64,000 nt of DNA, from NCBI RefSeq assembly GCF_017916505.1, contig NZ_JAFMSZ010000005.1, positions 62,001-126,000 of the forward strand, given 5' to 3'. Positions 1-64,000 of this stretch are shown piece after piece. Both the position numbers and the translations under genes were made by a program. The DNA comes from Naasia sp. SYSU D00057. Its GTDB lineage: Bacteria > Actinomycetota > Actinomycetes > Actinomycetales > Microbacteriaceae. Each line of letters begins with the position of its first letter. Positions within the stretch are counted from its first letter, which is position 1. A model generated the notes under the pieces. It saw only the letters and a program-made list of their open reading frames with translations. It was not told where the DNA came from and searched no databases.

Positions 1-497
1 GAGGTGGACGCCAGCACCGAGCGGAGGCGGTTCTCCGAGATGATCCGCCGCTGCATCAGCGAATCCAGGACGGCCACGGCGAACCAGGACGGCTGGCAGG
101 ACACGAGGTGACGCACGCTCGCCTCGGGAGGACTGGCCGCGAATCGGGACCCGATCGCGTGACCACCACCGTGCCAGTGCACCGTGACCTCGTCCGATTC
201 CGCCGTCGCGAGCCGTCGGCCGGACGCGGACGGTGACATCGCGACGTGCAGCCGAGGATCCGGCGGTCGCCACGCTCCGGTTGCGGCCAGAGCCGTGACG
301 CATCCCGCCCGCCCACCGAGCTGCATTGCACGCACCACATCCGGGTTGGCGCCGACAGCCGCGTACCAGCCGCGCACGACCGGACGGAGGCGTCCTTCTC
401 GAACGGCCGTCTCGACTCCATGTCGAGTGACCCCCTGCGCTCGGAGGTCCGCTGCGCTGAACACGCCGAAGGCTGACATGGCGACGAGTGTCGGCAT
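1..497 (-). CDS. AbiEi-like winged-helix protein, 3' end outside window
   Basis: Read on the minus strand from the ATG at 497 this frame stays open to the left edge, so only the N-terminal ~165 residues are present. Residues ~9-41 (FSAADLRAQGVTRHGVETA, then VREGRLRPVVRGWYA) have the helix-turn-helix-plus-wing pattern of the AbiEi antitoxin N-terminal domain. The rest looks like the actinobacterial proteins that join this domain to a DUF559/Vsr-type nuclease-like C-terminus, which would lie beyond the edge. An in-frame ATG at 479 is an alternative start; neither start has a convincing ribosome site. Function is not known. No partner toxin is visible on this side. Confidence 0.6.
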   Translation of the reverse strand, partial: MPTLVAMSAFGVFSAADLRAQGVTRHGVETAVREGRLRPVVRGWYAAVGANPDVVRAMQLGGRAGCVTALAATGAWRPPDPRLHVAMSPSASGRRLATAESDEVTVHWHGGGHAIGSRFAASPPEASVRHLVSCQPSWFAVAVLDSLMQRRIISENRLRSVLAST

Positions 498-571
498 CGC
501 AGTGCTTCTGAGGAGCACCGGCGGCTCGACCGTGGGGAGCGCCACCTCACCCGCCGCTGTGGAGGGCCGCG

Positions 572-646
572 GTCAGCAGGATTTTCTGCAACTAGCAGGA
601 CAAATCAGGCCGAGAAGTCCTGCTGAATGCAGAAAGTCCTGCTGAC
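572..646. repeat. Nested intergenic hairpin, family A, copy 1
   Basis: The outer arms, 572-590 (GTCAGCAGGATTTTCTGCA) and 628-646, are reverse complements with one mismatch in 19. Inside them a second arm pair, AGCAGGAC and GTCCTGCT, closes on a loop of about 15 nt. The same CAGCAGGAC/TTTCTGC words recur at 22872-22940 and 36158-36232. It lies between the 3' end of sdhB and the start of the AbiEi-like gene. Confidence 0.75.
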
Positions 647-657
647 GGCGGGGGCCC

Positions 658-1455
658 CTACGGCTTGCCGACGAGGATGGCCTGCTTGACTTCCTTGATC
701 GCCTTCGTGATCTCGATGCCGCGGGGGCAGGCCTCCGAGCAGTTGAAGGTCGTGCGGCAGCGCCACACGCCCTCCTTGTCGTTGAGGATGTCGAGGCGCA
801 CCTGAGCGGACTCGTCGCGGTCGTCGAAGATGAACCGGTGCGCGTTCACGATCGCGGCCGGTCCGAAGTACTGGCCGTCGGTCCAGAACACGGGGCAGGA
901 CGAGGTGCAAGCCGCGCAGAGGATGCACTTCGTGGTGTCGTCGAAGCGCTCGCGAGCGACCGGGCTCTGGGTGCGCTCGCGGCCCCCCGGCGGCGTGCTG
1001 TTCGCGATGAGGAACGGCTGCACCTGGCGGTAGGCCTCGAAGAAGGGCTCCATGTCGACGACGAGGTCCTTCTCGAGCGGCAGGCCCTTCAGCGCCTCGA
1101 CGTAGATCGGCTTCGACGGGTCGAGGTCCTTGATCAGCGTCTTGCACGCGAGGCGGTTGCGGCCGTTGATGCGCATCGCATCCGAGCCGCAGATGCCGTG
1201 CGCGCAGGAGCGGCGGAAGGTCAGCGACCCGTCCTGCTCCCACTTGATCTTGTGCAGCGCGTCGAGGATGCGGTCCGTCGGCAGGACGCGGACGTCGAAG
1301 TCCTGCCAGCGCGGCTCGTCATCCGTCTCCGGGATGTAGCGGCGGATGATCAGCGTGACGACGAAGGAGCCGGGAGGCGCGTCCTCGACCGCGGTGGTCT
1401 CGGTGGTGCGCTCGGGGATCCGCGTCTGCGCGGCTTCGATCGTGACGGTCGACAT
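658..1455 (-). CDS. sdhB: Succinate dehydrogenase iron-sulfur subunit
   Basis: This 265-residue protein passes electrons from the flavoprotein to the membrane anchor of complex II. The [2Fe-2S] site is C84, C89, D92 and C104, where the Asp replaces a Cys as in E. coli SdhB. The [4Fe-4S] site is the C177-x2-C180-x2-C183-x3-C187-P motif, and C233, C239 and C243 complete the [3Fe-4S] ligands with C187 and relatives. It is the last gene of sdhCDAB, 38 nt downstream of sdhA, and has the usual family length. The 3' end is followed directly by a large hairpin at 572-646 that may stop transcription. Confidence 0.95.
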   Translation of the reverse strand: MSTVTIEAAQTRIPERTTETTAVEDAPPGSFVVTLIIRRYIPETDDEPRWQDFDVRVLPTDRILDALHKIKWEQDGSLTFRRSCAHGICGSDAMRINGRNRLACKTLIKDLDPSKPIYVEALKGLPLEKDLVVDMEPFFEAYRQVQPFLIANSTPPGGRERTQSPVARERFDDTTKCILCAACTSSCPVFWTDGQYFGPAAIVNAHRFIFDDRDESAQVRLDILNDKEGVWRCRTTFNCSEACPRGIEITKAIKEVKQAILVGKP

Positions 1456-1493
1456 CAGTGCTTCCGATCCGTGTCGAGGAGGGAGGGCAGCAT

Positions 1494-3404
1494 CTAGTAC
1501 TTCCGCTCCATCGGCTGGTAGTTGGTGATCACGACGGGCTTCCAGTCGAGCTCGATGTGGTCGTCGGCGTGCGAGCTGTGCGGGTCGCCGGTGAGGTACG
1601 CCATCGTGTGCTTCATGTACTCGGAGTCGTCCCGCTTCGGGAAGTCGTCGCGCATGTGGCCGCCGCGGCTCTCCTTGCGGTTGCGCGCCGAGTAGACGAC
1701 GACCTCGGCGAGGTCGAGGAGGAAGCCGAGCTCGATGGCCTCGAGCAGGTCGGTGTTGAACCGCTTGCCCTTGTCCTGGACGGCGATGTGCTTGTAGCGC
1801 TCGCGCAGCTCGACGATCTTCTCCATCATCTCGCCGAGCGACTCCTCGGTGCGGAACACCTGGGCCTTGCGGTCCATCTCGTCCTGCAGCTCCTTGCGGA
1901 TCGCGGCGATCCGCTCGGTGCCGGTCGACGCCTGCAGCTGCTCGATCAGCTCGCGGATGCCGCGGGCCGGGTCGTGGGGGAGCGGGACGAACTCGGCGTC
2001 ACGCACGTACTCGACCGCGTTGTTGCCGGCGCGCTTGCCGAAGACGTTGATGTCGAGCAGCGAGTTGGTGCCGAGGCGGTTGGAGCCGTGCACGGACACG
2101 CACGCGCACTCGCCGGCCGCGTACAGGCCGGGAACGACGGTGTCGTTGTCGGCGAGGACCTCGGCCTTCACGTTGGTCGGGATGCCGCCCATCGCGTAGT
2201 GCGCGGTCGGCATGACCGGGACCGGCTCGACGACGGGATCGACGCCGAGGTAGGTGCGCGCGAACTCGGTGATGTCGGGGAGCTTCGTCTCGAGCACCTC
2301 GGCACCGAGGTGGGTGCAGTCGAGGAGCACGTAGTCCTTCAGCGGACCGGCGCCCCGGCCCTCCGCGACCTCCTGGACCATGCACCGGGACACGATGTCG
2401 CGTGGCGCGAGGTCCTTGATGGTCGGGGCGTAGCGCTCCATGAACCGCTCGCCGTCCACGTTGCGCAGGATGGCGCCCTCGCCTCGGGCGCCCTCGGTGA
2501 GGAGGATGCCGAGCCCGGCGAGTCCGGTCGGGTGGAACTGGAAGAACTCCATGTCCTCGAGCGGCAGGCCCTTGCGCCACACGATGCCCACACCGTCACC
2601 GGTGAGGGTGTGCGCGTTCGAGGTGGTCTTGTAGATCTTGCCGAAGCCGCCGGTCGCGAAGATGACGGCCTTCGCGTGGAAGACGTGCAGCTCGCCGGTC
2701 GCCAGCTCGTAGGCGACGACGCCGGCGGGACGCCGCTCCTTCTTCTTGCCCTTGCCGACCTCGGTCATGATGAGGTCGAGCACGTAGAACTCGTTGAAGA
2801 AGTTGATGCCGTGCTTGACGCAGTTCTGGTACAGCGTCTGCAGGATCATGTGGCCGGTGCGGTCGGCGGCGTAGCAGGCCCGGCGGACCGGGCTCTTGCC
2901 GTGCTCGGCGGTGTGCCCGCCGAAGCGGCGCTGGTCGATCTTGCCGTCGGGCGTGCGGTTGAACGGCAGGCCCATGTTCTCGAGGTCGATGACCGCGTCG
3001 ATGGCCTCCTTGGCGAGGATCTCCGCAGCGTCCTGGTCGACGAGGTAGTCGCCGCCCTTGACGGTGTCGAAGGTGTGCCACTCCCAGCTGTCCTCCTCGA
3101 CGTTCGCGAGGGCGGCCGCCATACCGCCCTGCGCCGCGCCGGTGTGGGAGCGGGTCGGGTACAGCTTCGAGATGACCGCGGTCTTCGCCTTCGGTCCCGC
3201 CTCGATGGCGGCGCGCATTCCGGCGCCGCCGGCGCCCACGATCACGATGTCGAACTGGTGGTAGTGCACGCCGTCGTAGACGGGCCCCTGGCCTTCCGGC
3301 GTGTAGGAGAACCGGTTCTCCGGGTCCCGGAGGTGCCCCTTCTCCGGATTGGTGCGGTCGTGCATGATCCGGCTGACGAGGCCGGGCTGGTCCCCGACGC
3401 TCAC
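1494..3404 (-). CDS. sdhA: Succinate dehydrogenase flavoprotein subunit
   Basis: Catalytic subunit that oxidises succinate to fumarate. An N-terminal Rossmann motif ([11 protein letters not shown], ~56-66) binds FAD, and H87 in the [11 protein letters not shown] motif is the expected covalent FAD attachment site. The capping-domain blocks [15 protein letters not shown] and the C-terminal [13 protein letters not shown] block are intact. The GTG at 3404 is chosen because it overlaps the sdhD stop (GTGA), giving 636 residues. An in-frame ATG at 3365 would give 623, closer to the usual length, so the exact start is open. Middle gene of sdhCDAB. Confidence 0.95.
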
Positions 3405-3886
3405 GAGGCCGCCGGGCAGAAGCTCGGCAGGAGCTCCGGGTTGCTGGACACAGGGCAGGGGTCGAACGTGAAGATCACAAGGGTCCCGAGGATGAGGAGG
3501 ACGACGGTCGCTCCGAGCAGCGCGCTCTTCATGATGAAGTGCGGGCTGAGGAGCTTCTTGAGACCGGTCCCGATGGGCGAGATGGAGTAGTCGTTGATGA
3601 GCGTGCGCATGCCGTTGGCGCCATGGATCAGCGAGAGCCACAGCAGCACGAGGTCGTACCACTGCCAGAAGGGGGAGGCCCACTTCCCGGCGACGAACGC
3701 GAAGTCGAGGGCGGAGACGCCGTCACCCGCGTACAGGTTGACGTAGAGGTGGCCGAAGATCATGACGACGAGCACGAGGCCCGAGGCGCGCATGTAGACC
3801 CAGCCCCACTTCTCCCAGTTCTTGCCGGCACCGCGGCGGACGACCGGGCTGTCCTTGGTGCGCGGTTCGTTCAGCGTGACGGCCAT
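3401..3886 (-). CDS. sdhD: Succinate dehydrogenase hydrophobic membrane anchor
   Basis: A 161-residue membrane protein with three predicted hydrophobic spans (roughly residues 35-53, 75-95 and 115-140). It anchors SdhAB and forms part of the quinone and haem site. A His in [13 protein letters not shown] is a plausible haem ligand. Its ATG overlaps the sdhC stop by one base and its stop overlaps the sdhA GTG, so translation is likely coupled through the operon. Assignment rests on position in sdhCDAB and topology, because this subunit is poorly conserved in sequence. Confidence 0.9.
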
Positions 3887-4356
3887 CACTGGGCTCCGAA
3901 GACGTGCATGAGGTGGCGGGGCGCGAAGCCGAGCATCAGGACGATCCAGAGCGCGATCACGATCCAGAACATGAGGCGGTGGTTGCGCGTCCCGACCGAC
4001 CAGAAGTCGATGAGGATGATCCGCAGCCCGTTCAGCCCGTGGAATCCGATGGCGGCGACGAGCGCGAGCTCGCCGAGGCCCATGATCGGGTTCTTGTAGG
4101 TGTTGATCACCGCGTTGTACGCCTCGGGGCTGACCCGGACGAGCGCGGTGTCGAGGATGTGCACGAGGAGGAAGAAGAAGATCCCCACTCCGGTGATGCG
4201 GTGCAGGACCCACGACCACATTCCCTCGCGACCGCGGTACACCGTTCCCGCCGGCCTCTTCGGCAGCGAGATGCGGCCGTTCAGCAAGCTGGTGGGCCGG
4301 AGGGTGCGGGACTTCGAGGGTGTGGGCGTAGGAAGCTGCGTGCTCTTGAGCGACAC
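3886..4356 (-). CDS. sdhC: Succinate dehydrogenase cytochrome b556 subunit
   Basis: First gene of the operon, 156 residues, three hydrophobic spans. The conserved SWVLHRITG block near residue 50 contains the Ser and Arg that line the quinone pocket in complex II, and the following span carries a candidate haem-ligand His (LLVHILDT). Start is GTG at 4356 with a purine-rich stretch (GGTGGGAAA) upstream. A -10-like TAGGAT at 4406-4401 would give a leader of about 38 nt. Divergent from the manC-type gene. Confidence 0.93.
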   Translation of the reverse strand: MSLKSTQLPTPTPSKSRTLRPTSLLNGRISLPKRPAGTVYRGREGMWSWVLHRITGVGIFFFLLVHILDTALVRVSPEAYNAVINTYKNPIMGLGELALVAAIGFHGLNGLRIILIDFWSVGTRNHRLMFWIVIALWIVLMLGFAPRHLMHVFGAQ

Positions 4357-4475
4357 GACGGTTTCCCACCTTCCCGGGGCTGGGCTCGGATGCGAATCTC
4401 ATCCTACGCCGCGGCAGGAGGCCTCCCGGCCGGTTCCGCCGGGGGCGAAGCGGGAGTCGGCCCTAGTCTTTGGGC
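4357..4475. promoter_or_regulatory. Divergent promoter region, sdhCDAB and manC
   Basis: A 119-bp gap between two divergent genes. On the minus strand TAGGAT (4406-4401) is a plausible -10 for sdhC. On the plus strand TAGTCT (4464-4469) lies 6 nt before the GTG at 4476 and would make manC transcripts leaderless. No clear -35 boxes were seen. Confidence 0.5.
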
Positions 4476-5627
4476 GTGAGTGAGAACGGAATCGGCTGGC
4501 ACGGCAGGGGCACGGAACCGGAGGCGGTGGACCGCTTCTACAGCGTGATCCCGGCGGGCGGCATCGGCTCCCGGCTGTGGCCGCTGTCGCGGGCGGCGGC
4601 GCCGAAGTTCCTGCATGACCTGACCGGGTCGGGGCAGACGCTGCTGCGGGACACCTGGAACCGGCTCGCCCCGATCTCGGGTCCGCAGCGGATCATGGTG
4701 GTCACCGGACGCGCGCACCGCGCGGCGGTGGAGGAGCAGCTGCCCGAGCTGCGCGACGAGAACGTCGTGCTCGAGAGCGAGGGCAAGGACTCGTCCGCGG
4801 CGATCGGCCTGGCGGCCGCGATCCTCGAGCACCGCGAGCCGGGCGTGATCATCGGCTCCTTCGCGGCCGATCACGTCATCCAGGACAACCGCCGCTTCCG
4901 CCAGTCGGTGGTCGAGGCGATCGCCGTGGCCGACGCGGGCTACATCGCGACGATCGGCATCCAGCCGACGGAGCCCGCGATCGGGTTCGGCTACATCAAG
5001 GCGGGCGCGCCGATCGACATCCCCGGCGCCCCGACCGCGCTCGCGGCGGAGGGCTTCGTGGAGAAGCCGAGCCTGTCGACGGCCCGCAAGTACCTCTCCT
5101 CGGGCAACTACCTCTGGAACGCGGGCATGTTCATCTCCCGGGCCGACCGGCTGCTCGAGCAGCTGGGCAAGACGCAGCCCGAGCTGCTCGCGGGCCTGCT
5201 CGAGCTCGCGGAGGCGTGGGACACGCCCCGCCGCGGCGCGGTCGTCGACCAGGTTTGGCCCACCCTCACGAAGATCGCGATCGACTACTCGGTCGCCGAG
5301 CCGGCGGCGAAGGAGGGGGTGCTCGCGGTCGTGCCCGGCGACTTCCCGTGGGACGACGTCGGCGACTTCGGCTCTCTCGCGAAGCTCCAGTCCGGCGGAC
5401 GCAAGTCGGATCTCGCGATCCTCGGCGAGAACGCCCGCGTGCTCGCGGACTCGTCGAGCGGCATCGTCGTCAGCGAGACCGGCAGGCTGATCAGCATCAT
5501 CGGCGTCGACAACATCGTCGTCGTCGACACCCCGGACGCTCTCCTCGTGACCACGAGCGAGCACGCCCAGCGCGTGAAGGCGGTCGTCGACGCCCTCAAG
5601 CTGTCGGGCCGCACCGAGGTCCTCTGA
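4476..5627 (+). CDS. manC: Mannose-1-phosphate guanylyltransferase
   Basis: Makes GDP-mannose from mannose 1-phosphate and GTP for glycan and polyprenol-phosphate-mannose synthesis. The nucleotidyltransferase signature PAGGIGSRLWPLSR is at residues ~27-39, FVEKPS at ~194 and NYLWNAGMF near 213 follow family order. At 383 residues it has only the guanylyltransferase domain with its beta-helix tail and no C-terminal phosphomannose isomerase domain. The GTG at 4476 is chosen over a TTG at 4470 because a -10 box sits 6 nt upstream. The dolichol-phosphate-mannose-type synthase at 38491-39261 would use its product. Confidence 0.88.
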   Translation: MSENGIGWHGRGTEPEAVDRFYSVIPAGGIGSRLWPLSRAAAPKFLHDLTGSGQTLLRDTWNRLAPISGPQRIMVVTGRAHRAAVEEQLPELRDENVVLESEGKDSSAAIGLAAAILEHREPGVIIGSFAADHVIQDNRRFRQSVVEAIAVADAGYIATIGIQPTEPAIGFGYIKAGAPIDIPGAPTALAAEGFVEKPSLSTARKYLSSGNYLWNAGMFISRADRLLEQLGKTQPELLAGLLELAEAWDTPRRGAVVDQVWPTLTKIAIDYSVAEPAAKEGVLAVVPGDFPWDDVGDFGSLAKLQSGGRKSDLAILGENARVLADSSSGIVVSETGRLISIIGVDNIVVVDTPDALLVTTSEHAQRVKAVVDALKLSGRTEVL

Positions 5628-5767
5628 CCGTGGGATCGCCCTCCCCGAGGACCTGAGCACCCGTCACGAAACCGTAACGAACGCCTCAACGGCTCTCCGA
5701 GCCTCTCGGTGACGCCGCCGGCGCGGCACTATTGACCCCGACCTGCCCCGCCTACTCGGAGGACCCC

Positions 5768-6862
5768 ATGTCCCGCTATCCCGCCGCCCGCCTCGTCCCG
5801 ATCGCCGGGATCGCCGCGCTCCTCCTCGCCGGCTGCGGCGCCGCCCCCGAGCAGAGCGGCGCGACCACAGACGCCGGGGCCGAGGACTACTGCGCCCGCA
5901 TGGTCACCAACTCCGGCGGCCTCGAGGACCGCTCGTTCAACCAGACGAGCTGGGCGGGCCTCGAGCGGGCCGCCGAGGAGTTCGGCGTCGACGTCGACGT
6001 CCTCGTCTCCACCAGCGAGACCGACCTCGCCCCGAACGTCGAGCAGGCGGTCGGGTCGGGCTGCCAGTTCGTGCTCACCGTCGGCTACGAGCTCGCGACC
6101 GCGACCCTCGAGCAGGCGGAGGCGAACCCGGACACGCACTTCGCGATCGTCGACGAGACCGTCGACGTCGACGGCGACGGCGAGCCTGACGCGGACAACA
6201 TCAAGCCGATCGTCTTCGACACGGCGCAGGCCGCCTACCTCGCCGGCTACCTCGCCGCGGGCACGTCGAAGACCGGGACCGTCGCGACCTTCGGCGGCGG
6301 CAACCAGCCGCCCGTCACCCTCTTCATGGACGGCTTCGTCGACGGCGTGGCGAAGTACAACGAGGTGCACGGCACCCAGGTGCGCGTCCTCGGCTGGGAC
6401 AAGGAGGCGCAGGACGGCGTCTTCACCGGCGACTTCGAGAACGTGAACCTCGGCAAGACGACCACCGAGCAGCTCATCGCCCAGGGCGCCGACGTGATCC
6501 TGCCGGTCGCCGGCCAGGTGGGCGAGGGTGCGGCCGCCGCGGCGCTCGAGGCCGGCGGCGTGTCGATCATCTGGGTCGACAACGACGGCTACGAGACCCT
6601 GCCGGAGGAGTACCGCCCCATCGTCCTCACCAGCGTCCTCAAGAACACGGAGGACGCCGTCGTCGAGATCGTCGGCGACGACATCGACGGCACCTTCTCG
6701 AACGAGCCCTTCGTCGGCACCCTCGAGAACGGCGGAGTCGGCATCGCCCCGTTCCACGACCTGGCCGGCTCGGTCCCGCAGGAGCTCGCCGACGAGCTGA
6801 CGCAGCTCCAGGAGGACATCATCAGCGGCGCCATCGAGGTGACCTCCCCCTCGACCCCGTAG
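5768..6862 (+). CDS. BMP-family nucleoside-binding lipoprotein, copy 1
   Basis: Substrate-binding lipoprotein of the basic membrane protein (PnrA/BmpA/Med) family, which binds purine and other nucleosides for ABC import. A signal peptide ends in the lipobox LLAGC with C23 as the lipidated residue. Downstream are family blocks such as GGLEDRSFNQ, VFDTAQAAYLAGY and FMDGFVDGV. Length is 364 residues. ATG 5768 is preceded by GGAGG at good spacing. It is followed by a clear paralogue at 7099. The ABC ATPase and permeases lie just beyond. Which nucleosides each copy binds cannot be read from the sequence. Confidence 0.9.
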   Translation: MSRYPAARLVPIAGIAALLLAGCGAAPEQSGATTDAGAEDYCARMVTNSGGLEDRSFNQTSWAGLERAAEEFGVDVDVLVSTSETDLAPNVEQAVGSGCQFVLTVGYELATATLEQAEANPDTHFAIVDETVDVDGDGEPDADNIKPIVFDTAQAAYLAGYLAAGTSKTGTVATFGGGNQPPVTLFMDGFVDGVAKYNEVHGTQVRVLGWDKEAQDGVFTGDFENVNLGKTTTEQLIAQGADVILPVAGQVGEGAAAAALEAGGVSIIWVDNDGYETLPEEYRPIVLTSVLKNTEDAVVEIVGDDIDGTFSNEPFVGTLENGGVGIAPFHDLAGSVPQELADELTQLQEDIISGAIEVTSPSTP

Positions 6863-7098
6863 GGACTCGGCCGGCCGCGAATCCGCCGCCGGAAGAAGTC
6901 CCTGGTCGTGGCCCCGACGTTTCGGATCCATTACGGACCCGTCGCACTTTCATAACGTCTCGGGCACGCGTCCCCCGGGAGAGGGGTCGCGGCGCGTCAC
7001 GCTGTGTAACGTAAGGCCGTCCGAGCCCGGCAGACCGCGGGGTTCGGCGCCATTTGCACCACGCGCCGGCACACCAGCGCGATCATCTGGAGGACACC
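6863..7098 (+). promoter_or_regulatory. Intergenic region with candidate promoters before second BMP gene
   Basis: A 236-bp gap without a gene. TAACGT occurs twice, at 6953-6958 and 7007-7012, and each could be a -10 box. The second would give a leader of about 80 nt to the TTG start. No operator-like palindrome was recognised. Confidence 0.3.
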
Positions 7099-8208
7099 TT
7101 GACCATCTCTCCCCGCCGGGGCCTGGCCGCGTTCGCGACCGTGGGCGCCGCTGCCCTGATTCTCTCCGGCTGCGCGTCGGCTCCTGAGGAGTCCGACTCC
7201 GGCAGCGGAGCCGGCGCCTCGACCGACGTCGTCCCCTGCATGGTCTCCGACACCGGAGGCTTCGACGACAAGTCCTTCAACCAGCTCGGGTCCGAGGGTC
7301 TCGAGGACGGCGCCGAGCAGATCGGCGCCGAGGCGATCAAGGTGCAGTCGGACACCGACGCCGACTACGGCCCCAACCTCAACAACCTCATCGACCAGGG
7401 CTGCACGCTGATCTTCACGGTCGGCTTCAACCTGTCGGCCGCCACGGTCGAGACGGCCACCGCCAACCCCGACATCGACTTCGCGATCATCGACGACGCC
7501 GCGGACAACGACCAGGACGGCGAGACGGACGCGGAGAACATCAAGCCGATCCTGTTCGACACCTCGCAGGCGGCGTTCCTCGCCGGCTACGCGGCGGCGA
7601 GCTACTCGAAGACCGGCATCGTCGGCACCTACGGCGGCATGAACTTCCCGACCGTGTCGATCTTCATGGACGGCTTCGCGCAGGGCGTCGAGTACTTCAA
7701 CACCCAGAAGGGCAAGTCGGTCCAGGTCCTCGGCTGGAGCACCGAGAACAAGGACGGCACGTTCATCGGCAGCTTCGAGGCGGGCACCGACTCCCTCAAC
7801 GCCGCCCAGAACCTGATCGACCAGGGCGCCGACGTGCTCCTGCCGGTCGGCGGCCCGATCTTCCAGAGCGCCGTCGAGGCGATCAAGGACTCCGGCAAGG
7901 ACATCGCGATGATCGGCGTCGACGCCGACCTGACCGAGACCGACCCGGAGAACGCGGGCCTCTACCTCACCTCCATCCTCAAGGGCATGAAGGTCGCCAC
8001 CACGGATGTCATCGTCGAGACCGCGGAGAGCGGCTTCGACGCCACCCCGTACCTCGGCAACCTCGAGAACGAGGGCGTCGGCATCGCGCCGTTCCACGAG
8101 TTCGAGTCGAAGGTGCCCGCCGAGCTCCAGGGCGAGCTCGACGACATCTCCGCATCGATCGTGAGCGGCGAGCTCGAGGTCCCGTCGTACCTCAACTCCG
8201 CCTCCTGA
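7099..8208 (+). CDS. BMP-family nucleoside-binding lipoprotein, copy 2
   Basis: Second binding lipoprotein of the PnrA/BMP family, 369 residues, with signal peptide and lipobox ILSGC (C25). It shares the order and many exact blocks of copy 1 (GGFDDKSFNQ, LFDTSQAAFLAGY, FMDGFAQGV, GNLENEGVGIAPFHEF), so the two are products of an old tandem duplication. The TTG at 7099 is chosen because TGGAGGA lies 6-7 nt upstream and the signal peptide begins immediately after. A strong hairpin follows the stop. Possibly binds a different nucleoside or serves at a different growth stage; this is inference. Confidence 0.9.
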   Translation: MTISPRRGLAAFATVGAAALILSGCASAPEESDSGSGAGASTDVVPCMVSDTGGFDDKSFNQLGSEGLEDGAEQIGAEAIKVQSDTDADYGPNLNNLIDQGCTLIFTVGFNLSAATVETATANPDIDFAIIDDAADNDQDGETDAENIKPILFDTSQAAFLAGYAAASYSKTGIVGTYGGMNFPTVSIFMDGFAQGVEYFNTQKGKSVQVLGWSTENKDGTFIGSFEAGTDSLNAAQNLIDQGADVLLPVGGPIFQSAVEAIKDSGKDIAMIGVDADLTETDPENAGLYLTSILKGMKVATTDVIVETAESGFDATPYLGNLENEGVGIAPFHEFESKVPAELQGELDDISASIVSGELEVPSYLNSAS

Positions 8209-8219
8209 GAGGCGACGAG

Positions 8220-8249
8220 GGGCCGGGGGAGCGCGAGCTTCCCCGGCCC
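8220..8249 (+). terminator. Hairpin terminator or attenuator after BMP copy 2
   Basis: GGGCCGGGG (8220-8228) pairs perfectly with CCCCGGCCC (8241-8249) around a 12-nt loop. There is no long T tract, so it may only partly stop transcription into the ABC genes. Those genes have their own -10 box at 8279. Confidence 0.6.
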
Positions 8250-8278
8250 TTCGGCATTCCCGGGGCCCCTCCGCGCCT

Positions 8279-8284
8279 TAGATT
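8279..8284 (+). promoter_or_regulatory. -10 box TAGATT, leaderless start of ABC ATPase gene
   Basis: TAGATT is 7 nt upstream of the ATG at 8292, so transcription would begin at or next to the start codon. No Shine-Dalgarno sequence is present. Confidence 0.6.
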
Positions 8285-8291
8285 GGATGAC

Positions 8292-9806
8292 ATGAAGCTC
8301 GAACTCCGCGGCATCACGAAGCGCTTCGGAGCGCTGACCGCGAACGACGCGATCAGCCTCACCGTGGAGCCGGGCGAGATCCATGCCCTTCTCGGCGAGA
8401 ACGGCGCGGGGAAGTCCACCCTGATGAACGTCCTCTACGGCCTCTACCAGGCCGACGAGGGGTCGATCCTGCTCGACGGCGTCGAGCAGCACTTCGCAGG
8501 ACCGGGCGACGCGATGCGTGCCGGGATCGGCATGGTGCACCAGCACTTCATGCTCATCCCGGTCTTCACGGTGGCCGAGAACGTCATGCTCGGGCACGAG
8601 CAGACGAAGGCCATCGGGCGCCTCGACCTCGCCGCCGCGCGGGCGCGAGTCCGAGAGATCTCCGACCGCTTCGGGTTCGACGTCGATCCCGATGCGCGTG
8701 TCGAGGACCTCCCCGTCGGCGTCCAGCAGCGGGTCGAGATCATCAAGGCCCTCTCCCGCGACGCGAAGGTGCTCGTCTTCGACGAGCCCACCGCCGTGCT
8801 CACGCCTCAGGAGACCGACGAGCTCATCGCGATCATGCGCCAGCTGAAGGCGGCCGGCACCTCGATCGTGTTCATCACCCACAAGCTGCGCGAGGTCCGC
8901 GCCGTCGCCGACCGCGTGACGGTCATCCGCCTCGGCAAGGTGGTGGGCGAGGCCGACCCGCAGTCCACGAACGCCGAGCTCGCCTCCCTCATGGTCGGCC
9001 GCTCCGTCGAGCTGACCGTGCAGAAGGAGCCGGCGAAGCCGGGCGATGAGGCCCTCGTCGTGCGGAACGTGTCGGTGCTCGATCCCAACGGCCAGAAGGT
9101 CGTCAACAACGTGAGCTTCGAGGTGCGCCGCGGCGAGATCCTCGCGATCGCCGGCGTGCAGGGCAACGGGCAGACCGAGATCACCGAGGCACTGCTCGGC
9201 CTGCAGCCGCACGTGAGCGGGGAGATCCTGCTGGACGGCAAGTCGCTGATCGGCCTCCCCGTGCGGAAGGTGCTCGACGCGGGCGTCGGCTTCGTGCCGG
9301 AGGACCGCACCGAGGACGGCCTGGTCGCCGAGTTCACGATTGCCGAGAACCTCATGCTCAACCGCAGCACCGGCGAGCCGTTCGTGAAGGGCGGCACTCT
9401 GCAGCTCGGCTACCTCAACGAGTTCGCAGAGCAGAAGCGCAAGGAGTTCGACATCCGCACGCAGAGCGTGCAGTCGCACGTCGGCCGGCTCTCCGGCGGC
9501 AACCAGCAGAAGGTGGTGCTCGCCCGCGAGCTGAGCCGGGACCTCCGCCTGTTCGTCGCCGCGCAGCCCACGCGCGGACTCGACGTCGGCTCGATCGAGT
9601 TCGTGCACACCCGGATCGTGCAGTCCCGCGACGCCGGCATCCCGGTCATCGTCGTGTCCACCGAGCTGGACGAGGTGGTGGCCCTCGCCGACCGGATCGC
9701 CGTCATGTACCGCGGCTCGATCGTCGGCATCGTTCCCGGGGACACCCCGCGCGACGTGCTCGGTCTCATGATGGCGGGCGAGAAGCCCACGGAGGTGGCG
9801 GCGTGA
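8292..9806 (+). CDS. Nucleoside ABC transporter ATP-binding protein
   Basis: Two fused ABC ATPase domains in 504 residues, as in the RbsA/NupA group that partners BMP lipoproteins. Domain 1 has a full Walker A (GENGAGKST, ~35-43), an atypical signature (LPVGVQQRVE) and Walker B (KVLVFDEPT). Domain 2 has the usual degenerate P-loop (GVQGNGQTE), a good LSGGNQQKVVLAREL signature and a Walker B ending in AAQPTRGLD rather than DEP, typical for this group. Start ATG 8292 rather than a TTG at 8283, from the -10 spacing. Its stop overlaps the first permease. Confidence 0.92.
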   Translation: MKLELRGITKRFGALTANDAISLTVEPGEIHALLGENGAGKSTLMNVLYGLYQADEGSILLDGVEQHFAGPGDAMRAGIGMVHQHFMLIPVFTVAENVMLGHEQTKAIGRLDLAAARARVREISDRFGFDVDPDARVEDLPVGVQQRVEIIKALSRDAKVLVFDEPTAVLTPQETDELIAIMRQLKAAGTSIVFITHKLREVRAVADRVTVIRLGKVVGEADPQSTNAELASLMVGRSVELTVQKEPAKPGDEALVVRNVSVLDPNGQKVVNNVSFEVRRGEILAIAGVQGNGQTEITEALLGLQPHVSGEILLDGKSLIGLPVRKVLDAGVGFVPEDRTEDGLVAEFTIAENLMLNRSTGEPFVKGGTLQLGYLNEFAEQKRKEFDIRTQSVQSHVGRLSGGNQQKVVLARELSRDLRLFVAAQPTRGLDVGSIEFVHTRIVQSRDAGIPVIVVSTELDEVVALADRIAVMYRGSIVGIVPGDTPRDVLGLMMAGEKPTEVAA

Positions 9807-11074
9807 CCGACCAGCAGATCCCGTCCCCGAGCCAGGCGGCGCCGATCGTCCCCGACGCTCCCGAGAAGGAGCCGGGGGAGAGCCGCTGGCACGCCTTCGT
9901 CCGTGAGGTGACTCAGGGCAGCGTGCTCATCTCGGTGCTCGCCGTGCTGCTGTCGATCATCGCGGGCGGCATCCTCATCGCCGCCACCGACGAGGACGTG
10001 CAGCGGGCCGCAGGCTACTTCTTCGCGCGGCCCCTCGACACGTTCCGCGCCATCTGGGACTCCGTCGCGGGCGCCTACTCGGCGCTGTTCCAGGGCGCCG
10101 TCTACAACTTCCGCCGTCCCGGCTTCGCGGCCGGCATCCGGCCCCTCACCGAGACGCTGACCTTCGCCACGCCGCTCATCGCCGCGGGACTCGGCGTCGC
10201 GCTCGCCTTCCGCGTCGGCCTGTTCAACATCGGAGGCCGCGGCCAGATGCTGATCGCGGCGGCGGCCGCGGGCTGGGTGGGCTTCGCGCTCGACCTGCCC
10301 TTCGGCATCCACCTGCTGGCCGCGGTGGTCGCGGGCATCATCGCCGGCGGCGTCTGGGGCGGCATCGCGGGTCTCCTCAAGGCTCGCACCGGCGCCCACG
10401 AGGTGATCACGACGATCATGCTCAACTTCATCGCGTTCTACCTCGTCTCGTTCCTGCTGCGGACGCCGGTGCTGCAGGCACCGGGCAGCAACAACCCGAA
10501 GACGCCGGCCATGAAGGAGACGGCCGTCTTCCCCGACCTCTTCGGCCCGGGCTACAACCTGCACGCCGGCTTCCTGTTCGTGATCGTGGCGACCGTCGTC
10601 GTCTGGTACCTGCTCAACCGGTCGAACGTCGGCTTCCAGTTCCGCGCCGTCGGGGAGAACCCGCACGCGGCGCGCGTGGCCGGCATCAACGTCCCGAGCG
10701 TCTACGTGTGGGCGATGGTCATCTCCGGCGCCCTCATCGGCCTCGCCGGCACCGCCCAGGCGCTCGGCACGATCAAGACCGGCTTCGGCTCGGGCATCGA
10801 CGCGGGCATCGGCTTCGACGCCATCACCGTCGCGCTCCTCGGCCGCTCCCGCCCGTGGGGCGTCTTCGCGGCCGGCATCCTCTTCGGCGCCTTCAAGGCC
10901 GGCGGCTTCTCGATGCAGGCCGCCGAGGGCGTCCCGGTCGACATCGTGCTCGTCGTGCAGTCGCTGATCGTGCTCTTCATCGCGGCCCCGCCGCTCGTGC
11001 GCACCATCTTCCGCCTGCGGACCCCGGGCGCTTCCCAGAGACCCTCACGACGGCGGAAGGCGGTGGCCCGATGA
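9803..11074 (+). CDS. Nucleoside ABC transporter permease 1
   Basis: Integral membrane permease (423 residues) of the BPD_transp_2 family, with about eight to ten hydrophobic spans after an N-terminal cytoplasmic stretch. The loop FRAVGENPHAARVAGINV is the family's conserved ATPase-coupling segment. GTG 9803 overlaps the ATPase stop (GTGA) and its own stop overlaps permease 2 (ATGA), so the transporter genes are translationally coupled. With permease 2 it should form the heterodimeric channel for nucleosides delivered by the BMP lipoproteins. Confidence 0.9.
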   Translation: MTDQQIPSPSQAAPIVPDAPEKEPGESRWHAFVREVTQGSVLISVLAVLLSIIAGGILIAATDEDVQRAAGYFFARPLDTFRAIWDSVAGAYSALFQGAVYNFRRPGFAAGIRPLTETLTFATPLIAAGLGVALAFRVGLFNIGGRGQMLIAAAAAGWVGFALDLPFGIHLLAAVVAGIIAGGVWGGIAGLLKARTGAHEVITTIMLNFIAFYLVSFLLRTPVLQAPGSNNPKTPAMKETAVFPDLFGPGYNLHAGFLFVIVATVVVWYLLNRSNVGFQFRAVGENPHAARVAGINVPSVYVWAMVISGALIGLAGTAQALGTIKTGFGSGIDAGIGFDAITVALLGRSRPWGVFAAGILFGAFKAGGFSMQAAEGVPVDIVLVVQSLIVLFIAAPPLVRTIFRLRTPGASQRPSRRRKAVAR

Positions 11075-12351
11075 CGGCCGTGGCTGCGACGCGGGCCCCC
11101 GAGCCCGCCCTCGAGCGCGAGGCGGTGCGCAGCTGGAAGGTGCCGATCGCCCTCGCGATCTTCACGCTCGTCGCGCTCGTCCTGTTCGTCGCGCTCGGCC
11201 GGGACGGCACCTCGACGTTCCGCCTCTCCACCGAGGCGGACGCGTTCCGCCTGCCCGACCTGGCACTGCCGACCCGCGCCGGCTGCATCGTGCTCACGGT
11301 GCTGATGGCGGCGATCACCGCCTACAGCGTGGTGCGCTCCCGCGCCGCTCGGAAGACGCCCCTGTGGCTGATCGCCCTCTTCGGCGTGCTGTTCGTGGTC
11401 GCGTTCCTCACCTGGGCCTCCGCGGGTGCCGCGGTGCCGGTGCCGGGTCTGCTCGTCGGCACCCTCGGCCTCAGCGTCCCGCTCATCTTCGGCGCCCTCG
11501 GCGGCGTGATCGGCGAGCGGGTGGGTGTGGTCAACGTCGCGATCGAGGGGCAGCTGCTCGCCGGCGCCTTCGCGTCGGCGGTGGTCGCCTCGGTGACCCG
11601 GCAGCCGCTCATCGGACTGATCGGCGCCATGGTCGCCGGGATGCTCGTGTCCTTCGTGCTCGCCGCGTTCGCGATCAAGTACCTCGTCGACCAGGTCATC
11701 GTCGGCGTCGTGCTCAACGTGCTGGTCACGGGCATCACGAGCTTCTTCTTCTCGAAGGTGCTCACGCCGAACGCGTCGGTGCTGAACTCGCCGCCCAAGT
11801 TCTCGCGCATCGAGATCCCGGTGCTCTCCGACATCCCGATCATCGGGCCGGCCCTGTTCCGGCAGACAATCATCGTCTACGTCATGTACGTGGCGGTCGC
11901 GCTCGTCTGGTTCTTCCTGTTCAAGACGCGCTGGGGCCTCCGCCTCCGCTCGGTCGGCGAGCACCCGCAGGCGGCGGACACGGTCGGCATCAACGTGGCC
12001 CGCACCCGGTTCTGGAACGTGTCCCTCGCCGGCGCCATCGCGGGCTTCGGCGGCGCGTACCTGACCCTCGGCGCGGTCGGCTCGTTCAACAAGGAGATGA
12101 CGGCGGGCGCCGGCTTCATCGCCCTCGCCGCCGTGATCTTCGGCCGCTGGGACCCGCTGCGCGCCACCCTCGCCGCGCTGCTGTTCGGCTTCGCCCAGAA
12201 CCTGCAGAACGTGCTGAGCATCATCGGCTCGCCCGTGCCGAGCGAGTTCATGCTGATGCTCCCGTACGTGGTGACGATCGTCGCCGTGGCCGGGCTCGTC
12301 GGGCAGTCCCGGGCCCCCGCCGCGAGCGGCAAGCCCTACATCAAGTCATGA
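11071..12351 (+). CDS. Nucleoside ABC transporter permease 2
   Basis: Second permease of the same transporter, 426 residues and about ten hydrophobic spans. It carries the matching coupling loop LRSVGEHPQAADTVGINV and the GERVGVVNVAIEGQLL block common to NupQ-type proteins. The ATG at 11071 is set by the ATGA overlap with permease 1, although the reading frame stays open further upstream. The stop overlaps the cytidine deaminase ATG by four bases, which ties import directly to nucleoside catabolism. Confidence 0.9.
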   Translation: MTAVAATRAPEPALEREAVRSWKVPIALAIFTLVALVLFVALGRDGTSTFRLSTEADAFRLPDLALPTRAGCIVLTVLMAAITAYSVVRSRAARKTPLWLIALFGVLFVVAFLTWASAGAAVPVPGLLVGTLGLSVPLIFGALGGVIGERVGVVNVAIEGQLLAGAFASAVVASVTRQPLIGLIGAMVAGMLVSFVLAAFAIKYLVDQVIVGVVLNVLVTGITSFFFSKVLTPNASVLNSPPKFSRIEIPVLSDIPIIGPALFRQTIIVYVMYVAVALVWFFLFKTRWGLRLRSVGEHPQAADTVGINVARTRFWNVSLAGAIAGFGGAYLTLGAVGSFNKEMTAGAGFIALAAVIFGRWDPLRATLAALLFGFAQNLQNVLSIIGSPVPSEFMLMLPYVVTIVAVAGLVGQSRAPAASGKPYIKS

Positions 12352-12794
12352 CGCCCGGCGTCGGAGGGAACGGGGGAGCGGTGGCGGACATCGACTGGGA
12401 CGGCCTGCGCGAGGTCGCGGTCGAGGCCATGCGGAAGGCCTACGTGCCGTACTCGAACTTCCCGGTCGGGGTCGCCGCGATCGTCGACGACGGTCGCGTG
12501 ATCAGCGGGTGCAACGTCGAGAACGCGTCCTACGGCGTGACCCTCTGCGCGGAGTGCACCCTGGTCTCCGGCCTCATCATGTCGGGCGGCGGCAAGCTGG
12601 TCGCCTTCACGTGCGTGGACGGGGACGGCGGCGCGCTCATGCCGTGCGGCCGCTGCCGCCAGCTGCTCTTCGAGCACTCGGCGGAGGGCATGCTCCTCGA
12701 GACCGTGAGCGGCATCAAGACGATCGACGAGGTGCTGCCCGACGCGTTCGGGCCCCGCACCCTCGCCGCGTACCGCGAGCACCACCAGGGCTGA
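12348..12794 (+). CDS. cdd: Cytidine deaminase
   Basis: Converts cytidine and deoxycytidine to uridine forms. The zinc site is intact: C67-A-E69 within NVENASYGVTLCAEC and C100-G-R-C103 in the PCGRC block, with E69 as the proton shuttle. At 148 residues it is the small homotetrameric type. ATG 12348 overlaps permease 2 (ATGA); an in-frame GTG at 12381 with GGAGCG just upstream would remove 11 poorly conserved residues. Placed at the end of the transporter operon, before a large hairpin. Confidence 0.93.
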   Translation: MTPGVGGNGGAVADIDWDGLREVAVEAMRKAYVPYSNFPVGVAAIVDDGRVISGCNVENASYGVTLCAECTLVSGLIMSGGGKLVAFTCVDGDGGALMPCGRCRQLLFEHSAEGMLLETVSGIKTIDEVLPDAFGPRTLAAYREHHQG

Positions 12795-12857
12795 GGGCTG
12801 GAGCCTGAGGGCGGAGGGCGCCTGCGGGCGCTCGCGGCTGTCGGCACGACCGCGGGC

Positions 12858-12944
12858 CTGTCCTTCAACAGGCAGAAATCCCGTCAACAGGCGGAATCGG
12901 GCCTTTCCCGCCTGTTGACGGCAGGAATGCCTGTTGAGGGACAG
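12858..12944. repeat. Nested intergenic hairpin, family B, copy 1
   Basis: Outer arms CTGTCCTTCAACAGGC (12858-12873) and GCCTGTTGAGGGACAG (12929-12944) pair with one mismatch. Inner arms CCGTCAACAGGCGG (12881-12894) and 12908-12921 pair perfectly over 14 bp. The CAACAGGC word is therefore present twice in each orientation. A close relative is at 21207-21289. It follows cdd and may end its transcript. Confidence 0.75.
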
Positions 12945-13000
12945 GACAGGGCTCGTCGGCGCGGTCGAGGAGACGCTCGCGGAGCCGTCCGCGGCGGGCG

Positions 13001-13006
13001 TACCGT
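13001..13006 (+). promoter_or_regulatory. -10 box TACCGT, leaderless start of DUF4232 lipoprotein
   Basis: TACCGT ends 6 nt before the ATG at 13013. This spacing supports a leaderless transcript and selects the ATG over the GTG at 13007. Confidence 0.5.
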
Positions 13007-13012
13007 GTGCCG

Positions 13013-13612
13013 ATGAACAGCGCCGTTCGCCTCGCCGCGCTCGCCTGCACCGCGGCCGTCCTGCTCACCGGCTGTGCCGGAAGCCCGTCCGGCGGTGGCA
13101 CGACACCGCCGCCCTCGTCGCCCTCCGCGTCGCCGTCGCCCACCCCGACCGCGACACCGACGCCCACCGGTTCCAGCGCAGCGGCCGAGCAGTGCGAGGA
13201 CGACGCGCTGTCGGTCTCGGTCACCGAGGGGGACGGAGCGGCCGGCAGCATCTACCGCCAGATCGTCTTCCTCAACACCGGGACGGTGGTCTGCTCCCTG
13301 CACGGGTCGCCGGGCGTTTCAGTGGTCGGACAGGGCGACGGCACCCAGCTGGGGGAGCCGGCCGAGGGCGGCGGCGAGGACGGCCCCTTCGTGCAGCTGC
13401 AGCCCGGCGGAACCGCCATCGCCCTCCTGCAGTCGACGAACATCGGGAACGACGGCGGCCCGCTCGCCGACGCCTGTCCCACCGCGCCTGCGGACGGCTG
13501 GCGGATCTATCCGCCGCACTCGTTCGAGGCCGAGTTCGTCCCGGCCGAGGGACTGACCGCGTGCACGGGAACGAGGCCGTGGATGAGGGTCGGCGTGGTG
13601 GAGGCGCCCTAG
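13013..13612 (+). CDS. DUF4232 lipoprotein
   Basis: A 199-residue secreted lipoprotein. The signal peptide ends in the lipobox LLTGC (C22), followed by a Ser/Thr/Pro-rich linker of about 35 residues and then a C-terminal domain with the DUF4232 pattern (a Cys near the start, GSIYRQIVFLNTG, VCSLHGSPGVS and a final Cys). Four Cys in the mature domain suggest two disulfides. Function of the family is unknown; it is common in actinobacterial envelopes. It has its own promoter and lies between two hairpins, so it is probably a separate unit. Confidence 0.75.
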   Translation: MNSAVRLAALACTAAVLLTGCAGSPSGGGTTPPPSSPSASPSPTPTATPTPTGSSAAAEQCEDDALSVSVTEGDGAAGSIYRQIVFLNTGTVVCSLHGSPGVSVVGQGDGTQLGEPAEGGGEDGPFVQLQPGGTAIALLQSTNIGNDGGPLADACPTAPADGWRIYPPHSFEAEFVPAEGLTACTGTRPWMRVGVVEAP

Positions 13613-13632
13613 CCGAGCGCCGGCCCCCAGCC

Positions 13633-13704
13633 GCCGAGTGCGCCCCGGAGCACCGAGCGCGCCCTGGGCACCGGGTGCTCTCGGTGCTCACGGGCGCGCT
13701 CGGC
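13633..13704. repeat. Intergenic hairpin between lipoprotein gene and deoA
   Basis: The left arm GCCGAGTGCGCCCC..GGAGCACCGAG pairs with the right arm CTCGGTGCTC..CGGGCGCGCTCGGC, with small bulges, around a loop of about 22 nt. It is unrelated in sequence to families A and B. It could end transcription from 13612. Confidence 0.55.
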
Positions 13705-13721
13705 GATGAGGTGCGGCGCGC

Positions 13722-13727
13722 TAGCGT
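13722..13727 (+). promoter_or_regulatory. -10 box TAGCGT, leaderless start of deoA
   Basis: TAGCGT is followed by 6 nt and then the GTG at 13734. No ribosome site could fit between them at normal spacing. Confidence 0.6.
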
Positions 13728-13733
13728 GGAGCG

Positions 13734-15017
13734 GTGACCGAAGCCTTCGACGCCGTCGACCTCATCCGTGCCAAGCGCGACAAGCGCGAGCTGTCCACCG
13801 CGGAGATCGACTGGCTGGTCGACGCGTTCACGCGCGGCTACGTCGCCGACGAGCAGATGTCGGCCTGGGCGATGGCCGTGCTGCTCAACGGCATGACCCG
13901 GCGCGAGATCCGCGACCTGACGCTCGCGATGATCGAGAGCGGCGAGCGGATGAGCTTCGACGGGCTCGGCAAGGCGACCGTCGACAAGCACTCCACCGGC
14001 GGCGTCGGTGACAAGATCACGCTGCCGCTCGCGCCCCTCGTCGCGGCTTTCGGGGTCGCCGTCCCGCAGCTGTCCGGGCGCGGCCTTGGCCACACCGGCG
14101 GCACCCTCGACAAGCTCGAGTCGGTTCCCGGATGGCGCGCCGACGTCACTCCGGAGGCGATGCGCGACCAGCTGCGCGACATCGGCGCGGTCATCTGCGC
14201 TGCCGGCGCCGGCCTCGCGCCCGCCGACAAGCGCCTCTACGCGCTCCGGGACACGACCGGCACGGTCGAGGCGATCCCGCTCATCGCGTCGTCGATCATG
14301 TCGAAGAAGATCGCGGAGGGCACCGGCGCGCTCGTGCTGGACGTGAAGTTCGGCGAGGGCGCCTTCATGCAGGACCCGGCGCTGGCCCGCGAGCTCGCCC
14401 GGACGATGGTCGACCTCGGCCGGGACGCCGGAGTCGCGACGAGCGCCCTGCTCACCGACATGTCCGTTCCGCTCGGCCTCACGATCGGCAACGCGCTCGA
14501 GGTGCGGGAGTCGGTCGAGGTGCTCGCGGGCGGCGGTCCCTCCGACGTCGTGGAGCTCACCGTGGCCCTCGCCCGCGAGATGCTCGCCGCCGTGGGACAG
14601 GCGGACGCGGACCCCGCCGCGGCCCTCGCCGACGGCCGGGCCATGGACGTGTGGCGCCGCATGATCGCCGCCCAGGGCGGCGACCCGGATGCCGAGCTGC
14701 CGACGGCCCGCGAGACGGAGGTCGTCGTCGCACCCCGCTCCGGCGTCCTCACCGAGCAGCACGCGCTGCCGTTCGGCATCGCCGCCTGGCGCCTCGGCGC
14801 CGGTCGCGCCCGGCAGCAGGACCCGGTGTCGCCCGGCGCCGGCATCGAGCTGCACGCGAAGCCCGGCGATGCGGTTAAGGAGGGGCAGCCCCTGTTCACG
14901 CTGCACGCCGACGAGGAGTCCCGCATCCCGCGCGCCCTGGAGGCGCTCGAGGGGGCCTGGACGATCGGCGACGAGGCGCCGGCGGCCCGCCCGCTCATCG
15001 TCGACCGCATCGCCTGA
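13734..15017 (+). CDS. deoA: Thymidine (pyrimidine nucleoside) phosphorylase
   Basis: Splits thymidine or deoxyuridine with phosphate to the base and deoxyribose 1-phosphate. The family signature SGRGLGHTGGTLDKLES is at residues 114-130 and the phosphate-binding KHSTGGVGDK block at ~85-94. Length 427 is normal for the DeoA/Pdp family, with the C-terminal pyrimidine-nucleoside phosphorylase domain. Start GTG 13734 from the -10 spacing. It continues the nucleoside-salvage theme after cdd but is transcribed separately. It could also accept uridine (Pdp); the sequence does not decide this. Confidence 0.92.
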   Translation: MTEAFDAVDLIRAKRDKRELSTAEIDWLVDAFTRGYVADEQMSAWAMAVLLNGMTRREIRDLTLAMIESGERMSFDGLGKATVDKHSTGGVGDKITLPLAPLVAAFGVAVPQLSGRGLGHTGGTLDKLESVPGWRADVTPEAMRDQLRDIGAVICAAGAGLAPADKRLYALRDTTGTVEAIPLIASSIMSKKIAEGTGALVLDVKFGEGAFMQDPALARELARTMVDLGRDAGVATSALLTDMSVPLGLTIGNALEVRESVEVLAGGGPSDVVELTVALAREMLAAVGQADADPAAALADGRAMDVWRRMIAAQGGDPDAELPTARETEVVVAPRSGVLTEQHALPFGIAAWRLGAGRARQQDPVSPGAGIELHAKPGDAVKEGQPLFTLHADEESRIPRALEALEGAWTIGDEAPAARPLIVDRIA

Positions 15018-15064
15018 CCGGCGCCCTGCAGGGACCCCGGCGCGGGGTCAGGCGGATGGTCGGG

Positions 15065-15152
15065 CGTGACGAATCAAGGAGATCCGCCGGGAACCCGGCC
15101 CGGATCCGCATGAACCGGTCTCACGAGGACCGGATCTCCTTGATTCGTCACG
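15065..15152. repeat. Intergenic hairpin with perfect 22-bp arms
   Basis: The arm at 15065-15086 (CGTGACGAATCAAGGAGATC, then CG) is the exact reverse complement of 15131-15152. The interior has a further weak pairing (CCGGTC/GACCGG). The inner word AGGAGATCCG is shared with the hairpins at 22872, 36158 and 52337. It follows deoA. Confidence 0.75.
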
Positions 15153-15241
15153 CCGCCCACCGCGTGCACGGCGTCGTCGTGGCCCGGGTCGCAGTCGAAG
15201 ACGATCCTGCGCGGCAGGCATCGACATGAGCGCCCGCTCGT

Positions 15242-15262
15242 ATATGCAATCCGGTTTCATAT
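15242..15262. promoter_or_regulatory. Probable IclR-type operator
   Basis: A 21-bp imperfect palindrome with half-sites ATATGCAA and TTTCATAT around a CCG centre; 8 of 10 base pairs match. It lies 18 nt upstream of the ATG of the SAH-hydrolase-like gene, in an AT-rich patch unlike its surroundings. The IclR regulator encoded at 16455 is the likely binder (inference). Confidence 0.55.
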
Positions 15263-15279
15263 GTGTGAGGATCGGCGGC

Positions 15280-16458
15280 ATGGACACCGATCTCGCCGCC
15301 TCGGGCGCCGCCCGCATCACCTGGATCCGCTCCCGCATGCCGCTCCTCGCGGAGATGCGCGCGCAGTTCGCCGAGGAGCGGCCCTTCGAGGGGCTCCGCA
15401 TCGGCATGTCGCTCCACGTGGAGCCCAAGACCGCCGTGCTGCTCGAGACGCTCGCCGCGGGCGGCGCCGAGGTGGTGGGCACGGGCAACCACGGCTCGAC
15501 GCAGGATGACGTGGTCGCCGCGCTCCGCGCGCAGGGGCTCACGATCTTCGGCACCCGCGACGACAGCCTCGACCAGCACCACGCCAACCTCGAGTCGGTC
15601 CTCGACTCCCGGCCGCAGATCCTGCTCGACAACGGTGCCGACCTCGCCGCCGGAGTGGTGCGCCGAGGCATCGCCGGGGACGTCCGCGGCGGCACCGAGG
15701 AGACCACCTCCGGCGCCTTCCGCCTCCGCGACGAGCTCGAAGGGCAGGTGCCGTTCCCGGTGCTCGTCATCAACGACAGCCCGCTGAAGGCGATCGGCGA
15801 GAACCTGCACGCCGTCGGCCAGTCCGCGGTGGAGAGCTTCCAGCGCATCACCAACCTGATGATCCCGGGCCGGCGGTTCGTCGTCGTCGGCTACGGCTGG
15901 TGCGGGCGCGGCGTCGCCCGCTACCTGCGCGCCCTCGGCGGCCAGGTGGCCGTCGCCGAGGTGGACGAGATCAAGGCGTTCGAGGCGGCGCTCGACGGCT
16001 ACCTCGTCGACGACCTCGCGAACCTCCTGCCCGACGCCCAGGCGGTCATCACGGCGACGGGCCATCCGAACGTCCTGCCTGCGGCCCTGCTGCCGCTGCT
16101 GCCCTCCGGAACCGTGCTCGGCAACATCGGCCACTTCCCGTTCGAGATCGACACCGCGGCGCTCGCGGGCCAGGCCGTGTCCCGGCAGCCGCTCGACGAG
16201 GCGCTCGAGGTCTACACGATGGCGGACGGCCGCGAGATCGTCCTCATCGCCGAGGGCCGGATGTTCAACCTCGCGGGCCGCGCGCCGAAGGGCAACTCGA
16301 TCGCCTCGATGGACCTCGGCTTCACGCTGCAGGTGCGCTCCCTGGAGCGCGTCGCGGTCGCTCCGGCCACCCTGCAGGCGGGCGCCCAGCCGATCCCGGA
16401 CGACATCAACCGGTCGATCGCCCGTCGCATGGTCGAGGTCATGCGGACCGGGTCGTGA
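15280..16458 (+). CDS. S-adenosylhomocysteine hydrolase homologue, probable S-inosylhomocysteine hydrolase
   Basis: A 392-residue member of the SAH hydrolase family, short like archaeal and Thermotoga forms. The NAD fold (VVVGYGWCGRG), the EETTSG and NDSPLK blocks and the GHFPFEID catalytic-His block are present. Residues 46-50 read HVEPK (HxExK) where adenine-specific enzymes have HxTxE/Q. The later GHPSFVMSNSF adenine-contact block is also changed (GNSIASMDLGF). As I recall, HxExK marks S-inosylhomocysteine hydrolases. The C-terminal Lys/Tyr tail of bacterial SAHH is absent. ATG 15280 gives the conserved N-terminus; an in-frame ATG at 15226 would run across the operator. Overlaps the IclR gene. 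Catalytic activity is inferred. Confidence 0.75.
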   Translation: MDTDLAASGAARITWIRSRMPLLAEMRAQFAEERPFEGLRIGMSLHVEPKTAVLLETLAAGGAEVVGTGNHGSTQDDVVAALRAQGLTIFGTRDDSLDQHHANLESVLDSRPQILLDNGADLAAGVVRRGIAGDVRGGTEETTSGAFRLRDELEGQVPFPVLVINDSPLKAIGENLHAVGQSAVESFQRITNLMIPGRRFVVVGYGWCGRGVARYLRALGGQVAVAEVDEIKAFEAALDGYLVDDLANLLPDAQAVITATGHPNVLPAALLPLLPSGTVLGNIGHFPFEIDTAALAGQAVSRQPLDEALEVYTMADGREIVLIAEGRMFNLAGRAPKGNSIASMDLGFTLQVRSLERVAVAPATLQAGAQPIPDDINRSIARRMVEVMRTGS

Positions 16459-17177
16459 GCGACCCGGACGCCGGCCCCGGCTATGCGGCGCCGGCGCTCG
16501 AGAAGGGCCTCGACATCCTCGAGCTGCTCGCGGACGCCGCCGGTCCGCTGACTCAGCGGGAGATCGCGGCCGCCCTCGACCGCAGCGTGGGTCAGCTGTT
16601 CCGCGTGCTGCTCACCCTCGAGCGGCGCGGTTTCGCGGTCCGCACCGAGGAGGGCGGCTACCTGCTGTCCGACCGCCTGTTCGAGCTCGCGCACCGGCAG
16701 GAGCCGCGTCGCGGCCTTCTCGCCGCCGCCGCGGCGCCCATGCGGAGGCTGGCTGAGGAGATCGGGCAGTCCTGCAACCTCGGCGTGCCCGAGGGCGATG
16801 TGGTGCGCGTCGTGGCGCAGGCGGAGAGCCCGACCCCGTTCGGGTTCTCGGTACGCGTGGGCGCCGCCTTCCCGCTGGCCGACAGCGTCACCGGCGCGGT
16901 GCTGCGCGCATTCGGCGGGGACGCGGCGGACGACCCTTCCGCGGCCGAGCTGCAGCGGCTCGGGCACGGCGAGCGGGCCGACAGCCTGCACTCCGGCGTC
17001 ACCGACGTCGTCTACCCGGTGCTGGGTGCGGACGGCCGGGCGGTCGCCGCGCTCACCGTGCCGTACGTGTCGACGTCGTACAGCGCGGTCGGGCTGGAGG
17101 CCGTCCGCGCCGCGGTCGCGCGGGCGGCGGAGGAGATCGGCGCGACACTCGGGCGGCGGGCGGAGCCGCGCGGCTAG
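16455..17177 (+). CDS. IclR-family transcriptional regulator
   Basis: 240 residues. The N-terminal winged helix (~13-70; PLTQREIAAALDRSVGQLFR, then VLLTLERRGF) is followed by the IclR effector domain (SCNLGVPEGDVVRVV; YPVLGADGRAVAALTVP). GTG 16455 overlaps the stop of the hydrolase gene (GTGA), so the two are co-translated. It probably controls this operon through the palindrome at 15242-15262. The effector may be a nucleoside or homocysteine-related compound (inference). Its TAG stop forms the first bases of the -10 box of the next gene. Confidence 0.85.
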   Translation: MSDPDAGPGYAAPALEKGLDILELLADAAGPLTQREIAAALDRSVGQLFRVLLTLERRGFAVRTEEGGYLLSDRLFELAHRQEPRRGLLAAAAAPMRRLAEEIGQSCNLGVPEGDVVRVVAQAESPTPFGFSVRVGAAFPLADSVTGAVLRAFGGDAADDPSAAELQRLGHGERADSLHSGVTDVVYPVLGADGRAVAALTVPYVSTSYSAVGLEAVRAAVARAAEEIGATLGRRAEPRG

Positions 17178-17180
17178 ATT
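17175..17180 (+). promoter_or_regulatory. -10 box TAGATT, leaderless start of ada
   Basis: TAGATT overlaps the preceding stop codon and ends 7 nt before ATG 17188. A GGAGGG follows but is only 1 nt from the ATG, too close to act as a ribosome site. Confidence 0.6.
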
Positions 17181-17187
17181 GGAGGGC

Positions 17188-18315
17188 ATGAGCGACTCCG
17201 GCGACTACCTGATGAACGGCGGCCGGGTGGACATCGCGTCGCTGCCGAAGGTCAGCCTCCACGACCACCTGGACGGCGGGCTGCGCCCGCAGACGATCAT
17301 CGAGCTGGCGGACGAGGTCGGCCTCGCGCTGCCCGCCGCCGACGCGGATGCGCTCGGCACCTGGTTCCGAGAGTCCGCGGACTCCGGCTCCCTCCCGACC
17401 TACCTCGAGACCTTCTCGATCACGACCGGCGTCATGCAGACGGCCCCCGGCCTCACCCGCGTCGCCCGCGAGTTCGTGCAGGACCTCGGCGCCGACGGCG
17501 TGCTCTACGGCGAGATCCGCTGGGCGCCCGAGCAGCACCTCACCCGCGGCCTCACGCTCGACCAGACGGTCGAGGCGGTGCAGGCGGGCATCGATGCCGG
17601 CATCGAGGACGTCCGCCGCACCACCGGCCGGGAGATCGGCATCGGCCAGCTCGTGTCAGCGATGCGGCAGAACGACCGCGGGCTCGAGATCGCGGAGCTG
17701 GCGCTGCGGCACCGCGGCAACGGCGTCGTCGGCTTCGACATCGCCGGCCCCGAGGACGGCTTCCTCCCGAGCAGGATGGGCGACGCGTTCGACCTCCTCG
17801 CGGAGAACTGGTTCCCCGTCACCGTCCACGCCGGCGAGGCCGCCGACCTCGACAGCATCGCGAGCGCCCTGCTCGACGGCCGCGCCCTGCGGCTCGGCCA
17901 CGGCGTGCGCCTCGCGCTCGACATCGCGATCGAGGGCGAGGACGAGAACAACACGTGGGTGAGCCTCGGCAGGCTCGCGCACTGGGTGAAGGACCGGGAG
18001 ATCGCCCTCGAGCTGTCCCCGTCGTCGAACCTGCAGACCGGCGCGATCGAGGCGTGGGGCGACGAGCTCGCCGACCACCCATTCGACCTGCTCTACCAGC
18101 TCGGCTTCCGCGTCACCGTCAACACCGACAACCGGCTGATGAGCGACACGTCGATCACGAAGGAGCTCTCGCTCCTCGTCGACACCTTCGGCTACGACCT
18201 CGCCGACCTCGAGGTCTTCCAGCTCAACGCCGCCGGCGCCGCGTTCCTCTCCGTCGAGGATCGCGAGGAGCTCGCCGACCGCATCAGCGCCGGCTTCGAC
18301 GAGGCCGGCGCGTGA
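17188..18315 (+). CDS. add: Adenosine deaminase
   Basis: Deaminates adenosine and deoxyadenosine to inosine forms. The zinc ligands H25 and H27 sit in SLHDHLDGGLRP. VHAGEAAD carries the third His and catalytic Glu, RLGHGVR the catalytic His, ELSPSSN is conserved and NTDNRLMS holds the last Asp. Length 375 is typical of the bacterial ADA family. It has its own promoter just after the SAHH-like/IclR pair. Given that pair, the question is whether it also accepts S-adenosylhomocysteine; known SAH deaminases belong to a different amidohydrolase group, so plain adenosine is the safer assignment. Confidence 0.88.
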   Translation: MSDSGDYLMNGGRVDIASLPKVSLHDHLDGGLRPQTIIELADEVGLALPAADADALGTWFRESADSGSLPTYLETFSITTGVMQTAPGLTRVAREFVQDLGADGVLYGEIRWAPEQHLTRGLTLDQTVEAVQAGIDAGIEDVRRTTGREIGIGQLVSAMRQNDRGLEIAELALRHRGNGVVGFDIAGPEDGFLPSRMGDAFDLLAENWFPVTVHAGEAADLDSIASALLDGRALRLGHGVRLALDIAIEGEDENNTWVSLGRLAHWVKDREIALELSPSSNLQTGAIEAWGDELADHPFDLLYQLGFRVTVNTDNRLMSDTSITKELSLLVDTFGYDLADLEVFQLNAAGAAFLSVEDREELADRISAGFDEAGA

Positions 18316-18346
18316 CCGCCGCTCCGCTCCGGAAGGGCCGCGCCCG

Positions 18347-18619
18347 ATGAAGATCGTCACGATCTGCGGCGCCGGCATCGGCACGTCCGCGATCCTCAAG
18401 GTGAGCGCCGAGCGCGCGCTGCAGCGCCTCGGCATCGACGCGGACGTCACCGCGACCGACGTGGCGAGCCTCGCCCTCGAGGCCGAGGACGCGCAGGTGA
18501 TCCTCACCACGCCCGACCACGTGGACGACATCGGCCGAACATTCGCCGACGTCGTCGTAATCGACAACATCCTCGACCAGGAGGAGCTCGTCGCGAAGCT
18601 GGAGCAGGCGCTCGGGTAG
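18347..18619 (+). CDS. PTS sugar transporter EIIB-like protein, stand-alone
   Basis: A 90-residue protein with the EIIB P-loop (TICGAGIGTSAILK) and the phosphoryl-carrying Cys at position 7, as in lactose/cellobiose, galactitol and ascorbate EIIB proteins. No EIIA, EIIC, HPr or EI gene is adjacent, so it is an orphan subunit. It lies 31 nt after the adenosine deaminase stop, in the same direction, and is probably co-transcribed with it. It may serve a permease encoded elsewhere or a regulatory role; neither can be told from here. Confidence 0.75.
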   Translation: MKIVTICGAGIGTSAILKVSAERALQRLGIDADVTATDVASLALEAEDAQVILTTPDHVDDIGRTFADVVVIDNILDQEELVAKLEQALG

Positions 18620-18653
18620 GGGGACCGCTGGGCTGGAGGGGAAGGCGCAGCGC

Positions 18654-20312
18654 CTAACCCACCAGGCCCCGGGCGCCCTCCTCAAGGCGGGCGAGTACGT
18701 CCGCCGCCGTCGAGCGCCGCTCCTCCACGCTGCCGCGCGTCGCGGCGACGTCGAGGTAGAGCTTCAGCTTCGGCTCCGTGCCGCTCGGGCGGGCGATGAG
18801 GCGCGCGCCCTCCGCGAGCGTGAAGCGCAGCACGTCGCTCGGCGGCAGGTCACCGCCCGGGAGCAGGTCGTCGACCTGCTGAACCGCGAGTCCGCCGATC
18901 GTGGCAGGCGGACGGGACCGCATCCGCTCCATCGCCTGGCCGATCTCCTCCAGCCGGCTCACGCGCACCGAGATCTGGCTGGACGCGAAGACGCCGAAGG
19001 TCTCGTCGAACTCGCGCTGGTGCTCGGCGAACGTGCGGCCGCGGGCTTTCAGGCCGAGGAACTGGTTCACGAAGGCGACCGCGGCCGAGATGCCGTCCTT
19101 GTCGCGCACCTTCTCCGGGTCCACGAGGTATCCGAGCGCCTCCTCGAAGCCGAAGAGCAGGCCCGGCACGCGGGAGATCCACTTGAAGCCGGTGAGCGTC
19201 TCGCGGTAGCCGAGCCCGTAGTGCTCCGCGACGGAGCGGAGCCCGGGGGTGGAGACGATCGACGACGCGAGGGTCCCGGAGGCGCCCTCCGCGGCCGCGC
19301 GCTCCGCGGTGGCCCAGGCGAGCAGGAGGCCGAGCTCGTTGCCGCTGAGGGTCCGCCATCCGCCGTTCCCATCCGGCACGGCCGCGGCGAGGCGGTCGGC
19401 GTCCGGGTCGTTGGCGACCACGAGCTCGGCGTCGGTCTCCGCCGCGAGGGCGAGGGCGAGGTCGAGCGCGCCCTTCTCCTCCGGATTGGGGAACGCGACG
19501 GTGGGGAACGCCGGATCGGGGCGCAGCTGCTCCTCGACGGTGCGCGGCGCGGGGATGCCGGCCTGCTCGAACACGCGGCCCGCGGTCTCCCAGCCGACGC
19601 CGTGCATCGGCGTGTACACCCAGCGCAGCTCGGCGGCCGGCGCGGGAACCGCCGTCGCGACGACGTACGCGTCGACGACGCTCTCGTCCGCGGTGGCGTA
19701 GCCGGTCGAGCGGGGGAGGCGGTCGGCGGGGCCCTCGGCGATGACCTCGTCGATCAGCTCGAGCACCTCGCGGTCGGCCGGCGGCACGATCTGCGATCCG
19801 GCGTCCTCGCCGCCGAGGTAGAGCTTGTAGCCGTTGTCCTGCGCCGGGTTGTGCGAGGCGGTGATCATCACGCCGGCCGACGCGCCGAGGTGGCGCACGG
19901 CGAACGCGAGCACCGGGGTCGGCAGCAGCCGGGGGAGCAGGGTGGCGCGGACGCCGGCGCCCTCGAGCAGCTCCGCGACGTCGCGGGCGAAGACGGCCGA
20001 GTTGTTGCGGCCGTCGTAGCCGATCACGGCCGTCGGGCTCTCCTCGCGGCGGAGGAGGAAGCGCGCGAGGCCCACGGTGGTCTGGGCGACGACGACCCGG
20101 TTCATCCGGTTGGGACCGGCGCCGAGGCTGCCGCGCAGACCGGCGGTGCCGAACAGGAGGCGCGAGTCGAAGCGGTCGTGCAGGTCGGCGAGGGCGTCGG
20201 CACTGCCGGCCCGCGCCTCGCCGAGGACGGCGTCGAGCTCGGCGCGCGTCGCGTCGTCCGGGTCCTGAGCACGCCAGGCGTCGGCGGCCGCGAAGAGCCG
20301 CTCGTCGGTCAC
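18654..20312 (-). CDS. Phosphohexomutase-superfamily protein, probable phosphopentomutase/phosphomannomutase
   Basis: 552 residues with all four domains of the alpha-D-phosphohexomutase superfamily. The phosphoserine loop TASHNPAQDNGYK has S153, the metal loop is NDPDADRLA, the sugar-binding loop FGFEEALGY, and the phosphate loop RPSGTEPKLKLYLD. The length and loops fit the PGM2/PmmB subgroup, which interconverts pentose and hexose 1- and 6(5)-phosphates. GTG 20312 overlaps the stop of the purine nucleoside phosphorylase gene. That suggests the natural substrate is ribose or deoxyribose 1-phosphate. Convergent with the PTS gene. Confidence 0.88.
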   Translation of the reverse strand: MTDERLFAAADAWRAQDPDDATRAELDAVLGEARAGSADALADLHDRFDSRLLFGTAGLRGSLGAGPNRMNRVVVAQTTVGLARFLLRREESPTAVIGYDGRNNSAVFARDVAELLEGAGVRATLLPRLLPTPVLAFAVRHLGASAGVMITASHNPAQDNGYKLYLGGEDAGSQIVPPADREVLELIDEVIAEGPADRLPRSTGYATADESVVDAYVVATAVPAPAAELRWVYTPMHGVGWETAGRVFEQAGIPAPRTVEEQLRPDPAFPTVAFPNPEEKGALDLALALAAETDAELVVANDPDADRLAAAVPDGNGGWRTLSGNELGLLLAWATAERAAAEGASGTLASSIVSTPGLRSVAEHYGLGYRETLTGFKWISRVPGLLFGFEEALGYLVDPEKVRDKDGISAAVAFVNQFLGLKARGRTFAEHQREFDETFGVFASSQISVRVSRLEEIGQAMERMRSRPPATIGGLAVQQVDDLLPGGDLPPSDVLRFTLAEGARLIARPSGTEPKLKLYLDVAATRGSVEERRSTAADVLARLEEGARGLVG

Positions 20313-21142
20313 AGCCGGCCCACGATCTGCGAGAGGAGCCGGGCCAGCGTGCTCTCGGCGGCGCGGCCCGCGGCGAGGACCTCCTCGTGGCTCAGCGGCT
20401 CCTCCTGGATGCCGGCGGCGAGGTTCGTGATCAGCGACATGCCGAGCACCTCCATGCCGGCCTGGCGCGCGGCGATCGCCTCGAGCGCGGTCGACATGCC
20501 GACGATGTGGCCGCCGAGCGTCTCCGCCATCCGCACCTCGGCGGGGGTCTCGTAGTGCGGGCCGCGGAACTGCACGTACACGCCGTCGTCGAGGTCCGCA
20601 TCCACCTCGCGCGCGACGGCGCGCAGGCGGGCCGAGTAGAGGTCGGTGAGGTCGACGAATGTGGCGCCCTCGAGCGGCGAGGCCGCCGTCAGGTTGATGT
20701 GGTCGCTGATCAGCACCGGGGTGCCCGGGGTCCAGGAGCGCTTGATGCCGCCCGCGCCGTTCGTCAGCACCATGACCGTCGCGCCGGCGGCGGCCGCGGT
20801 GCGGACGCTGTGCACGACCCGGCGGACGCCCTTGCCCTCGTAGAAGTGCGTGCGGGCGCCGATCACCAGCGCGTGCTTGCCGTTCGGCAGGCGGAACGAG
20901 CGGAGGGTGCCGCTGTGGCCGACGACCCCCGATGCGGTGAAGCCCTCGATCTGCTCGGCCGGCACGGTGGCGACCTCCTCGCCGAGCAGGTCCGCGGCCT
21001 TCCCCCAGCCGCTGCCGAGCGTGAGGGCGATGTCGTGCCGCTCGACACCCGTGGCCTCGGCGAGCTGCGCTGCCGCGCGCGCGGCGACGTCGAACGGGTC
21101 GGCGGCGGGATCGTCGAGGGCGGAGGAACCGGAAGCTGACAT
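20309..21142 (-). CDS. punA: Purine nucleoside phosphorylase, trimeric type
   Basis: Phosphorolyses inosine and guanosine (and deoxy forms) to base and pentose 1-phosphate. Family blocks in order are TLGSGWGKA (phosphate loop, ~41), HFYEGKG, VLTNGAGGI, ISDHIN, QFRGPHYETPAE and GMSTALEA. N240 in LITNLAAG is the Asn that gives 6-oxopurine specificity in trimeric PNPs. Length 277. Leaderless: TAGGCT lies 7 nt upstream of ATG 21142. It forms an operon with the mutase at 18654, completing base release and pentose-phosphate recovery. Confidence 0.93.
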   Translation of the reverse strand: MSASGSSALDDPAADPFDVAARAAAQLAEATGVERHDIALTLGSGWGKAADLLGEEVATVPAEQIEGFTASGVVGHSGTLRSFRLPNGKHALVIGARTHFYEGKGVRRVVHSVRTAAAAGATVMVLTNGAGGIKRSWTPGTPVLISDHINLTAASPLEGATFVDLTDLYSARLRAVAREVDADLDDGVYVQFRGPHYETPAEVRMAETLGGHIVGMSTALEAIAARQAGMEVLGMSLITNLAAGIQEEPLSHEEVLAAGRAAESTLARLLSQIVGRL

Positions 21143-21149
21143 GGGAGCC

Positions 21150-21155
21150 AGCCTA
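21150..21155 (-). promoter_or_regulatory. -10 box TAGGCT, leaderless start of purine nucleoside phosphorylase
   Basis: On the minus strand TAGGCT is followed by 7 nt and ATG 21142. No ribosome site is present. Confidence 0.6.
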
Positions 21156-21206
21156 GGACGACGGCGCCGGGCTGGCGGGGCGGGGTGGCCCTGCCCTCCC
21201 GCCCCT

Positions 21207-21289
21207 GTCCCTCAACAGGCAGAAATGCGTCCAACAGGCGGGAAGGAGCCGTTTCTGCCTGTTGACGGCATTTCTGCCTGTTGAGGGAC
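21207..21289. repeat. Nested intergenic hairpin, family B, copy 2
   Basis: The arm at 21207-21228 (GTCCCTCAACAGGCAGAAAT, then GC) is the exact reverse complement of 21268-21289. Inner arms CAACAGGC and GCCTGTTG add a second stem. It shares the CAACAGGCAGAAAT word with 12858-12944. It lies in the divergent gap between the purine nucleoside phosphorylase and LpdA genes. Confidence 0.8.
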
Positions 21290-21290
21290 G

Positions 21291-21350
21291 GGCCCTGCCC
21301 GTCGAGGGACAGGCCCGTCTGTCGAGGGACGGGCCCGTCTGTCGAGGGGC
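21291..21350. repeat. Three 20-bp tandem repeats
   Basis: 21291-21310, 21311-21330 and 21331-21350 are near-identical 20-mers of the form GGCCCGTCTGTCGAGGGAC plus one base, directly abutting the family B hairpin. Their GTCGAGGGAC end resembles the hairpin arm end GTTGAGGGAC, so they may derive from it. Confidence 0.65.
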
Positions 21351-21419
21351 AGGGGCGGAGGCGATCGCCTGGCGCGGAATGACGCGGGAGAGGGGTCCGC
21401 ATGAGGAAAGATGGGCGGA

Positions 21420-22850
21420 ATGGTGTACGAGTTCGAGCGCAAGCAGCGGATCGGTGTTCTCGGCGGTGGCCCCGGCGGGTATGAGGCGGCGATCGCGGGT
21501 GCGCAACTCGGCGCCGAGGTGACCCTCATCGAGCGGGCGGGGGTGGGCGGCTCGGCCGTCCTCACCGACGTCGTCCCGTCGAAGACGCTCATCGCGACCG
21601 CGGAGGCGACCACGTCGATCGACGAGTCGACCGACCTCGGCGTCCAGTTCTTCGCCCGCGGCGAGACGGGACGGCCCTCCCGTCCGGAGATCGCCATCAA
21701 CCTCGCCGCCATCAACAAGCGGCTCACCGGCCTCGCCCGCCAGCAGTCCGAGGACATGCGCGCCAACCTGCGCCGCGCGGGCGTGCGGATCATCACCGGC
21801 GAGGGACGGCTCGAGGGGTCCAACCGGCTCGTCGCCGCGACCGGCAAGGGCGGCTCCGACTTCGACGAGGTCGAGGTCGACACGGTCGTCGTGGCCGTGG
21901 GCGCGAGCCCGCGCATCCTGCCGACGGCGGTGCCGGACGGCGAGCGCATCCTCACCTGGAAGGACCTCTACGAGCTCGAGGAGGTGCCCTCGCACCTCAT
22001 CGTCGTCGGATCGGGCGTCACGGGCGCCGAGTTCGCGTCCGCCTACCGGGCGCTCGGCGCCGAGGTGACGCTCATCTCCAGCCGCGACCAGGTGCTGCCC
22101 GGCGAGGACGGCGACGCCGCCGGCGTCATCGAGGACGTCTTCACCCGCAACGGCATGACCGTCCTGTCGCGCAGCCGGGCGCAGAGCGTCGAGCGGGTCG
22201 GCGACGGCGTTGTCGTGACGCTCGGCGACGGCCGCACCGTCGAGGGCAGCCACTGCCTCGTCGCGGTCGGCGCCGTCCCCAACACGGCGGGCATCGGCCT
22301 CGCGGAGGCGGGCGTCCAGCTCACCGACTCGGGCCACATCCGGGTCAACCGTGTCGCGCGCACGTCGGTGCCGTCGATCTACGCCGCGGGCGACTGCAGC
22401 ACGTCGCTGCCGCTCGCGTCCGTGGCGTCGATGCAGGGGCGCACCGCCGTGTTCCACGCGATGGGCGACGCGGTCACGCCGGTGGAGCTGCGCAACGTGG
22501 CGAGCAACATCTTCACCCAGCCCGAGATCGCGACCGTCGGCTGGTCGCAGAAGCAGATCGAGGAGGGCATCGCTCAGGGGGAGATCTACAAGCTCCCGCT
22601 GTCGAGCAACCCCCGCGCCAAGATGCAGGGCGTGAAGGACGGCTTCGTCAAGCTGTTCGCGCGCACGGGCTCCGGCACCGTCATCGGCGGCGTGATCGTG
22701 GCGCCCCGCGCCTCCGAGCTGGTGCTGCCGATCGCGCTCGCCGTCGAGCACCGCCTCACGGTCGACCAGCTGGCGCGTGCGTTCAGCGTGTACCCGTCGA
22801 TGTCGGGCGCGATCACGGACGCCGCCCGCGCGATGCACATCGTCCAGTAG
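21420..22850 (+). CDS. lpdA: NAD(P)H quinone dehydrogenase, LpdA-type flavoprotein
   Basis: 476-residue flavoprotein disulfide-reductase family member with FAD fold GVLGGGPGGYEAA (~12), NAD(P) fold VVGSGVTGAEFAS and the late FAD block YAAGDCS. The redox disulfide is absent: the block normally reading GGTCLNVGCIPSK is GVGGSAVLTDVVPSK (~41-55). The C-terminal His-Glu base is also missing. This matches the mycobacterial Rv3303c type, which reduces quinones rather than lipoamide. ATG 21420 is taken over an ATG at 21411, with AAAGAT 7 nt upstream as a weak -10. Convergent with the carboxylase gene. Confidence 0.85.
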   Translation: MVYEFERKQRIGVLGGGPGGYEAAIAGAQLGAEVTLIERAGVGGSAVLTDVVPSKTLIATAEATTSIDESTDLGVQFFARGETGRPSRPEIAINLAAINKRLTGLARQQSEDMRANLRRAGVRIITGEGRLEGSNRLVAATGKGGSDFDEVEVDTVVVAVGASPRILPTAVPDGERILTWKDLYELEEVPSHLIVVGSGVTGAEFASAYRALGAEVTLISSRDQVLPGEDGDAAGVIEDVFTRNGMTVLSRSRAQSVERVGDGVVVTLGDGRTVEGSHCLVAVGAVPNTAGIGLAEAGVQLTDSGHIRVNRVARTSVPSIYAAGDCSTSLPLASVASMQGRTAVFHAMGDAVTPVELRNVASNIFTQPEIATVGWSQKQIEEGIAQGEIYKLPLSSNPRAKMQGVKDGFVKLFARTGSGTVIGGVIVAPRASELVLPIALAVEHRLTVDQLARAFSVYPSMSGAITDAARAMHIVQ

Positions 22851-22871
22851 GGACGGCTGCGCCCTGCGTTG

Positions 22872-22940
22872 GGCAGGACTTTCCGCACTCAGCAGGAGGA
22901 ATCTCGGCCGGATCTCCTGCTGAGTGCAGAAGATCCTGCC
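22872..22940. repeat. Nested intergenic hairpin, family A, copy 2
   Basis: Outer arms GGCAGGACTTTCCGCA and TGCAGAAGATCCTGCC pair with two mismatches. Inner arms CTCAGCAGGAG (22888-22898) and 22914-22924 pair perfectly over 11 bp. The 15-nt loop contains CGGCCG and the flank reads GGATCTCCTGC. It sits between the convergent lpdA and acyl-CoA carboxylase genes, so it could terminate both. Confidence 0.75.
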
Positions 22941-23022
22941 GACCGCGGGCCGCTCAGGTCCCACGGCTGAGGGGCGAGGTCGCCTACTCCCGGCTGGGGG
23001 CGCGAGGACCTCGTGCCCGGGG

Positions 23023-24813
23023 TCAGGCGTCGACGATCTCCAGCAGGACCGTGCCCGATGACACGGTCTCGCCGACCGAGGCGCCGATGCGGGCCACCGT
23101 GCCGTCGCGGTGGGCGGTGAGGGGCTGCTCCATCTTCATCGCCTCGAGGACCGCGACGAGGTCGCCCTTGACGACCTTGTCGCCCTCGCCGACGGCGAGC
23201 TTCACCACGGTGGCCTGCATGGGGGCCTTCACGGCGTCGCCGGTCGTCGTCGTCACGCCCGAGGAGGAGTGGCCGCGGCGGCGGGGAGCGGCGGGACGCG
23301 GGGCGGATGCCGCGGGGCCGGCCAGCAGTCGGCCCGGCAGGCTCACCTCGATGCGCTTGCCGCCGACCTCCACCACCACGTTCTGGCGGGGCGGCTCAGC
23401 GGGGGAGTCCTCGGGGGCGGTGATGGAGCCGGTCCACGGCTCGATGTCGTTCGCGAACTCGGTCTCGATCCAGCGGGTGAACACGCTGAACGCGTCGCCG
23501 TTCGACGGCGCGAACGCCTCGTCCCGCACGATTGCGCGGTGGAAGGGAAGCACGGTGGGGAGCCCCGCGACCTCGAACTCGTCGAGGGCGCGGCGGGCGC
23601 GCTCGAGGGCGTCGGCGCGGTCGGAGCCGGTGACGATGAGCTTCGCGAGCAGGGAGTCGAAGGCGCCGGAGATGATGTCGCCGCCCTGGACGCCCGAGTC
23701 GACGCGCACGCCCGGGCCGCCGGGGGCCTTGAACACGTGCACGGGTCCGGGGGAGGGGAAGAAGCCGCGGCCGGGGTCCTCGCCGTTGATGCGGAACTCG
23801 ATGGAGTGGCCGCGGGGCGCCGGGTCGTCGTAGTCGAGGGTGCCGCCCTCCGCGATGCGGAACTGCTCGCGCACGAGGTCGATGCCGGTGACCTCCTCGG
23901 TGACCGGGTGCTCGACCTGGAGGCGGGTGTTCACCTCGAGGAAGGACACGGTGCCGTCGCCGCCGATGAGGAACTCGCAGGTGCCGGCGCCGATGTAGCC
24001 GACCTCCTTGAGGATCGCCTTCGACGCCGAGTAGAGCTGCGCGATCTGGTCGTCGCTGAGGAACGGCGCGGGCGCCTCCTCGACGAGCTTCTGGTGCCGG
24101 CGCTGCAGGGAGCAGTCGCGGGTGGAGACGACGACCACGCGTCCCTCGGCGTCGGCGAGGCACTGGGTCTCGACGTGGCGGGGCTTGTCGAGGTACTTCT
24201 CGACGAAGCACTCGCCGCGGCCGAACGCCGCGATGGCCTCGCGGGTCGCGGACTCGAAGAGCTCGGCGACCTCCTCGCGCTCGCGGGCGACCTTGAGGCC
24301 GCGACCGCCGCCGCCGTAGGCGGCCTTGATGGCGACCGGCAGGCCGTGCTGGTCGACGAAGTCGAGGACCTCGCTCGCGTCCTTGACCGGCTCAAGGGTG
24401 CCGTGGGCGAGCGGGGCGCCGACGCGCTCCGCGACGTGGCGGGCGGTGACCTTGTCGCCGAGCTGCTCGATGGCGGCGGGCGGCGGGCCGATCCAGATGA
24501 GGCCGGCGTCCTCGACGGCGCGGGCGAAGTCCGCGTTCTCAGCGAGGAAGCCGTAGCCCGGGTGCACGGCGTCGGCGCCGGACCTGCGGGCGATGGAGAG
24601 GATCTTGTCGATGACGAGGTAGGTCTCGGCGCTCGTGGTGCCGCCGAGCGCGTACGCCTCGTCGGCGAGCTTGACGTGCAGCGCGTCCCGATCCTGGTCG
24701 GCGTAGACGGCGACGGACGCCTTGCCGGCGTCCTTCGCGGCGCGGATCACGCGGACGGCGATCTCGCCTCGATTCGCGACCAGAACCTTGGTGATCGTGC
24801 GCGCGCGAGACAT
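23023..24813 (-). CDS. accA3: Acyl-CoA carboxylase alpha subunit (biotin carboxylase plus BCCP)
   Basis: 596 residues joining a biotin carboxylase domain ([14 protein letters not shown] at ~9, [24 protein letters not shown]) to a C-terminal biotin carboxyl carrier domain whose EAMKME motif places the biotinyl lysine at K560. It carboxylates biotin for acetyl- and propionyl-CoA carboxylase complexes. Leaderless start: TAGGCT is 7 nt before ATG 24813. The beta and epsilon subunits (36514-38378) and the biotin ligase (39424) are 12-15 kb away in the same window. Confidence 0.93.
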
Positions 24814-24820
24814 GGACTTC

Positions 24821-24826
24821 AGCCTA
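24821..24826 (-). promoter_or_regulatory. -10 box TAGGCT, leaderless start of acyl-CoA carboxylase alpha gene
   Basis: On the minus strand TAGGCT ends 7 nt before the ATG at 24813. Same box and spacing as for the purine nucleoside phosphorylase gene. Confidence 0.6.
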
Positions 24827-24907
24827 TTGACCGGTGGTCCCGTGGCTTTGGTGGCAGGTCTACACAAAACCCGCGGAGACCGGGGAGGGGCCCTACAAGT
24901 GCCCGGA

Positions 24908-26230
24908 TCACGCGCCGACCGGGACCCGGGCGGCGGCGCGGCGGGCGGCCACCTGGTCGAGGACGATGCGCTCGAGCTCGGCCGCGCCGCCGGAGCGGGC
25001 GATCGACGCGCCGATCCCCGCGCTCGCCGCGGCGTACGCGTCGTCGGCGAGCACGGTGCGGACCGCCTGCGCCACGCGGCGCGCGCTCGGGCGGGCGGTG
25101 CGCAGGTCGATCCCGACCCCCGACCAGCGGACGCGGGCCGCGACCTCCGGCTTGTCCTCGGTGACCCCGGCGATGACGACCGGGATGCCCCGCTCGAGGG
25201 CGAGGTGCACTCCGCCGTATCCGCCGTTCGTGACGAACACGTCGACGAGGGGCAGCAGCCGGTCGTAGGGGAGGAACTCGGCGGCCCGCACGTTGTCCGG
25301 CAGCGGCCCGAGGTCGGCGACCGGGCGCCCGCCCGTCGTCACCACGACGAGGGTGCCGTCGTCGTCGGCGAGCCCGTCGATCGTGGGGCGGATCAGCTCG
25401 CTGAAGTCGGTGTTCGCGATGGTGCCCTGGGTCACGTGGACGACCCGCTTGGCGATCGCGAGCTCCGGCCACCACGACGGCAGGGATCCGCCGGTGGGCT
25501 GGGTGCGGGTCACCGGGCCGACGAACGACACGTTCTCGGGAAGGTCGGAGCGGGGGTACTCGAACTCGGGCACCGTGGTCTGGACGATCGCGTCCATCAG
25601 CCGCACCCCGTCCATCACCCGCGCGGGCATCGGCCGTCCGGCGATCCGCGTGTAGAGGGCGCGCGCCTCCTTCTCGATGCCGGCCAGCACGACCTTCTCG
25701 GCGAACGCGGTGAGCAGGCGGTTGCGCACGCGGCCGGCGGCGCCGGGCATCGGCGCGATGCCGAGGCCGAACGGGGCGGTGTCGACGCTCGGGATGGCGA
25801 GCGGGATGACGCCCACGCTGATCAGCGCCGGCCCCTCGCCCTCGCCGCGCAGCAGCGCCAGGGCGGGCATCGCGGTGAACATCGTCTCGGCGAGCACCGC
25901 GTCCGTCGGCTCCGCGGCGAGCGCGTCCTGCACCGCCCGCAGCTGCGCGGAGACGGGGCGCAGGAAGATCGAGCGCACCTCCGCGATCACCCGGTCGAGA
26001 CCGTGGCGGCCGACGCGCTCCGGGAACGACGCGTCGAGGTCGCGGTCGTCGAAGTCCGCCTCGGCGGGCAGCTGCAGGAAGCGCGCCCCGGTGCGCTCGA
26101 CCGCCTCCCGCCAGCGGGCGCCGGTGAGGAAGCGGACGTCGTGGCCGGAGGAGACGAGGTGCCGCGCGATGCCGAGCATCGGGGTGATGTGGCCGTGGAT
26201 CGGGGTGCTGGCGAGGAGGAGCGAGGTCAT
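24908..26230 (-). CDS. MGT/UGT-like glycosyltransferase
   Basis: A 440-residue GT-B fold enzyme of glycosyltransferase family 1. The N-terminus ([21 protein letters not shown]) is the acceptor-side signature. The C-terminal donor-binding region has VTQGT near the middle and [27 protein letters not shown], where the usual HGG is replaced by NGG. Such enzymes glycosylate small molecules such as macrolides or lipids from NDP-sugars. The substrate is not evident. Start ATG 26230 from the signature spacing; no ribosome site. Divergent from the kinase operon by 121 bp. Confidence 0.82.
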
Positions 26231-26351
26231 GGGGAGAGGCAACCGGGCCGCGCGTCCCCGCTCCCAGGGCGGGACGTCTCTCCCGATGTCCCGACCGGAT
26301 CGGGACACCGGTCCCGTGCGCCGGCCGCCTCCCTCCTGCCACGATGTGGCC

Positions 26352-27581
26352 ATGACCAGCCCGCGCGCCGCCCTGCCGTCCCTTCGGCGCGGCGCGGACA
26401 GCTGGCTCCCCGGACTGCTCGTGACCCTCGCGATGGTCGCCGCGGTCATCGCGGTCGACCTCCTCCTCATGGCCCTCTGGGGCGACCGGCTGGGGGAGCG
26501 GAACGCCGCGATCCTCGCCGCGATCGCCGTCACCCTCGTCGTCGCGCCGCTGCACGACCGCCTCACCCGCGCCGTCCGGCGGCTGCTCACCGGACGGCGG
26601 GACACCTTCGAGGTGGTCTCGGCGCTCGCCGCACGCATGGAGCGGGCGGCGGATGCGAAGGGCCGCCTCGAGGACCTCGTCACGGTCGTCGCCGAGACCT
26701 TCTCCGCCCCCTACGTGGAGGTGCGGGTCGAGGGGCGCTCGCGCGCGGCCGGCGTCGCCCGCATCGGCGCCCCGGTGACCGATCCCGAGCGGTTCCCGCT
26801 GGAGTACCGCGGCGAGGCGCTCGGCACGCTCCTGCTCGCGCCCGGCCGGCGGCTGACCGCGCGGGACCGCACCGTGCTCGCCGACGTGGTGCGTCTCGCG
26901 GCCGCCGCGATCGTCACCGCCGAGACGAGCGACGAGCTGCAGCACATCCGCACCCGCCTCGTCGTGGCTCGCGAGGACGAGCGCGCCCGCCTGCACGGCG
27001 ACCTCCACGACAACCTCGTTCCGCTCCTCGAGACGCTCCGGGCGCGCTCCCAGTCGGCCCGGGACGGCGTCAGCGCTCGCCGGGAGGGCGCCCGGCAGGA
27101 CATCGCGGCGGCGGTCACGGCCGCCTCGTCGGCGGTCGACGACATCCGCCGCGTCGCTCAGGACCTGCGCCCGCCGGCCCTCGACGACCTCGGCCTCGCC
27201 CGCGCCCTGGAGCAGCTCGTCGACCGGTACCGGGCGCGCCTGCCCGAGCTGGCGCTTCGCACCGACCTGCCCGGCGCCCGCCCCGCGGCCGTCGAGGTCG
27301 CGGTCTACCGCATCGTCGCGGACGCGCTCGAGACGGTCGCCCGCCACGGCGGCGCCGGCGCGGTGGAGGTGGGCGTGACCGCCGACGAGGCGGTGCTGCG
27401 CGTCGACGTGCGCGCGTCCGGGGTCGAGGGGTTCGACGGCGGACGCGGACGCGCGGACCTCGACGCCCAGCGCGAGCGGGCCGAGGAGCTCGGCGGCACC
27501 TGGAGCGCCGAGGCGGACGGCTCCGGTGCCTCGATCTCCGCAGTCCTTCCGGTCACCGAGGAGGTGCCCCGTGACGCGTGA
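26352..27581 (+). CDS. Degenerate sensor histidine kinase, ATP-binding motifs lost
   Basis: 409 residues: two hydrophobic spans (~22-42 and ~52-66), a GAF-like region, then a HisKA_3-type helix pair with H219 in RLHGDLHDNLVP. The ATPase domain is damaged. The N-box reads ADALETVARHG, with Thr where the essential Asn should be. The D-x-G-x-G box is replaced by VRASGVEGFDG, and the second Gly box is RADLDAQ. It can probably accept phosphate at H219 but not bind ATP. The next gene, overlapping by 11 nt, encodes an intact paralogue. A weak CACGAT box lies 6 nt before ATG 26352. Confidence 0.8.
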   Translation: MTSPRAALPSLRRGADSWLPGLLVTLAMVAAVIAVDLLLMALWGDRLGERNAAILAAIAVTLVVAPLHDRLTRAVRRLLTGRRDTFEVVSALAARMERAADAKGRLEDLVTVVAETFSAPYVEVRVEGRSRAAGVARIGAPVTDPERFPLEYRGEALGTLLLAPGRRLTARDRTVLADVVRLAAAAIVTAETSDELQHIRTRLVVAREDERARLHGDLHDNLVPLLETLRARSQSARDGVSARREGARQDIAAAVTAASSAVDDIRRVAQDLRPPALDDLGLARALEQLVDRYRARLPELALRTDLPGARPAAVEVAVYRIVADALETVARHGGAGAVEVGVTADEAVLRVDVRASGVEGFDGGRGRADLDAQRERAEELGGTWSAEADGSGASISAVLPVTEEVPRDA

Positions 27582-29661
27582 CGCGGCGGCTGCCGGCCCG
27601 AGCCGCCTCGTGCGGGTGCTGTCCCTCGCGGGGCTCGTGCTCGCGCTGCTGAGCAGCGGCTTCTCGATCGTCGCCGACGTCGTGGTGGCGCGCGAGGGTG
27701 GGGAGTTCCTGATGAGCCCCGGCTGGTCCGGCGCGCTGCCCGGCCTCGCCCTCGCGCTGCCCGGCGTCCTCCTCTTCTGGCAGCTGCCCTGGCACCCGAT
27801 CGCGAGCACGTTCCTCGGCTTCGGCGTGATGTGGTGCCTCGACGGCGCGGCCAGCGCCTGGGTGAACCTGTCGTTCGCGCTCGACGCGCACCTGCCCGGA
27901 CTCGAGTTCGCGGCCTGGTTCTACACGCGGCTGGGCGCGATCCTGGTCCTGCCCTTCATCCTCCTGCTCGTGCTCTTCCCGGACGGGCGCCTGCCGGAGC
28001 GGCCGTTCTGGCGCGCGCTCGGCTGGGTCGCGATCGTGGGCGCGATCATCCCGCCGGTCTACGCGCTCTTCGTGCCGCCGTCCGCCGGGCCCGCCTTCGG
28101 CAACTCGGAGGAGCCGCCCGCCGAGGTGCTCGCCCTCGACGTCCTCTGGATCCGCACCCCGATCCCGGTGGAGATCTGGACGACCGTCGGCCGGATCCTG
28201 CCGCCGTCGTTCGTCATCGCGGGCATCGCGGGACTCCTGGTGCTCATCAGCCGGTGGATCGGAGCGGACGCGGTGCGCCGGTCGCAGCTGCGCTGGCTGA
28301 TCTGGGCCGGGATCGTCGTGGCGGTCGTCACCGGCGTCGGGGAGGCGATGCTGACCGGGCTCATCGCCGAGCTGGTGTTCTCGCTCACCCTCTGCCTGCT
28401 CTGCGTCGCGGTCGTGGTCGCCGTCACCCGCTACCGCCTCTACGCGATCGACAGCCTCTTCAGCTGGACCCTCGTCTACGGCGCGCTCGTCGCGGGCATC
28501 CTCCTGCTCGACATCGTCCTCGTCACGGTCGCGGGGAGCGTGCTGGGGGAGCAGAGAAGCGCGCTGCTCGCGGTGGTCGTCGTCGGTCTCGCCTTCGCGC
28601 CGCTGCGCAACGCCCTCTTCCGCCTCGCCAACCGGCTGGTCGCCGGCCGCCGCTCCGACCCGTACGGCGTCGTCACGCGTCTCGCCGCGCGCCTCGAGGT
28701 CGCCCGCGGCCTGCCCGCGCAGCTCGAGGCGATCGCCGAGGCGGTGGCCGACGCGTTCGCGTCGCCCTCGGTCGAACTCCGCGTGGAGCGCGGCGGACTC
28801 GTCGCCGTCGCCGCCCTGCACGGCTCTAACGCCGACCGCACCGTCGAGCTGCCGCTGGAGTACCGCGGCACCGCGATCGGCCGGATCCTCATGGCGCCCG
28901 GCCGGCGTCCCCGGCTCTCCGAGCGCGACCAGCACCTCCTCGACGCGGTCATCCGGCAGGCCGCGGCCGCCGCGACCGAGGCGGAGGCGACGAGCGAGCT
29001 CCGCCGCATCCGCCGTGAGCTCGTGCTGTCCCGCGAGGCGGAGCGGCTCCGGCTGCGCCGCGACCTGCACGACGGGCTCGGCCCGCTCGTCGCGAGCATC
29101 CGGCTGCGCGTCGAGACGGCGGCGAACCTCCTCGACTCCGACCCCGACTCGGCGGAGACGCTCCTCGCAGGCGCCGCCGACGACGCGGCGGAGGCGGTGC
29201 GGGAGGTGCGGCGCATCGTGGACGGCCTCCGCCCGCCCGCCCTCGACGACCTCGGGGTCGCGGGCGCCATCCGCGCCCAGGCGGATCGCTTCTCCGCCGA
29301 GCGAGGGCGCGTGCGCACCAGCATCGAGCTGTCCGGCGGGATGCCCGCCGCCGTGGAGATCGCCGCCTACCGGATCGTGTCCGAGGCGCTCGCCAACGCC
29401 GCGCGGCACGCCCGCGCGTCCCGCGTGGAGGTCGAGGTCGTCGGCACGGTCGACGGCGTCCGGCTGCGCGTCGCCGACGACGGCGTGGGCATCGGCGACA
29501 CGCCGCGGCTCGGCACCGGGCTCGCGTCCCAGCGGGAGCGCGCCGAGGAGCTGGGCGGCACCTGGCGCGTGGCGCGGCGGCCGGACGGGGGCACGGAGGT
29601 CGTAGCGTGGCTTCCCGTCGCCGAGCAGAGCGAGGAACAGGAGATGGCCCATGTCGGATGA
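27571..29661 (+). CDS. Sensor histidine kinase, NarL/DesK class
   Basis: 696 residues with about ten hydrophobic spans in the first ~350 positions, a GAF-like region at ~360-475, the phosphoacceptor H500 in RLRRDLHDGLGP, and a complete HATPase domain (SEALANAARHA N-box, RVADDGVGIGD G-box, LGTGLASQRERAEELGG). GTG 27571 is used because GAGGAGG lies just upstream and it overlaps the preceding gene. Its stop overlaps the response regulator gene at 29651. The signal sensed is unknown. It should phosphorylate the regulator and possibly the degenerate neighbour. Confidence 0.9.
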   Translation: MTRDAAAAGPSRLVRVLSLAGLVLALLSSGFSIVADVVVAREGGEFLMSPGWSGALPGLALALPGVLLFWQLPWHPIASTFLGFGVMWCLDGAASAWVNLSFALDAHLPGLEFAAWFYTRLGAILVLPFILLLVLFPDGRLPERPFWRALGWVAIVGAIIPPVYALFVPPSAGPAFGNSEEPPAEVLALDVLWIRTPIPVEIWTTVGRILPPSFVIAGIAGLLVLISRWIGADAVRRSQLRWLIWAGIVVAVVTGVGEAMLTGLIAELVFSLTLCLLCVAVVVAVTRYRLYAIDSLFSWTLVYGALVAGILLLDIVLVTVAGSVLGEQRSALLAVVVVGLAFAPLRNALFRLANRLVAGRRSDPYGVVTRLAARLEVARGLPAQLEAIAEAVADAFASPSVELRVERGGLVAVAALHGSNADRTVELPLEYRGTAIGRILMAPGRRPRLSERDQHLLDAVIRQAAAAATEAEATSELRRIRRELVLSREAERLRLRRDLHDGLGPLVASIRLRVETAANLLDSDPDSAETLLAGAADDAAEAVREVRRIVDGLRPPALDDLGVAGAIRAQADRFSAERGRVRTSIELSGGMPAAVEIAAYRIVSEALANAARHARASRVEVEVVGTVDGVRLRVADDGVGIGDTPRLGTGLASQRERAEELGGTWRVARRPDGGTEVVAWLPVAEQSEEQEMAHVG

Positions 29662-30313
29662 CGAGCTGCTCCGGGTGGTGCTGGTCGACGACCACCCGAT
29701 CTACCGCCAGGGCCTCGCGGCCCTGCTCGGCTCCCTCGGCGGCGTGACCGTCGTCGGCACCGCGGGCGACGGCGCCGAGGCGGTCGAGGTGGCGCGCGCC
29801 GAGCAGCCGGACGTCGTGGTGATGGACGTCCAGATGCCCGGCATGGACGGCATCGAGGCCACCCGGCGGATCACGGCGGAGAGCCCGCACATCGGCGTCG
29901 TCGTGCTCACGATGTCGGAGGACGACGAGACCGTCTTCCAGGCGATGCGGGCCGGCGCCCGCGGCTACCTGCTGAAGGGCGCCGGACAGGAGGAGATCCT
30001 CCGCGCCATGCGCTCGGTCGCCGCCGGGGAGGCGGTGTTCGGCCAGGCGCTCGCCCGCCGGGTCGCCGACTTCTTCGCCGGGACCGCCTCCGCCCCCTCC
30101 GCGGCGCCGAGCCCGTTCCCACAGCTGACGGCGCGCGAGCAGGAGATCCTCGACCTGCTCGCCGCGGGCCGCAGCAACCCGCAGATCGCCCAGGCGCTGT
30201 TCCTGTCGCCGAAGACGGTGCGCAACAACGTGTCGAACATCTTCGCCAAGCTGCACGTCGCCGACCGCGCGGAGGCGATCATCCGCGCCCGCGACGCGGG
30301 GCTCGGCCGGTAG
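29651..30313 (+). CDS. NarL/FixJ-family response regulator
   Basis: 220 residues. The receiver domain has the acidic pair D13-D14, the phosphoacceptor D59 in [12 protein letters not shown] and a Lys in YLLKGAG. A LuxR-type HTH follows ([20 protein letters not shown], then [18 protein letters not shown]). ATG 29651 overlaps the kinase stop. It is the third gene of the two-kinase operon and presumably activates transcription when phosphorylated. Its targets are not visible, though the divergent glycosyltransferase promoter at 26231-26351 is an obvious candidate. Confidence 0.92.
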
Positions 30314-30319
30314 GTCCCC

Positions 30320-30976
30320 TCAGTCGACCGGCGGGGTGGGCTCCGGGACCCGGTTCCAGAGCTCGGGCAGCGTCACGCCGAGGTCGTGCAGGAGGCGGCG
30401 CAGCGTCGGCAGCGACAGGCCGACCACCGTCGACGGGTCGCCCTCGATGCGGTCGATGAAGGGGCCGCCGAGGCTGTCGATCGTGAACGCGCCGGCGACG
30501 GCGAGCGGCTCGCCGGTCGCGATGTAGGCGTCGATCTCCTCGTCGCGGATGTCGGTCGCGAAGGTGACGGACGCGGTCGCCACCGCACCCACCCCTCGGC
30601 CGTCGCCGCCCTTCCGGGCATCGACGAGCCAGTGTCCCGAGTGCAGCAGACCGGTGCGGCCGCGCTGGCGCAGCCACCGCTCGCGAGCGATCTCGGGGCG
30701 GTGCGGCTTGCCGTAGACCGCGCCGTCGAGCTCGAAGGCGGAGTCGCCGCCGATCACGAGGCCGTCGAGGTCCGGCGTGCCGGCGGCGACGGCCTCGGCC
30801 TTCGCGCGGGCGAGCAGCAGCACCATCTCGCGGGCGGAGACCGGGCCGTGCTGGCGCTCCGCCTCCGCGACCGCGGCGGGCTCGTCGACGGAGGACGGCA
30901 CGACGATCGGTTCGATCCCGGCCGACCGCAGCAGGGCGAGGCGGGCCGGGGAGGTCGAGGCGAGGTAGAGGCGCAT
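30320..30976 (-). CDS. maf: Maf-family nucleotide pyrophosphatase
   Basis: 218-residue Maf/YhdE-type house-cleaning enzyme that hydrolyses non-canonical or methylated nucleoside triphosphates. Visible motifs are the N-terminal LASTSPARLALL (phosphate loop), the GGDSAFELDG metal-site block near residue 75, and the EIDAYIATGEP and GGPFIDRIEGDPSTVVGLSL blocks. ATG 30976 is 45 bp from the divergent methyltransferase gene, so the two share a short promoter region. Confidence 0.88.
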   Translation of the reverse strand: MRLYLASTSPARLALLRSAGIEPIVVPSSVDEPAAVAEAERQHGPVSAREMVLLLARAKAEAVAAGTPDLDGLVIGGDSAFELDGAVYGKPHRPEIARERWLRQRGRTGLLHSGHWLVDARKGGDGRGVGAVATASVTFATDIRDEEIDAYIATGEPLAVAGAFTIDSLGGPFIDRIEGDPSTVVGLSLPTLRRLLHDLGVTLPELWNRVPEPTPPVD

Positions 30977-31021
30977 GACGGCTCCCGGGGCGGGCGGAGA
31001 GTGCTGTGACATGCTCGAGGG

Positions 31022-32251
31022 GTGGCGGAAACGACGGGCACCGAGCTCGAGCTCGACATCACCAACGTAGCCCACGGGGGCGTCTTCGTCGCCCGGCACG
31101 AGGGCCGGGTGGTGTTCGTCGCCGACGCCCTGCCGGGCGAGCGCGTCGTCGGCCGGGTGATCGAGGACAGGCACGACCGCTACTGGCGCGCCGACACCGT
31201 GCGCGTGCTGAGCGCCTCGCCGGACCGGCAGGACCACGTGTGGGCCGAGGCGGGCGTCGACCGCGATCCGGCCCAGCGAGCGGGCGGCGCCGAGTTCGGC
31301 CACATCCGACCCGCCCGCCAGCGGGAGCTGAAGCGTCAGGTGCTCGAGGAGAACCTCCGCCGGATGGGCGGCGTCGACCGCGAGGTCCCGGTCGCCGCGC
31401 TGCCCGGGGCGGAGGACGGCACCGGCTGGCGCACCCGCGTCCGGCTGCACGTCGACGAGGACGGCCGGGTCGGGCCGTATGCGCCCCGCTCGCACCGGGT
31501 CGTCGAGGTCTCCGACCTGCCGCTCGCGGCCCCCGCACTCCGCGAGCTCGCGCCGCTCGACCGGCGCCTGCCCGGCACGTCGAGCATCGATCTCGTGCAG
31601 ACCTCGACCGGCACCGCCCGCTCCCTCGCGGACGGCGAGGGCGCCGGTGCTGTCGTGACCGAGCGGGTGGGCGACCGGGAGTTCCGCCTCGACCTCGGCG
31701 GCTTCTGGCAGGTGCACACCGCCGCGGCCGCGACGCTCAGCGACGCTGTGAGCCGCTTCGTCGACGACCAGCTCTTCGATCCGGCGGCCGCCAACCTCGA
31801 CCTCTACGGCGGCGTCGGGCTCCTCGCTGCCGCGCTCGGCGACCGGTTCGGGCCCGCCACGCGCATCACCTCGGTCGAGTCCGACCCGCGGGCCACCGAG
31901 CACGCGCAGGAGAACCTCGCCGACTGGGTGGGCGCCTCGGCCGTGACCGAGCGGGTGGACCGCTACCTCCGGCGTCTCGCCGGGCAGGCGAGCCGCACCG
32001 AGCGGTCCCGCCTGTCCCGTGCGACGGTCGTGCTCGACCCGCCGCGGTCGGGCGCGGGCAAGGACGTGGTCAAGTCGCTCGCCGCCCTGAAGCCCGCCCA
32101 GCTGGTCTACGTCGCGTGCGACCCGGTGGCGCTGTCCCGCGACATCGGGGCCCTCCGCCGCGAGGGGTATGAGGTGACGGCGCTCGAGGGATTCGATCTG
32201 TTCCCCAACACCCACCACGTGGAGGCCGTCGCCTCGCTCGTCCGGACCTGA
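31022..32251 (+). CDS. TrmA/RlmCD-family RNA uracil-5-methyltransferase
   Basis: 409 residues: N-terminal TRAM RNA-binding domain (~1-60), middle RNA-recognition region and C-terminal SAM-dependent methyltransferase domain (LDLYGGVGLLAAAL, VVLDPPRSGAG). The catalytic Cys is C366 in YVACDP and the base is E401 in HHVEAV. The Cys cluster that normally binds [4Fe-4S] is missing: the segment reads QRAGGAEFGHIRPARQ. It is therefore a cluster-free form, as in several Gram-positive relatives. Target (23S rRNA or tRNA) cannot be decided here. GTG 31022 start. Confidence 0.85.
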   Translation: MAETTGTELELDITNVAHGGVFVARHEGRVVFVADALPGERVVGRVIEDRHDRYWRADTVRVLSASPDRQDHVWAEAGVDRDPAQRAGGAEFGHIRPARQRELKRQVLEENLRRMGGVDREVPVAALPGAEDGTGWRTRVRLHVDEDGRVGPYAPRSHRVVEVSDLPLAAPALRELAPLDRRLPGTSSIDLVQTSTGTARSLADGEGAGAVVTERVGDREFRLDLGGFWQVHTAAAATLSDAVSRFVDDQLFDPAAANLDLYGGVGLLAAALGDRFGPATRITSVESDPRATEHAQENLADWVGASAVTERVDRYLRRLAGQASRTERSRLSRATVVLDPPRSGAGKDVVKSLAALKPAQLVYVACDPVALSRDIGALRREGYEVTALEGFDLFPNTHHVEAVASLVRT

Positions 32252-32460
32252 CCCCGACGAGCGCCGCCCGCGACCGGCAGAACGGTTTGTCTACGGCGTG
32301 TCGTCCTCCGCCCGGACAGGATCGGCACCGTGCCGAGCCCGGAACGAGTGCGGATTGCGAACGCGCCGCGAATTGGGGGAGTGCGCATGGGGTACAGGAT
32401 GGGGGTCCGCACTCTACGATGTCAGGCGGGGTGACTGACGCCCCGGGGGAAAGGGTGGCG

Positions 32461-33186
32461 GTGGTACACACGATGGAGCGACCGGTGACGGCGTCGAACG
32501 AGAGCGCGCCGGCGGAGAGCCGCGTCCAGCACGTCCGCGTGGCAGCGGTCGACGACCACGAGTCGGTCCGGCTCGGCCTGCGGGCCGCCTGCCTCGACGC
32601 GGGCTACGACTTCATCGAGGAGGCCGCCAACGTCGACGACCTCGTCGCGTCGCTCCGCGGCCGCGAATGCGACGTGGTCGTGCTCGACCTGTCCCTCGGC
32701 GACGGCTCGACGGTCACCGAGAACGTCAAGAAGATCCAGGCCACCGGCGCCGGCGTGCTGGTGCACAGCATCGCCGACCGGGTCGCCAGCGTGCGGGAGG
32801 CCCTCGCGGCGGGCGCCGCCGGCGTCATCCCGAAGTCGGCAGCGACGCAGGCCGTCATGGCCGCGATCGGCACCGTCGCCCGCGGCGAGGTGCTCAACAA
32901 CCTCGAGTGGGCGAGCGCGATCGACGCCGACGCCGACTTCGCGAAGGCGCAGCTCGGCCGCCGCGAGCGCGACGTCCTGCACCTCTACGCCTCCGGCCTG
33001 CCGCTCAAGATGGTGGCCGCCCAGCTCGGCATCGCCGCGTCGACCGCCCGCGAGTACCTCGACCGCATCCGCGTGAAGTACGTGGAGGTCGGGCGGCCCG
33101 CCCCGACCAAGGTCGACCTGCTGCGCCGCGCGGTGGAGGACGGAATCCTGCCCGGACTGGATCCGGACTCGGGCGATGAGCGGTAG
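32461..33186 (+). CDS. LuxR/NarL-type response regulator
   Basis: About 241 residues: an N-terminal tail, a receiver domain (VAAVDDHESVRLGL, phosphoacceptor Asp in VVVLDLSLGDGS, Lys in GVIPKSA), then an HTH region (LGRRERDVLHLYASGLPLKM, then VAAQLGIAASTAREYLDRI). GTG 32461 is chosen because GGGGGAAAGG precedes it at 6-7 nt; in-frame GTG 32431 and ATG 32473 are alternatives. A TACGAT box at 32415-32420 is a likely -10. The kinase gene at 33176 overlaps its 3' end. Confidence 0.85.
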   Translation: MVHTMERPVTASNESAPAESRVQHVRVAAVDDHESVRLGLRAACLDAGYDFIEEAANVDDLVASLRGRECDVVVLDLSLGDGSTVTENVKKIQATGAGVLVHSIADRVASVREALAAGAAGVIPKSAATQAVMAAIGTVARGEVLNNLEWASAIDADADFAKAQLGRRERDVLHLYASGLPLKMVAAQLGIAASTAREYLDRIRVKYVEVGRPAPTKVDLLRRAVEDGILPGLDPDSGDER

Positions 33187-34450
33187 CGCTCCTCCCAGCG
33201 CTGCTCCTCCCGAGGTCCGCTCACCCGCGAACCCGATCACCTCGAGCTCCGTCGAGGTCGTGCTCTCCCGCGCCACCAGCATCTTCGGCGCGCTCACCGG
33301 GCTGCAGACGCTGCCCGCGCTCCTGACCCAGTTCCCCGTGATGGACACGGCCGTCGGGCTGACCGTCATCGTGGTGGTCTTCGGCTGCCTGTTCCTCGCC
33401 GGCCTCGCCGCCTTCTTCCGCCAGTGGACGAGCGGCACGTTCGCGATGTTCGCGGTCGTCTACCTCCTGACGCTCGTGCTCTGGCCAGTGATCGTGCCGG
33501 GTGCGCTGCCGGGCGGCGACGCGGCCTGGATCTACTACCTCTGCAACGTCGGCACGAGCTTCGCGGCCGTGGCGGCGCGGGACCGGTGGTGGCTGGCGGT
33601 CGGCTACGTGGTGCTGACTCCGACAGTGCTCGGCTACCTCCGCACCCTGCCGCAGGGCGGCGGGGCCACGCCGGGTCAGGCCCTCCTCGACGGCGTCTAC
33701 TGCTTCTTCCTCGGTGCGGTCATGCTCGTCGTCGCCGTCTCGCTGCGGATCGCGGCGCGCGCCGTCGACGCGGCGCAGGCGCAGGCGCTCGCGAGCTACG
33801 CCGAGGCCGTGCGGCACAACGCCACGGAGGCGGAGCGCACGCGCGTCGACGCCCTCGTCCACGACAGCGTGCTCACCACCTTCCTGTCCGCCGCGCGCGC
33901 CCGCACCCCGCAGACGATGGCCCTCGCGGCGCGGATGGCGCGCAACGCGATGGGGCACCTCACCGCCGCGCAGTCGAGCTTCCCCGTCCCCGCCGCGGAC
34001 GTGCCCGTCGACGTGCTCGTCGGGCGCATCCGCCTCGCCGTCGCCGAGCTGCCGGTGCCGTTCGACGTCTCCCTGCGCGACCTCGGCACGCACTCGGTGC
34101 CCGACGCCGCGGCGGAGGCCCTCGTCTCGGCGGCCACGCAGGCCATGGTCAACAGCGTCAACCACGCCGGCGCCGAGCCCGACATCCGGCGCTCCGTGCG
34201 GATCCTCGGACTGCCCGAGGGCGTGTCCGTCGTCGTCGAGGACAGCGGCCGCGGCTTCGACACCCAGGCGATCCCGGTCGAGCGGCTCGGCGTCCGCACG
34301 TCGATCCTCAAGCGGATGACCGACGCGGGCGGCACCGCCTGCATCACCTCGCGACCCGGCGAGGGGACGCGGGTGGAGCTCACGTGGACCGCCGGCGGGA
34401 CCGCCTCCGGAGACCCATCCCTGCTCGACGCGGCGAGGTGGGAATCGTGA
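33176..34450 (+). CDS. Sensor histidine kinase of the three-gene operon
   Basis: 424 residues, about six hydrophobic spans up to ~200, then a phosphoacceptor region with His-Asp in VDALVHDSVLTTFL and a HATPase domain with the N-box ATQAMVNSVNHAG and the G-box VVVEDSGRGFD. These match the DesK/NarX class in outline. It overlaps the response regulator gene by 11 nt and the next gene by 4 nt, so all three are co-translated. Natural partner is the upstream regulator. Signal unknown. Confidence 0.85.
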   Translation: MSGSAPPSAAPPEVRSPANPITSSSVEVVLSRATSIFGALTGLQTLPALLTQFPVMDTAVGLTVIVVVFGCLFLAGLAAFFRQWTSGTFAMFAVVYLLTLVLWPVIVPGALPGGDAAWIYYLCNVGTSFAAVAARDRWWLAVGYVVLTPTVLGYLRTLPQGGGATPGQALLDGVYCFFLGAVMLVVAVSLRIAARAVDAAQAQALASYAEAVRHNATEAERTRVDALVHDSVLTTFLSAARARTPQTMALAARMARNAMGHLTAAQSSFPVPAADVPVDVLVGRIRLAVAELPVPFDVSLRDLGTHSVPDAAAEALVSAATQAMVNSVNHAGAEPDIRRSVRILGLPEGVSVVVEDSGRGFDTQAIPVERLGVRTSILKRMTDAGGTACITSRPGEGTRVELTWTAGGTASGDPSLLDAARWES

Positions 34451-35475
34451 TCACCCTGCCTCGCAAGCCGGTCCTCGCGCTCGGCGCCCTGTTCTCCGCC
34501 TACCACCTGGTGCTCGCCACCTACGACCTCGGCACCCCTGAGCGGGTGGGACCCGTCCTTGCCGCCATGGGGCTGTACGCGGTCGCGACCGCCCTCAGCC
34601 TGTGGCCGAAGAGCGTGGGAGCGATGCCCTACTGGCTCGCCTCCTTCAATGTCGGCGTCTCCGCCGCCCTCTGCTTCCTCGTCACGAGCCAGCTCGACCC
34701 CGGCATCGAGAACAGCTACGGAACGTGGCACGTCGCCGCCATCGGCACGCTGATGACCATCACGGCCGTGCGCCGGCGGTTCGTCTTCGCCTGGGTCGGC
34801 ACCGCGGTGCTCGCCCTCCAGACGCTCGTCTGGGCCGGGCCGGACGCCCTCGCCACCATGGGTGTCATCGGCAGCGTCGTTTGGGTCGCCGTCTCCCACA
34901 TGCTCGCCCACGCCCTGACCAAGGCCAGCCGCGACGCCCGCCAGTTCGCGATCGCCGAGCGCGAGGCCGCCGACTGGCAGGCCGGCCAGGAGGCGCACCT
35001 GTACGAGCGGCAGTTCCGCCTCGCGCAGACCAGCCGCGTCTCCCTCCCGATGCTGCAGCGCATCGCCCTCTCCGGCGGCGACCTCACTGAGGAGGAGCGC
35101 CAGGAGTGCTTCGCCCTCGAAGGCGCCCTCCGCGACGAGATCCGCGGCCGCCGACTCCTCAACGACGCCGTCCGCGAGCAGATCATGATCGCCCGCCGCA
35201 GCGGCAGTTCCGTGCAGCTCCTCGACGAGGGCGGCCTCGACGACCTCGACGAGCCCGCCCTCGAGCGCGTGCTCAACCGCCTCGCCGAAGTGCTCACCGG
35301 CGTGCAGACCGACCGCCTCATCATCCGCGCCGTCCCCGCCGGCGGCGACACCGCCGTCACCGTGGTCGGCCTGCGCACGGGCGGCTCCAGCGCGAGCGCC
35401 ATCTCGGACGACCACGACGACGAGGTCGCCATCTGGGCGGAGATCCCGCGCAGCGAGGAAGCCGCCGCGCGCTGA
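34447..35475 (+). CDS. Membrane protein with kinase-like cytoplasmic half lacking catalytic motifs
   Basis: 342 residues. Five or six hydrophobic spans cover ~10-160. A coiled, charged helix region (~160-250) and an alpha/beta C-terminus follow (LERVLNRLAEVLTGVQTDRL, then IIRAVPAGGDTAVTVVGLRT). The order and spacing mirror the preceding histidine kinase, yet there is no phosphoacceptor His-Asp, no N-box and no G-box. It could be a signal-sensing or inhibitory partner of that kinase. GTG 34447 overlaps the kinase stop (GTGA). Family not recognised. Confidence 0.65.
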   Translation: MITLPRKPVLALGALFSAYHLVLATYDLGTPERVGPVLAAMGLYAVATALSLWPKSVGAMPYWLASFNVGVSAALCFLVTSQLDPGIENSYGTWHVAAIGTLMTITAVRRRFVFAWVGTAVLALQTLVWAGPDALATMGVIGSVVWVAVSHMLAHALTKASRDARQFAIAEREAADWQAGQEAHLYERQFRLAQTSRVSLPMLQRIALSGGDLTEEERQECFALEGALRDEIRGRRLLNDAVREQIMIARRSGSSVQLLDEGGLDDLDEPALERVLNRLAEVLTGVQTDRLIIRAVPAGGDTAVTVVGLRTGGSSASAISDDHDDEVAIWAEIPRSEEAAAR

Positions 35476-35496
35476 GTCCGGCGTGCCCCTCAGACG

Positions 35497-35519
35497 GGGG
35501 TATGTACCCCGGTATACCG
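35497..35519. promoter_or_regulatory. Two adjacent palindromes
   Basis: GGGGTATGTACCCC (35497-35510) is a 6-2-6 inverted repeat and overlaps CGGTATACCG (35510-35519), a perfect 10-bp palindrome. They lie 21 nt after the operon stop. They could be protein-binding sites for a downstream transcript; no regulator is suggested by sequence alone. Confidence 0.3.
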
Positions 35520-35635
35520 CGTCGTTTCCGCGGATTCTTAGGGTCCTCCTGGGGGAACGGGGGACAGAAACGTACCCCTGCTGTCCTCCCAAATGCCGAC
35601 TTTGTCCGACCGGTCAGGACTTGCAGTATTGATGT

Positions 35636-35790
35636 TGTCAGGTGCTCCTCTTTGAGAGCACCGCCGGGCACTCGCCGACTAGGGTAAGCGGGCGAGTGAT
35701 CTGGGGGCGAGTCAGGGTGATATTCGGGTTGTCACCCTGACTCGGGTCTTGGGGAAGGGCCGGTCCGTTTCGGACCGGCCCTCTTCTCGT
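35636..35790 (+). ncRNA. Candidate structured small RNA, unrecognised family
   Basis: A gene-free stretch with four consecutive hairpins. GGTGCTC/GAGCACC is at 35641-35662, and GCACTCGCC pairs with GGCGAGTG at ~35668-35698. GAGTCAGGGTGA/TCACCCTGACTC is at 35709-35743 with a perfect 12-bp stem, and a terminator hairpin is at 35756-35782. A TTGTCC...TATTGAT promoter-like pair lies just upstream (~35603-35633). The boundaries are estimates and expression is unproven. Confidence 0.4.
35756..35782 (+). terminator. Strong rho-independent-like terminator
   Basis: AGGGCCGGTCCG and CGGACCGGCCCT form a perfect 12-bp stem with a 3-nt loop, followed by CTCTTCTCGTT. Confidence 0.75.
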
Positions 35791-36010
35791 TCGGCGCCTC
35801 TTCTCTCGTTCGCGGTGTCGCGGTGGGGCGGGGGCGGCACCGCTGTTGTGCCCATGGCGGCCGTACTCAGGCCCCTGACCTCACGTTCAGCAGGTGTCCG
35901 TCGTACTCAGCAGGCAAAATCGGCCCTGCTGTGCCTGCTGAAGCGGTTCCGTGCCTGCTGAAGGTGCTCGGGTCTGCCTGCTGGAGCCAGGCCAGTGCCT
36001 AGGGAAGGCG

Positions 36011-36070
36011 ACCAGTACCTGCTGAAGGCGGCCAGTACCTGCTGAAGGCGGCCAGTACCTGCTGAAGGCG
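36011..36070. repeat. Three 20-bp tandem repeats
   Basis: Units at 36011-36030, 36031-36050 and 36051-36070 read (A/G)CCAGTACCTGCTGAAGGCG with one base of difference. There are no spacers. Their CCTGCTGA core is the same word as in the arms of the family A hairpins. Confidence 0.8.
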
Positions 36071-36157
36071 GCGGCTGCCTGCCGGGTCCAGGCCAGTGCC
36101 TCCTGAAGGCGGCGGCTGCCTGCCGCCTCCAGCCGGTGCCTGCTGAAGGCGCCCGCC

Positions 36158-36232
36158 GTCGGCAGGACTTTCTGCAGTCAGCAGGAGATCCGGCCGCAGA
36201 AAGTCCTGCTGACCGCAGAAAGTCCTGCTGAC
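36158..36232. repeat. Nested intergenic hairpin, family A, copy 3
   Basis: GTCGGCAGGACTTTCTGCA (36158-36176) pairs with the GCAGAAAGTCCTGCTGAC at 36215-36232 with one mismatch. The same GCAGAAAGTCCTGCTGAC also occurs at 36196-36213, so the right arm is duplicated. The interior contains CAGCAGGAGATCCGGCC. Confidence 0.75.
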
Positions 36233-36513
36233 CGCAGCAGACGCGTCACCGCCGCGGGCGCCGCGCCCGACCTCCGGAACCCGGCCATCCCGCCATCGTC
36301 TTAAGCCCTACGGAAAACCGGCCCCTGGCAGGCTCCGCCCTACGGAAGGCCCGCCCTACGGAAGGCCCGCCCCATGGCAGGCTCAGCCCCAAGGCAGGCC
36401 CGCCCCTGGCCGGCCGGCCCCTGGCAGGCCCGCCCCCCCCACGGCAGGCCCCCCCAACACAGACCCGCCCCAAGCCACGGCGCCACCCGCCGCCCCTCAC
36501 CCGTCCGACCGGC

Positions 36514-36722
36514 TCAGCGCCACATCCCGGGGTGCAGGGGCCCCCGCAGGCTGCGGACGCTGCGCTGCCACCCGCTCGGCGCCGTCGCCGGCGCGGCAGC
36601 GACCGGACGCGGCGCGGCGGCGGCCGCGGACAGGACCGCGATCACCGCCGCCAGCTCCTCTTCGGTGGGCGTTCCGCGGATCACGCGGACGTCGAGCGGC
36701 GCCTCCGGGGTGTCCGATGCGC

Positions 36723-36726
<4 letters not shown>
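36514..36726 (-). CDS. accE: Acyl-CoA carboxylase epsilon subunit
   Basis: A 70-residue protein too short for many gene finders. The N-terminal [20 protein letters not shown] block is the epsilon-subunit core, followed by an Ala/Pro-rich linker and the conserved C-terminal pattern W-x4-R-x2-R-x5-GMWR. Epsilon subunits stimulate actinobacterial acyl-CoA carboxylases by bridging alpha and beta. GTG 36726 overlaps the stop of the beta-subunit gene (GTGA), which supports both identity and start. Confidence 0.85.
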
Positions 36727-38378
<1,652 letters not shown>

Positions 38379-38385
38379 GCGGTTC

Positions 38386-38391
38386 ACCCTA
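38386..38391 (-). promoter_or_regulatory. -10 box TAGGGT, leaderless start of carboxylase beta gene
   Basis: On the minus strand TAGGGT is followed by 7 nt and the GTG at 38378; this spacing selects that GTG over upstream codons. Confidence 0.6.
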
Positions 38392-38429
38392 CCGGCCCCC
38401 TCACAGGCGCCTCCGTTGAGGATTCGCAC

Positions 38430-38451
38430 AAAGCCCCCGCGCGAAGGCGGG
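38430..38451 (-). terminator. Terminator after dolichol-phosphate-mannose-type synthase gene
   Basis: Read on the minus strand CCCGC and GCGGG form a short stem around a 6-nt loop, followed by GGCTTTGTG. Short but well placed, 40 nt after the stop at 38491. Confidence 0.45.
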
Positions 38452-38490
38452 AGGTGACGCAGCGCCGATGCCGGCGTGGCGCCCCGGAAC

Positions 38491-39261
38491 CTACCGGTTG
38501 GGGCGGCGCAGCAGCCGGCGGGTGCGGCGCGCGAGACCCCACACGGTCACACGGGACATCGCCTCGGCGACGATCGCCCTGCTCATCTTCGACGAGCCGG
38601 CACGGCGCTCCCGGAACACGATCGGCAGCTCGCGGATGCGCCAGCCGGCGTCGGCCATCCGGATCGTCATGTCGATCTGGAAGCAGTAGCCGCGGGAGTG
38701 CACGTCGGCGAGGTGAAGCCCCTGCAGTGCGGCGGAGCGGTACACGCGGTAGCCGGCCGTGGAGTCGCGGACGGGGATGTCGAGCATCGCGCGGGCGTAG
38801 GCGTTTCCGGCGCGACTCAGCAGCTGCCGGGACGGCGACCAGTCGACGACCCGCCCGCCGGGCACCCAGCGCGACCCGATCACCACGCCGAGCCCCGGAT
38901 CTTCCTCGAGGGCCGCCACCATCTGCGGGAGTGACGCCGTCGGGTGTGAGCCGTCCGCGTCGAGCTCGACGACGGCCGGATAGCCGAGGGCCATCGCCCG
39001 CTCGAAACCGGCCAGGTAGGCGCGGCCGAGGCCCTCCTTGCCGGCCCGGTGCAGCACCGAGACGGCGGACTCCTCGGCGGCGAGGCGGTCGGCGAGCTCG
39101 CCGGTGCCGTCCGGACTCGAGTCGTCGACCACGAGGATGTCGAGATCGGCCTGCAGGGCGAGCACCTCGCGGACGACGCCCTCGAGGTTGTCGATCTCGT
39201 TGTAGGTCGGGATGACGACGAGAGCGCGGCCCCGATGGGGAGTGTTCGCCGATCCGGGCAC
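38491..39261 (-). CDS. ppm1: Polyprenol monophosphomannose synthase
   Basis: 256-residue GT2-family enzyme that moves mannose from GDP-mannose to a polyprenyl phosphate. The order [16 protein letters not shown] (~14), [25 protein letters not shown] (metal Asp box) and [11 protein letters not shown] matches dolichol-phosphate-mannose synthases of the DPM1-only type. There is no C-terminal membrane domain. GTG 39261 is leaderless, with TAGGAT 6 nt upstream. Its lipid-linked mannose would feed protein or glycolipid mannosylation; the GDP-mannose enzyme is at 4476. Confidence 0.92.
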
Positions 39262-39267
39262 CAGACG

Positions 39268-39273
39268 ATCCTA
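39268..39273 (-). promoter_or_regulatory. -10 box TAGGAT, leaderless start of ppm1
   Basis: On the minus strand TAGGAT ends 6 nt before the GTG at 39261. Confidence 0.6.
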
Positions 39274-39411
39274 GGTCGGCGGAACCCGCGCCCCGGGCAG
39301 GCGCCTCGCCGCCACCCGGTCGCCGGAGAGCCGCGGCGGAGCCGGCCGTGGGTCCCGGCCGAGCGGCATCCTTGGGCAGCAGAGGTGGCGGGGCGGCGCG
39401 GAACGCCTCGG

Positions 39412-39417
39412 TAGCGT
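39412..39417 (+). promoter_or_regulatory. -10 box TAGCGT, leaderless start of birA
   Basis: TAGCGT ends 6 nt before ATG 39424. The GGAGGA that fills the gap touches the ATG and cannot act as a ribosome site. Confidence 0.6.
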
Positions 39418-39423
39418 GGAGGA

Positions 39424-40200
39424 ATGCTGCTTCCTCGCGCGTCCGCCATCGCCGCCCGGCTCGACGTGCTCGAGAGCACCGGATCCACCAACGACGAGCT
39501 GCGTGTCCGGGCGACAGGTCCCGAGCCGTGGCCGCACCTGTCCGCGGTCGCGACGGACAACCAGACTGCCGGCCGAGGCCGGCTCGGGCGGGTGTGGGCC
39601 GCGCCGCCCGGAACCTCGCTCGCCCTGTCCGTGCTGCTGCGCCCCGGCCTGCCCCTCGACGCGCTGGGCTGGCTGCCGCTGCTCGCCGGGCTCGCCGTCG
39701 TGCGCACCCTGCGCGGCGTCGGCGCCGACGCCTCGCTCAAGTGGCCGAACGACGTCCACATCGAGGGCCGCAAGGTCTGCGGCATCCTCACCGAGCTGCT
39801 GCCCGACGCATCGGGCGTGCTGGTGGGCATCGGGGTCAACCTGACGCTGCAGGAGGACGAGCTGCCCGTGCCCACCGCGACCTCGCTCGCCCTTGCGGGC
39901 GTTCCCGCGGACGCCGACGCGGTCGCGGCAGGGACTCTCGCGGAGCTGCGCGACCTGGTCGCCGCGCTCGCCGCGGCCGGCGGCGACGCGGACGCGAGCG
40001 GGGTGCGCGCCGCCGTCTCGGGCGCGTGCGGGACCCTCGGGCGATCCGTCCGGGTCGAGCTGCCGTCCGGCGAAGTGCTGCGCGGCACGGCGACCGGCAT
40101 CGACGGGCATGGGCGGCTCGAGGTGCTGCCCGAGGGCGGGCCCCAGGATGCGGGCGTCACCGCCGTGTCCGCCGGGGACGTCACCCACCTGCGGTATTAA
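39424..40200 (+). CDS. birA: Biotin-protein ligase, no DNA-binding domain
   Basis: 258 residues. Attaches biotin to the carrier domain of acyl-CoA carboxylase (K560 of the protein at 23023). The catalytic core begins at once with ESTGSTNDELR, then NQTAGRGRLGRVW (biotinyl-AMP loop), LKWPNDVHIEGRKVCGIL and GIGVNL. An N-terminal helix-turn-helix is absent, so it is a class I ligase and not a repressor. The C-terminal SH3-like cap (RVELPSGEVLRGTATGI) is present. Close to the carboxylase beta and epsilon genes. Confidence 0.92.
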   Translation: MLLPRASAIAARLDVLESTGSTNDELRVRATGPEPWPHLSAVATDNQTAGRGRLGRVWAAPPGTSLALSVLLRPGLPLDALGWLPLLAGLAVVRTLRGVGADASLKWPNDVHIEGRKVCGILTELLPDASGVLVGIGVNLTLQEDELPVPTATSLALAGVPADADAVAAGTLAELRDLVAALAAAGGDADASGVRAAVSGACGTLGRSVRVELPSGEVLRGTATGIDGHGRLEVLPEGGPQDAGVTAVSAGDVTHLRY

Positions 40201-40208
40201 ATAGGGGC

Positions 40209-40817
40209 ATGGCGAGCGGTGCCGGCACGACCGACGCCGCGGCCTGGCAGTCCAGGCGCGGTCGCTCGACGACGTCCGTCGAGCCGATCCCGGCACCCAA
40301 GCGGGGCTCGACCCAGGAGCACACGGTCGCGCGCATGCACGCGTCCGGCCGGCGCCTCGTGCTCCCCGTGCTCGCGCTCGTCGTGCTCGCGGCGGCGGCC
40401 GGCTACCTTCCCGGCAAGCTGCCGGAGGCCTGGCAGAACCAGGCGCTGCCGTTCGCGATCGGCGCCCTCGCCCTGCTGCTCGGCGTCGTCCCCTTCCTCG
40501 CCTGGCTGAGCCGGATCTACACGATCACGACGCGGCGGGTCGTCGTCCGCTCCGGACTCCTCATCCGCACCAAGCAGGAGCTGCTGTTCACGCGCGGCTT
40601 CGACGTGACGATGCGCCGCGGACCCCTGCAGCGGCTCGCCGGCAGCGGCGACGTGGCGATCGACTCGGGAGCCGACGAGCCCCTGGTGCTGAAGGACGTT
40701 CCCGGCGCGCCGCTCGTACAGGCCGCGCTCGCCGACCTCATGGAGGTCAGCACCCACGCGGTCGGCACGCCGCGCCAGCAGCAGATCAACGCGACGCGAC
40801 GCCCCTTCGACCCCTGA
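40209..40817 (+). CDS. PH-domain membrane protein
   Basis: 202 residues: a hydrophilic N-terminus of ~48 residues, two hydrophobic spans (~50-66 and ~80-98) and a bacterial PH (YdbS/YdbT-like) domain beginning SRIYTITTRRVVVRSGLLIR and continuing through RGFDVTMRRGPLQRLAGSGD. ATG 40209 lies 8 nt after the birA stop; TTAAAT at 40197-40202 may be a -10, giving a leaderless start. Function unknown. Gene order biotin ligase, PH protein, GtrA, PurK is, as I recall, common in Microbacteriaceae. Confidence 0.75.
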   Translation: MASGAGTTDAAAWQSRRGRSTTSVEPIPAPKRGSTQEHTVARMHASGRRLVLPVLALVVLAAAAGYLPGKLPEAWQNQALPFAIGALALLLGVVPFLAWLSRIYTITTRRVVVRSGLLIRTKQELLFTRGFDVTMRRGPLQRLAGSGDVAIDSGADEPLVLKDVPGAPLVQAALADLMEVSTHAVGTPRQQQINATRRPFDP

Positions 40818-40837
40818 GCCCGAGACGACCCTCCGGT

Positions 40838-40978
40838 GGTTGAGGAGGCGCCGCAGGCGCCGTCTCGAAATCACGCGACGTGCCTCGGGGACTCGGCCCT
40901 CGTCGGCTCGGTTCGAAGGCGAGGTCGCCTGATTTCGAGACGCTCGCTGCGCGAGCTCCTCAATCATCGGGATGGGAG
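40838..40978. repeat. Long intergenic inverted repeat with hairpins in each arm
   Basis: The left arm GGTTGAGGAG...CGTCTCGAAATCA matches the right arm TGATTTCGAGACG...GCTCCTCAATCATC. Each arm itself folds (GGCGCCGCAGGCGCC on the left, CTCGCTGCGCGAG on the right). About 70 nt of interior shows weaker pairing. It lies between the convergent PH-protein and gtrA genes and resembles repeats I recall as widespread in Microbacteriaceae genomes. Confidence 0.75.
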
Positions 40979-40988
40979 CGGAGCGGCG

Positions 40989-41528
40989 TCAGCCCTCGTA
41001 GGAGGCGGCCGCCGGAGTCGCGGACGCGGAGGTGCCGCGCTGGGCGCGCGCCTCCGAGCGCTCCGGGTGGTAGACCCAGTGGCGGTAGAGGGCGAAGCGG
41101 ACGATCGATCCGAGCAGCAGGCCGACCACGTTCGACGAGATGTTGTCGGCCAGCAGCGAGGTGTAGCCGAGCGCGTAGTGGGAGACCCAGAGGCAGCCGA
41201 GGCCGACGCCCATCCCGAGCAGGCTCACCGCGAGGAACTCGATGGCCTCGATCGCGCTGTCGTCGCGGCGGTGCGGGCCGAACGTCCAGTAGCGGTTGCC
41301 GATCCAGTTCGCCGCGATGGCCACCGCGGTGGAGATCACCTTGGCCAGGATCGGCCCCTCGTGCATGCTCTCCGGCGAGAGGATCGTGAGCCGCAGGGCG
41401 TTGAACACGGCGAGGTCGAGGATGAACCCGACGCCCCCGACGAGGGCGAAGGCGAACAGCTGCCTCAACAGGGTCCTGGCCCGTCCCTCCGAGGAAGCCT
41501 CGGGTCGAGCGGGGGAGGAGAGGGCCAT
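40989..41528 (-). CDS. GtrA-family membrane protein
   Basis: 179 residues with four hydrophobic spans, the GtrA fold (FALVGGVGFILDLAVFNAL at ~28, AIAANWIGNRYWTF, then two further spans and a basic tail). GtrA proteins are thought to move polyprenyl-phosphate-linked sugars across the membrane. The DPM-type synthase at 38491 could supply the lipid-linked sugar. ATG 41528 is 58 bp from the divergent purK. A TAGACT box on the minus strand at 41576-41571 is a possible -10. Confidence 0.85.
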   Translation of the reverse strand: MALSSPARPEASSEGRARTLLRQLFAFALVGGVGFILDLAVFNALRLTILSPESMHEGPILAKVISTAVAIAANWIGNRYWTFGPHRRDDSAIEAIEFLAVSLLGMGVGLGCLWVSHYALGYTSLLADNISSNVVGLLLGSIVRFALYRHWVYHPERSEARAQRGTSASATPAAASYEG

Positions 41529-41586
41529 TCAGCAGTCCGCTTCGATGACAAGATGGGGCAGGAATTCGTCAGTCTAGGGCAGTGGG

Positions 41587-42705
41587 GTGCGCATGAAGCT
41601 GAGCGTCGGGGTCGTGGGTGGAGGTCAGCTCGCTCGCATGATGATCCCCGCCGCCATCGAGCTGGGCATCGACATCAAGGTCCTCGCGGAGGCGGAGAAC
41701 GCGTCCGCCCGGCAGGCCGCCACGATGGTGGGCGACTACCGGGATGAGGCGACGGTGCTCGCGTTCGCGGAGACGGTCGACGTCGTCACCTTCGACCACG
41801 AGCACGTGCCGCAGTCGATCCTGCGCGCCCTCGTCGACCGCGGCGTCGCGGTGCGTCCCGGCCCGCACGCGCTGCTCTACGCCCAGGACAAGCTCCTCAT
41901 GCGCGAGCGCCTCACCGAGCTCGGCATGCCCGTCCCCGACTGGACGCGCGTCCGCGTGCCGGAGGATCTCGACCGCTTCCTCGCCGACCACGACGGCCGC
42001 GCGGTCGTGAAGACGCCGCGCGGCGGCTACGACGGCAAGGGCGTCCGGGTGGTCACGAGCTCCGCGGAGGCGGCCGACTGGCTTGCGGAGGGGGAGCTCC
42101 TCGCCGAGGAGGCGGTCGACTTCCGCCGCGAGCTCGCCCAGCTCGTCGCGCGCCGGCCGTCCGGCGAGATGGTGGCGTGGCCGGTCGTCGAGACTGTGCA
42201 GCGGGGCGGCGTCTGCGCCGAGGTGGTGGCTCCGGCCCCGCGCGCGGTCGGCCGGGTCGCCGACCTGGCGGGCGACATCGCCCTGGCGGTCGCGGAGGGC
42301 CTCGACGTCACCGGCGTCCTGGCGGTGGAGCTGTTCGAGACGACGGATGAGCGGGTGCTCGTCAACGAGCTCGCGATGCGCCCGCACAACTCCGGCCACT
42401 GGACGATCGACGGCTCGACGACGAGCCAGTTCGAGCAGCACCTGCGGGCCGTCCTCGACCTGCCCCTCGGCGCGACCGGCTCGCGAGAGCCGTGGAGCGT
42501 GATGGTGAACATCCTCGGCGGCCCGGTCTCCGGCACCCTCGCCGACCGGTACGCGGCCGCCATGGGGGAGCAGCCGCTCGCGAAGATCCACGCCTACGGC
42601 AAGGACCCCCGGCCCGGCCGCAAGGTGGGCCACGTCACGGTGTCGGGGCCGGAGCTCGACGACGTCGCGTACCGCGCGCGGGCGGCGGCCGCCTTCTTCG
42701 AGTAG
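41587..42705 (+). CDS. purK: N5-carboxyaminoimidazole ribonucleotide synthase
   Basis: 372-residue ATP-grasp enzyme that makes N5-CAIR from AIR, bicarbonate and ATP in purine synthesis. Visible are GVVGGGQLARMM (~8), FDHEHVP, VVKTPRGGYDGKGV (ATP loop), ELAMRPHNSGHWTIDG and HAYGKDPRPGRKVGHV. GTG 41587, preceded by TAGGGC at 6 nt, or ATG 41593 could start it. Its usual partner purE is 9.8 kb downstream at 52541 with a sugar-acid gene block in between. Confidence 0.93.
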   Translation: MRMKLSVGVVGGGQLARMMIPAAIELGIDIKVLAEAENASARQAATMVGDYRDEATVLAFAETVDVVTFDHEHVPQSILRALVDRGVAVRPGPHALLYAQDKLLMRERLTELGMPVPDWTRVRVPEDLDRFLADHDGRAVVKTPRGGYDGKGVRVVTSSAEAADWLAEGELLAEEAVDFRRELAQLVARRPSGEMVAWPVVETVQRGGVCAEVVAPAPRAVGRVADLAGDIALAVAEGLDVTGVLAVELFETTDERVLVNELAMRPHNSGHWTIDGSTTSQFEQHLRAVLDLPLGATGSREPWSVMVNILGGPVSGTLADRYAAAMGEQPLAKIHAYGKDPRPGRKVGHVTVSGPELDDVAYRARAAAAFFE

Positions 42706-42731
42706 GGCGCCCGCGCGAGTCGCGGACCCGG

Positions 42732-43502
42732 TCAGCGGCGGGTCGGGGGGACCGCGCCGCCCACGTAGGGGCTGTCCTCGCCCTCCACCTCGTCGGCGTA
42801 GAGCTCCGCGTCGTCCTGCGGGTGGTAGCCGATGCGCTCGCCCTCCTCGAGGGACCACCAGCGGCGGGTGTTGCGCGAGATGCCCCAGACCGTGCGGAAG
42901 CCCGTCCAGTCGCCGTCGATGGAGGCGAGCACCAGCCGGACGAGGTCCGGATACGAGAGCCACGTCGCCAACTGGCGGGTGGCGGTCGGGCGCGGGAACG
43001 AGGACCCGATCCGCAGATTGGCGACCGTCAGCCCGTGCTCGTCGCTGTAGAACGCGCCGAGCGCCTCCATCGCGGCCTTGCTGACGCCGTAGAGGCTGTC
43101 GGGGCGCGGGGGAGCGTCCGCCGGCACCGGGGTGCCGGCCCGCTCCAGGTAGCCGACGGCGTGGTTGCTGCTCGCCAGCACGACGCGCGGCACACCGCTC
43201 AGCCGAGCCGCCTCGAGCACCGTCCAGGTCCCGTGGATGTTGGTGTCGAGGTAGCCCTCCCATGGCGAGCCGGGGGTGGAGATCCCGCCCATGTGCACGA
43301 TCGCGGACACCCCCTCGGTCGCCCGGCGCATCGTGTCGAGGTCGGTGACCGAGCCGACCACGGCGTGCGGCAGCGCGTCGTCCGGCCGGCGGGCGAGCGG
43401 TCGCACCGCCCAGCCGGACGCCGGGAGCTGCTCCGTCAGGACCGAGCCGAGGGCACCGGACGCTCCGGTGACGAGAACGGTCCGAGGGGCGGATGCGCTC
43501 AC
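42732..43502 (-). CDS. udh: Uronate dehydrogenase
   Basis: 256-residue short-chain-type NAD enzyme that oxidises D-galacturonate or D-glucuronate to the aldaro-lactone. Motifs are VTGASGALGS (NAD loop, ~11), HMGGISTPGSPW, ASSNHAVGY with the Ser site, and YGVSK with Y138 and K142. Blocks such as VANLRIGSSFPRP and FRTVWGISRNTRRWW follow the order known from Agrobacterium Udh. GTG 43502 overlaps the IclR stop (GTGA). Start of the oxidative uronate route in this block. Confidence 0.85.
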   Translation of the reverse strand: MSASAPRTVLVTGASGALGSVLTEQLPASGWAVRPLARRPDDALPHAVVGSVTDLDTMRRATEGVSAIVHMGGISTPGSPWEGYLDTNIHGTWTVLEAARLSGVPRVVLASSNHAVGYLERAGTPVPADAPPRPDSLYGVSKAAMEALGAFYSDEHGLTVANLRIGSSFPRPTATRQLATWLSYPDLVRLVLASIDGDWTGFRTVWGISRNTRRWWSLEEGERIGYHPQDDAELYADEVEGEDSPYVGGAVPPTRR

Positions 43503-44311
43503 GCGAGGTTCCCTTCGATGCTGTTGATGGCGGTGCGGACGCCGTAGGCGAGAACGCCCGCCACCTCCTCGGCGCGCTCCGGGGTGAGGCGGCTGAGCGG
43601 CACGGAGCAGCTGACCGCGTACTCGCCGGCCGGCCCGGGGATGGGGACCGCGACGCAGGCGGTGCCCTCCGTGTTCTCCTGGGCCTCCTGCGCGAAGCCG
43701 CGATGACGCGTTCTCGCGAGGTCCTCGAGCAGCCGGTCGAGGTCGGTGATCGTGTGCGGCGTGAGCGGCCAGAGGCCGAGGGGGAAGCGGGCCCGCACCT
43801 CGTCCTCGGGCAGCGTCGACAGCGCGGCCTTGCCGAGGGCGGTCGCGTGGGCGGGGAGGCTCTGGCCGACGCGGCTCACCATCCGCAGCTGGTGCTGCGA
43901 CTCGCGGCTCAGCAGGTAGACGACCCGGTTGCCGTCGAGTCGCGCGAGGTGCACCGTCTCCTCGAGCTCGGAGCGGAGCATCCCGAGCACGGGCTTCACG
44001 GCCTGCACGATCGGGTCCCGCTCGAGGAAGGAGATGCCGGTCAGCAGGGCGCGCACCCCGATCGAGTAGGTGGTCCCCGACGACGACAGCCAGCCGCGTG
44101 CCACCAGCGTCTTCAGCAGCTGGTGCACGCTCGAGACCGGCAGCTCCAGCCGGCTCGCGATGTCCGAGAGCGTCATGGGCCGCGTCGCCGCGGCGAGCAG
44201 CTCCAGCAGCTCGACGGTGCGCGCCGCCGACTTCACCTCGCCGACCTGCTTCTTCGCGCCGGAATCCTCCGCCGGCGCTGCCGCCCTCGCATCGATCGAC
44301 GTCATCGTCAT
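43499..44311 (-). CDS. IclR-family regulator of the uronate block
   Basis: 270 residues with a winged helix (~28-90; TLSDIASRLELPVSSVHQLL) and an IclR effector domain (LPAHATALGKAAL; ACVAVPIPGPAGEYAVSCSV). It is transcribed with the uronate dehydrogenase and faces the dehydratase-transporter operon across 115 bp. It probably controls both directions. The likely effector is a uronate or 2-keto-3-deoxy sugar acid. The inverted repeat at 44406-44421 is a candidate site. Confidence 0.85.
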   Translation of the reverse strand: MTMTSIDARAAAPAEDSGAKKQVGEVKSAARTVELLELLAAATRPMTLSDIASRLELPVSSVHQLLKTLVARGWLSSSGTTYSIGVRALLTGISFLERDPIVQAVKPVLGMLRSELEETVHLARLDGNRVVYLLSRESQHQLRMVSRVGQSLPAHATALGKAALSTLPEDEVRARFPLGLWPLTPHTITDLDRLLEDLARTRHRGFAQEAQENTEGTACVAVPIPGPAGEYAVSCSVPLSRLTPERAEEVAGVLAYGVRTAINSIEGNLA

Positions 44312-44405
44312 CGACTCCTTCGTTCTCCGGCGCGCCGGTGGCGCCTGCTTGACGCGCTCCGATCGGGCCCTTACTGTTGCCCAGCCTTACACAACTCTGA
44401 ATCGC

Positions 44406-44421
44406 TTTCAAGGATATGAAA
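44406..44421. promoter_or_regulatory. Candidate operator, TTTCA-N6-TGAAA
   Basis: TTTCA (44406-44410) and TGAAA (44417-44421) form a perfect 5-bp inverted repeat in an unusually AT-rich patch, 5 nt upstream of ATG 44427. Binding here would block initiation of the dehydratase-transporter operon. The regulator at 43499 is the likely binder. Confidence 0.4.
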
Positions 44422-44426
44422 AAGCA

Positions 44427-45365
44427 ATGACGCTTGACGGACTGCTCTTCTTCCCGGTCACACCATTCTCCGCCGACGGGGCGGTGGACACCGGCCGCCT
44501 GCAGGCCCACATCCGCGGCGGCGTGGAGCACGGCGCCGGCTGCGTCTTCGCCGGCTGCGGCACGGGCGAGTTCAACTCCCTGGATGCGGACGAGGTCGTC
44601 GTGGTGGCCCGGGCCGCCGTCGAGGCCGCCGCGGGGCGCGCGCCCGTCTACGTCGGAGTGGGCAGCGGCTCGTCGAGCTCGCCCCGCGTCCTCGGCGAGC
44701 TCGAGGCCGCCGGCGTCGACGGCCTCCTCCTGCTGCCGCCGTACCTGCTCGGCGGATCGCAGCGCGGCCTGGCCGACTACGTGACCAAGGTCGCCGCGTC
44801 CACGCGCCTCGACATCATCGTGTACCAGCGGGGCGAGATGGTCTTCGAGCCCGAGACCGTGCTCGAGCTCTCGCGCATCCCCAACATCGTGGGCCTCAAG
44901 GACGGCGTCGGCGACCTGGCCCGCGTGCAGGGCATCGTGTCCGCGATCCGCTCCTCCGGCGACACGGACTTCATGTTCTTCAACGGACTGCCGACCGCCG
45001 AGCTCACCATGCGCGCCTACAAGGCCACCGGCGTCCCGATGTACTCCTCCGCGGTCTTCGCCTTCGCGCCGGAGATCGCGCTGGCCTTCTACGACGCGCT
45101 GCACGCGGACGACCAGGAGCTGATCGAGTTCCTGCTCACCGAGTTCTACCTGCCCTTCACCGTCATCCGCGACCGGGGCAAGGGCTACCACGTCTCGCTC
45201 GTCAAGGCGGCCGCCACGGTCGGGTCCGAGCACATCGGCGGCGTCCGGCCGCCGCTCACCGAGCCCGCCGCCGCCGACCTCGACGACCTCTCCCGGCTCA
45301 CCGAGCGCGTCCGCACCGCGCTCGAGGAGCGGGGCATCGTCCGCCGCCTGGCGGAGAAGGTCTGA
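44427..45365 (+). CDS. kdgD: 5-dehydro-4-deoxyglucarate dehydratase
   Basis: 312-residue TIM-barrel enzyme of the DHDPS/NAL superfamily. It decarboxylates and dehydrates 5-dehydro-4-deoxyglucarate to alpha-ketoglutarate semialdehyde. The Schiff-base Lys is in IVGLKDGVGD and the Tyr in IIVYQRGEMVF; the FFPVTPFSADG opening and GCGTGEFNSL phosphate-like loop are those of the KDGDH group rather than DHDPS. First gene of the operon that continues into the sugar ABC transporter, with the aldehyde dehydrogenase further downstream. Confidence 0.9.
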   Translation: MTLDGLLFFPVTPFSADGAVDTGRLQAHIRGGVEHGAGCVFAGCGTGEFNSLDADEVVVVARAAVEAAAGRAPVYVGVGSGSSSSPRVLGELEAAGVDGLLLLPPYLLGGSQRGLADYVTKVAASTRLDIIVYQRGEMVFEPETVLELSRIPNIVGLKDGVGDLARVQGIVSAIRSSGDTDFMFFNGLPTAELTMRAYKATGVPMYSSAVFAFAPEIALAFYDALHADDQELIEFLLTEFYLPFTVIRDRGKGYHVSLVKAAATVGSEHIGGVRPPLTEPAAADLDDLSRLTERVRTALEERGIVRRLAEKV

Positions 45366-45373
45366 GCACCGTC

Positions 45374-46288
45374 ATGACCGGCTCGGCTCTGGCAATGAAG
45401 CCACGGCGTCGGCGCAGGATCCCGACGCCCTACCTGCTGATCGCGCCCGCGGTGGTGCTCATCGCGACGTTCATCGCGTACCCGGTCGGCACCGTCGGCT
45501 ACTTCAGCCTCTTCCAGTACAGCGCGAGCAAGCCGTGGGCGACGAGGTTCATCGGCCTCGAGAACTTCCGCGTGATGCTGTTCGAGGACCCGCTGTTCTG
45601 GCGCACCCTCGGCATCACGACAGCCTGGGTCGTCGCGGAGGTCGCCCTCCAGCTCGTCTTCGGCCTCGCCCTCGCGCTGATCCTCAACCGGACCTTCCGC
45701 AACCGCGGCCTCGCCCGCGCCCTGATGTTCGCTCCCTGGGCCATCTCGGGCGTGCTCGCCACCCAGATCTGGCTGCTCATCTACAACCCGTCGACCGGCA
45801 TCGCGGACGTGCTGAGCCAGCTCGGCTCGCCCACCCAGTTCGCGCCGCTCGCCTCCGCGGCGGGAGCGTTCTGGTCGGCGGTGATCGCCGAGGTCTGGCG
45901 CGGCATCCCGTTCTTCGCGATCCTCATCCTCGCCGACATGCAGTCCATCCCCACGGAGATGTACGAGGCGGCGGATGTCGACGGCGCGAGCAAGGTGCAG
46001 CAGTTCTTCTTCATCACGCTGCCCTACCTGCGCGACGCGATCATCATCACGACCCTCCTGCGGGCCGTGTGGGAGTTCAACAACGTCGACCTCATCTACA
46101 CGCTGACGGGAGGCGGTCCCGCCGGCGCGACGACGACCCTCCCGCTGTACGTCGTCGAGGAGGCCGTCGGCTCCCGCAACTTCGGCTACGGATCCGCGCT
46201 CACCATCGCCGGCTTCGTCATCCTCCTCATCTTCAGCGTCCTCTACCTGCAGCTGGGCCGCGCCTCCCGACGGGAAGGAAAGTCATGA
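45374..46288 (+). CDS. Sugar ABC transporter permease 1 (MalF type)
   Basis: 304 residues, six hydrophobic spans, and the cytoplasmic EAA loop EMYEAADVDGASKVQQFFFI followed by TLP. Member of the CUT1 permeases that take up oligosaccharides or sugar acids. It starts 8 nt after the dehydratase stop. The second permease overlaps its stop. The ATPase for CUT1 systems is often a shared MsiK-type protein encoded elsewhere, and none is present here. Confidence 0.9.
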   Translation: MTGSALAMKPRRRRRIPTPYLLIAPAVVLIATFIAYPVGTVGYFSLFQYSASKPWATRFIGLENFRVMLFEDPLFWRTLGITTAWVVAEVALQLVFGLALALILNRTFRNRGLARALMFAPWAISGVLATQIWLLIYNPSTGIADVLSQLGSPTQFAPLASAAGAFWSAVIAEVWRGIPFFAILILADMQSIPTEMYEAADVDGASKVQQFFFITLPYLRDAIIITTLLRAVWEFNNVDLIYTLTGGGPAGATTTLPLYVVEEAVGSRNFGYGSALTIAGFVILLIFSVLYLQLGRASRREGKS

Positions 46289-47151
46289 GCATCGCCGCCC
46301 GCCTGCAAGCGCCCGCGGTCGTCAACCGGGGCATCCGCGAGTCCGTCGGGTCGCGCGCGATCTCCCTCTGGATCCCGCTCGGGCTGTTCCTCAGCTTCAC
46401 GCTGCTGCCCTTCTACTGGATGGTCGTCTACGCCTTCCGGGCGGAGGGGAGCACGCTGCCCCTGCCGTGGCCGCTCACCCTCGACCACCTGGCGACGGTG
46501 TGGAACGAGCTCAACTTCTCGACGTACTTCCTCAACAGCACGATCACGGCCGTCTTCACCCTGCTCTTCACGGTGGTGCTGTCGCTGCTCGCCGGGTACG
46601 CGATGTCGCGCTACGAGTTCAAGGGCAAGGCGCCGTTCATGCTCGTGCTGCTGGCGACGCAGTTCGTGCCCGGGGCGATGCTGCTCATCCCGCTGTTCAT
46701 CATCTTCCGCCAGTTCGGCCTCATCGACTCGCTCGTCGCGCTGATCATCGCCGACACGGTGTTCCAGCTGCCGCTCTGCGCGATCCTCATGGCGAACTTC
46801 CTCCGCAACATCCCGATGGAGTTGGAGGAGGCGTCCTGGATCGACGGCTGCGGCCGGGTGCGCGGCTTCCTCGCCGTCGTGCTGCCGCTCCTGCGGCCCG
46901 CGATCGTCGCGGTCGGCTCGTTCGCGTTCATCGGCGCGTGGAACAACTTCCTGTTCGCGCTGATGTTCATCAACTCGAACGACCGGTTCACGCTCCCCGT
47001 CGGCCTCAACTCGACCATCGGCGAGTACTCGGCCGACTACGGAGCCCTCGCGGCCGGCGGCGTGGTCGCCGCCATCCCCGTGGTCATCGTCTTCGCGATC
47101 GTGCAGCGCTTCCTGGTCCAGGGCGTCAGCGCCGGCGCGGTCAAGGGCTGA
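46285..47151 (+). CDS. Sugar ABC transporter permease 2 (MalG type)
   Basis: 288 residues, six hydrophobic spans, with the EAA loop MELEEASWIDGCGRVRGFLA followed by VVLPLLRPA. ATG 46285 overlaps the stop of permease 1 by four bases and is set by that coupling, although the frame is open upstream. Pairs with permease 1. Likely substrate is a uronate, an aldarate or a short pectin-derived oligomer, judged from the neighbouring enzymes. Confidence 0.9.
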   Translation: MSIAARLQAPAVVNRGIRESVGSRAISLWIPLGLFLSFTLLPFYWMVVYAFRAEGSTLPLPWPLTLDHLATVWNELNFSTYFLNSTITAVFTLLFTVVLSLLAGYAMSRYEFKGKAPFMLVLLATQFVPGAMLLIPLFIIFRQFGLIDSLVALIIADTVFQLPLCAILMANFLRNIPMELEEASWIDGCGRVRGFLAVVLPLLRPAIVAVGSFAFIGAWNNFLFALMFINSNDRFTLPVGLNSTIGEYSADYGALAAGGVVAAIPVVIVFAIVQRFLVQGVSAGAVKG

Positions 47152-47208
47152 TCCGACTTCCCCTTCCCACCACCAACCCACCACCACTCAACGAGGAGAC
47201 CCACACAC

Positions 47209-48531
47209 ATGAGGACGACACACCGCGCGCTCTACCGCGCCGGAGCCATCACGGCGGGACTCGGCCTGCTCGGCGGGCTCACCGCCTGCTCGGCCGGCGG
47301 TGAGCAGCAGGGCAGCCCGGACAACCCGGTCACCATCACTTTCTGGGACAACAACGCCGGGCCCGACCGCACCCCGCTGTACGAGGAGCTGATCGCGCAG
47401 TTCGAGGAGGAGAACCCCTCGATCAAGGTCGAGTACGTCGGCATCCCGGCGGCGGACGCCCCGCAGAAGTACGAGACCGCGGTCGCGGGCGGCTCGACGC
47501 CCGACGTCGGCATCGTCGTCGGCTGGATGGTCTCGAGCCTCGCCGCGCAGGGCGCGCTCGAGCCGATCGAGGAGCGCCTCGCGGACAGCGACGCGAAGAT
47601 CGCGGAGGACGCCATCAAGGCCGCCAAGGGAGTCGCCTTCGACGGCGAGCTCTACATCGCCCCGATGACGAGCACGCCCGACACCCTCTGGTACCGCACC
47701 GACCTGTTCGAGGCCGCCGGCCTCGAGGCGCCGGAGACCTGGGACCAGTTCTACGAGGCGGCCGAGGCCCTCACCGACCCGGCGGCGGGCCAGTTCGGCT
47801 TCGCGATGCGCGGCGGCGCGGGCAGCGTCAACCAGCTCATCCCGGTCGCCTACTCGTGCAGCGGCATCGACGAGTTCTTCGAGGACGGCGAGACCACGCT
47901 CAACGACCCGAAGAACGTCGAGTGCATCCAGCGCTTCGCGGACATGTACAACGTCAACACCGCGCAGGCGGACGTCGGCTACGGCTACCAGGAGATGGTG
48001 ACCGCGTTCGACGGCGGCTCGGCCGCGATGATGCAGCACAACCTCGGCTCCGCGCAGAACCACATCGACGCCTTCGGCGAGGGCGTCGTCGCGGGCCTGC
48101 CGATGCCGGCGGCGAAGACGGCGGGCGAGCGCACCATCATCGCCCCCACCCCCGAGGGACCCGCGATGTTCACGGGCAGCGACAACCCGGATGCGGCGTG
48201 GGCGTTCACCGAGTTCCTCGCCTCGCACGAGGCGAACAGCACCTGGAACGAGCGCACCGGCCAGACCCCGGCCAACGAGGACGCGCGCCAGGACGACTGG
48301 GTCAAGGAGAACGAGGCCCTCAACACGCAGATCGAGGCGCTCAGCGACCCCAAGTCGACCATCGTCACCTCGCCGCTCTACCTCCCGGACTGGAACGGCA
48401 TCCTCGGTGAGATGGCCGCTCCCTTCCAGTCGGTCCTCCTGAAGGACATCACCGCTCAGGAGTTCATGGACCAGTGGGCGGAGAAGGTCAACACGGCCGA
48501 GGCCGAGTACCGCGAGCAGTTCGGCGACTGA
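47209..48531 (+). CDS. Sugar-binding lipoprotein of the ABC transporter
   Basis: 440 residues. The signal peptide ends in the lipobox LGGLTAC (C27), then comes a family 1 extracellular solute-binding fold (VTITFWDNNAGPDRTPLYEE; AGGSTPDVGIV; AWAFTEFLAS). GAGGAG precedes ATG 47209 at good spacing. It delivers substrate to the two permeases upstream. Overproduction relative to the permeases is suggested by the separate strong ribosome site. Confidence 0.9.
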   Translation: MRTTHRALYRAGAITAGLGLLGGLTACSAGGEQQGSPDNPVTITFWDNNAGPDRTPLYEELIAQFEEENPSIKVEYVGIPAADAPQKYETAVAGGSTPDVGIVVGWMVSSLAAQGALEPIEERLADSDAKIAEDAIKAAKGVAFDGELYIAPMTSTPDTLWYRTDLFEAAGLEAPETWDQFYEAAEALTDPAAGQFGFAMRGGAGSVNQLIPVAYSCSGIDEFFEDGETTLNDPKNVECIQRFADMYNVNTAQADVGYGYQEMVTAFDGGSAAMMQHNLGSAQNHIDAFGEGVVAGLPMPAAKTAGERTIIAPTPEGPAMFTGSDNPDAAWAFTEFLASHEANSTWNERTGQTPANEDARQDDWVKENEALNTQIEALSDPKSTIVTSPLYLPDWNGILGEMAAPFQSVLLKDITAQEFMDQWAEKVNTAEAEYREQFGD

Positions 48532-48547
48532 GATCAGCGGCAGCACA

Positions 48548-49690
48548 CTGACGGTCGTCGGCCAGGTCTTCCCGTGGGACCTGGCCGACGGCCCTGCCCG
48601 CGCCCGCACCTGGGCGCAGGCGGGCATCGACGAGCTCTCGATCGCCCTGCACTACCACGAGGTCCGCGCGATCCGCTGGCGTCCGGACGGGAGTCCGGAG
48701 CCGGTCGTCCAGCCCAGCGCGTACTACCTGCCGGGCGCCGGGGGCCGCTGGCCGGCGGGCCTCGAGCCGCACGCGCCGACCGGCTCCGCCGAGGTGGGCC
48801 TCACCGCCATCCGCAGCGCCCGGGCCGCCGGCCTCGAGCCGCGCGGCTGGATCATCCTCACCCACCTCGACGGCATGAGCGCCGACGAGCAGCGCTTCGC
48901 GGTGCGGGACGCCTGGGGCAGCCCCTCGCCGTTCGCCCTGTGCCCCTCGCATCCCGAGGTGCGCGCGTTCGGGCTGGAGCTGATCCGGCACACGCACCGC
49001 ACAGCGGGCGTCACCGTCTTCCAGGTCGAGGCGCTGATGGGGCTCGGCTTCGAGCACCTCGTCGCGCACGACAAGGTGCCCTTCGCCTGGCTGGGCCGCC
49101 GGGCCGTCACCGCGCTGTCCCTCTGCTTCTGCACCGCCTGCACCGCCCGCGCCACCGAGGCGGGCATCGACCTGGCCGCGATCGCCGAGCGCGTCCGCTC
49201 CTCGGTCTCCGGGGATCCCGGGGCCGACGACCTCGACGACGACCTCCTGGTCGCGCGCGCCGTCCGGACCGGTACCGGCCACGCCTTCGCCGCCGAGATC
49301 GCGGCCCTCGGGAACGACCTCGGCCTCTCGATCTCGGTCGCGGGCACCACCGATCCCGCCGCCCTCGGCTCCTACGCGCCGCTCGTGCCCGCCCCGCCCG
49401 CGAACCTCACCCCGTACGCGTTCCTCTCCGCCGCGAGCGGACAGGGCTGGCGCGACGTCACCGAGTGGTCCGAGCGGCACGGCCGCCGGGTCGGCGGCGT
49501 CGTCGAGATGCTGCCCGCACAGCGGACCGTCGCCGAGGCGCTCGCCGCGGGCGGCGAGCCGGGCCCCGTGCTCGCGCTCCTCGACGACCTGTACCTCTAC
49601 CACCTGGGCCAGCGCAGGCCCGACACCCTCGACCTCCTGCACGTCGACGACGTGCGGAGCGCGCACCGCCCCCGAAAGGACAACGCATGA
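48548..49690 (+). CDS. Unrecognised protein of the uronate block, probable non-ATG start
   Basis: The frame is open from 48443 and conserved-looking protein sequence begins by 48548 (TVVGQVFPWDLADGPARART). No ATG, GTG or TTG occurs in frame until the GTG at 48794. A CTG at 48548 is therefore the best start, giving 380 residues; translation may be coupled to the lipoprotein gene that ends 16 nt earlier. The order of strands and a CFCTACTARATEAG cluster with three Cys suggest a TIM-barrel-like fold with a possible metal site. No family is recognised. Its stop overlaps the next gene. Confidence 0.6.
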   Translation: MTVVGQVFPWDLADGPARARTWAQAGIDELSIALHYHEVRAIRWRPDGSPEPVVQPSAYYLPGAGGRWPAGLEPHAPTGSAEVGLTAIRSARAAGLEPRGWIILTHLDGMSADEQRFAVRDAWGSPSPFALCPSHPEVRAFGLELIRHTHRTAGVTVFQVEALMGLGFEHLVAHDKVPFAWLGRRAVTALSLCFCTACTARATEAGIDLAAIAERVRSSVSGDPGADDLDDDLLVARAVRTGTGHAFAAEIAALGNDLGLSISVAGTTDPAALGSYAPLVPAPPANLTPYAFLSAASGQGWRDVTEWSERHGRRVGGVVEMLPAQRTVAEALAAGGEPGPVLALLDDLYLYHLGQRRPDTLDLLHVDDVRSAHRPRKDNA

Positions 49691-50853
49691 GTTCCGCCGT
49701 CATCGAGACCGTGTCCATCACCGAGTTCGCCACCACCACGCGCAACTGGAAGGACTCGGAGGGACACGACCACGCGAGCGAGGAGCCGCGCCCGGCGACG
49801 GGCTCGATCCTCACGGTGACCGACTCGGACGGGGTCAGTGGAACCTGCCTGTTCGCCGGCGACTACCTCCGCCCGAACGTGATGGAGGAGTTCATCCGCC
49901 CGCTGCTGATCGGGCGCGACCCGATCCGCCGTGAGGCGATCTGGCACGACCTGTACCTCGCGCAGCGCGGCGCCTACGGCGTCCTGCACGACCGCGCGCT
50001 CTCGTTCGTCGACCAGGCGCTGTGGGACTACGCCGGTCACCGGTTCGGCCAGCCGACGTGGAAGCTGCTCGGCGGCTACCGCGACCGTGTGCCCGCCTAC
50101 GCCAGCACGATGTGCGGCGACGACGTGCCGGGCGGCCTCGGCAGCCCCGAGGACTACGCCGCGTTCGCGGTGAAGCTCGTCGAGCGCGGCTTCACCGCGG
50201 TGAAGCTGCACACCTGGATGCCGCCGGTGTCCTTCGCGCCCGACGCGAAGCTCGACATCCGTGCCTGTGCCGCCGTCCGCGAGGCGGTCGGCCCCGACAT
50301 CAAGCTGATGCTCGACAGCTACCATTGGTACAACCGCTCCGACGCGCTCTACCTCGCCAAGGAGCTCGAGAAGCTCGACTACCTCTGGATGGAGGAGCCG
50401 ATGGACGAGTACTCGATGTCCTCCTACAAGTGGCTCGCGGACCAGACCAGCACCCTCATCGCCGGCCCCGAGAGCGTCGAGGGCAAGTTCCGGTCCCGCG
50501 CCGAATGGGCCGCGTCCGGCTCCGTCGACATCCTGCGCGTCGGCGTCCTCAGCGCCGGCGGCATCACGCCCGCCCTCAAGGTGTGCGCCCTCGCCGACGC
50601 GTTCGGCATGGACTGCGAGCTGCACGGCAGCGGGATGGCCTCCATCGCCGCGCTCGGCGCCGCACACAACGCGCGGTGGTACGAGACCTCCCTGCTGCAC
50701 CCGCACATCGACTACGACGTGCCGCCGCCCCACCTGCAGCGCGTGCCGGACGCCATCGACCGCGACGGCTTCGTGATCTTCCCCGACGAGCCCGGGCTCG
50801 GCCAGGCGATCGACTTCGAGTACGTCGCCGCCAACACGACGGGAGTGCGGTGA
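49687..50853 (+). CDS. Enolase-superfamily sugar-acid dehydratase (mandelate racemase type)
   Basis: 388 residues with the capping and barrel domains of the superfamily. The barrel has the base motif AVKLHTW (K-x-H), metal ligands in LMLDSYHW, WMEEPMDE and AGPESVE, the Asp of VDILRVGVLSAGGIT, and a late HGSGM block. In this gene set it most likely dehydrates galactarate, glucarate or the hydrolysed lactone to the 5-dehydro-4-deoxy acid used by KdgD. ATG 49687 overlaps the preceding stop and its stop overlaps the aldehyde dehydrogenase start. Confidence 0.82.
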   Translation: MSSAVIETVSITEFATTTRNWKDSEGHDHASEEPRPATGSILTVTDSDGVSGTCLFAGDYLRPNVMEEFIRPLLIGRDPIRREAIWHDLYLAQRGAYGVLHDRALSFVDQALWDYAGHRFGQPTWKLLGGYRDRVPAYASTMCGDDVPGGLGSPEDYAAFAVKLVERGFTAVKLHTWMPPVSFAPDAKLDIRACAAVREAVGPDIKLMLDSYHWYNRSDALYLAKELEKLDYLWMEEPMDEYSMSSYKWLADQTSTLIAGPESVEGKFRSRAEWAASGSVDILRVGVLSAGGITPALKVCALADAFGMDCELHGSGMASIAALGAAHNARWYETSLLHPHIDYDVPPPHLQRVPDAIDRDGFVIFPDEPGLGQAIDFEYVAANTTGVR

Positions 50854-52316
50854 CCGGCACGGCGACGACACCCCAGGAGCTCGACGCCGCGCTCGACGCG
50901 GCGGTCGCGGCGTCGCGCCGGCTCTCGGCGCTCACCCTGCCGGAGCGCGGCGACCTGCTGAGGCGGATCGCGGACGCGCTCGAGGGCGCGCCGGACCTCG
51001 CCGAGACTGCGGCGGACGAGACCTCCCTCGCCGTCGAGCGGATGCGCGGCGAGCTCGCCCGCACCGTCGGCCAGTTCCGCCTCTACGCCGAGGTGATGGA
51101 GGAGGGCTCCTGGCTCGACGCGTCCATCACCCATGCCATCCCCGACGCGACGCCGCCGATCCCGGACCTGCGCCGCATCAACGTCCCGCTCGGCCCGGTG
51201 CTCGTCTTCGCCGCGAGCAACTTCCCGCTCGCCTTCGGCGTGCTCGGCACCGACACCGCCGCCGCGCTCGCCGTGGGCTGCGCCGTGGTGGCGAAGCCGC
51301 ACCCGGGGCATCCGCGGCTCGGCGAGCGGCTCTCGGCGGTCGTCGGAGCCGCTCTCGAGGCGTCCGGGGCGCCGGAGGGCGTGTTCTCGCTCGTCGTCGG
51401 CGACGACCTCGCCGTCACGGCGCTGCGGGATGCGCGGATCGCCGCGGGTGCCTTCACCGGTTCCATCCGGGGCGGCACCGCCTTGCTCGAGGTCGCCGGC
51501 GACCGGCCGCGGCCGATCCCGTTCTACGCGGAGATGGGCAGCGTCAACCCGGTCGTCGTGACCGAGCAGGCGATCGCCGCGCGCAAGGATGAGATCCTCG
51601 ACGGGTTCCTCGCGTCGCTCACGATCAACGTCGGGCAGCTCTGCACCAGCCCGGGCGTGCTGTTCGTGCCGGACGGCTCCGTCGTGCCCGCCGATCTGGC
51701 CGGCCGGATCGCGTCCGTCGGCGCCGCTCCGATGCTGACGCCCGCGATCGCGAGCGGCTTCCGGGCCGGGCAGGAGCGGCTGGCCGAGGCCGGCATCCTC
51801 GCCGCGGTGGGGGAGGAGTCCGCCGGGGAGGGGCTCGCCGCTCCGCGCCTCTGGTTCGGCACCGCCGCCTCCGCGCTCGAGCACCCCGAGGTGCTCGAGG
51901 AGGTCTTCGGTCCCTCCGCGGTCGTGCTCGGCTACCGGACCCTCGACGAGGTCCTCGCCGTGGTCGACGCCATGGACGGGCAGCTGACCGGCACCATCTG
52001 GGCCGAGGAGGGCGGCGTCCCCTCCGGCCTCGCCGCCGCGCTCACGGAGCGGTGCGGCCGCGTCCTGCTGAACGGCTGGCCGACCGGCGTCGCGGTCACC
52101 TGGTCGACCCACCACGGCGGACCGTGGCCGTCCGCCTCCTCCGCGAAGTTCGGGTCGGTGGGCGCCGAGTCGCTCGCGCGCTTCGTCCGCCCGGTCGCCT
52201 ACCAGGGGTTCGCGGACGCGGACCTGCCGGAGCCCCTCCGCGACGAGACGACGTGGCGCATCCCGCGCCGCGTGGACGCCGCGATGACCCATGCGAAGGC
52301 GACCCTCGCCGGCTGA
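50850..52316 (+). CDS. Alpha-ketoglutarate semialdehyde dehydrogenase
   Basis: 488-residue aldehyde dehydrogenase. N124 in the AASNFP oxyanion block, E228 in YAEMGSVNP and the nucleophile C265 in VGQLCTSPG are in place. The sequence is of the 2,5-dioxovalerate dehydrogenase type (short [10 protein letters not shown] coenzyme loop), which converts the KdgD product to 2-oxoglutarate. GTG 50850 overlaps the dehydratase stop. Last gene of the block; a large hairpin follows. Confidence 0.88.
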
Positions 52317-52336
52317 CGGCTGACGGCTGGGCCTGT

Positions 52337-52439
52337 TGCGCGGATCAGGAGATCCGTCCCGCGAGGCGGCGTGTCGTCCTGAACCGGGTGCGAAACCGGC
52401 GGTTCTTCCTGAACCGCGTGAAATCTCCTGATCCGCGCA
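52337..52439. repeat. Intergenic hairpin with perfect 17-bp outer arms
   Basis: TGCGCGGATCAGGAGAT (52337-52353) is the exact reverse complement of 52423-52439. The interior has its own stem (GAACCG/CGGTTC) and a repeated CCTGAACCG word. The AGGAGATCCG core is shared with 15065-15152 and family A. It lies exactly at the junction between the uronate block and purE. Confidence 0.75.
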
Positions 52440-52527
52440 GATGGCGTGCGGGAGCGCGGCGGGGGCGCCGGCTCGAGCAGGTTGCGGGCGCGCGGGGAGG
52501 TCGCGGGGAACCTCCGGGGAGTCGTCC

Positions 52528-52533
52528 TACGAT
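52528..52533 (+). promoter_or_regulatory. -10 box TACGAT, leaderless start of purE
   Basis: TACGAT ends 7 nt before ATG 52541, with no ribosome site between. It gives purE its own promoter, separate from the uronate block. Confidence 0.6.
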
Positions 52534-52540
52534 GGCGAGC

Positions 52541-53095
52541 ATGTCCGACGAGTACCCGGCCGACAGTTCCGAGAAGAGCCTGGGCGAGGGCCCGCTGGTC
52601 GGCGTCGTGATGGGGTCGGACTCCGACTGGTCCGTCATGAGCGCCACCGCGGCCGTGCTCAGCGAGTTCGCGATCCCGCACGAGGTGGCCGTCGTCAGCG
52701 CCCACCGCACGCCGGGCCGCATGCTCGACTACGGGCGCAGCGCCTCCTCGCGGGGCATCCGCGTGATCATCGCGGGCGCCGGCGGGGCCGCCCACCTGCC
52801 CGGCATGCTGGCCAGCGTGACGACGCTGCCGGTGATCGGCGTGCCCGTGCCGCTCGCGAAGCTCGACGGGCTCGACTCGCTGCTCTCGATCGTGCAGATG
52901 CCGTCTGGCGTACCCGTCGCCACGGTGTCGATCGGCGGCGGCGCGAACGCCGGCCTGCTCGCCGCGAAGATCCTCGCCACCTCCGACGACGCGCTCACGG
53001 GCCGGCTGGAGGCGCACATGGCGAACCTGGCCGCGACCGTCGAGCAGAAGGACGCCGCGCTCCGCGCGAGCCTCACCACCCCCGACACCCCGTGA
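52541..53095 (+). CDS. purE: N5-carboxyaminoimidazole ribonucleotide mutase
   Basis: 184 residues. Converts N5-CAIR, the PurK product, to 4-carboxy-AIR. The class I motifs VVMGSDSDW (~24), [11 protein letters not shown] and [17 protein letters not shown] are intact, including the catalytic His of SAHRTP. About 15 poorly conserved residues precede the core. Its stop overlaps the GTG of the LCP-ligase gene. purK lies 9.8 kb upstream, separated by the uronate block. Confidence 0.93.
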
Positions 53096-54498
53096 CCAGA
53101 GCTCCCTCGGCGGCCTACGCGGGCGCCGCCCGCCCTGCCGCCGCGCCCGGACTCGGCGCGAGCAGCACCCTGCGCAACCCGTCGCCGGTCACGGCGCCGA
53201 TCATGCAGCGCCGCGGCTGGTTCCTCGTCGTGATGAACCTGCTGATCCCCGGGTCGGCGCAGGTGCTCGCCGGCAGCCGCAAGCTCGGCCGGTTCGGGCT
53301 CGGCGCCACCCTCGTGCTCTGGGCGCTCGTCGCCCTCGCCGCGGTGCTGCTGGTCGCGAACCGGGGCATCCTGCTCGCGATCGTCACCAACCCCATCGGG
53401 CTGTGGGCGCTGCAGATCCTGCTCGTCGGCTACGCGGTGCTGTGGGTGATCCTCACGCTCGACACCCTGCGGCTGGTGCGCTTCGTGCGCGTCCGCGGCC
53501 TCGCCCGCCCGCTGATCGCCGCGTTCTCCATCATCACCCTCGTGGGGCTGACGAGCGCGGCCGGCTACGGCGCCGTCCTCGCGGGCGTCACCCGGCAGAC
53601 GATCGGCGACGTGTTCAGCACCGCCCCGCCCGAGCCGCCCATCGACGGCCGCTACAACGTGATGCTCCTCGGCGGCGACGCCGGCCCCGACCGTGAGGGG
53701 ATGCGCCCCGACAGCGTCTCCGTGATCAGCGTGGACGACTCCACCGGTGCGGTCGCGATGTTCGGCCTGCCCCGCGACCTGACGGAGATCCCGTTCTCGG
53801 AGGGGTCGCCGATGCTCGCGAATTACCCGAACGGCTACGGCTACCGCAACACCTGCAACGTCGACGTGTGCCAGCTCAACTCGATCTACACCGAGGTGAC
53901 GCTGAAGAACCCGGACCTCTACCCGAACGCGGTCGAGGAGGGCAGCGAGCCCGGCATCGAGGCGATGCGGGACGCGGTCGAGGGCGCGCTCGGCATCCAG
54001 ATCCAGTACTACGTGCTGATCGACATGCAGGGCTTCAGCGACTTGATCGACGCTCTCGGCGGCATCACGATCGACGTGAAGGAGCGGCTGCCGATCGGCA
54101 GCGGTGTCGACGAGAACGGCAACGAGGCGTACCTCGAGCCCGGCGTGCAGCACATGGACGGCAACCACGCCCTTTGGTACGCGCGCTCCCGCCACGGCAC
54201 GAGCGACTACGACCGCATGGCGCGGCAGCGCGAGGTGCAGACCGCGATGATGCAGCAGCTGGATCCGGCGAACGTCCTCGTCCGCTTCGAGGACGTCGCC
54301 AAGGCCGGCTCGCAGGTGGTGAAGACCGACATCCCGCAGGGGACGCTCGGCCACTTCGTCGACCTCGCCCTCAAGGCGAAGGGCCAGCCGATCGCCGACG
54401 TCGAGTTCGTGCCGCCCCTCATCGACCCCGCGGCACCCGACTACGACGTCATCCGCGCCAAGGTTCAGGAGGCCGTCGCGCCCGCGCCCGCGGAGTGA
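53092..54498 (+). CDS. LytR-CpsA-Psr family glycopolymer ligase
   Basis: 468 residues: cytoplasmic N-terminus, four hydrophobic spans (~42-150; most LCP proteins have one), then the extracellular LCP domain ([42 protein letters not shown] of [24 protein letters not shown]). The conserved Asp and Arg residues that hold the polyprenyl pyrophosphate are present. Such proteins attach glycopolymers to peptidoglycan. GTG 53092 overlaps purE. The glycan genes at 55974-63936 may supply its substrate. Confidence 0.88.
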
Positions 54499-54548
54499 CC
54501 CCCTCACCACCGGACGTGGCGATGGCCGCCGCTGACCGATCGGTCCAG

Positions 54549-54554
54549 TAGCGT
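54549..54554 (+). promoter_or_regulatory. -10 box TAGCGT, leaderless start of first SGNH gene
   Basis: TAGCGT ends 6 nt before GTG 54561. Confidence 0.55.
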
Positions 54555-54560
54555 TCTCCC

Positions 54561-55277
54561 GTGCGCCCGGTCCTGCTGCTCCTCGTGGCGGCCGCGTTCA
54601 CCCTCTCCGGATGCGCCTCCCCGGCCGCCACGGGCGCCACGATCGCGAGCCCGGCGCCCGTCCCCGCGGTGACGCCGGTGCCCGCGGCCACTCCCGTGAG
54701 CGGCACCGGGAATCCGGACGCGGAGCGCGTCGCCGTGGTGGGCGACTCGATCACCACCGTCTACAGCCCCGACTTCCCGCGCGGGCGCCTCGATCCCAGC
54801 TCCTGGGTGAACCGGATCCTCGACGAGGACCGCGTGTTCGCGGGCGGCTGGGCTGTGCGCGGCGCGAGCACCGAGGCGATGGCCGCCGCGGTGGTCCCGC
54901 TCGACGCCGACACCCTGATCCTGCTGGCCGGCACCAACGACCTGCGCCTCGGCGTCCCGTTCCGCGCGTCCGCCGCGAACCTCGCCGAGATCGCGAACAC
55001 GGTCGGCGCGGAGCGGGTCGTGGTGTCCGCGATCCCGCCCTACGAGCGGATCCCCGGCGCGAGCGAGAAGTACAACGAGCGCCTCGAGGCGCTCGCCGCG
55101 GAGCGCGGCTGGGACTTCGTCGAGCCGGCTCGTGGGCTCGCCGAGGGCGGCCGGTTCCGAGCCGGCATGACCGACGACGGCGTGCATCCCACCGCCGAAG
55201 GCTCCCGCCTGCTCGGCGAGGCGATGCGCGAGGCCGTGTGGCCTGTCCTCGACGCCTTCGTGGACGCCGCCGCCTGA
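54561..55277 (+). CDS. SGNH/GDSL hydrolase lipoprotein, copy 1
   Basis: 238 residues. A short signal peptide ends in the lipobox TLSGC (C18), then a Pro/Ala linker and an SGNH esterase domain: VVGDSITTVYS with nucleophile S63, LLAGTNDLRLG (oxyanion Asn), and DGVHPT with the catalytic Asp and His. It should act on the outer face of the membrane, possibly as a deacetylase or esterase on cell-wall glycans. The paralogue at 55292 follows within 15 nt, each with its own -10 box. Confidence 0.85.
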   Translation: MRPVLLLLVAAAFTLSGCASPAATGATIASPAPVPAVTPVPAATPVSGTGNPDAERVAVVGDSITTVYSPDFPRGRLDPSSWVNRILDEDRVFAGGWAVRGASTEAMAAAVVPLDADTLILLAGTNDLRLGVPFRASAANLAEIANTVGAERVVVSAIPPYERIPGASEKYNERLEALAAERGWDFVEPARGLAEGGRFRAGMTDDGVHPTAEGSRLLGEAMREAVWPVLDAFVDAAA

Positions 55278-55279
55278 CG

Positions 55280-55285
55280 TAGCCT
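55280..55285 (+). promoter_or_regulatory. -10 box TAGCCT, leaderless start of second SGNH gene
   Basis: TAGCCT ends 6 nt before GTG 55292, in the 14-bp gap between the tandem genes. Confidence 0.5.
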
Positions 55286-55291
55286 CGGCTC

Positions 55292-55939
55292 GTGCGCCGT
55301 GCACTGGTCCCCGTCCTGGCGGTCCTGCTCGCCCTCGTGGGCTGCACGCCCGCGCCGCAGGGCCCGCTGCCGCGGCCCAGCTCGCCCGCGACCGCCCCGG
55401 AGGCGGTGCTCGTCGCGTTCGTCGGCGACTCCCTGACCGTCGGCTTCAGTCCCGACTTCTCCCGCGGCGACATCGACCCCGGCTCGTGGGTGAACGAGGT
55501 GCTCGACGACCGGTACCGGTTCGGCGGCGGCTGGGCGGTGTGGGGGGCCACCACCGATCAGATGCGGGAGGGCGTCTCGCCCCTCGACGCCGACGTGCTG
55601 GTGATCCTCGCCGGCACCAACGACGTCGCCCTCGGCATCCCGTTCGAGGAGACTGCGGGCAACATCGAGGCGATCGCCCGCACCGTCGGGTCTCCGCAGG
55701 TGGTCCTGTCGGCGATCCCGCCGCTCGACGGCCTGCCGGATGCGCCCGCCCGGTACAACGCGGCGCTCGAGCGCTTCGCGGCCGACCGGGGCTGGGCGTG
55801 GGTGCCGCCCGTGCGCGAGCTGGGCACGAGCGGGCGCTTCGCGGAGGGCATGACCCAGGACGGCGTGCACCTCACGCCCGAGGGGGCGGAGATCCTCGGC
55901 CGCGCCATCCGCGAGGTCGTCGTGGACGTCGCGCCCTGA
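55292..55939 (+). CDS. SGNH/GDSL hydrolase lipoprotein, copy 2
   Basis: 215 residues with lipobox ALVGC (C18), FVGDSLTVGFS (S47), ILAGTNDVALG and DGVHLT, the same plan as copy 1. Shared words such as SPDF-RG-DP-SWVN and GGWAV-GA-T show a tandem duplication followed by divergence of the linker and C-terminus. Probably a surface esterase that works beside the LCP ligase; the substrate is unknown. Confidence 0.85.
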   Translation: MRRALVPVLAVLLALVGCTPAPQGPLPRPSSPATAPEAVLVAFVGDSLTVGFSPDFSRGDIDPGSWVNEVLDDRYRFGGGWAVWGATTDQMREGVSPLDADVLVILAGTNDVALGIPFEETAGNIEAIARTVGSPQVVLSAIPPLDGLPDAPARYNAALERFAADRGWAWVPPVRELGTSGRFAEGMTQDGVHLTPEGAEILGRAIREVVVDVAP

Positions 55940-55973
55940 CTCGGAGGCGACCGGCGACGGCCCGGAGCCGCCG

Positions 55974-57092
55974 TCAGAGGTCGGCGTGCAGCTGCCAGAC
56001 CTTCTCGGCCGAGTCGGTCCAGCTGAACGCCTTCGCCCGGTCGAAGCCGCGCACCCGCAGGCGGTCGAGCAGGGCCACGTCGGTGAGCGTCGTCACGATC
56101 GCGTCCGCCAGCCGGTCCGCGTACGCGGCGCCCGGCTCGCGAGCGACGACCACGCCGGCGCCGTCCGACACCTCGACGAGTGCGGGCGCATCCGAATGGA
56201 TCACCGGCGTGCCGAGGGCGAATGCCTCGAGCAGGCTGAGGCCGAAGCCCTCGGCCGCGCTCGGCAGCACGAACGCCGCCGCGCCGCGGATCACGACCGC
56301 GAGCTCGTCGTCGGTGAGGTCCTCGAGCAGGTGCAGCCGAGTGGTGCCGAGCCCGGACTGCTCGAGCAGGGCGTCGAGCCCAGCGGTGCGCACGCCGACG
56401 AGCACGAGCGGGACGTCGGGCACGCCGGGCAGCGCGAGCGCCTCCAGCAGGGCCGCCAGCCGCTTGCGGGGGTGCGCGGAGGCCATGGCCACCAGGTAGG
56501 CGCGGGGCAGGCCGAGCCGGGCCGCGACGCCGTCCGGGTCGGCGGGGAGCCGGAGCGACGGTGCGCCGCCGATCACGCGGATCCGGTCGCCGAAGTCGAG
56601 GTGCTCCGCGAGCTCGGCCGCGACCGCATGAGTGGGCACCACGACGGCGTCGGCGTGCTTCCGCGCCCGCTTCGCCATCGCCCGCGTCCATCCCGCGCGC
56701 TCGTCGGCGGTGTCCGGGTTCCACGCCGTCGCGTCGTGGATGGTGACGGTCACCTGGTCCTCCGGCCGCTGAGCGCGGTCGTGGCCGCGCAGCGGGGCGA
56801 GCAGGGTGGGGGAGTGCACCATGCCGTGCACCGGCACCGTCGTCACCCCGTGCTGCCAGGCGGCGTAGAGCTCCCGGCGTCCGAGGGCCGTCTTGTGCAG
56901 TCCGGCGAGGCCGGGGATCCGTTCGTGCAGCTGGGCGACCTCGCCGTCGGAGGCGGCGGCGGCGATGCCTTCGACGTCGCAGTCGCGCGGCGCGGTGGCG
57001 ACGAGCCCCCGGGTCAGCTCCTCGGCGTAGCGGGCGACTCCGCGTGGGCGCGCCTCGACGACGCTGTCGACGATCACGCGGAGGGTCACCAT
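55974..57092 (-). CDS. Glycosyltransferase family 4
   Basis: 372-residue GT-B enzyme. The N-terminal acceptor region has GVARYAEELTRGL, and the donor region has MASAHPRKRLAALLEAL and the EX7E motif EGFGLSLLEAF preceded by LPSA. It likely adds a sugar (mannose or similar) during wall-glycan assembly. ATG 57092 lies 16 nt after the stop of the ABC exporter ATPase gene on the same strand, so the two are probably co-transcribed. Confidence 0.85.
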   Translation of the reverse strand: MVTLRVIVDSVVEARPRGVARYAEELTRGLVATAPRDCDVEGIAAAASDGEVAQLHERIPGLAGLHKTALGRRELYAAWQHGVTTVPVHGMVHSPTLLAPLRGHDRAQRPEDQVTVTIHDATAWNPDTADERAGWTRAMAKRARKHADAVVVPTHAVAAELAEHLDFGDRIRVIGGAPSLRLPADPDGVAARLGLPRAYLVAMASAHPRKRLAALLEALALPGVPDVPLVLVGVRTAGLDALLEQSGLGTTRLHLLEDLTDDELAVVIRGAAAFVLPSAAEGFGLSLLEAFALGTPVIHSDAPALVEVSDGAGVVVAREPGAAYADRLADAIVTTLTDVALLDRLRVRGFDRAKAFSWTDSAEKVWQLHADL

Positions 57093-57108
57093 GGCGGGAG
57101 GGCGGCCG

Positions 57109-57861
57109 CTACTGGGCGCGCATCGCGGCGACGGCCTCGTGCGATTCGCCGTCGAACACGACCTTGCCCTTCGTGATGAGGATGCCGCGCTCGCACAGGT
57201 CGGCGACCATGTTGAGGTCGTGGCTGACGACGACGAGCGTCTTGCCGGCGGCGGAGAGCTCGCGGATCTTCGCGACGCACTTGCGCTGGAAGGGCTCGTC
57301 GCCGACGGAGAGGATCTCGTCGACGAGCAGGATGTCGACCTCGGTGTGGATCGCGACCGAGAACGCGAGGCGCAGGAACATGCCCGAGGAGTAGTGCTTC
57401 ACCTCGGTGTCGATGAACTGCTCGATCTCGCTGAACGCGACGATCTCGTCGAAGCGCTCGTCGATCTCCTTCTGGGTCATCCCGAGGATGGCGGCGTTCA
57501 GGTAGATGTTCTCCCGGCCGGAGAGGTCGGGGTGGAACCCGGCGCCCACCTCGATGAGGCCGGCCACGCGACCGCGCGTGAGCACCTCGCCCCGGTCGGG
57601 GCGGTACACGCCCGAGATGAGCTTCAGCAGCGTCGACTTGCCCGACCCGTTGAAGCCGAGCAGAGCCACCGACTCGCCCTCGTTGATGACGAAGTCGACG
57701 CCGTCGAGCGCCTCGAAGGTGCTCGCGATCTTCTTCCGCCGGATGGCGGCGATGAAGGTCTCCTTGAGGGAGTGCGTGTGCCGCAGCAGGAAGCGCTTTC
57801 CGACGCCGCGCACGATGATCGAGGCGCGGTCGGTCAGCACGGGATCAGAGGTCTTGGGCAA
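57109..57861 (-). CDS. Polysaccharide ABC exporter ATP-binding protein (Wzt/TagH type)
   Basis: 250 residues. Walker A LLGFNGSGKSTLLKL, the EVGAGFHPDLSGREN block typical of glycan exporters, signature YSSGMFLRLAFSVA and Walker B ILLVDEILSVGD. There is no C-terminal carbohydrate-binding extension, so substrate is probably recognised through its lipid. TTG 57861, with GGAG 7 nt upstream, overlaps the permease stop; a GTG at 57840 is the alternative. Exports an undecaprenyl-linked glycan with the permease. Confidence 0.9.
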   Translation of the reverse strand: MPKTSDPVLTDRASIIVRGVGKRFLLRHTHSLKETFIAAIRRKKIASTFEALDGVDFVINEGESVALLGFNGSGKSTLLKLISGVYRPDRGEVLTRGRVAGLIEVGAGFHPDLSGRENIYLNAAILGMTQKEIDERFDEIVAFSEIEQFIDTEVKHYSSGMFLRLAFSVAIHTEVDILLVDEILSVGDEPFQRKCVAKIRELSAAGKTLVVVSHDLNMVADLCERGILITKGKVVFDGESHEAVAAMRAQ

Positions 57862-58717
57862 AGCGGGGCTCCAGCTTGCGGAACACGAACTGGCCGATCA
57901 GCAGGGTGAGCGCGGCGAGTCCGAAGGCGGCGAGGCCGTAGTAGGCCAGGTTCGGCGGGAGGTCGACGGCGCCCTCGGTGGTGGGGTGCCAGAAGCCGGC
58001 GTGGAAGAGCTCGACTGCGGCCGTCATCGGGTTGAGCTGGTACAGGACGAGCATCCAGTCGGGCAGGATGTCGCGGACCATCGTCCACTGGTAGAGCACG
58101 GGGGAGACCCACGTGGCGACGAGGATGATCAGTTCGACGAAGTTCTGGGCGTCGCGGAACGACACGTTGACCGAGCCGAACAGCATGCCGAGGCCGATCG
58201 CGAAGCAGACGATGATCGCCATGCCGAGCAGGATCGCGAGGATGTCGAACACCGTCGGGCGCCAGCCGACGAACAGGCAGACGACGAGCAGCACGAGCGC
58301 CTGCGGCAGGAAGTTGACGAACGCGACCAGCGTCGAGGCGACCGGGAACAGCTCGCGCGGCAGGTAGATCTTCTTGATGAGCGCGGCGTTGTCGACCAGC
58401 GACTTCGTCGCGTTGGAGAACGCCTCGCTGAAGAGGTTGATGGTGATGAGGCCCGAGAAGAGGTAGATCGGGTAGTTCTCGATCGACCCGTTGAGGCGCA
58501 GGAAGACGCCGAGCGCGAGGAAGAAGACGAGGAACTGGGTGACCGGCTTGACGTACGACCAGAGCCAGCCGAGCGCGGAGCCGCGGTAGCGGACCTGCAC
58601 CTCCTTGCGCACGAGGAGCGTCAGCAGGTACCGGCGCCGGAAGACGTCGATCAGTCCGGCCCCGCGGCCCGGTCGCGTGAATTCGCGCAGATCGGGTCGG
58701 GACACGAGTTCGGTCAC
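57845..58717 (-). CDS. Polysaccharide ABC exporter permease (Wzm/TagG type)
   Basis: 290 residues, six hydrophobic spans, with the ABC-2 family lead-in LLVRKEVQVRYRGSALGWLW and the late WVSPVLYQW and LNPMT blocks. Works with the ATPase just downstream. GTG 58717 is chosen with GGGGGAAA upstream; a GTG at 58705 is possible. The pair is the usual export system for teichoic-acid-like or rhamnan-type wall glycans in Gram-positives. Confidence 0.9.
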   Translation of the reverse strand: MTELVSRPDLREFTRPGRGAGLIDVFRRRYLLTLLVRKEVQVRYRGSALGWLWSYVKPVTQFLVFFLALGVFLRLNGSIENYPIYLFSGLITINLFSEAFSNATKSLVDNAALIKKIYLPRELFPVASTLVAFVNFLPQALVLLVVCLFVGWRPTVFDILAILLGMAIIVCFAIGLGMLFGSVNVSFRDAQNFVELIILVATWVSPVLYQWTMVRDILPDWMLVLYQLNPMTAAVELFHAGFWHPTTEGAVDLPPNLAYYGLAAFGLAALTLLIGQFVFRKLEPRFAQDL

Positions 58718-58797
58718 GAGATGGGTTTCCCCCGTCGATGCTGAGTCGGCCGCGAGCGCGGCGCTTCGATTGTAGACACAGCCCCTCGCGGGGCCCG

Positions 58798-60786
58798 TCA
58801 GGCGCAGGCGGTGATCCGGTGGAGGGCCGCGTCGCCGACGCGCGCCACCTCGTCGCCGATCGCCGCGGGGTCGGTGCGGTCGATCGCGGCGAAGAACCCC
58901 GCCTGCGGGTCGCCGTTCCAGAGCAGTCCGGGGGCGGTCAGGAGGTACTCCGCGCCGAGGCGCTCGAGCGCGGCGCACACCTCGGGATCGTCCCGCAGCA
59001 GGTCGAGCCGCTGCGCGACCGTCCAGCGGTCCGGATCCCAGTCACCGGTGAGGTGCGGATAGAGGGACTCGCGTCCGCCGACCGCCCAGGTGAGCGTCGA
59101 GCCGTTCCAGGGGTTCCCCACGATCACCGCGTCCTCGGGCACCAGCTCCGGCAGCCGCTCGAGGAGCTCGAGCTCGTCCGCGTTGAGCAGCGCGCCCTGC
59201 TTCTCGCCGGCGGGCACCGCGTACACGGTGCCGATCGCGGCGCGGGTCTGCGCGAGGCTCGGCCCGAGCCAGGCGGAGGCGAGCACCGCCGCGGCGAGGG
59301 CGGCGACCCCGGCCCCGACCAGGATCCGGCGCCCACCAGCGCGACGGAGGGCCGTCCGCGCGAGGAGCGCCAGCGCTCCCGCGGCAAGGGGCGCGGCGAT
59401 CACCGGCAGCAGCGTGATCAGCCGGTACTTGTCCTTGTACCAGAGGCCGGTCGCGAGCTTCGCGAAGTCGGAGTTGGACCCGGCGGCGAGGCAGTAGAGC
59501 ACGACGGCGAGCAGCCAGGCGATCGCCGCCCAGCGCCACTCCGGCCGCACCGCGGCGGTGACGAGGGCGCCGAGCACGACGGCGCTGAGCAGCCACGCCG
59601 GCGCCACCGGTACCTCGGCGGGCGACACGATCGGGGCGCCGAGCAGCGCCTGCACGAGCGACTCGCCCATCCCCTGGCGGGCGGTGGCGGGGCCGCCGTT
59701 GAGGTGGTCGGCGATCGGGCGGTTAGCGACGTCGAAGGTCCGGTAGACGTAGAGCCAGCCCGCGACGCCCACGACGACGGCAGCGGCGAGCAGGCCGCCG
59801 CCGACGAGCAGGACGCGGCGCCGCCCGCGGGGCGAAGCCCAGTGCGCGGCGACGACACGAGCGGCCCACCAGGCGGCGAGCGGCAGCGCGAGCACCACGA
59901 GCCCGAAGAGGGACCGCGGGTGGGCGAGGCCGGCGGCGGCGAGCCAGAGCAGGGCGGATCCCCAGAGCGGCAGCGCCGGCATCCGCTGCGCCGCGGGGGT
60001 CAGGCCGAGGACCTGCAGCACGAGCGCGAGCCCCGCGGGCAGCAGGGCGTACGCGAGGCCCGTGGGGAAGAGGGTGCCCCAGTCGAGCAGCAGGTAGGGC
60101 GCCGCGGCGGCGAAGGCCGTCGCGAGCGGGGCGGCGAGGAGGGCGGTGAGCGTGCGGCCCGCCTGCCCGAATGCGGTGGCCGCCAGGTACACGACGCCCG
60201 GGATCCAGACGGCGCCGGTGACCGCGATCCAGGCGGCGTTCGTCGCGAGCGGGATGGCGGCGCCGCTCAGCTGCACGGTCGCGGCGACGAGGTCGTGCCA
60301 GGCGGCGGGGTAGAACTCGATCGGGTCGTCGCCCGGATGCGCCATCCGGTACAGGTTCACCGACGACCCGTTGCCGCTGTCGAGGATGTACGCGACCGCG
60401 TTGAGGTGGAAGACGCCGTCGTAGGTGGAGTTGACGGCGTCGAGGGCGGTGCCCCCGAACGCGAGGAGCGCAGCGACGACGGCCGAGGCGACGATCGCCG
60501 CCACGACCGGGAGGTCGGCCCGGCCGAGCGGTGCGGCGAGGCGTCCCCGGCGCGCCGCCATCGCCGCGGCCAGGGCGAGCACCGCGAGCAGGGGACCGTG
60601 CCACCACGCGAAGCGGACGCCGGCGAGCGGCAGCACGACCGCGAGGGAAGCGTGCAGCGCAACCCCGATGGGGCCCGCGAACGCGACGAGGGCGAGACCG
60701 CGCAGGCCGAGCGCGATGCCGCCCGCGGCGCCGGGGAGCAGCAGGAGGAGCAGGGCCGCGCCGATCGCGGCGAGGTCCGCGGTCAT
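58798..60786 (-). CDS. Large multispan membrane protein, DUF6541-like
   Basis: 662 residues with about thirteen hydrophobic spans and a C-terminal extracellular part. A large loop near residues 110-160 (STYDGVFHLNAVAYILDSGN, then MAHPGDDPIEFYPAAWHDL) is conserved in this group. The topology is like GT-C glycosyltransferases, and the first loops hold acidic residues, but no proven catalytic motif was identified. Its place in a glycan cluster suggests a lipid-linked sugar transferase. Start ATG 60786. Confidence 0.7.
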   Translation of the reverse strand: MTADLAAIGAALLLLLLPGAAGGIALGLRGLALVAFAGPIGVALHASLAVVLPLAGVRFAWWHGPLLAVLALAAAMAARRGRLAAPLGRADLPVVAAIVASAVVAALLAFGGTALDAVNSTYDGVFHLNAVAYILDSGNGSSVNLYRMAHPGDDPIEFYPAAWHDLVAATVQLSGAAIPLATNAAWIAVTGAVWIPGVVYLAATAFGQAGRTLTALLAAPLATAFAAAAPYLLLDWGTLFPTGLAYALLPAGLALVLQVLGLTPAAQRMPALPLWGSALLWLAAAGLAHPRSLFGLVVLALPLAAWWAARVVAAHWASPRGRRRVLLVGGGLLAAAVVVGVAGWLYVYRTFDVANRPIADHLNGGPATARQGMGESLVQALLGAPIVSPAEVPVAPAWLLSAVVLGALVTAAVRPEWRWAAIAWLLAVVLYCLAAGSNSDFAKLATGLWYKDKYRLITLLPVIAAPLAAGALALLARTALRRAGGRRILVGAGVAALAAAVLASAWLGPSLAQTRAAIGTVYAVPAGEKQGALLNADELELLERLPELVPEDAVIVGNPWNGSTLTWAVGGRESLYPHLTGDWDPDRWTVAQRLDLLRDDPEVCAALERLGAEYLLTAPGLLWNGDPQAGFFAAIDRTDPAAIGDEVARVGDAALHRITACA

Positions 60787-60984
60787 CGTCGGGGGCTCCC
60801 GGCGGGGGCGTGTCGGTTCAGGTCTGCTCCGGAATCTCGGGCGGCTCGCACCACCATAACCGGCGGTCGCTGTCCGTCCCCGGGGGCGAGCCGCAGGCGG
60901 CGCGGTCCGGTCGCAAGTACGCTGGGGTGTCGTTGTTGCCGATGTGCAGGGGTGTCCGCCGCCCCGCTCGCGGATGGGGTCGAG

Positions 60985-61923
60985 GTGAGTCCGAGCACTG
61001 GCAGACCCGTTGTGGTCGCCGTCGTCGTGTCGTTCAATCGTCGCGATCTGCTGCGTGAGGCGCTCGTCGCCCTCGGCGCGCAGACCCGGCCGCCGGACGC
61101 GCTCGTCGTCATCGACAACGGGTCGACCGACGGGTCCCCGAATGTGGTGCGCGAGGTCGCGCCGCACGCCGACCTCGTCGAGACGGGCGTCAACACGGGG
61201 GGCGCGGGCGGCTTCGCCCTCGGCATGGAGCGCGCCGTGCAGGCGCACGACGCCGACCTCGTCTGGGTGATGGACGACGACACCGTGCCCGAGCCCACTG
61301 CGCTCGCCGAGCTCCTGCGCGGGCGGGACGCGGCCCCGGACGCCGCGATGTTCGCCTCGCGCCCGGTCTGGACGGACGGACGACCGCACCCGATGAACGT
61401 GCCGCGGCACCGCCCGCACTGGGCCCGGTCCCGCGGCCTCGGGCAGCTGCCCGCCGGGATGGTGCCCATCCGGACCGCGTCGTTCGTGTCGCTGCTCGTG
61501 CGGGCCGACCGCATCCGGCAGCGCGGGCTGCCGGTCGCGTCCTACTTCATCTGGAACGACGACTTCGAGTTCAGCGCCCGGATGGCGCGCGGCGGCTACG
61601 GCATCCTGTGCCCGGACAGCGTCGTCGTGCACAAGACGAAGGCGCTCGCCTCGAGTGACCTCGACCCGGGCGAGCGGTTCTTCTACGAGGTGCGCAACAA
61701 GCTCTGGACGTTCCGCTTCTCGCGGTGCCTCGCGCCGGGGGAGCGCCTCCTCTACATCGCGGCCACGCTGCGCCGCTGGCTGCGCACCTTCCTGCGCTCC
61801 GAGGACCGCGGGGTGCTCTGGCGTGGCCTCCGCGCCGGCGTGCCCGCGGGGCTGCGGCGGCCGCCCGCCAACGATGCGTACTTCCGGAAGCTGGGCGTGC
61901 GCGAGGCCGGGACGGCCGCGTGA
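60985..61923 (+). CDS. Glycosyltransferase family 2, GlfT-like
   Basis: 312 residues. VAVVVSFNRRDLLREAL (donor loop), VVIDNGSTDGSPNVV, GGAGGFALGMERAV and the metal motif WVMDDDTVPEP, followed by FIWNDDFEFSARM, are the order seen in GlfT1-type galactofuranosyl- and rhamnosyltransferases. A GTG at 60952 in the same frame is a possible earlier start; 60985 has GGGG 5 nt upstream. Overlaps the next glycosyltransferase gene. Confidence 0.85.
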   Translation: MSPSTGRPVVVAVVVSFNRRDLLREALVALGAQTRPPDALVVIDNGSTDGSPNVVREVAPHADLVETGVNTGGAGGFALGMERAVQAHDADLVWVMDDDTVPEPTALAELLRGRDAAPDAAMFASRPVWTDGRPHPMNVPRHRPHWARSRGLGQLPAGMVPIRTASFVSLLVRADRIRQRGLPVASYFIWNDDFEFSARMARGGYGILCPDSVVVHKTKALASSDLDPGERFFYEVRNKLWTFRFSRCLAPGERLLYIAATLRRWLRTFLRSEDRGVLWRGLRAGVPAGLRRPPANDAYFRKLGVREAGTAA

Positions 61924-62801
61924 CCGTCCCGTTCTCGGTGCTGCTGCCCGTCTATCGGGGCGACCGCGCGGAGCGGTTCCGGGCTGCGTTCGCGAGCACG
62001 GCGCTGCAGCAGACCCTCCCGCCCGACGAGGTGATCATCGTCCGCGACGGCCCCGTCGGCCCCGAGCTCGCGGCCGCCCTCGACGAGGTGCGGGCCACCG
62101 CGTCGCCCCGGGTCGTGGTCGTCGAGCTCGCCCGGAACGTCGGCCTCGCCGCCGCGCTGTCGGCGGGGCTCGCCGCGTGCGGCAACGATGTGGTCGCGCG
62201 GATGGACGCCGACGACGAGTCCCTGCCGAACCGCTTCGAGCGGCAGATCGCCGAGCTCGAGCGGCGGGGCCTCGACCTCCTCGGCGGCGGGATGTTCGAG
62301 GTCGCGGGCGAGGACTCGCACGTGGTCGGCCGGCGGATCCCGCCCGTCGGGCACGACGAGATCACCCGGGTCTCCTCGCTGCGGAGCCCGTTCAACCATC
62401 CGACGATCGTGTTCCGCAAGGCCGCCGTCGAGGCGGTCGGCGGGTACGTCGAGGCCGGGAGGATGGAGGACTACTGGCTGTTCGCGCGGCTGCTCCACTC
62501 GGGGGCCGCGGTGGACAACCTCGCCGAGCCGGTCCTGCGCTACCGGGTGGACGAGGGCGCCTACGAGCGCCGGGGCGGCATCGAGCAGTTCCGCACGGAG
62601 CTCGGCCTGCAGCGCATGCTGCGCGCCGAGGGCTACCTCACCACGCCCCAGTTCGTGCGCAACGTGGTGGTGCGCGGCACCTACCGCCTGCTGCCGCCCG
62701 GCATGCGCCGCCCGCTCTACCGCAGGTGGGCCGTGACGCCCTCCTCCGGCGAGGTCGCCACACCCAGTTCAGGGGACGTCCCCGGCCGGGACGTGGGTTA
62801 G
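61920..62801 (+). CDS. Glycosyltransferase family 2
   Basis: 293 residues. SVLLPVYRGDRAERFRAAF opens the GT-A fold, VIIVRDGPVG is the nucleotide-binding stretch and VARMDADDESLPNRF carries the DxD metal motif; ENYW-type acceptor-site block appears as RMEDYWLFARL. GTG 61920 overlaps the preceding gene (GTGA). Its TAG stop lies within TAGTCT (62799-62804), a likely -10 for the next gene. Confidence 0.87.
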   Translation: MTVPFSVLLPVYRGDRAERFRAAFASTALQQTLPPDEVIIVRDGPVGPELAAALDEVRATASPRVVVVELARNVGLAAALSAGLAACGNDVVARMDADDESLPNRFERQIAELERRGLDLLGGGMFEVAGEDSHVVGRRIPPVGHDEITRVSSLRSPFNHPTIVFRKAAVEAVGGYVEAGRMEDYWLFARLLHSGAAVDNLAEPVLRYRVDEGAYERRGGIEQFRTELGLQRMLRAEGYLTTPQFVRNVVVRGTYRLLPPGMRRPLYRRWAVTPSSGEVATPSSGDVPGRDVG

Positions 62802-62964
62802 TCTTTCCTGCGGCAGGGGCGGCCGAGCACTCAGGATGCGACGGCCAGACCGAGGCGGACGCCCGGGCCCACGCGACGGAACAAGAACAACGCATTCGGA
62901 ATCGGTCGTCGCCGGCTGTCCCGCCTCCGCGGGTTGTCGGCATGCCCGGCCGCAGGAGGAAGGG
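62802..62964 (+). promoter_or_regulatory. Leader region of the UbiA-family gene
   Basis: About 160 bp without a gene. TAGTCT at 62799-62804 could be a -10, giving a leader of roughly 150 nt that ends in a good ribosome site (GGAGGA at 62955-62960) before GTG 62965. No recognised riboswitch was seen. Confidence 0.35.
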
Positions 62965-63936
62965 GTGGCTCCGTTGACCCAGAGCACCGACCGTCGAGCC
63001 GTGCCCGCTGAGGCACCCGGCTCGGCAGCCGCGAAGCCGTCGACCGGAGCAGCGCTCAAGGGACTCGTCCGGGGCATCCGCCCGCGCCAGTGGGTGAAGA
63101 ACGTCCTCGTCCTCATCTCGCCGATCGTCGCGGGCGCCATCTTCGACCCCGAGGTCTGGCCGGCCGTGATCGTCGCGTTCGTGGCGTTCAGCATGGCGTC
63201 GTCGGCGACCTACCTCTTCAACGACATCCTCGACATCGAGGCGGACCGCCGGCACCCGAAGAAGCGCCACCGGCCGCTCGCGTCGGGCGTCCTGCCCGTG
63301 TGGGTCGCCGCCGCGGCGGCCGTCGCGCTCGCGCTCGGCGCGCTGGCCCTATGCCTGATCACGGGCGAGCTCGGCCTCCTCGTCGTCCTCGGCGTCTACG
63401 TCGTGCTGCAGATCTGCTACTGCATCTGGCTGAAGCACGAGGTGCTGCTCGACATCGTCCTCATCTCGAGCGGCTTCCTGCTCCGCGCCGTCGCGGGCGG
63501 CGTCGCCACCGACGTCGGCCTCTCCCAGTGGTTCCTCCTCGTCGCCGGCTTCGGCTCGCTCCTGATGGCCGCGGGCAAGCGCTACAGCGAGCTCGTGCTC
63601 CTGGAGAGCGCCGATCCGGCCACCGTCGGCTCGACCCGACCCGTGCTGCGCAAGTACACCGGCACCTACCTGCGCCTGCTCGTCACCGTCAGCACCGGCC
63701 TGCTCATCGCCTTCTACTCGCTGTGGGCGTTCGAGATGGCGCAGATGCCGGGACGCGGCGGCCTGTGGGCTCCGCTGTCCATCGTGCCGTTCGTGCTCGC
63801 GTCCCTGCGCTACGTGTTCGAGATCGACCGCGGCGAGGCGGGCAGCCCCGAGTCGGTCGCCTTCAAGGATCACGCGCTCCAGGTGATGGCGCTCGCCTGG
63901 CTCGGCGTCATCGGGTGGGGGATCTACCTCTCGTGA
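62965..63936 (+). CDS. ubiA: Decaprenyl-phosphate phosphoribosyltransferase, UbiA family
   Basis: 323 residues, about eight to nine hydrophobic spans. The first Asp-rich motif, N86-D-I-L-D90-I-E-A-D94, continues to RRHPKKRHRPLASG, which is the pattern of DPPR synthases such as mycobacterial Rv3806c. The enzyme joins 5-phosphoribosyl diphosphate to decaprenyl phosphate in the pathway to decaprenyl-phospho-arabinose. GTG 62965 has GGAGGA upstream. Its stop overlaps the next start (GTGA). Confidence 0.88.
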   Translation: MAPLTQSTDRRAVPAEAPGSAAAKPSTGAALKGLVRGIRPRQWVKNVLVLISPIVAGAIFDPEVWPAVIVAFVAFSMASSATYLFNDILDIEADRRHPKKRHRPLASGVLPVWVAAAAAVALALGALALCLITGELGLLVVLGVYVVLQICYCIWLKHEVLLDIVLISSGFLLRAVAGGVATDVGLSQWFLLVAGFGSLLMAAGKRYSELVLLESADPATVGSTRPVLRKYTGTYLRLLVTVSTGLLIAFYSLWAFEMAQMPGRGGLWAPLSIVPFVLASLRYVFEIDRGEAGSPESVAFKDHALQVMALAWLGVIGWGIYLS

Positions 63937-64000
63937 GCGTCGCCGCCACCGAGGCCGAAGCGCCGGTCGCGGCGGAGCCGGCGCTGCGCCGTCCCCGCCG
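63933..64000 (+). CDS. Start of next gene, cut by right edge
   Basis: GTG 63933 overlaps the UbiA stop and opens a frame (MSVAATEAEAPVAAEPALRR) that runs to the right edge. Only 22 codons are visible, an Ala/Glu-rich N-terminus, so no function is assigned. In related pathways the DPPR synthase gene is followed by the DprE1/DprE2 epimerase or a membrane transferase. Confidence 0.5.
   Translation, partial: MSVAATEAEAPVAAEPALRRPR

Follow-up and report, generated by a model that had tools for sequence, protein, structure and literature searches.

The SAHH-like gene in a nucleoside-uptake operon of Naasia sp. SYSU D00057 encodes a protein in which two sugar-side acids of the S-adenosylhomocysteine hydrolase (SAHH) active site are exchanged. 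It belongs to what is very probably a separate family within the SAHH superfamily. We call this family, in which Asn replaces the catalytic Asp131 and Glu replaces Asp190, DN/E (a name coined in the present analysis). Since the catalytic acid is swapped and the gene lies in a nucleoside-uptake operon, sequence comparison suggests that the enzyme probably performs a different reaction on nucleosides than SAHH does. In this cell, SAH recycling does not depend mainly on this enzyme.

The gene translates into a protein of 392 residues with HVEPK at residues 46–50, which confirms the HxExK motif noted in an earlier reading of this DNA (the sequence-only reading). Two more features pointed out there are also borne out: the second segment in contact with the base differs (KGNSIASMDLGF vs TGHPSFVMSNSF or similar in canonical rows), and the protein stops at residue 392, lacking the bacterial C-terminal Lys/Tyr tail. 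This tail of SAHHs has been described (PMC10978960). The protein matches Pfam AdoHcyase and AdoHcyase_NAD above cut-off and keeps H46, E141, T142, K170, N175, H285 and the NAD motif; N118 and E174 are the changed positions. All 50 Foldseek matches listed for its AlphaFold2 model (pLDDT 88.6) are SAHHs, with query TM scores of 0.84–0.88 in 12 of the first 15. Comparison with three close relatives indicates purifying selection (dN 0.09–0.12 vs dS 0.50–0.54). Chance similarity or a pseudogene is ruled out by residue conservation and dN/dS. The automatic name makes the protein a canonical bacterial SAHH, and the NCBIfam adenosylhomocysteinase equivalog model NF004005 matches above cut-off; nevertheless, this assignment is hardly credible. 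The protein fails TIGR00936 ahcY (348.7 vs cut-off 497.6), lacks the canonical HxTxE/Q, LDDG and FDN motifs, and differs in base motif, catalytic Asp and tree position. Moreover, the genome encodes a canonical copy elsewhere.

Window residue N118 aligns with PfuSAHH Asp128, the C4' acid/base of SAH and SIH hydrolases and equivalent to mouse Asp131 (numbering cross-checked on PfuSAHH Glu57 and Lys59), and E174 occupies the Asp190-equivalent site. Asn fills the first site in 32/32 DN/E sequences, window included (26/26 in a first set), and Glu the second in 31/32 (25/26 in the first set); the six members added later all carry both. The two acids are thus swapped together in all but 1 of 32 sequences from a clade that spans Actinomycetota, Alphaproteobacteria and Gammaproteobacteria. 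Both sites are Asp in the 73 other SAHH-type sequences examined (47/47 plus 26 further), which are the best-scoring loci retrieved, a subset of all search matches; 3/3 paralogues also have Asp. H46, E48 and K50 occur in 26/26 DN/E sequences; across the family H46, E141, T142 and H285 are invariant, K170 and N175 nearly so. One member, L011, has Asp at site 174, Thr in place of Lys170 and a one-residue deletion; judged by its sequence, it alone looks degraded, at Lys170–Asn175. In the mouse enzyme, Asp131 acts at the alpha face of C4', and the 2'-OH is bound by Glu156 and Asp190 (PMC4647836). A 2026 review states that D139 abstracts the C4' proton in the lupin enzyme, and describes the mechanism and key residues of SAHH as exceptionally well conserved among species (PMC13406329).

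DN/E members formed one clade in two trees (support 100/97 with 26 members and 99/95 with 29), apart from the branch that contains SAH- and S-inosylhomocysteine (SIH)-type hydrolases, characterised ones included. The protein did not group with characterised SIH hydrolases; the AU test against one joint clade was marginal (p 0.0402), and the DN/E group was defined only once the first tree was in hand. Both trees omit 24 hydrolase rows for size. The second took only L116, L143, L144, L117 and L136 of the later-collected rows and omits L104, a long branch. Dropped before counting were L024 and L051 (same contig as L012), L002, L014–L016, L057 and L113 (copies of the window, L004 or L003), and L105/L106 and L145–L147 (same genes as L059/L065 and L114–L116).

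The sequence-only reading took HxExK as the mark of archaeal SIH hydrolases and proposed possible SAH recycling through SIH. In PfuSAHH and MmaSAHH this motif does bind hypoxanthine (PMC10978960), which makes it reasonable to guess at a 6-oxopurine nucleoside as the DN/E substrate. A third paralogue group (L025–L027), however, also has E..K in the base motif and has lost His55; HxExK may therefore be ancestral rather than diagnostic. This observation casts doubt on its diagnostic value, and the DN/E clade, too, suggests that SIH use is better not deduced from HxExK by itself. A search for a canonical sahH found one elsewhere in the window's genome, along with LuxS, so SAH recycling is provided for by other means. 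In three genomes (G008, G019 and G030) the DN/E gene is present and canonical SAHH absent. Replacement of SAHH is ruled out in the first two, which are near-complete and have MTAN above cut-off and LuxS; neither was seen in G030, whose 87% completeness is too low for a verdict. The window's genome has 10 amidohydrolase matches, and none of the 8 scanned reaches the MTA/SAH-deaminase cut-off; the nearest candidate, the TRZ/ATZ-type L087, scores 148 bits vs the NF012037 cut-off of 779, and a diverged deaminase is possible.

These results weaken the proposal, and we consider it somewhat unlikely that the enzyme hydrolyses SIH or another 5'-thio-inosine, with imported or internal SAH deaminated first and another group or H46 replacing the C4' base. 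The invariant HxExK, H46 and H285 would fit such an activity, PfuSAHH, TmSAHH and MmaSAHH are among the best PDB sequence matches, and conversion of SIH to inosine would suit the adjoining hydrolase or purine nucleoside phosphorylase (PNP). Against it stand the Asn at the C4' Asp site throughout the family, the separate clade, the scanned amidohydrolases, the SAH recycling already covered by canonical SAHH and LuxS, and the lack of a homocysteine gene among the annotated features around the Vibrio nigripulchritudo copy.

Table 1. Features of the window, the whole 64,000-nucleotide stretch of DNA that was analysed
Feature	Position	Strand	Basis
PnrA-like (Bmp) substrate-binding proteins, two	5732–6862, 7054–8208	+	Pfam PF02608 above cut-off, both
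ABC transporter ATPase, PnrA/nucleoside type (inferred)	8283–9806	+	Pfam PF00005/PF02653 set
ABC transporter permeases, two	9803–11074, 11071–12351	+	Pfam PF00005/PF02653 set
Cytidine deaminase (cdd)	12348–12794	+	PF00383/PF08211
Thymidine/pyrimidine-nucleoside phosphorylase (deoA)	13734–15017	+	NF004490, 633.6 bits (cut-off 269)
UriH-type nucleoside hydrolase N-terminus remnant, 17 codons	15167–15217	-	tblastn, 76% over 17 aa
SAHH-superfamily protein, DN/E family	15280–16458	+	HxExK, D131N, D190E
IclR-family regulator	16455–17177	+	PF09339, PF01614
Adenosine deaminase (ADA family)	17188–18315	+	NF006847, 514.7 bits (cut-off 412)
PTS IIB-like protein, 90 aa	18347–18619	+	PF02302
PGM/PMM-superfamily phosphosugar mutase	18654–20312	-	superfamily-level match
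Purine nucleoside phosphorylase, Asn at residue 240	20309–21142	-	TIGR01698, 305.5 (cut-off 302.6)

The neighbouring genes point to nucleoside salvage (Table 1). The ABC transporter (8283–12351) is read as nucleoside type because of the Bmp proteins and its other neighbours. Profile matches and coordinates agree with the IclR, adenosine deaminase (ADA) and PNP genes predicted beside the SAHH-like gene; iclR overlaps this gene by 4 bp, and ADA begins 10 bp after iclR. The predicted pentomutase is present as a PGM/PMM-superfamily protein, but the phosphopentomutase label is unproven because it passes no NCBIfam cut-off. The best NCBIfam relatives of the PTS IIB-like protein are ascorbate IIB/IIBC, far under cut-off. 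The nucleoside hydrolase remnant lies at the expected place, divergent to the SAHH-like gene, and is supported by translation and DNA comparison with L003 and L004. The gene is whole in relatives, and that of L003 passes UriH NF052221 (528 bits, cut-off 450). What stands of the proposed nucleoside-processing cluster is a salvage operon with ADA that includes the SAHH-like gene; a role in SAH recycling is not supported. The exchanged residues N118 and E174, the upstream PnrA-type transporter, cdd and deoA genes, the PTS IIB-like gene and the hydrolase remnant come in addition to what the sequence-only reading described.

In Microbacteriaceae, 21 loci are of the same type as that in the window; a divergent nucleoside hydrolase adjoins in 14 (13/18 + 1/3), ADA lies downstream in 15 and iclR adjoins in 18; as exceptions, L145 has only IclR nearby and L146 nothing recognised. 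Ten loci from other subclades show a nucleoside setting in only three. Nucleoside hydrolase and ribokinase are nearby in two of the ten and ADA in one, and no iclR match was found near the gene in any. The V. nigripulchritudo locus contains nucleoside hydrolase, SAHH-like, ADA, ribokinase, DeoR and NupC genes; G697 combines a polyamine-type ABC transporter, the SAHH-like gene, a PfkB kinase and a nucleoside hydrolase; G839:C41, counted as the third, has a PnrA-type ABC transporter with SDR and Gfo/Idh/MocA proteins. Within Microbacteriaceae, the SAHH-like genes L012, L013, L045 and L046 lie outside the operon. One operon common to all DN/E members is ruled out by these differing neighbourhoods. 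The overlap with iclR, its frequent adjacency in Microbacteriaceae and the lost catalytic Asp could also mean that the protein, as a pseudoenzyme or a sensor with little catalytic activity, binds nucleoside and NAD and acts together with IclR. We consider this improbable, given the conserved H46, E141, T142, H285, K170 and N175 and the other subclades without an iclR match.

The exact chemistry of the DN/E enzyme is a guess. The best reading overall, with a probability of roughly 0.35, is a family of NAD-dependent SAHH-superfamily enzymes acting on a sugar-modified nucleoside with chemistry away from C4'/C5'. Judging from the residues kept, the enzyme would bind NAD+ and oxidise the nucleoside 3'-OH, and by analogy with PfuSAHH, E48 and K50 would favour a 6-oxopurine base. 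Elimination of a 5' thiol after 3'-oxidation seems unlikely because the enzyme lacks the C4'-proton group and has a longer acid at the site that binds the 2'-OH. The following step would more probably take place on the C2'/C3' side, for example as epimerisation of arabino- or xylo-type inosine to inosine. In its boldest form, which we regard as unlikely, this would be a new NAD-dependent nucleoside-sugar enzyme, a 2'- or 3'-epimerase that salvages arabino- or xylo-type nucleosides and that evolved from the SAHH fold, with its acid/base moved from C4' to the 2' side. The transporter would import a modified nucleoside, ADA would deaminate it, and the DN/E enzyme would yield an ordinary ribonucleoside for PNP and the mutase or for nucleoside hydrolase, which the window no longer has intact. 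ADA would accept 2'/3' changes rather than 5' changes. Counting against this best reading, H46 and H285, the 5'-position histidines of SAHH, are invariant and fit 5' chemistry equally.

Base loss from C1' after 3'-oxidation is another conceivable outcome, in which an SAHH side reaction has become the main one. Free nucleobase was a side product in all set-ups of Koeppl et al. (PMC10978960). With D131N the rival 5' route would be closed, and released ribose would suit the adjoining ribokinases in two loci. Such a redox nucleosidase is distinctly unlikely, since it would be redundant in the 14/21 loci where a nucleoside hydrolase adjoins.

The DN/E family would be hidden in databases under the adenosylhomocysteinase name; because NF004005 accepts its members, methyl-cycle reconstructions that trust this name would be wrong. 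Full-text searches of open-licence PubMed Central papers gave no paper on the family among the matches listed (e.g. the best 10 of 811), and none on adenosylhomocysteinase encoded in one operon with a nucleoside hydrolase or on D130N. The gene order around the DN/E gene points to a short list of candidate nucleosides.

DN/E proteins share HxExK, the short C-terminus, the NAD domain, the His pair and the Lys/Glu/Thr/Asn of the 3'-OH site with PfuSAHH, MmaSAHH and TmSAHH (EC 3.13.1.9 type), to which the window protein is 36–40% identical (Foldseek). In contrast to these enzymes, they carry Asn for Asp128 and Glu for Asp190, have GN(S/P/T) in place of GHP in most members, form a separate clade and, in the window, occur in a nucleoside-salvage setting. 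The paralogues L025–L027 resemble DN/E in the E..K of the base motif, but have lost His55 and the GHF gate, kept Asp131 and Asp190, and have other neighbours. A precedent for an SAHH homologue with a new reaction is the angustmycin A dehydratase AgmF, which rejects SAH and acts on another nucleoside (PMC8599513). AgmF requires Asp129, as its activity is abolished by D129A (PMC8599513), and Asp188; the DN/E equivalents, equated by SAHH numbering rather than by an AgmF alignment, are Asn and Glu.

The open reading frame that the sequence-only reading had described as an HVEPK-bearing homologue of S-adenosylhomocysteine hydrolase (SAHH) is present and encodes a protein of 392 residues, with the motif at residues 46–50. 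The product contains the Pfam domains AdoHcyase and AdoHcyase_NAD, and the NCBIfam adenosylhomocysteinase model accepts this type of protein. The predicted structure adopts the SAHH fold (pLDDT 88.6), with nearest structures from Thermotoga, Sulfolobus, Pyrococcus and Synechocystis; by sequence, the top PDB match is PfuSAHH.

The base contacts and the tail had been compared before, and alignment reveals further changes. The window protein reads LDNG where PfuSAHH reads IDDG. Counting from Glu57 and Lys59 of PfuSAHH as given in PMC10978960, the altered residue (site 118) corresponds to Asp128 of this enzyme and to Asp131 of mouse SAHH. In the mouse protein Asp131 sits at the C4' alpha face as a proton donor, and Asp190 binds the 2'-OH together with Glu156 (PMC4647836). 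Its counterpart in lupin SAHH, D139, takes the proton from C4' (PMC13406329), and for the AgmF equivalent the substitution D129A abolishes the activity of AgmF (PMC8599513). The Asp190 site is Glu in the window protein.

Sequences with Asn and Glu at these two sites are called the DN/E family here. Counting the window protein, site 118 is Asn in 26/26 members and site 174 is Glu in 25/26; both are Asp in 47/47 other SAHH-type sequences and in three of three paralogues. The same division recurred in a further set (N and E in all six added members, D and D in all 26 added non-members). H46, E48, K50, E141, T142 and H285 are unchanged in all 26 sequences, K170 and N175 in 25. The sole exception is L011, the orthologue from marine actinobacterium PHSC20C1, with a one-residue deletion and Lys170 replaced by Thr in an otherwise conserved active-site stretch (sites 170–175); these changes reflect either decay or sequencing error.

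Labels were assigned by motif first and the single clade was found by tree afterwards, an order that protects in part against circularity. The 26 DN/E sequences form one group in a 55-row tree (support 100/97), and the HxExK enzymes with two Asp residues (Pfu, Mma, Tm, Paenibacillus and haloarchaeal) group with the SAHHs (98/92). In a 59-row tree excluding the haloarchaeal row, 29 DN/E sequences form a single group (99/95). The tree check proposed earlier sets the DN/E clade apart from the S-inosylhomocysteine hydrolase (SIHH) type, at a marginal level: constraining the two to one group in the 59-row tree carries a penalty of 6.8 log units (AU p 0.040). Rooting is at the midpoint, with long branches, the paralogue group among them. 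The DN/E family is a separate, uncharacterised family of the SAHH superfamily. Its members should not be labelled SAHH or SIHH, because a defining catalytic residue is replaced. They occur in Microbacteriaceae, two other actinobacterial families (genomes G264 and G266), rhizobial plasmids, Photobacterium and two Vibrio species. Matches at E 1e-120 or better, with the motif check covering the fetched ones, occur in 62/299 Microbacteriaceae genomes (29/85 genera).

Two other kinds of homologue were observed. The paralogues (L025–L027; loci L052–L056) carry (V/I)LEPK instead of HxExK and have lost His55 and the GHF gate, with both catalytic Asp residues retained. At L052 the paralogue gene shares an overlap with a gene of the amidohydrolase superfamily, whose best match is of TRZ/ATZ type and stays below cut-off; an amino-acid-type binding protein lies farther along. 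A haloarchaeal plasmid homologue (L104) has HLEQK, both Asp residues and EQTTA, and comes after an ECF transporter annotated QueT.

Recycling of S-adenosylhomocysteine, the role first proposed for this gene, is met without the DN/E enzyme. The genome search suggested earlier found canonical SAHH in the Naasia genome, which also has LuxS. Canonical SAHH is present in 8/11 genomes carrying the DN/E gene; G008 and G019 (99% complete) are without it and have MTAN over cut-off and LuxS, and none of the three was found in G030 (87% complete). Eight of ten amidohydrolase matches in the window genome were scanned and none passed the MTA/SAH-deaminase cut-off, the nearest being a TRZ/ATZ-type protein (L087). 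Overall, the initial observation stands and its interpretation is right in part.

Features of the window locus and of compared loci
Feature	Sequence	Position	Remarks
Two PnrA-like binding proteins, ATPase, two permeases, cytidine deaminase	Window		Upstream of SAHH-like gene
DUF4232 protein, pyrimidine-nucleoside phosphorylase (deoA)	Window		Upstream of SAHH-like gene
Long-armed hairpin	Window	15058–15157	3' of deoA; −64.1 kcal/mol, 100 bases folded as RNA
Nucleoside hydrolase remnant	Window	15167–15217	17 N-terminal codons; adjoins hairpin
SAHH-like gene	Window	15280–16458	(+) strand
PTS IIB-like protein	Window	18347–18619	90 aa; downstream of ADA
PHSC20C1 orthologue	L011	9001–10176	
Haloarchaeal SAHH homologue	L104	6980–8224	
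Ascorbate-type PTS near DN/E gene	L008	12041–12759	
Ascorbate-type PTS near DN/E gene	L099	2942–4948	

The adjoining IclR, ADA and PNP (N240) genes are as first described; the "pentomutase" is a PGM/PMM-superfamily protein below all curated NCBIfam cut-offs. The SAHH-like gene and iclR share 4 bp, and add follows iclR after a gap of 10 bp. The locus looks like one for nucleoside uptake and breakdown. It has lost its nucleoside hydrolase gene, which is whole in relatives. The rest of the genome contains six hydrolase matches, the closest of them ~40% identical to the relatives' UriH, so that seemingly no orthologue is left. The strong hairpin, matched at the equivalent place in L004 (71% over 75 bases), is probably a terminator between deoA and the lost gene.

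Among 18 Microbacteriaceae loci of the window's own type, window excluded and some reaching contig edges, a UriH-type hydrolase lies directly upstream and divergent in 13, with ADA downstream in 14, IclR in 16, PTS IIB in 10 and PTS IIA in 9. Adding L145, L146 and L148 gives 14/21 for the hydrolase, 15/21 for ADA and 18/21 for IclR. The SAHH-like gene is located away from the operon in four loci (L012, L013, L045, L046); L044 has hydrolase and ADA, with no transporter or deoA within the stretch examined.

In the other subclades, nucleoside hydrolase and ribokinase occur at 2/10 loci checked and ADA at 1/10. The V. nigripulchritudo locus encodes nucleoside hydrolase, the SAHH-like protein, ADA, ribokinase, DeoR and a NupC transporter; close by are genes for an ascorbate-type PTS, transaldolase and transketolase. 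Ascorbate-type PTS IIA/IIB genes lie near the DN/E gene both there and in Microbacteriaceae; IIC was noticed in V. nigripulchritudo only. In G697 (Microbacteriaceae) a merely 43% identical copy stands with a polyamine-type ABC transporter, a PfkB-family kinase and a nucleoside hydrolase. G839 has two copies, one operon-type and one from another subclade adjoining a PnrA-type ABC transporter and SDR and Gfo/Idh/MocA proteins. Two rhizobia show LysR, the SAHH-like gene and Gfo/Idh/MocA. None of the nucleoside genes tried had a match at the loci of V. fortis, Photobacterium, L105, L106 and L143.

DN/E sequences retain the NAD motif, the residues for 3'-OH oxidation and the His pair; the C4' acid/base is absent and the 2'-OH acid altered. 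The neighbours in the window's own type are nucleoside-handling genes. The enzyme might first oxidize the 3'-OH of a 6-oxopurine nucleoside and then perform chemistry at the C2'/C3' side, yielding an ordinary ribonucleoside that would pass to a hydrolase or phosphorylase. H46 and H285 are kept and act at the 5' position in SAHH, a reason for caution. The protein may instead be a redox nucleosidase, given the release of free base known from SAHH assays (PMC10978960). As far as 3'-oxidation, the DN/E enzyme probably functions as SAHH does.
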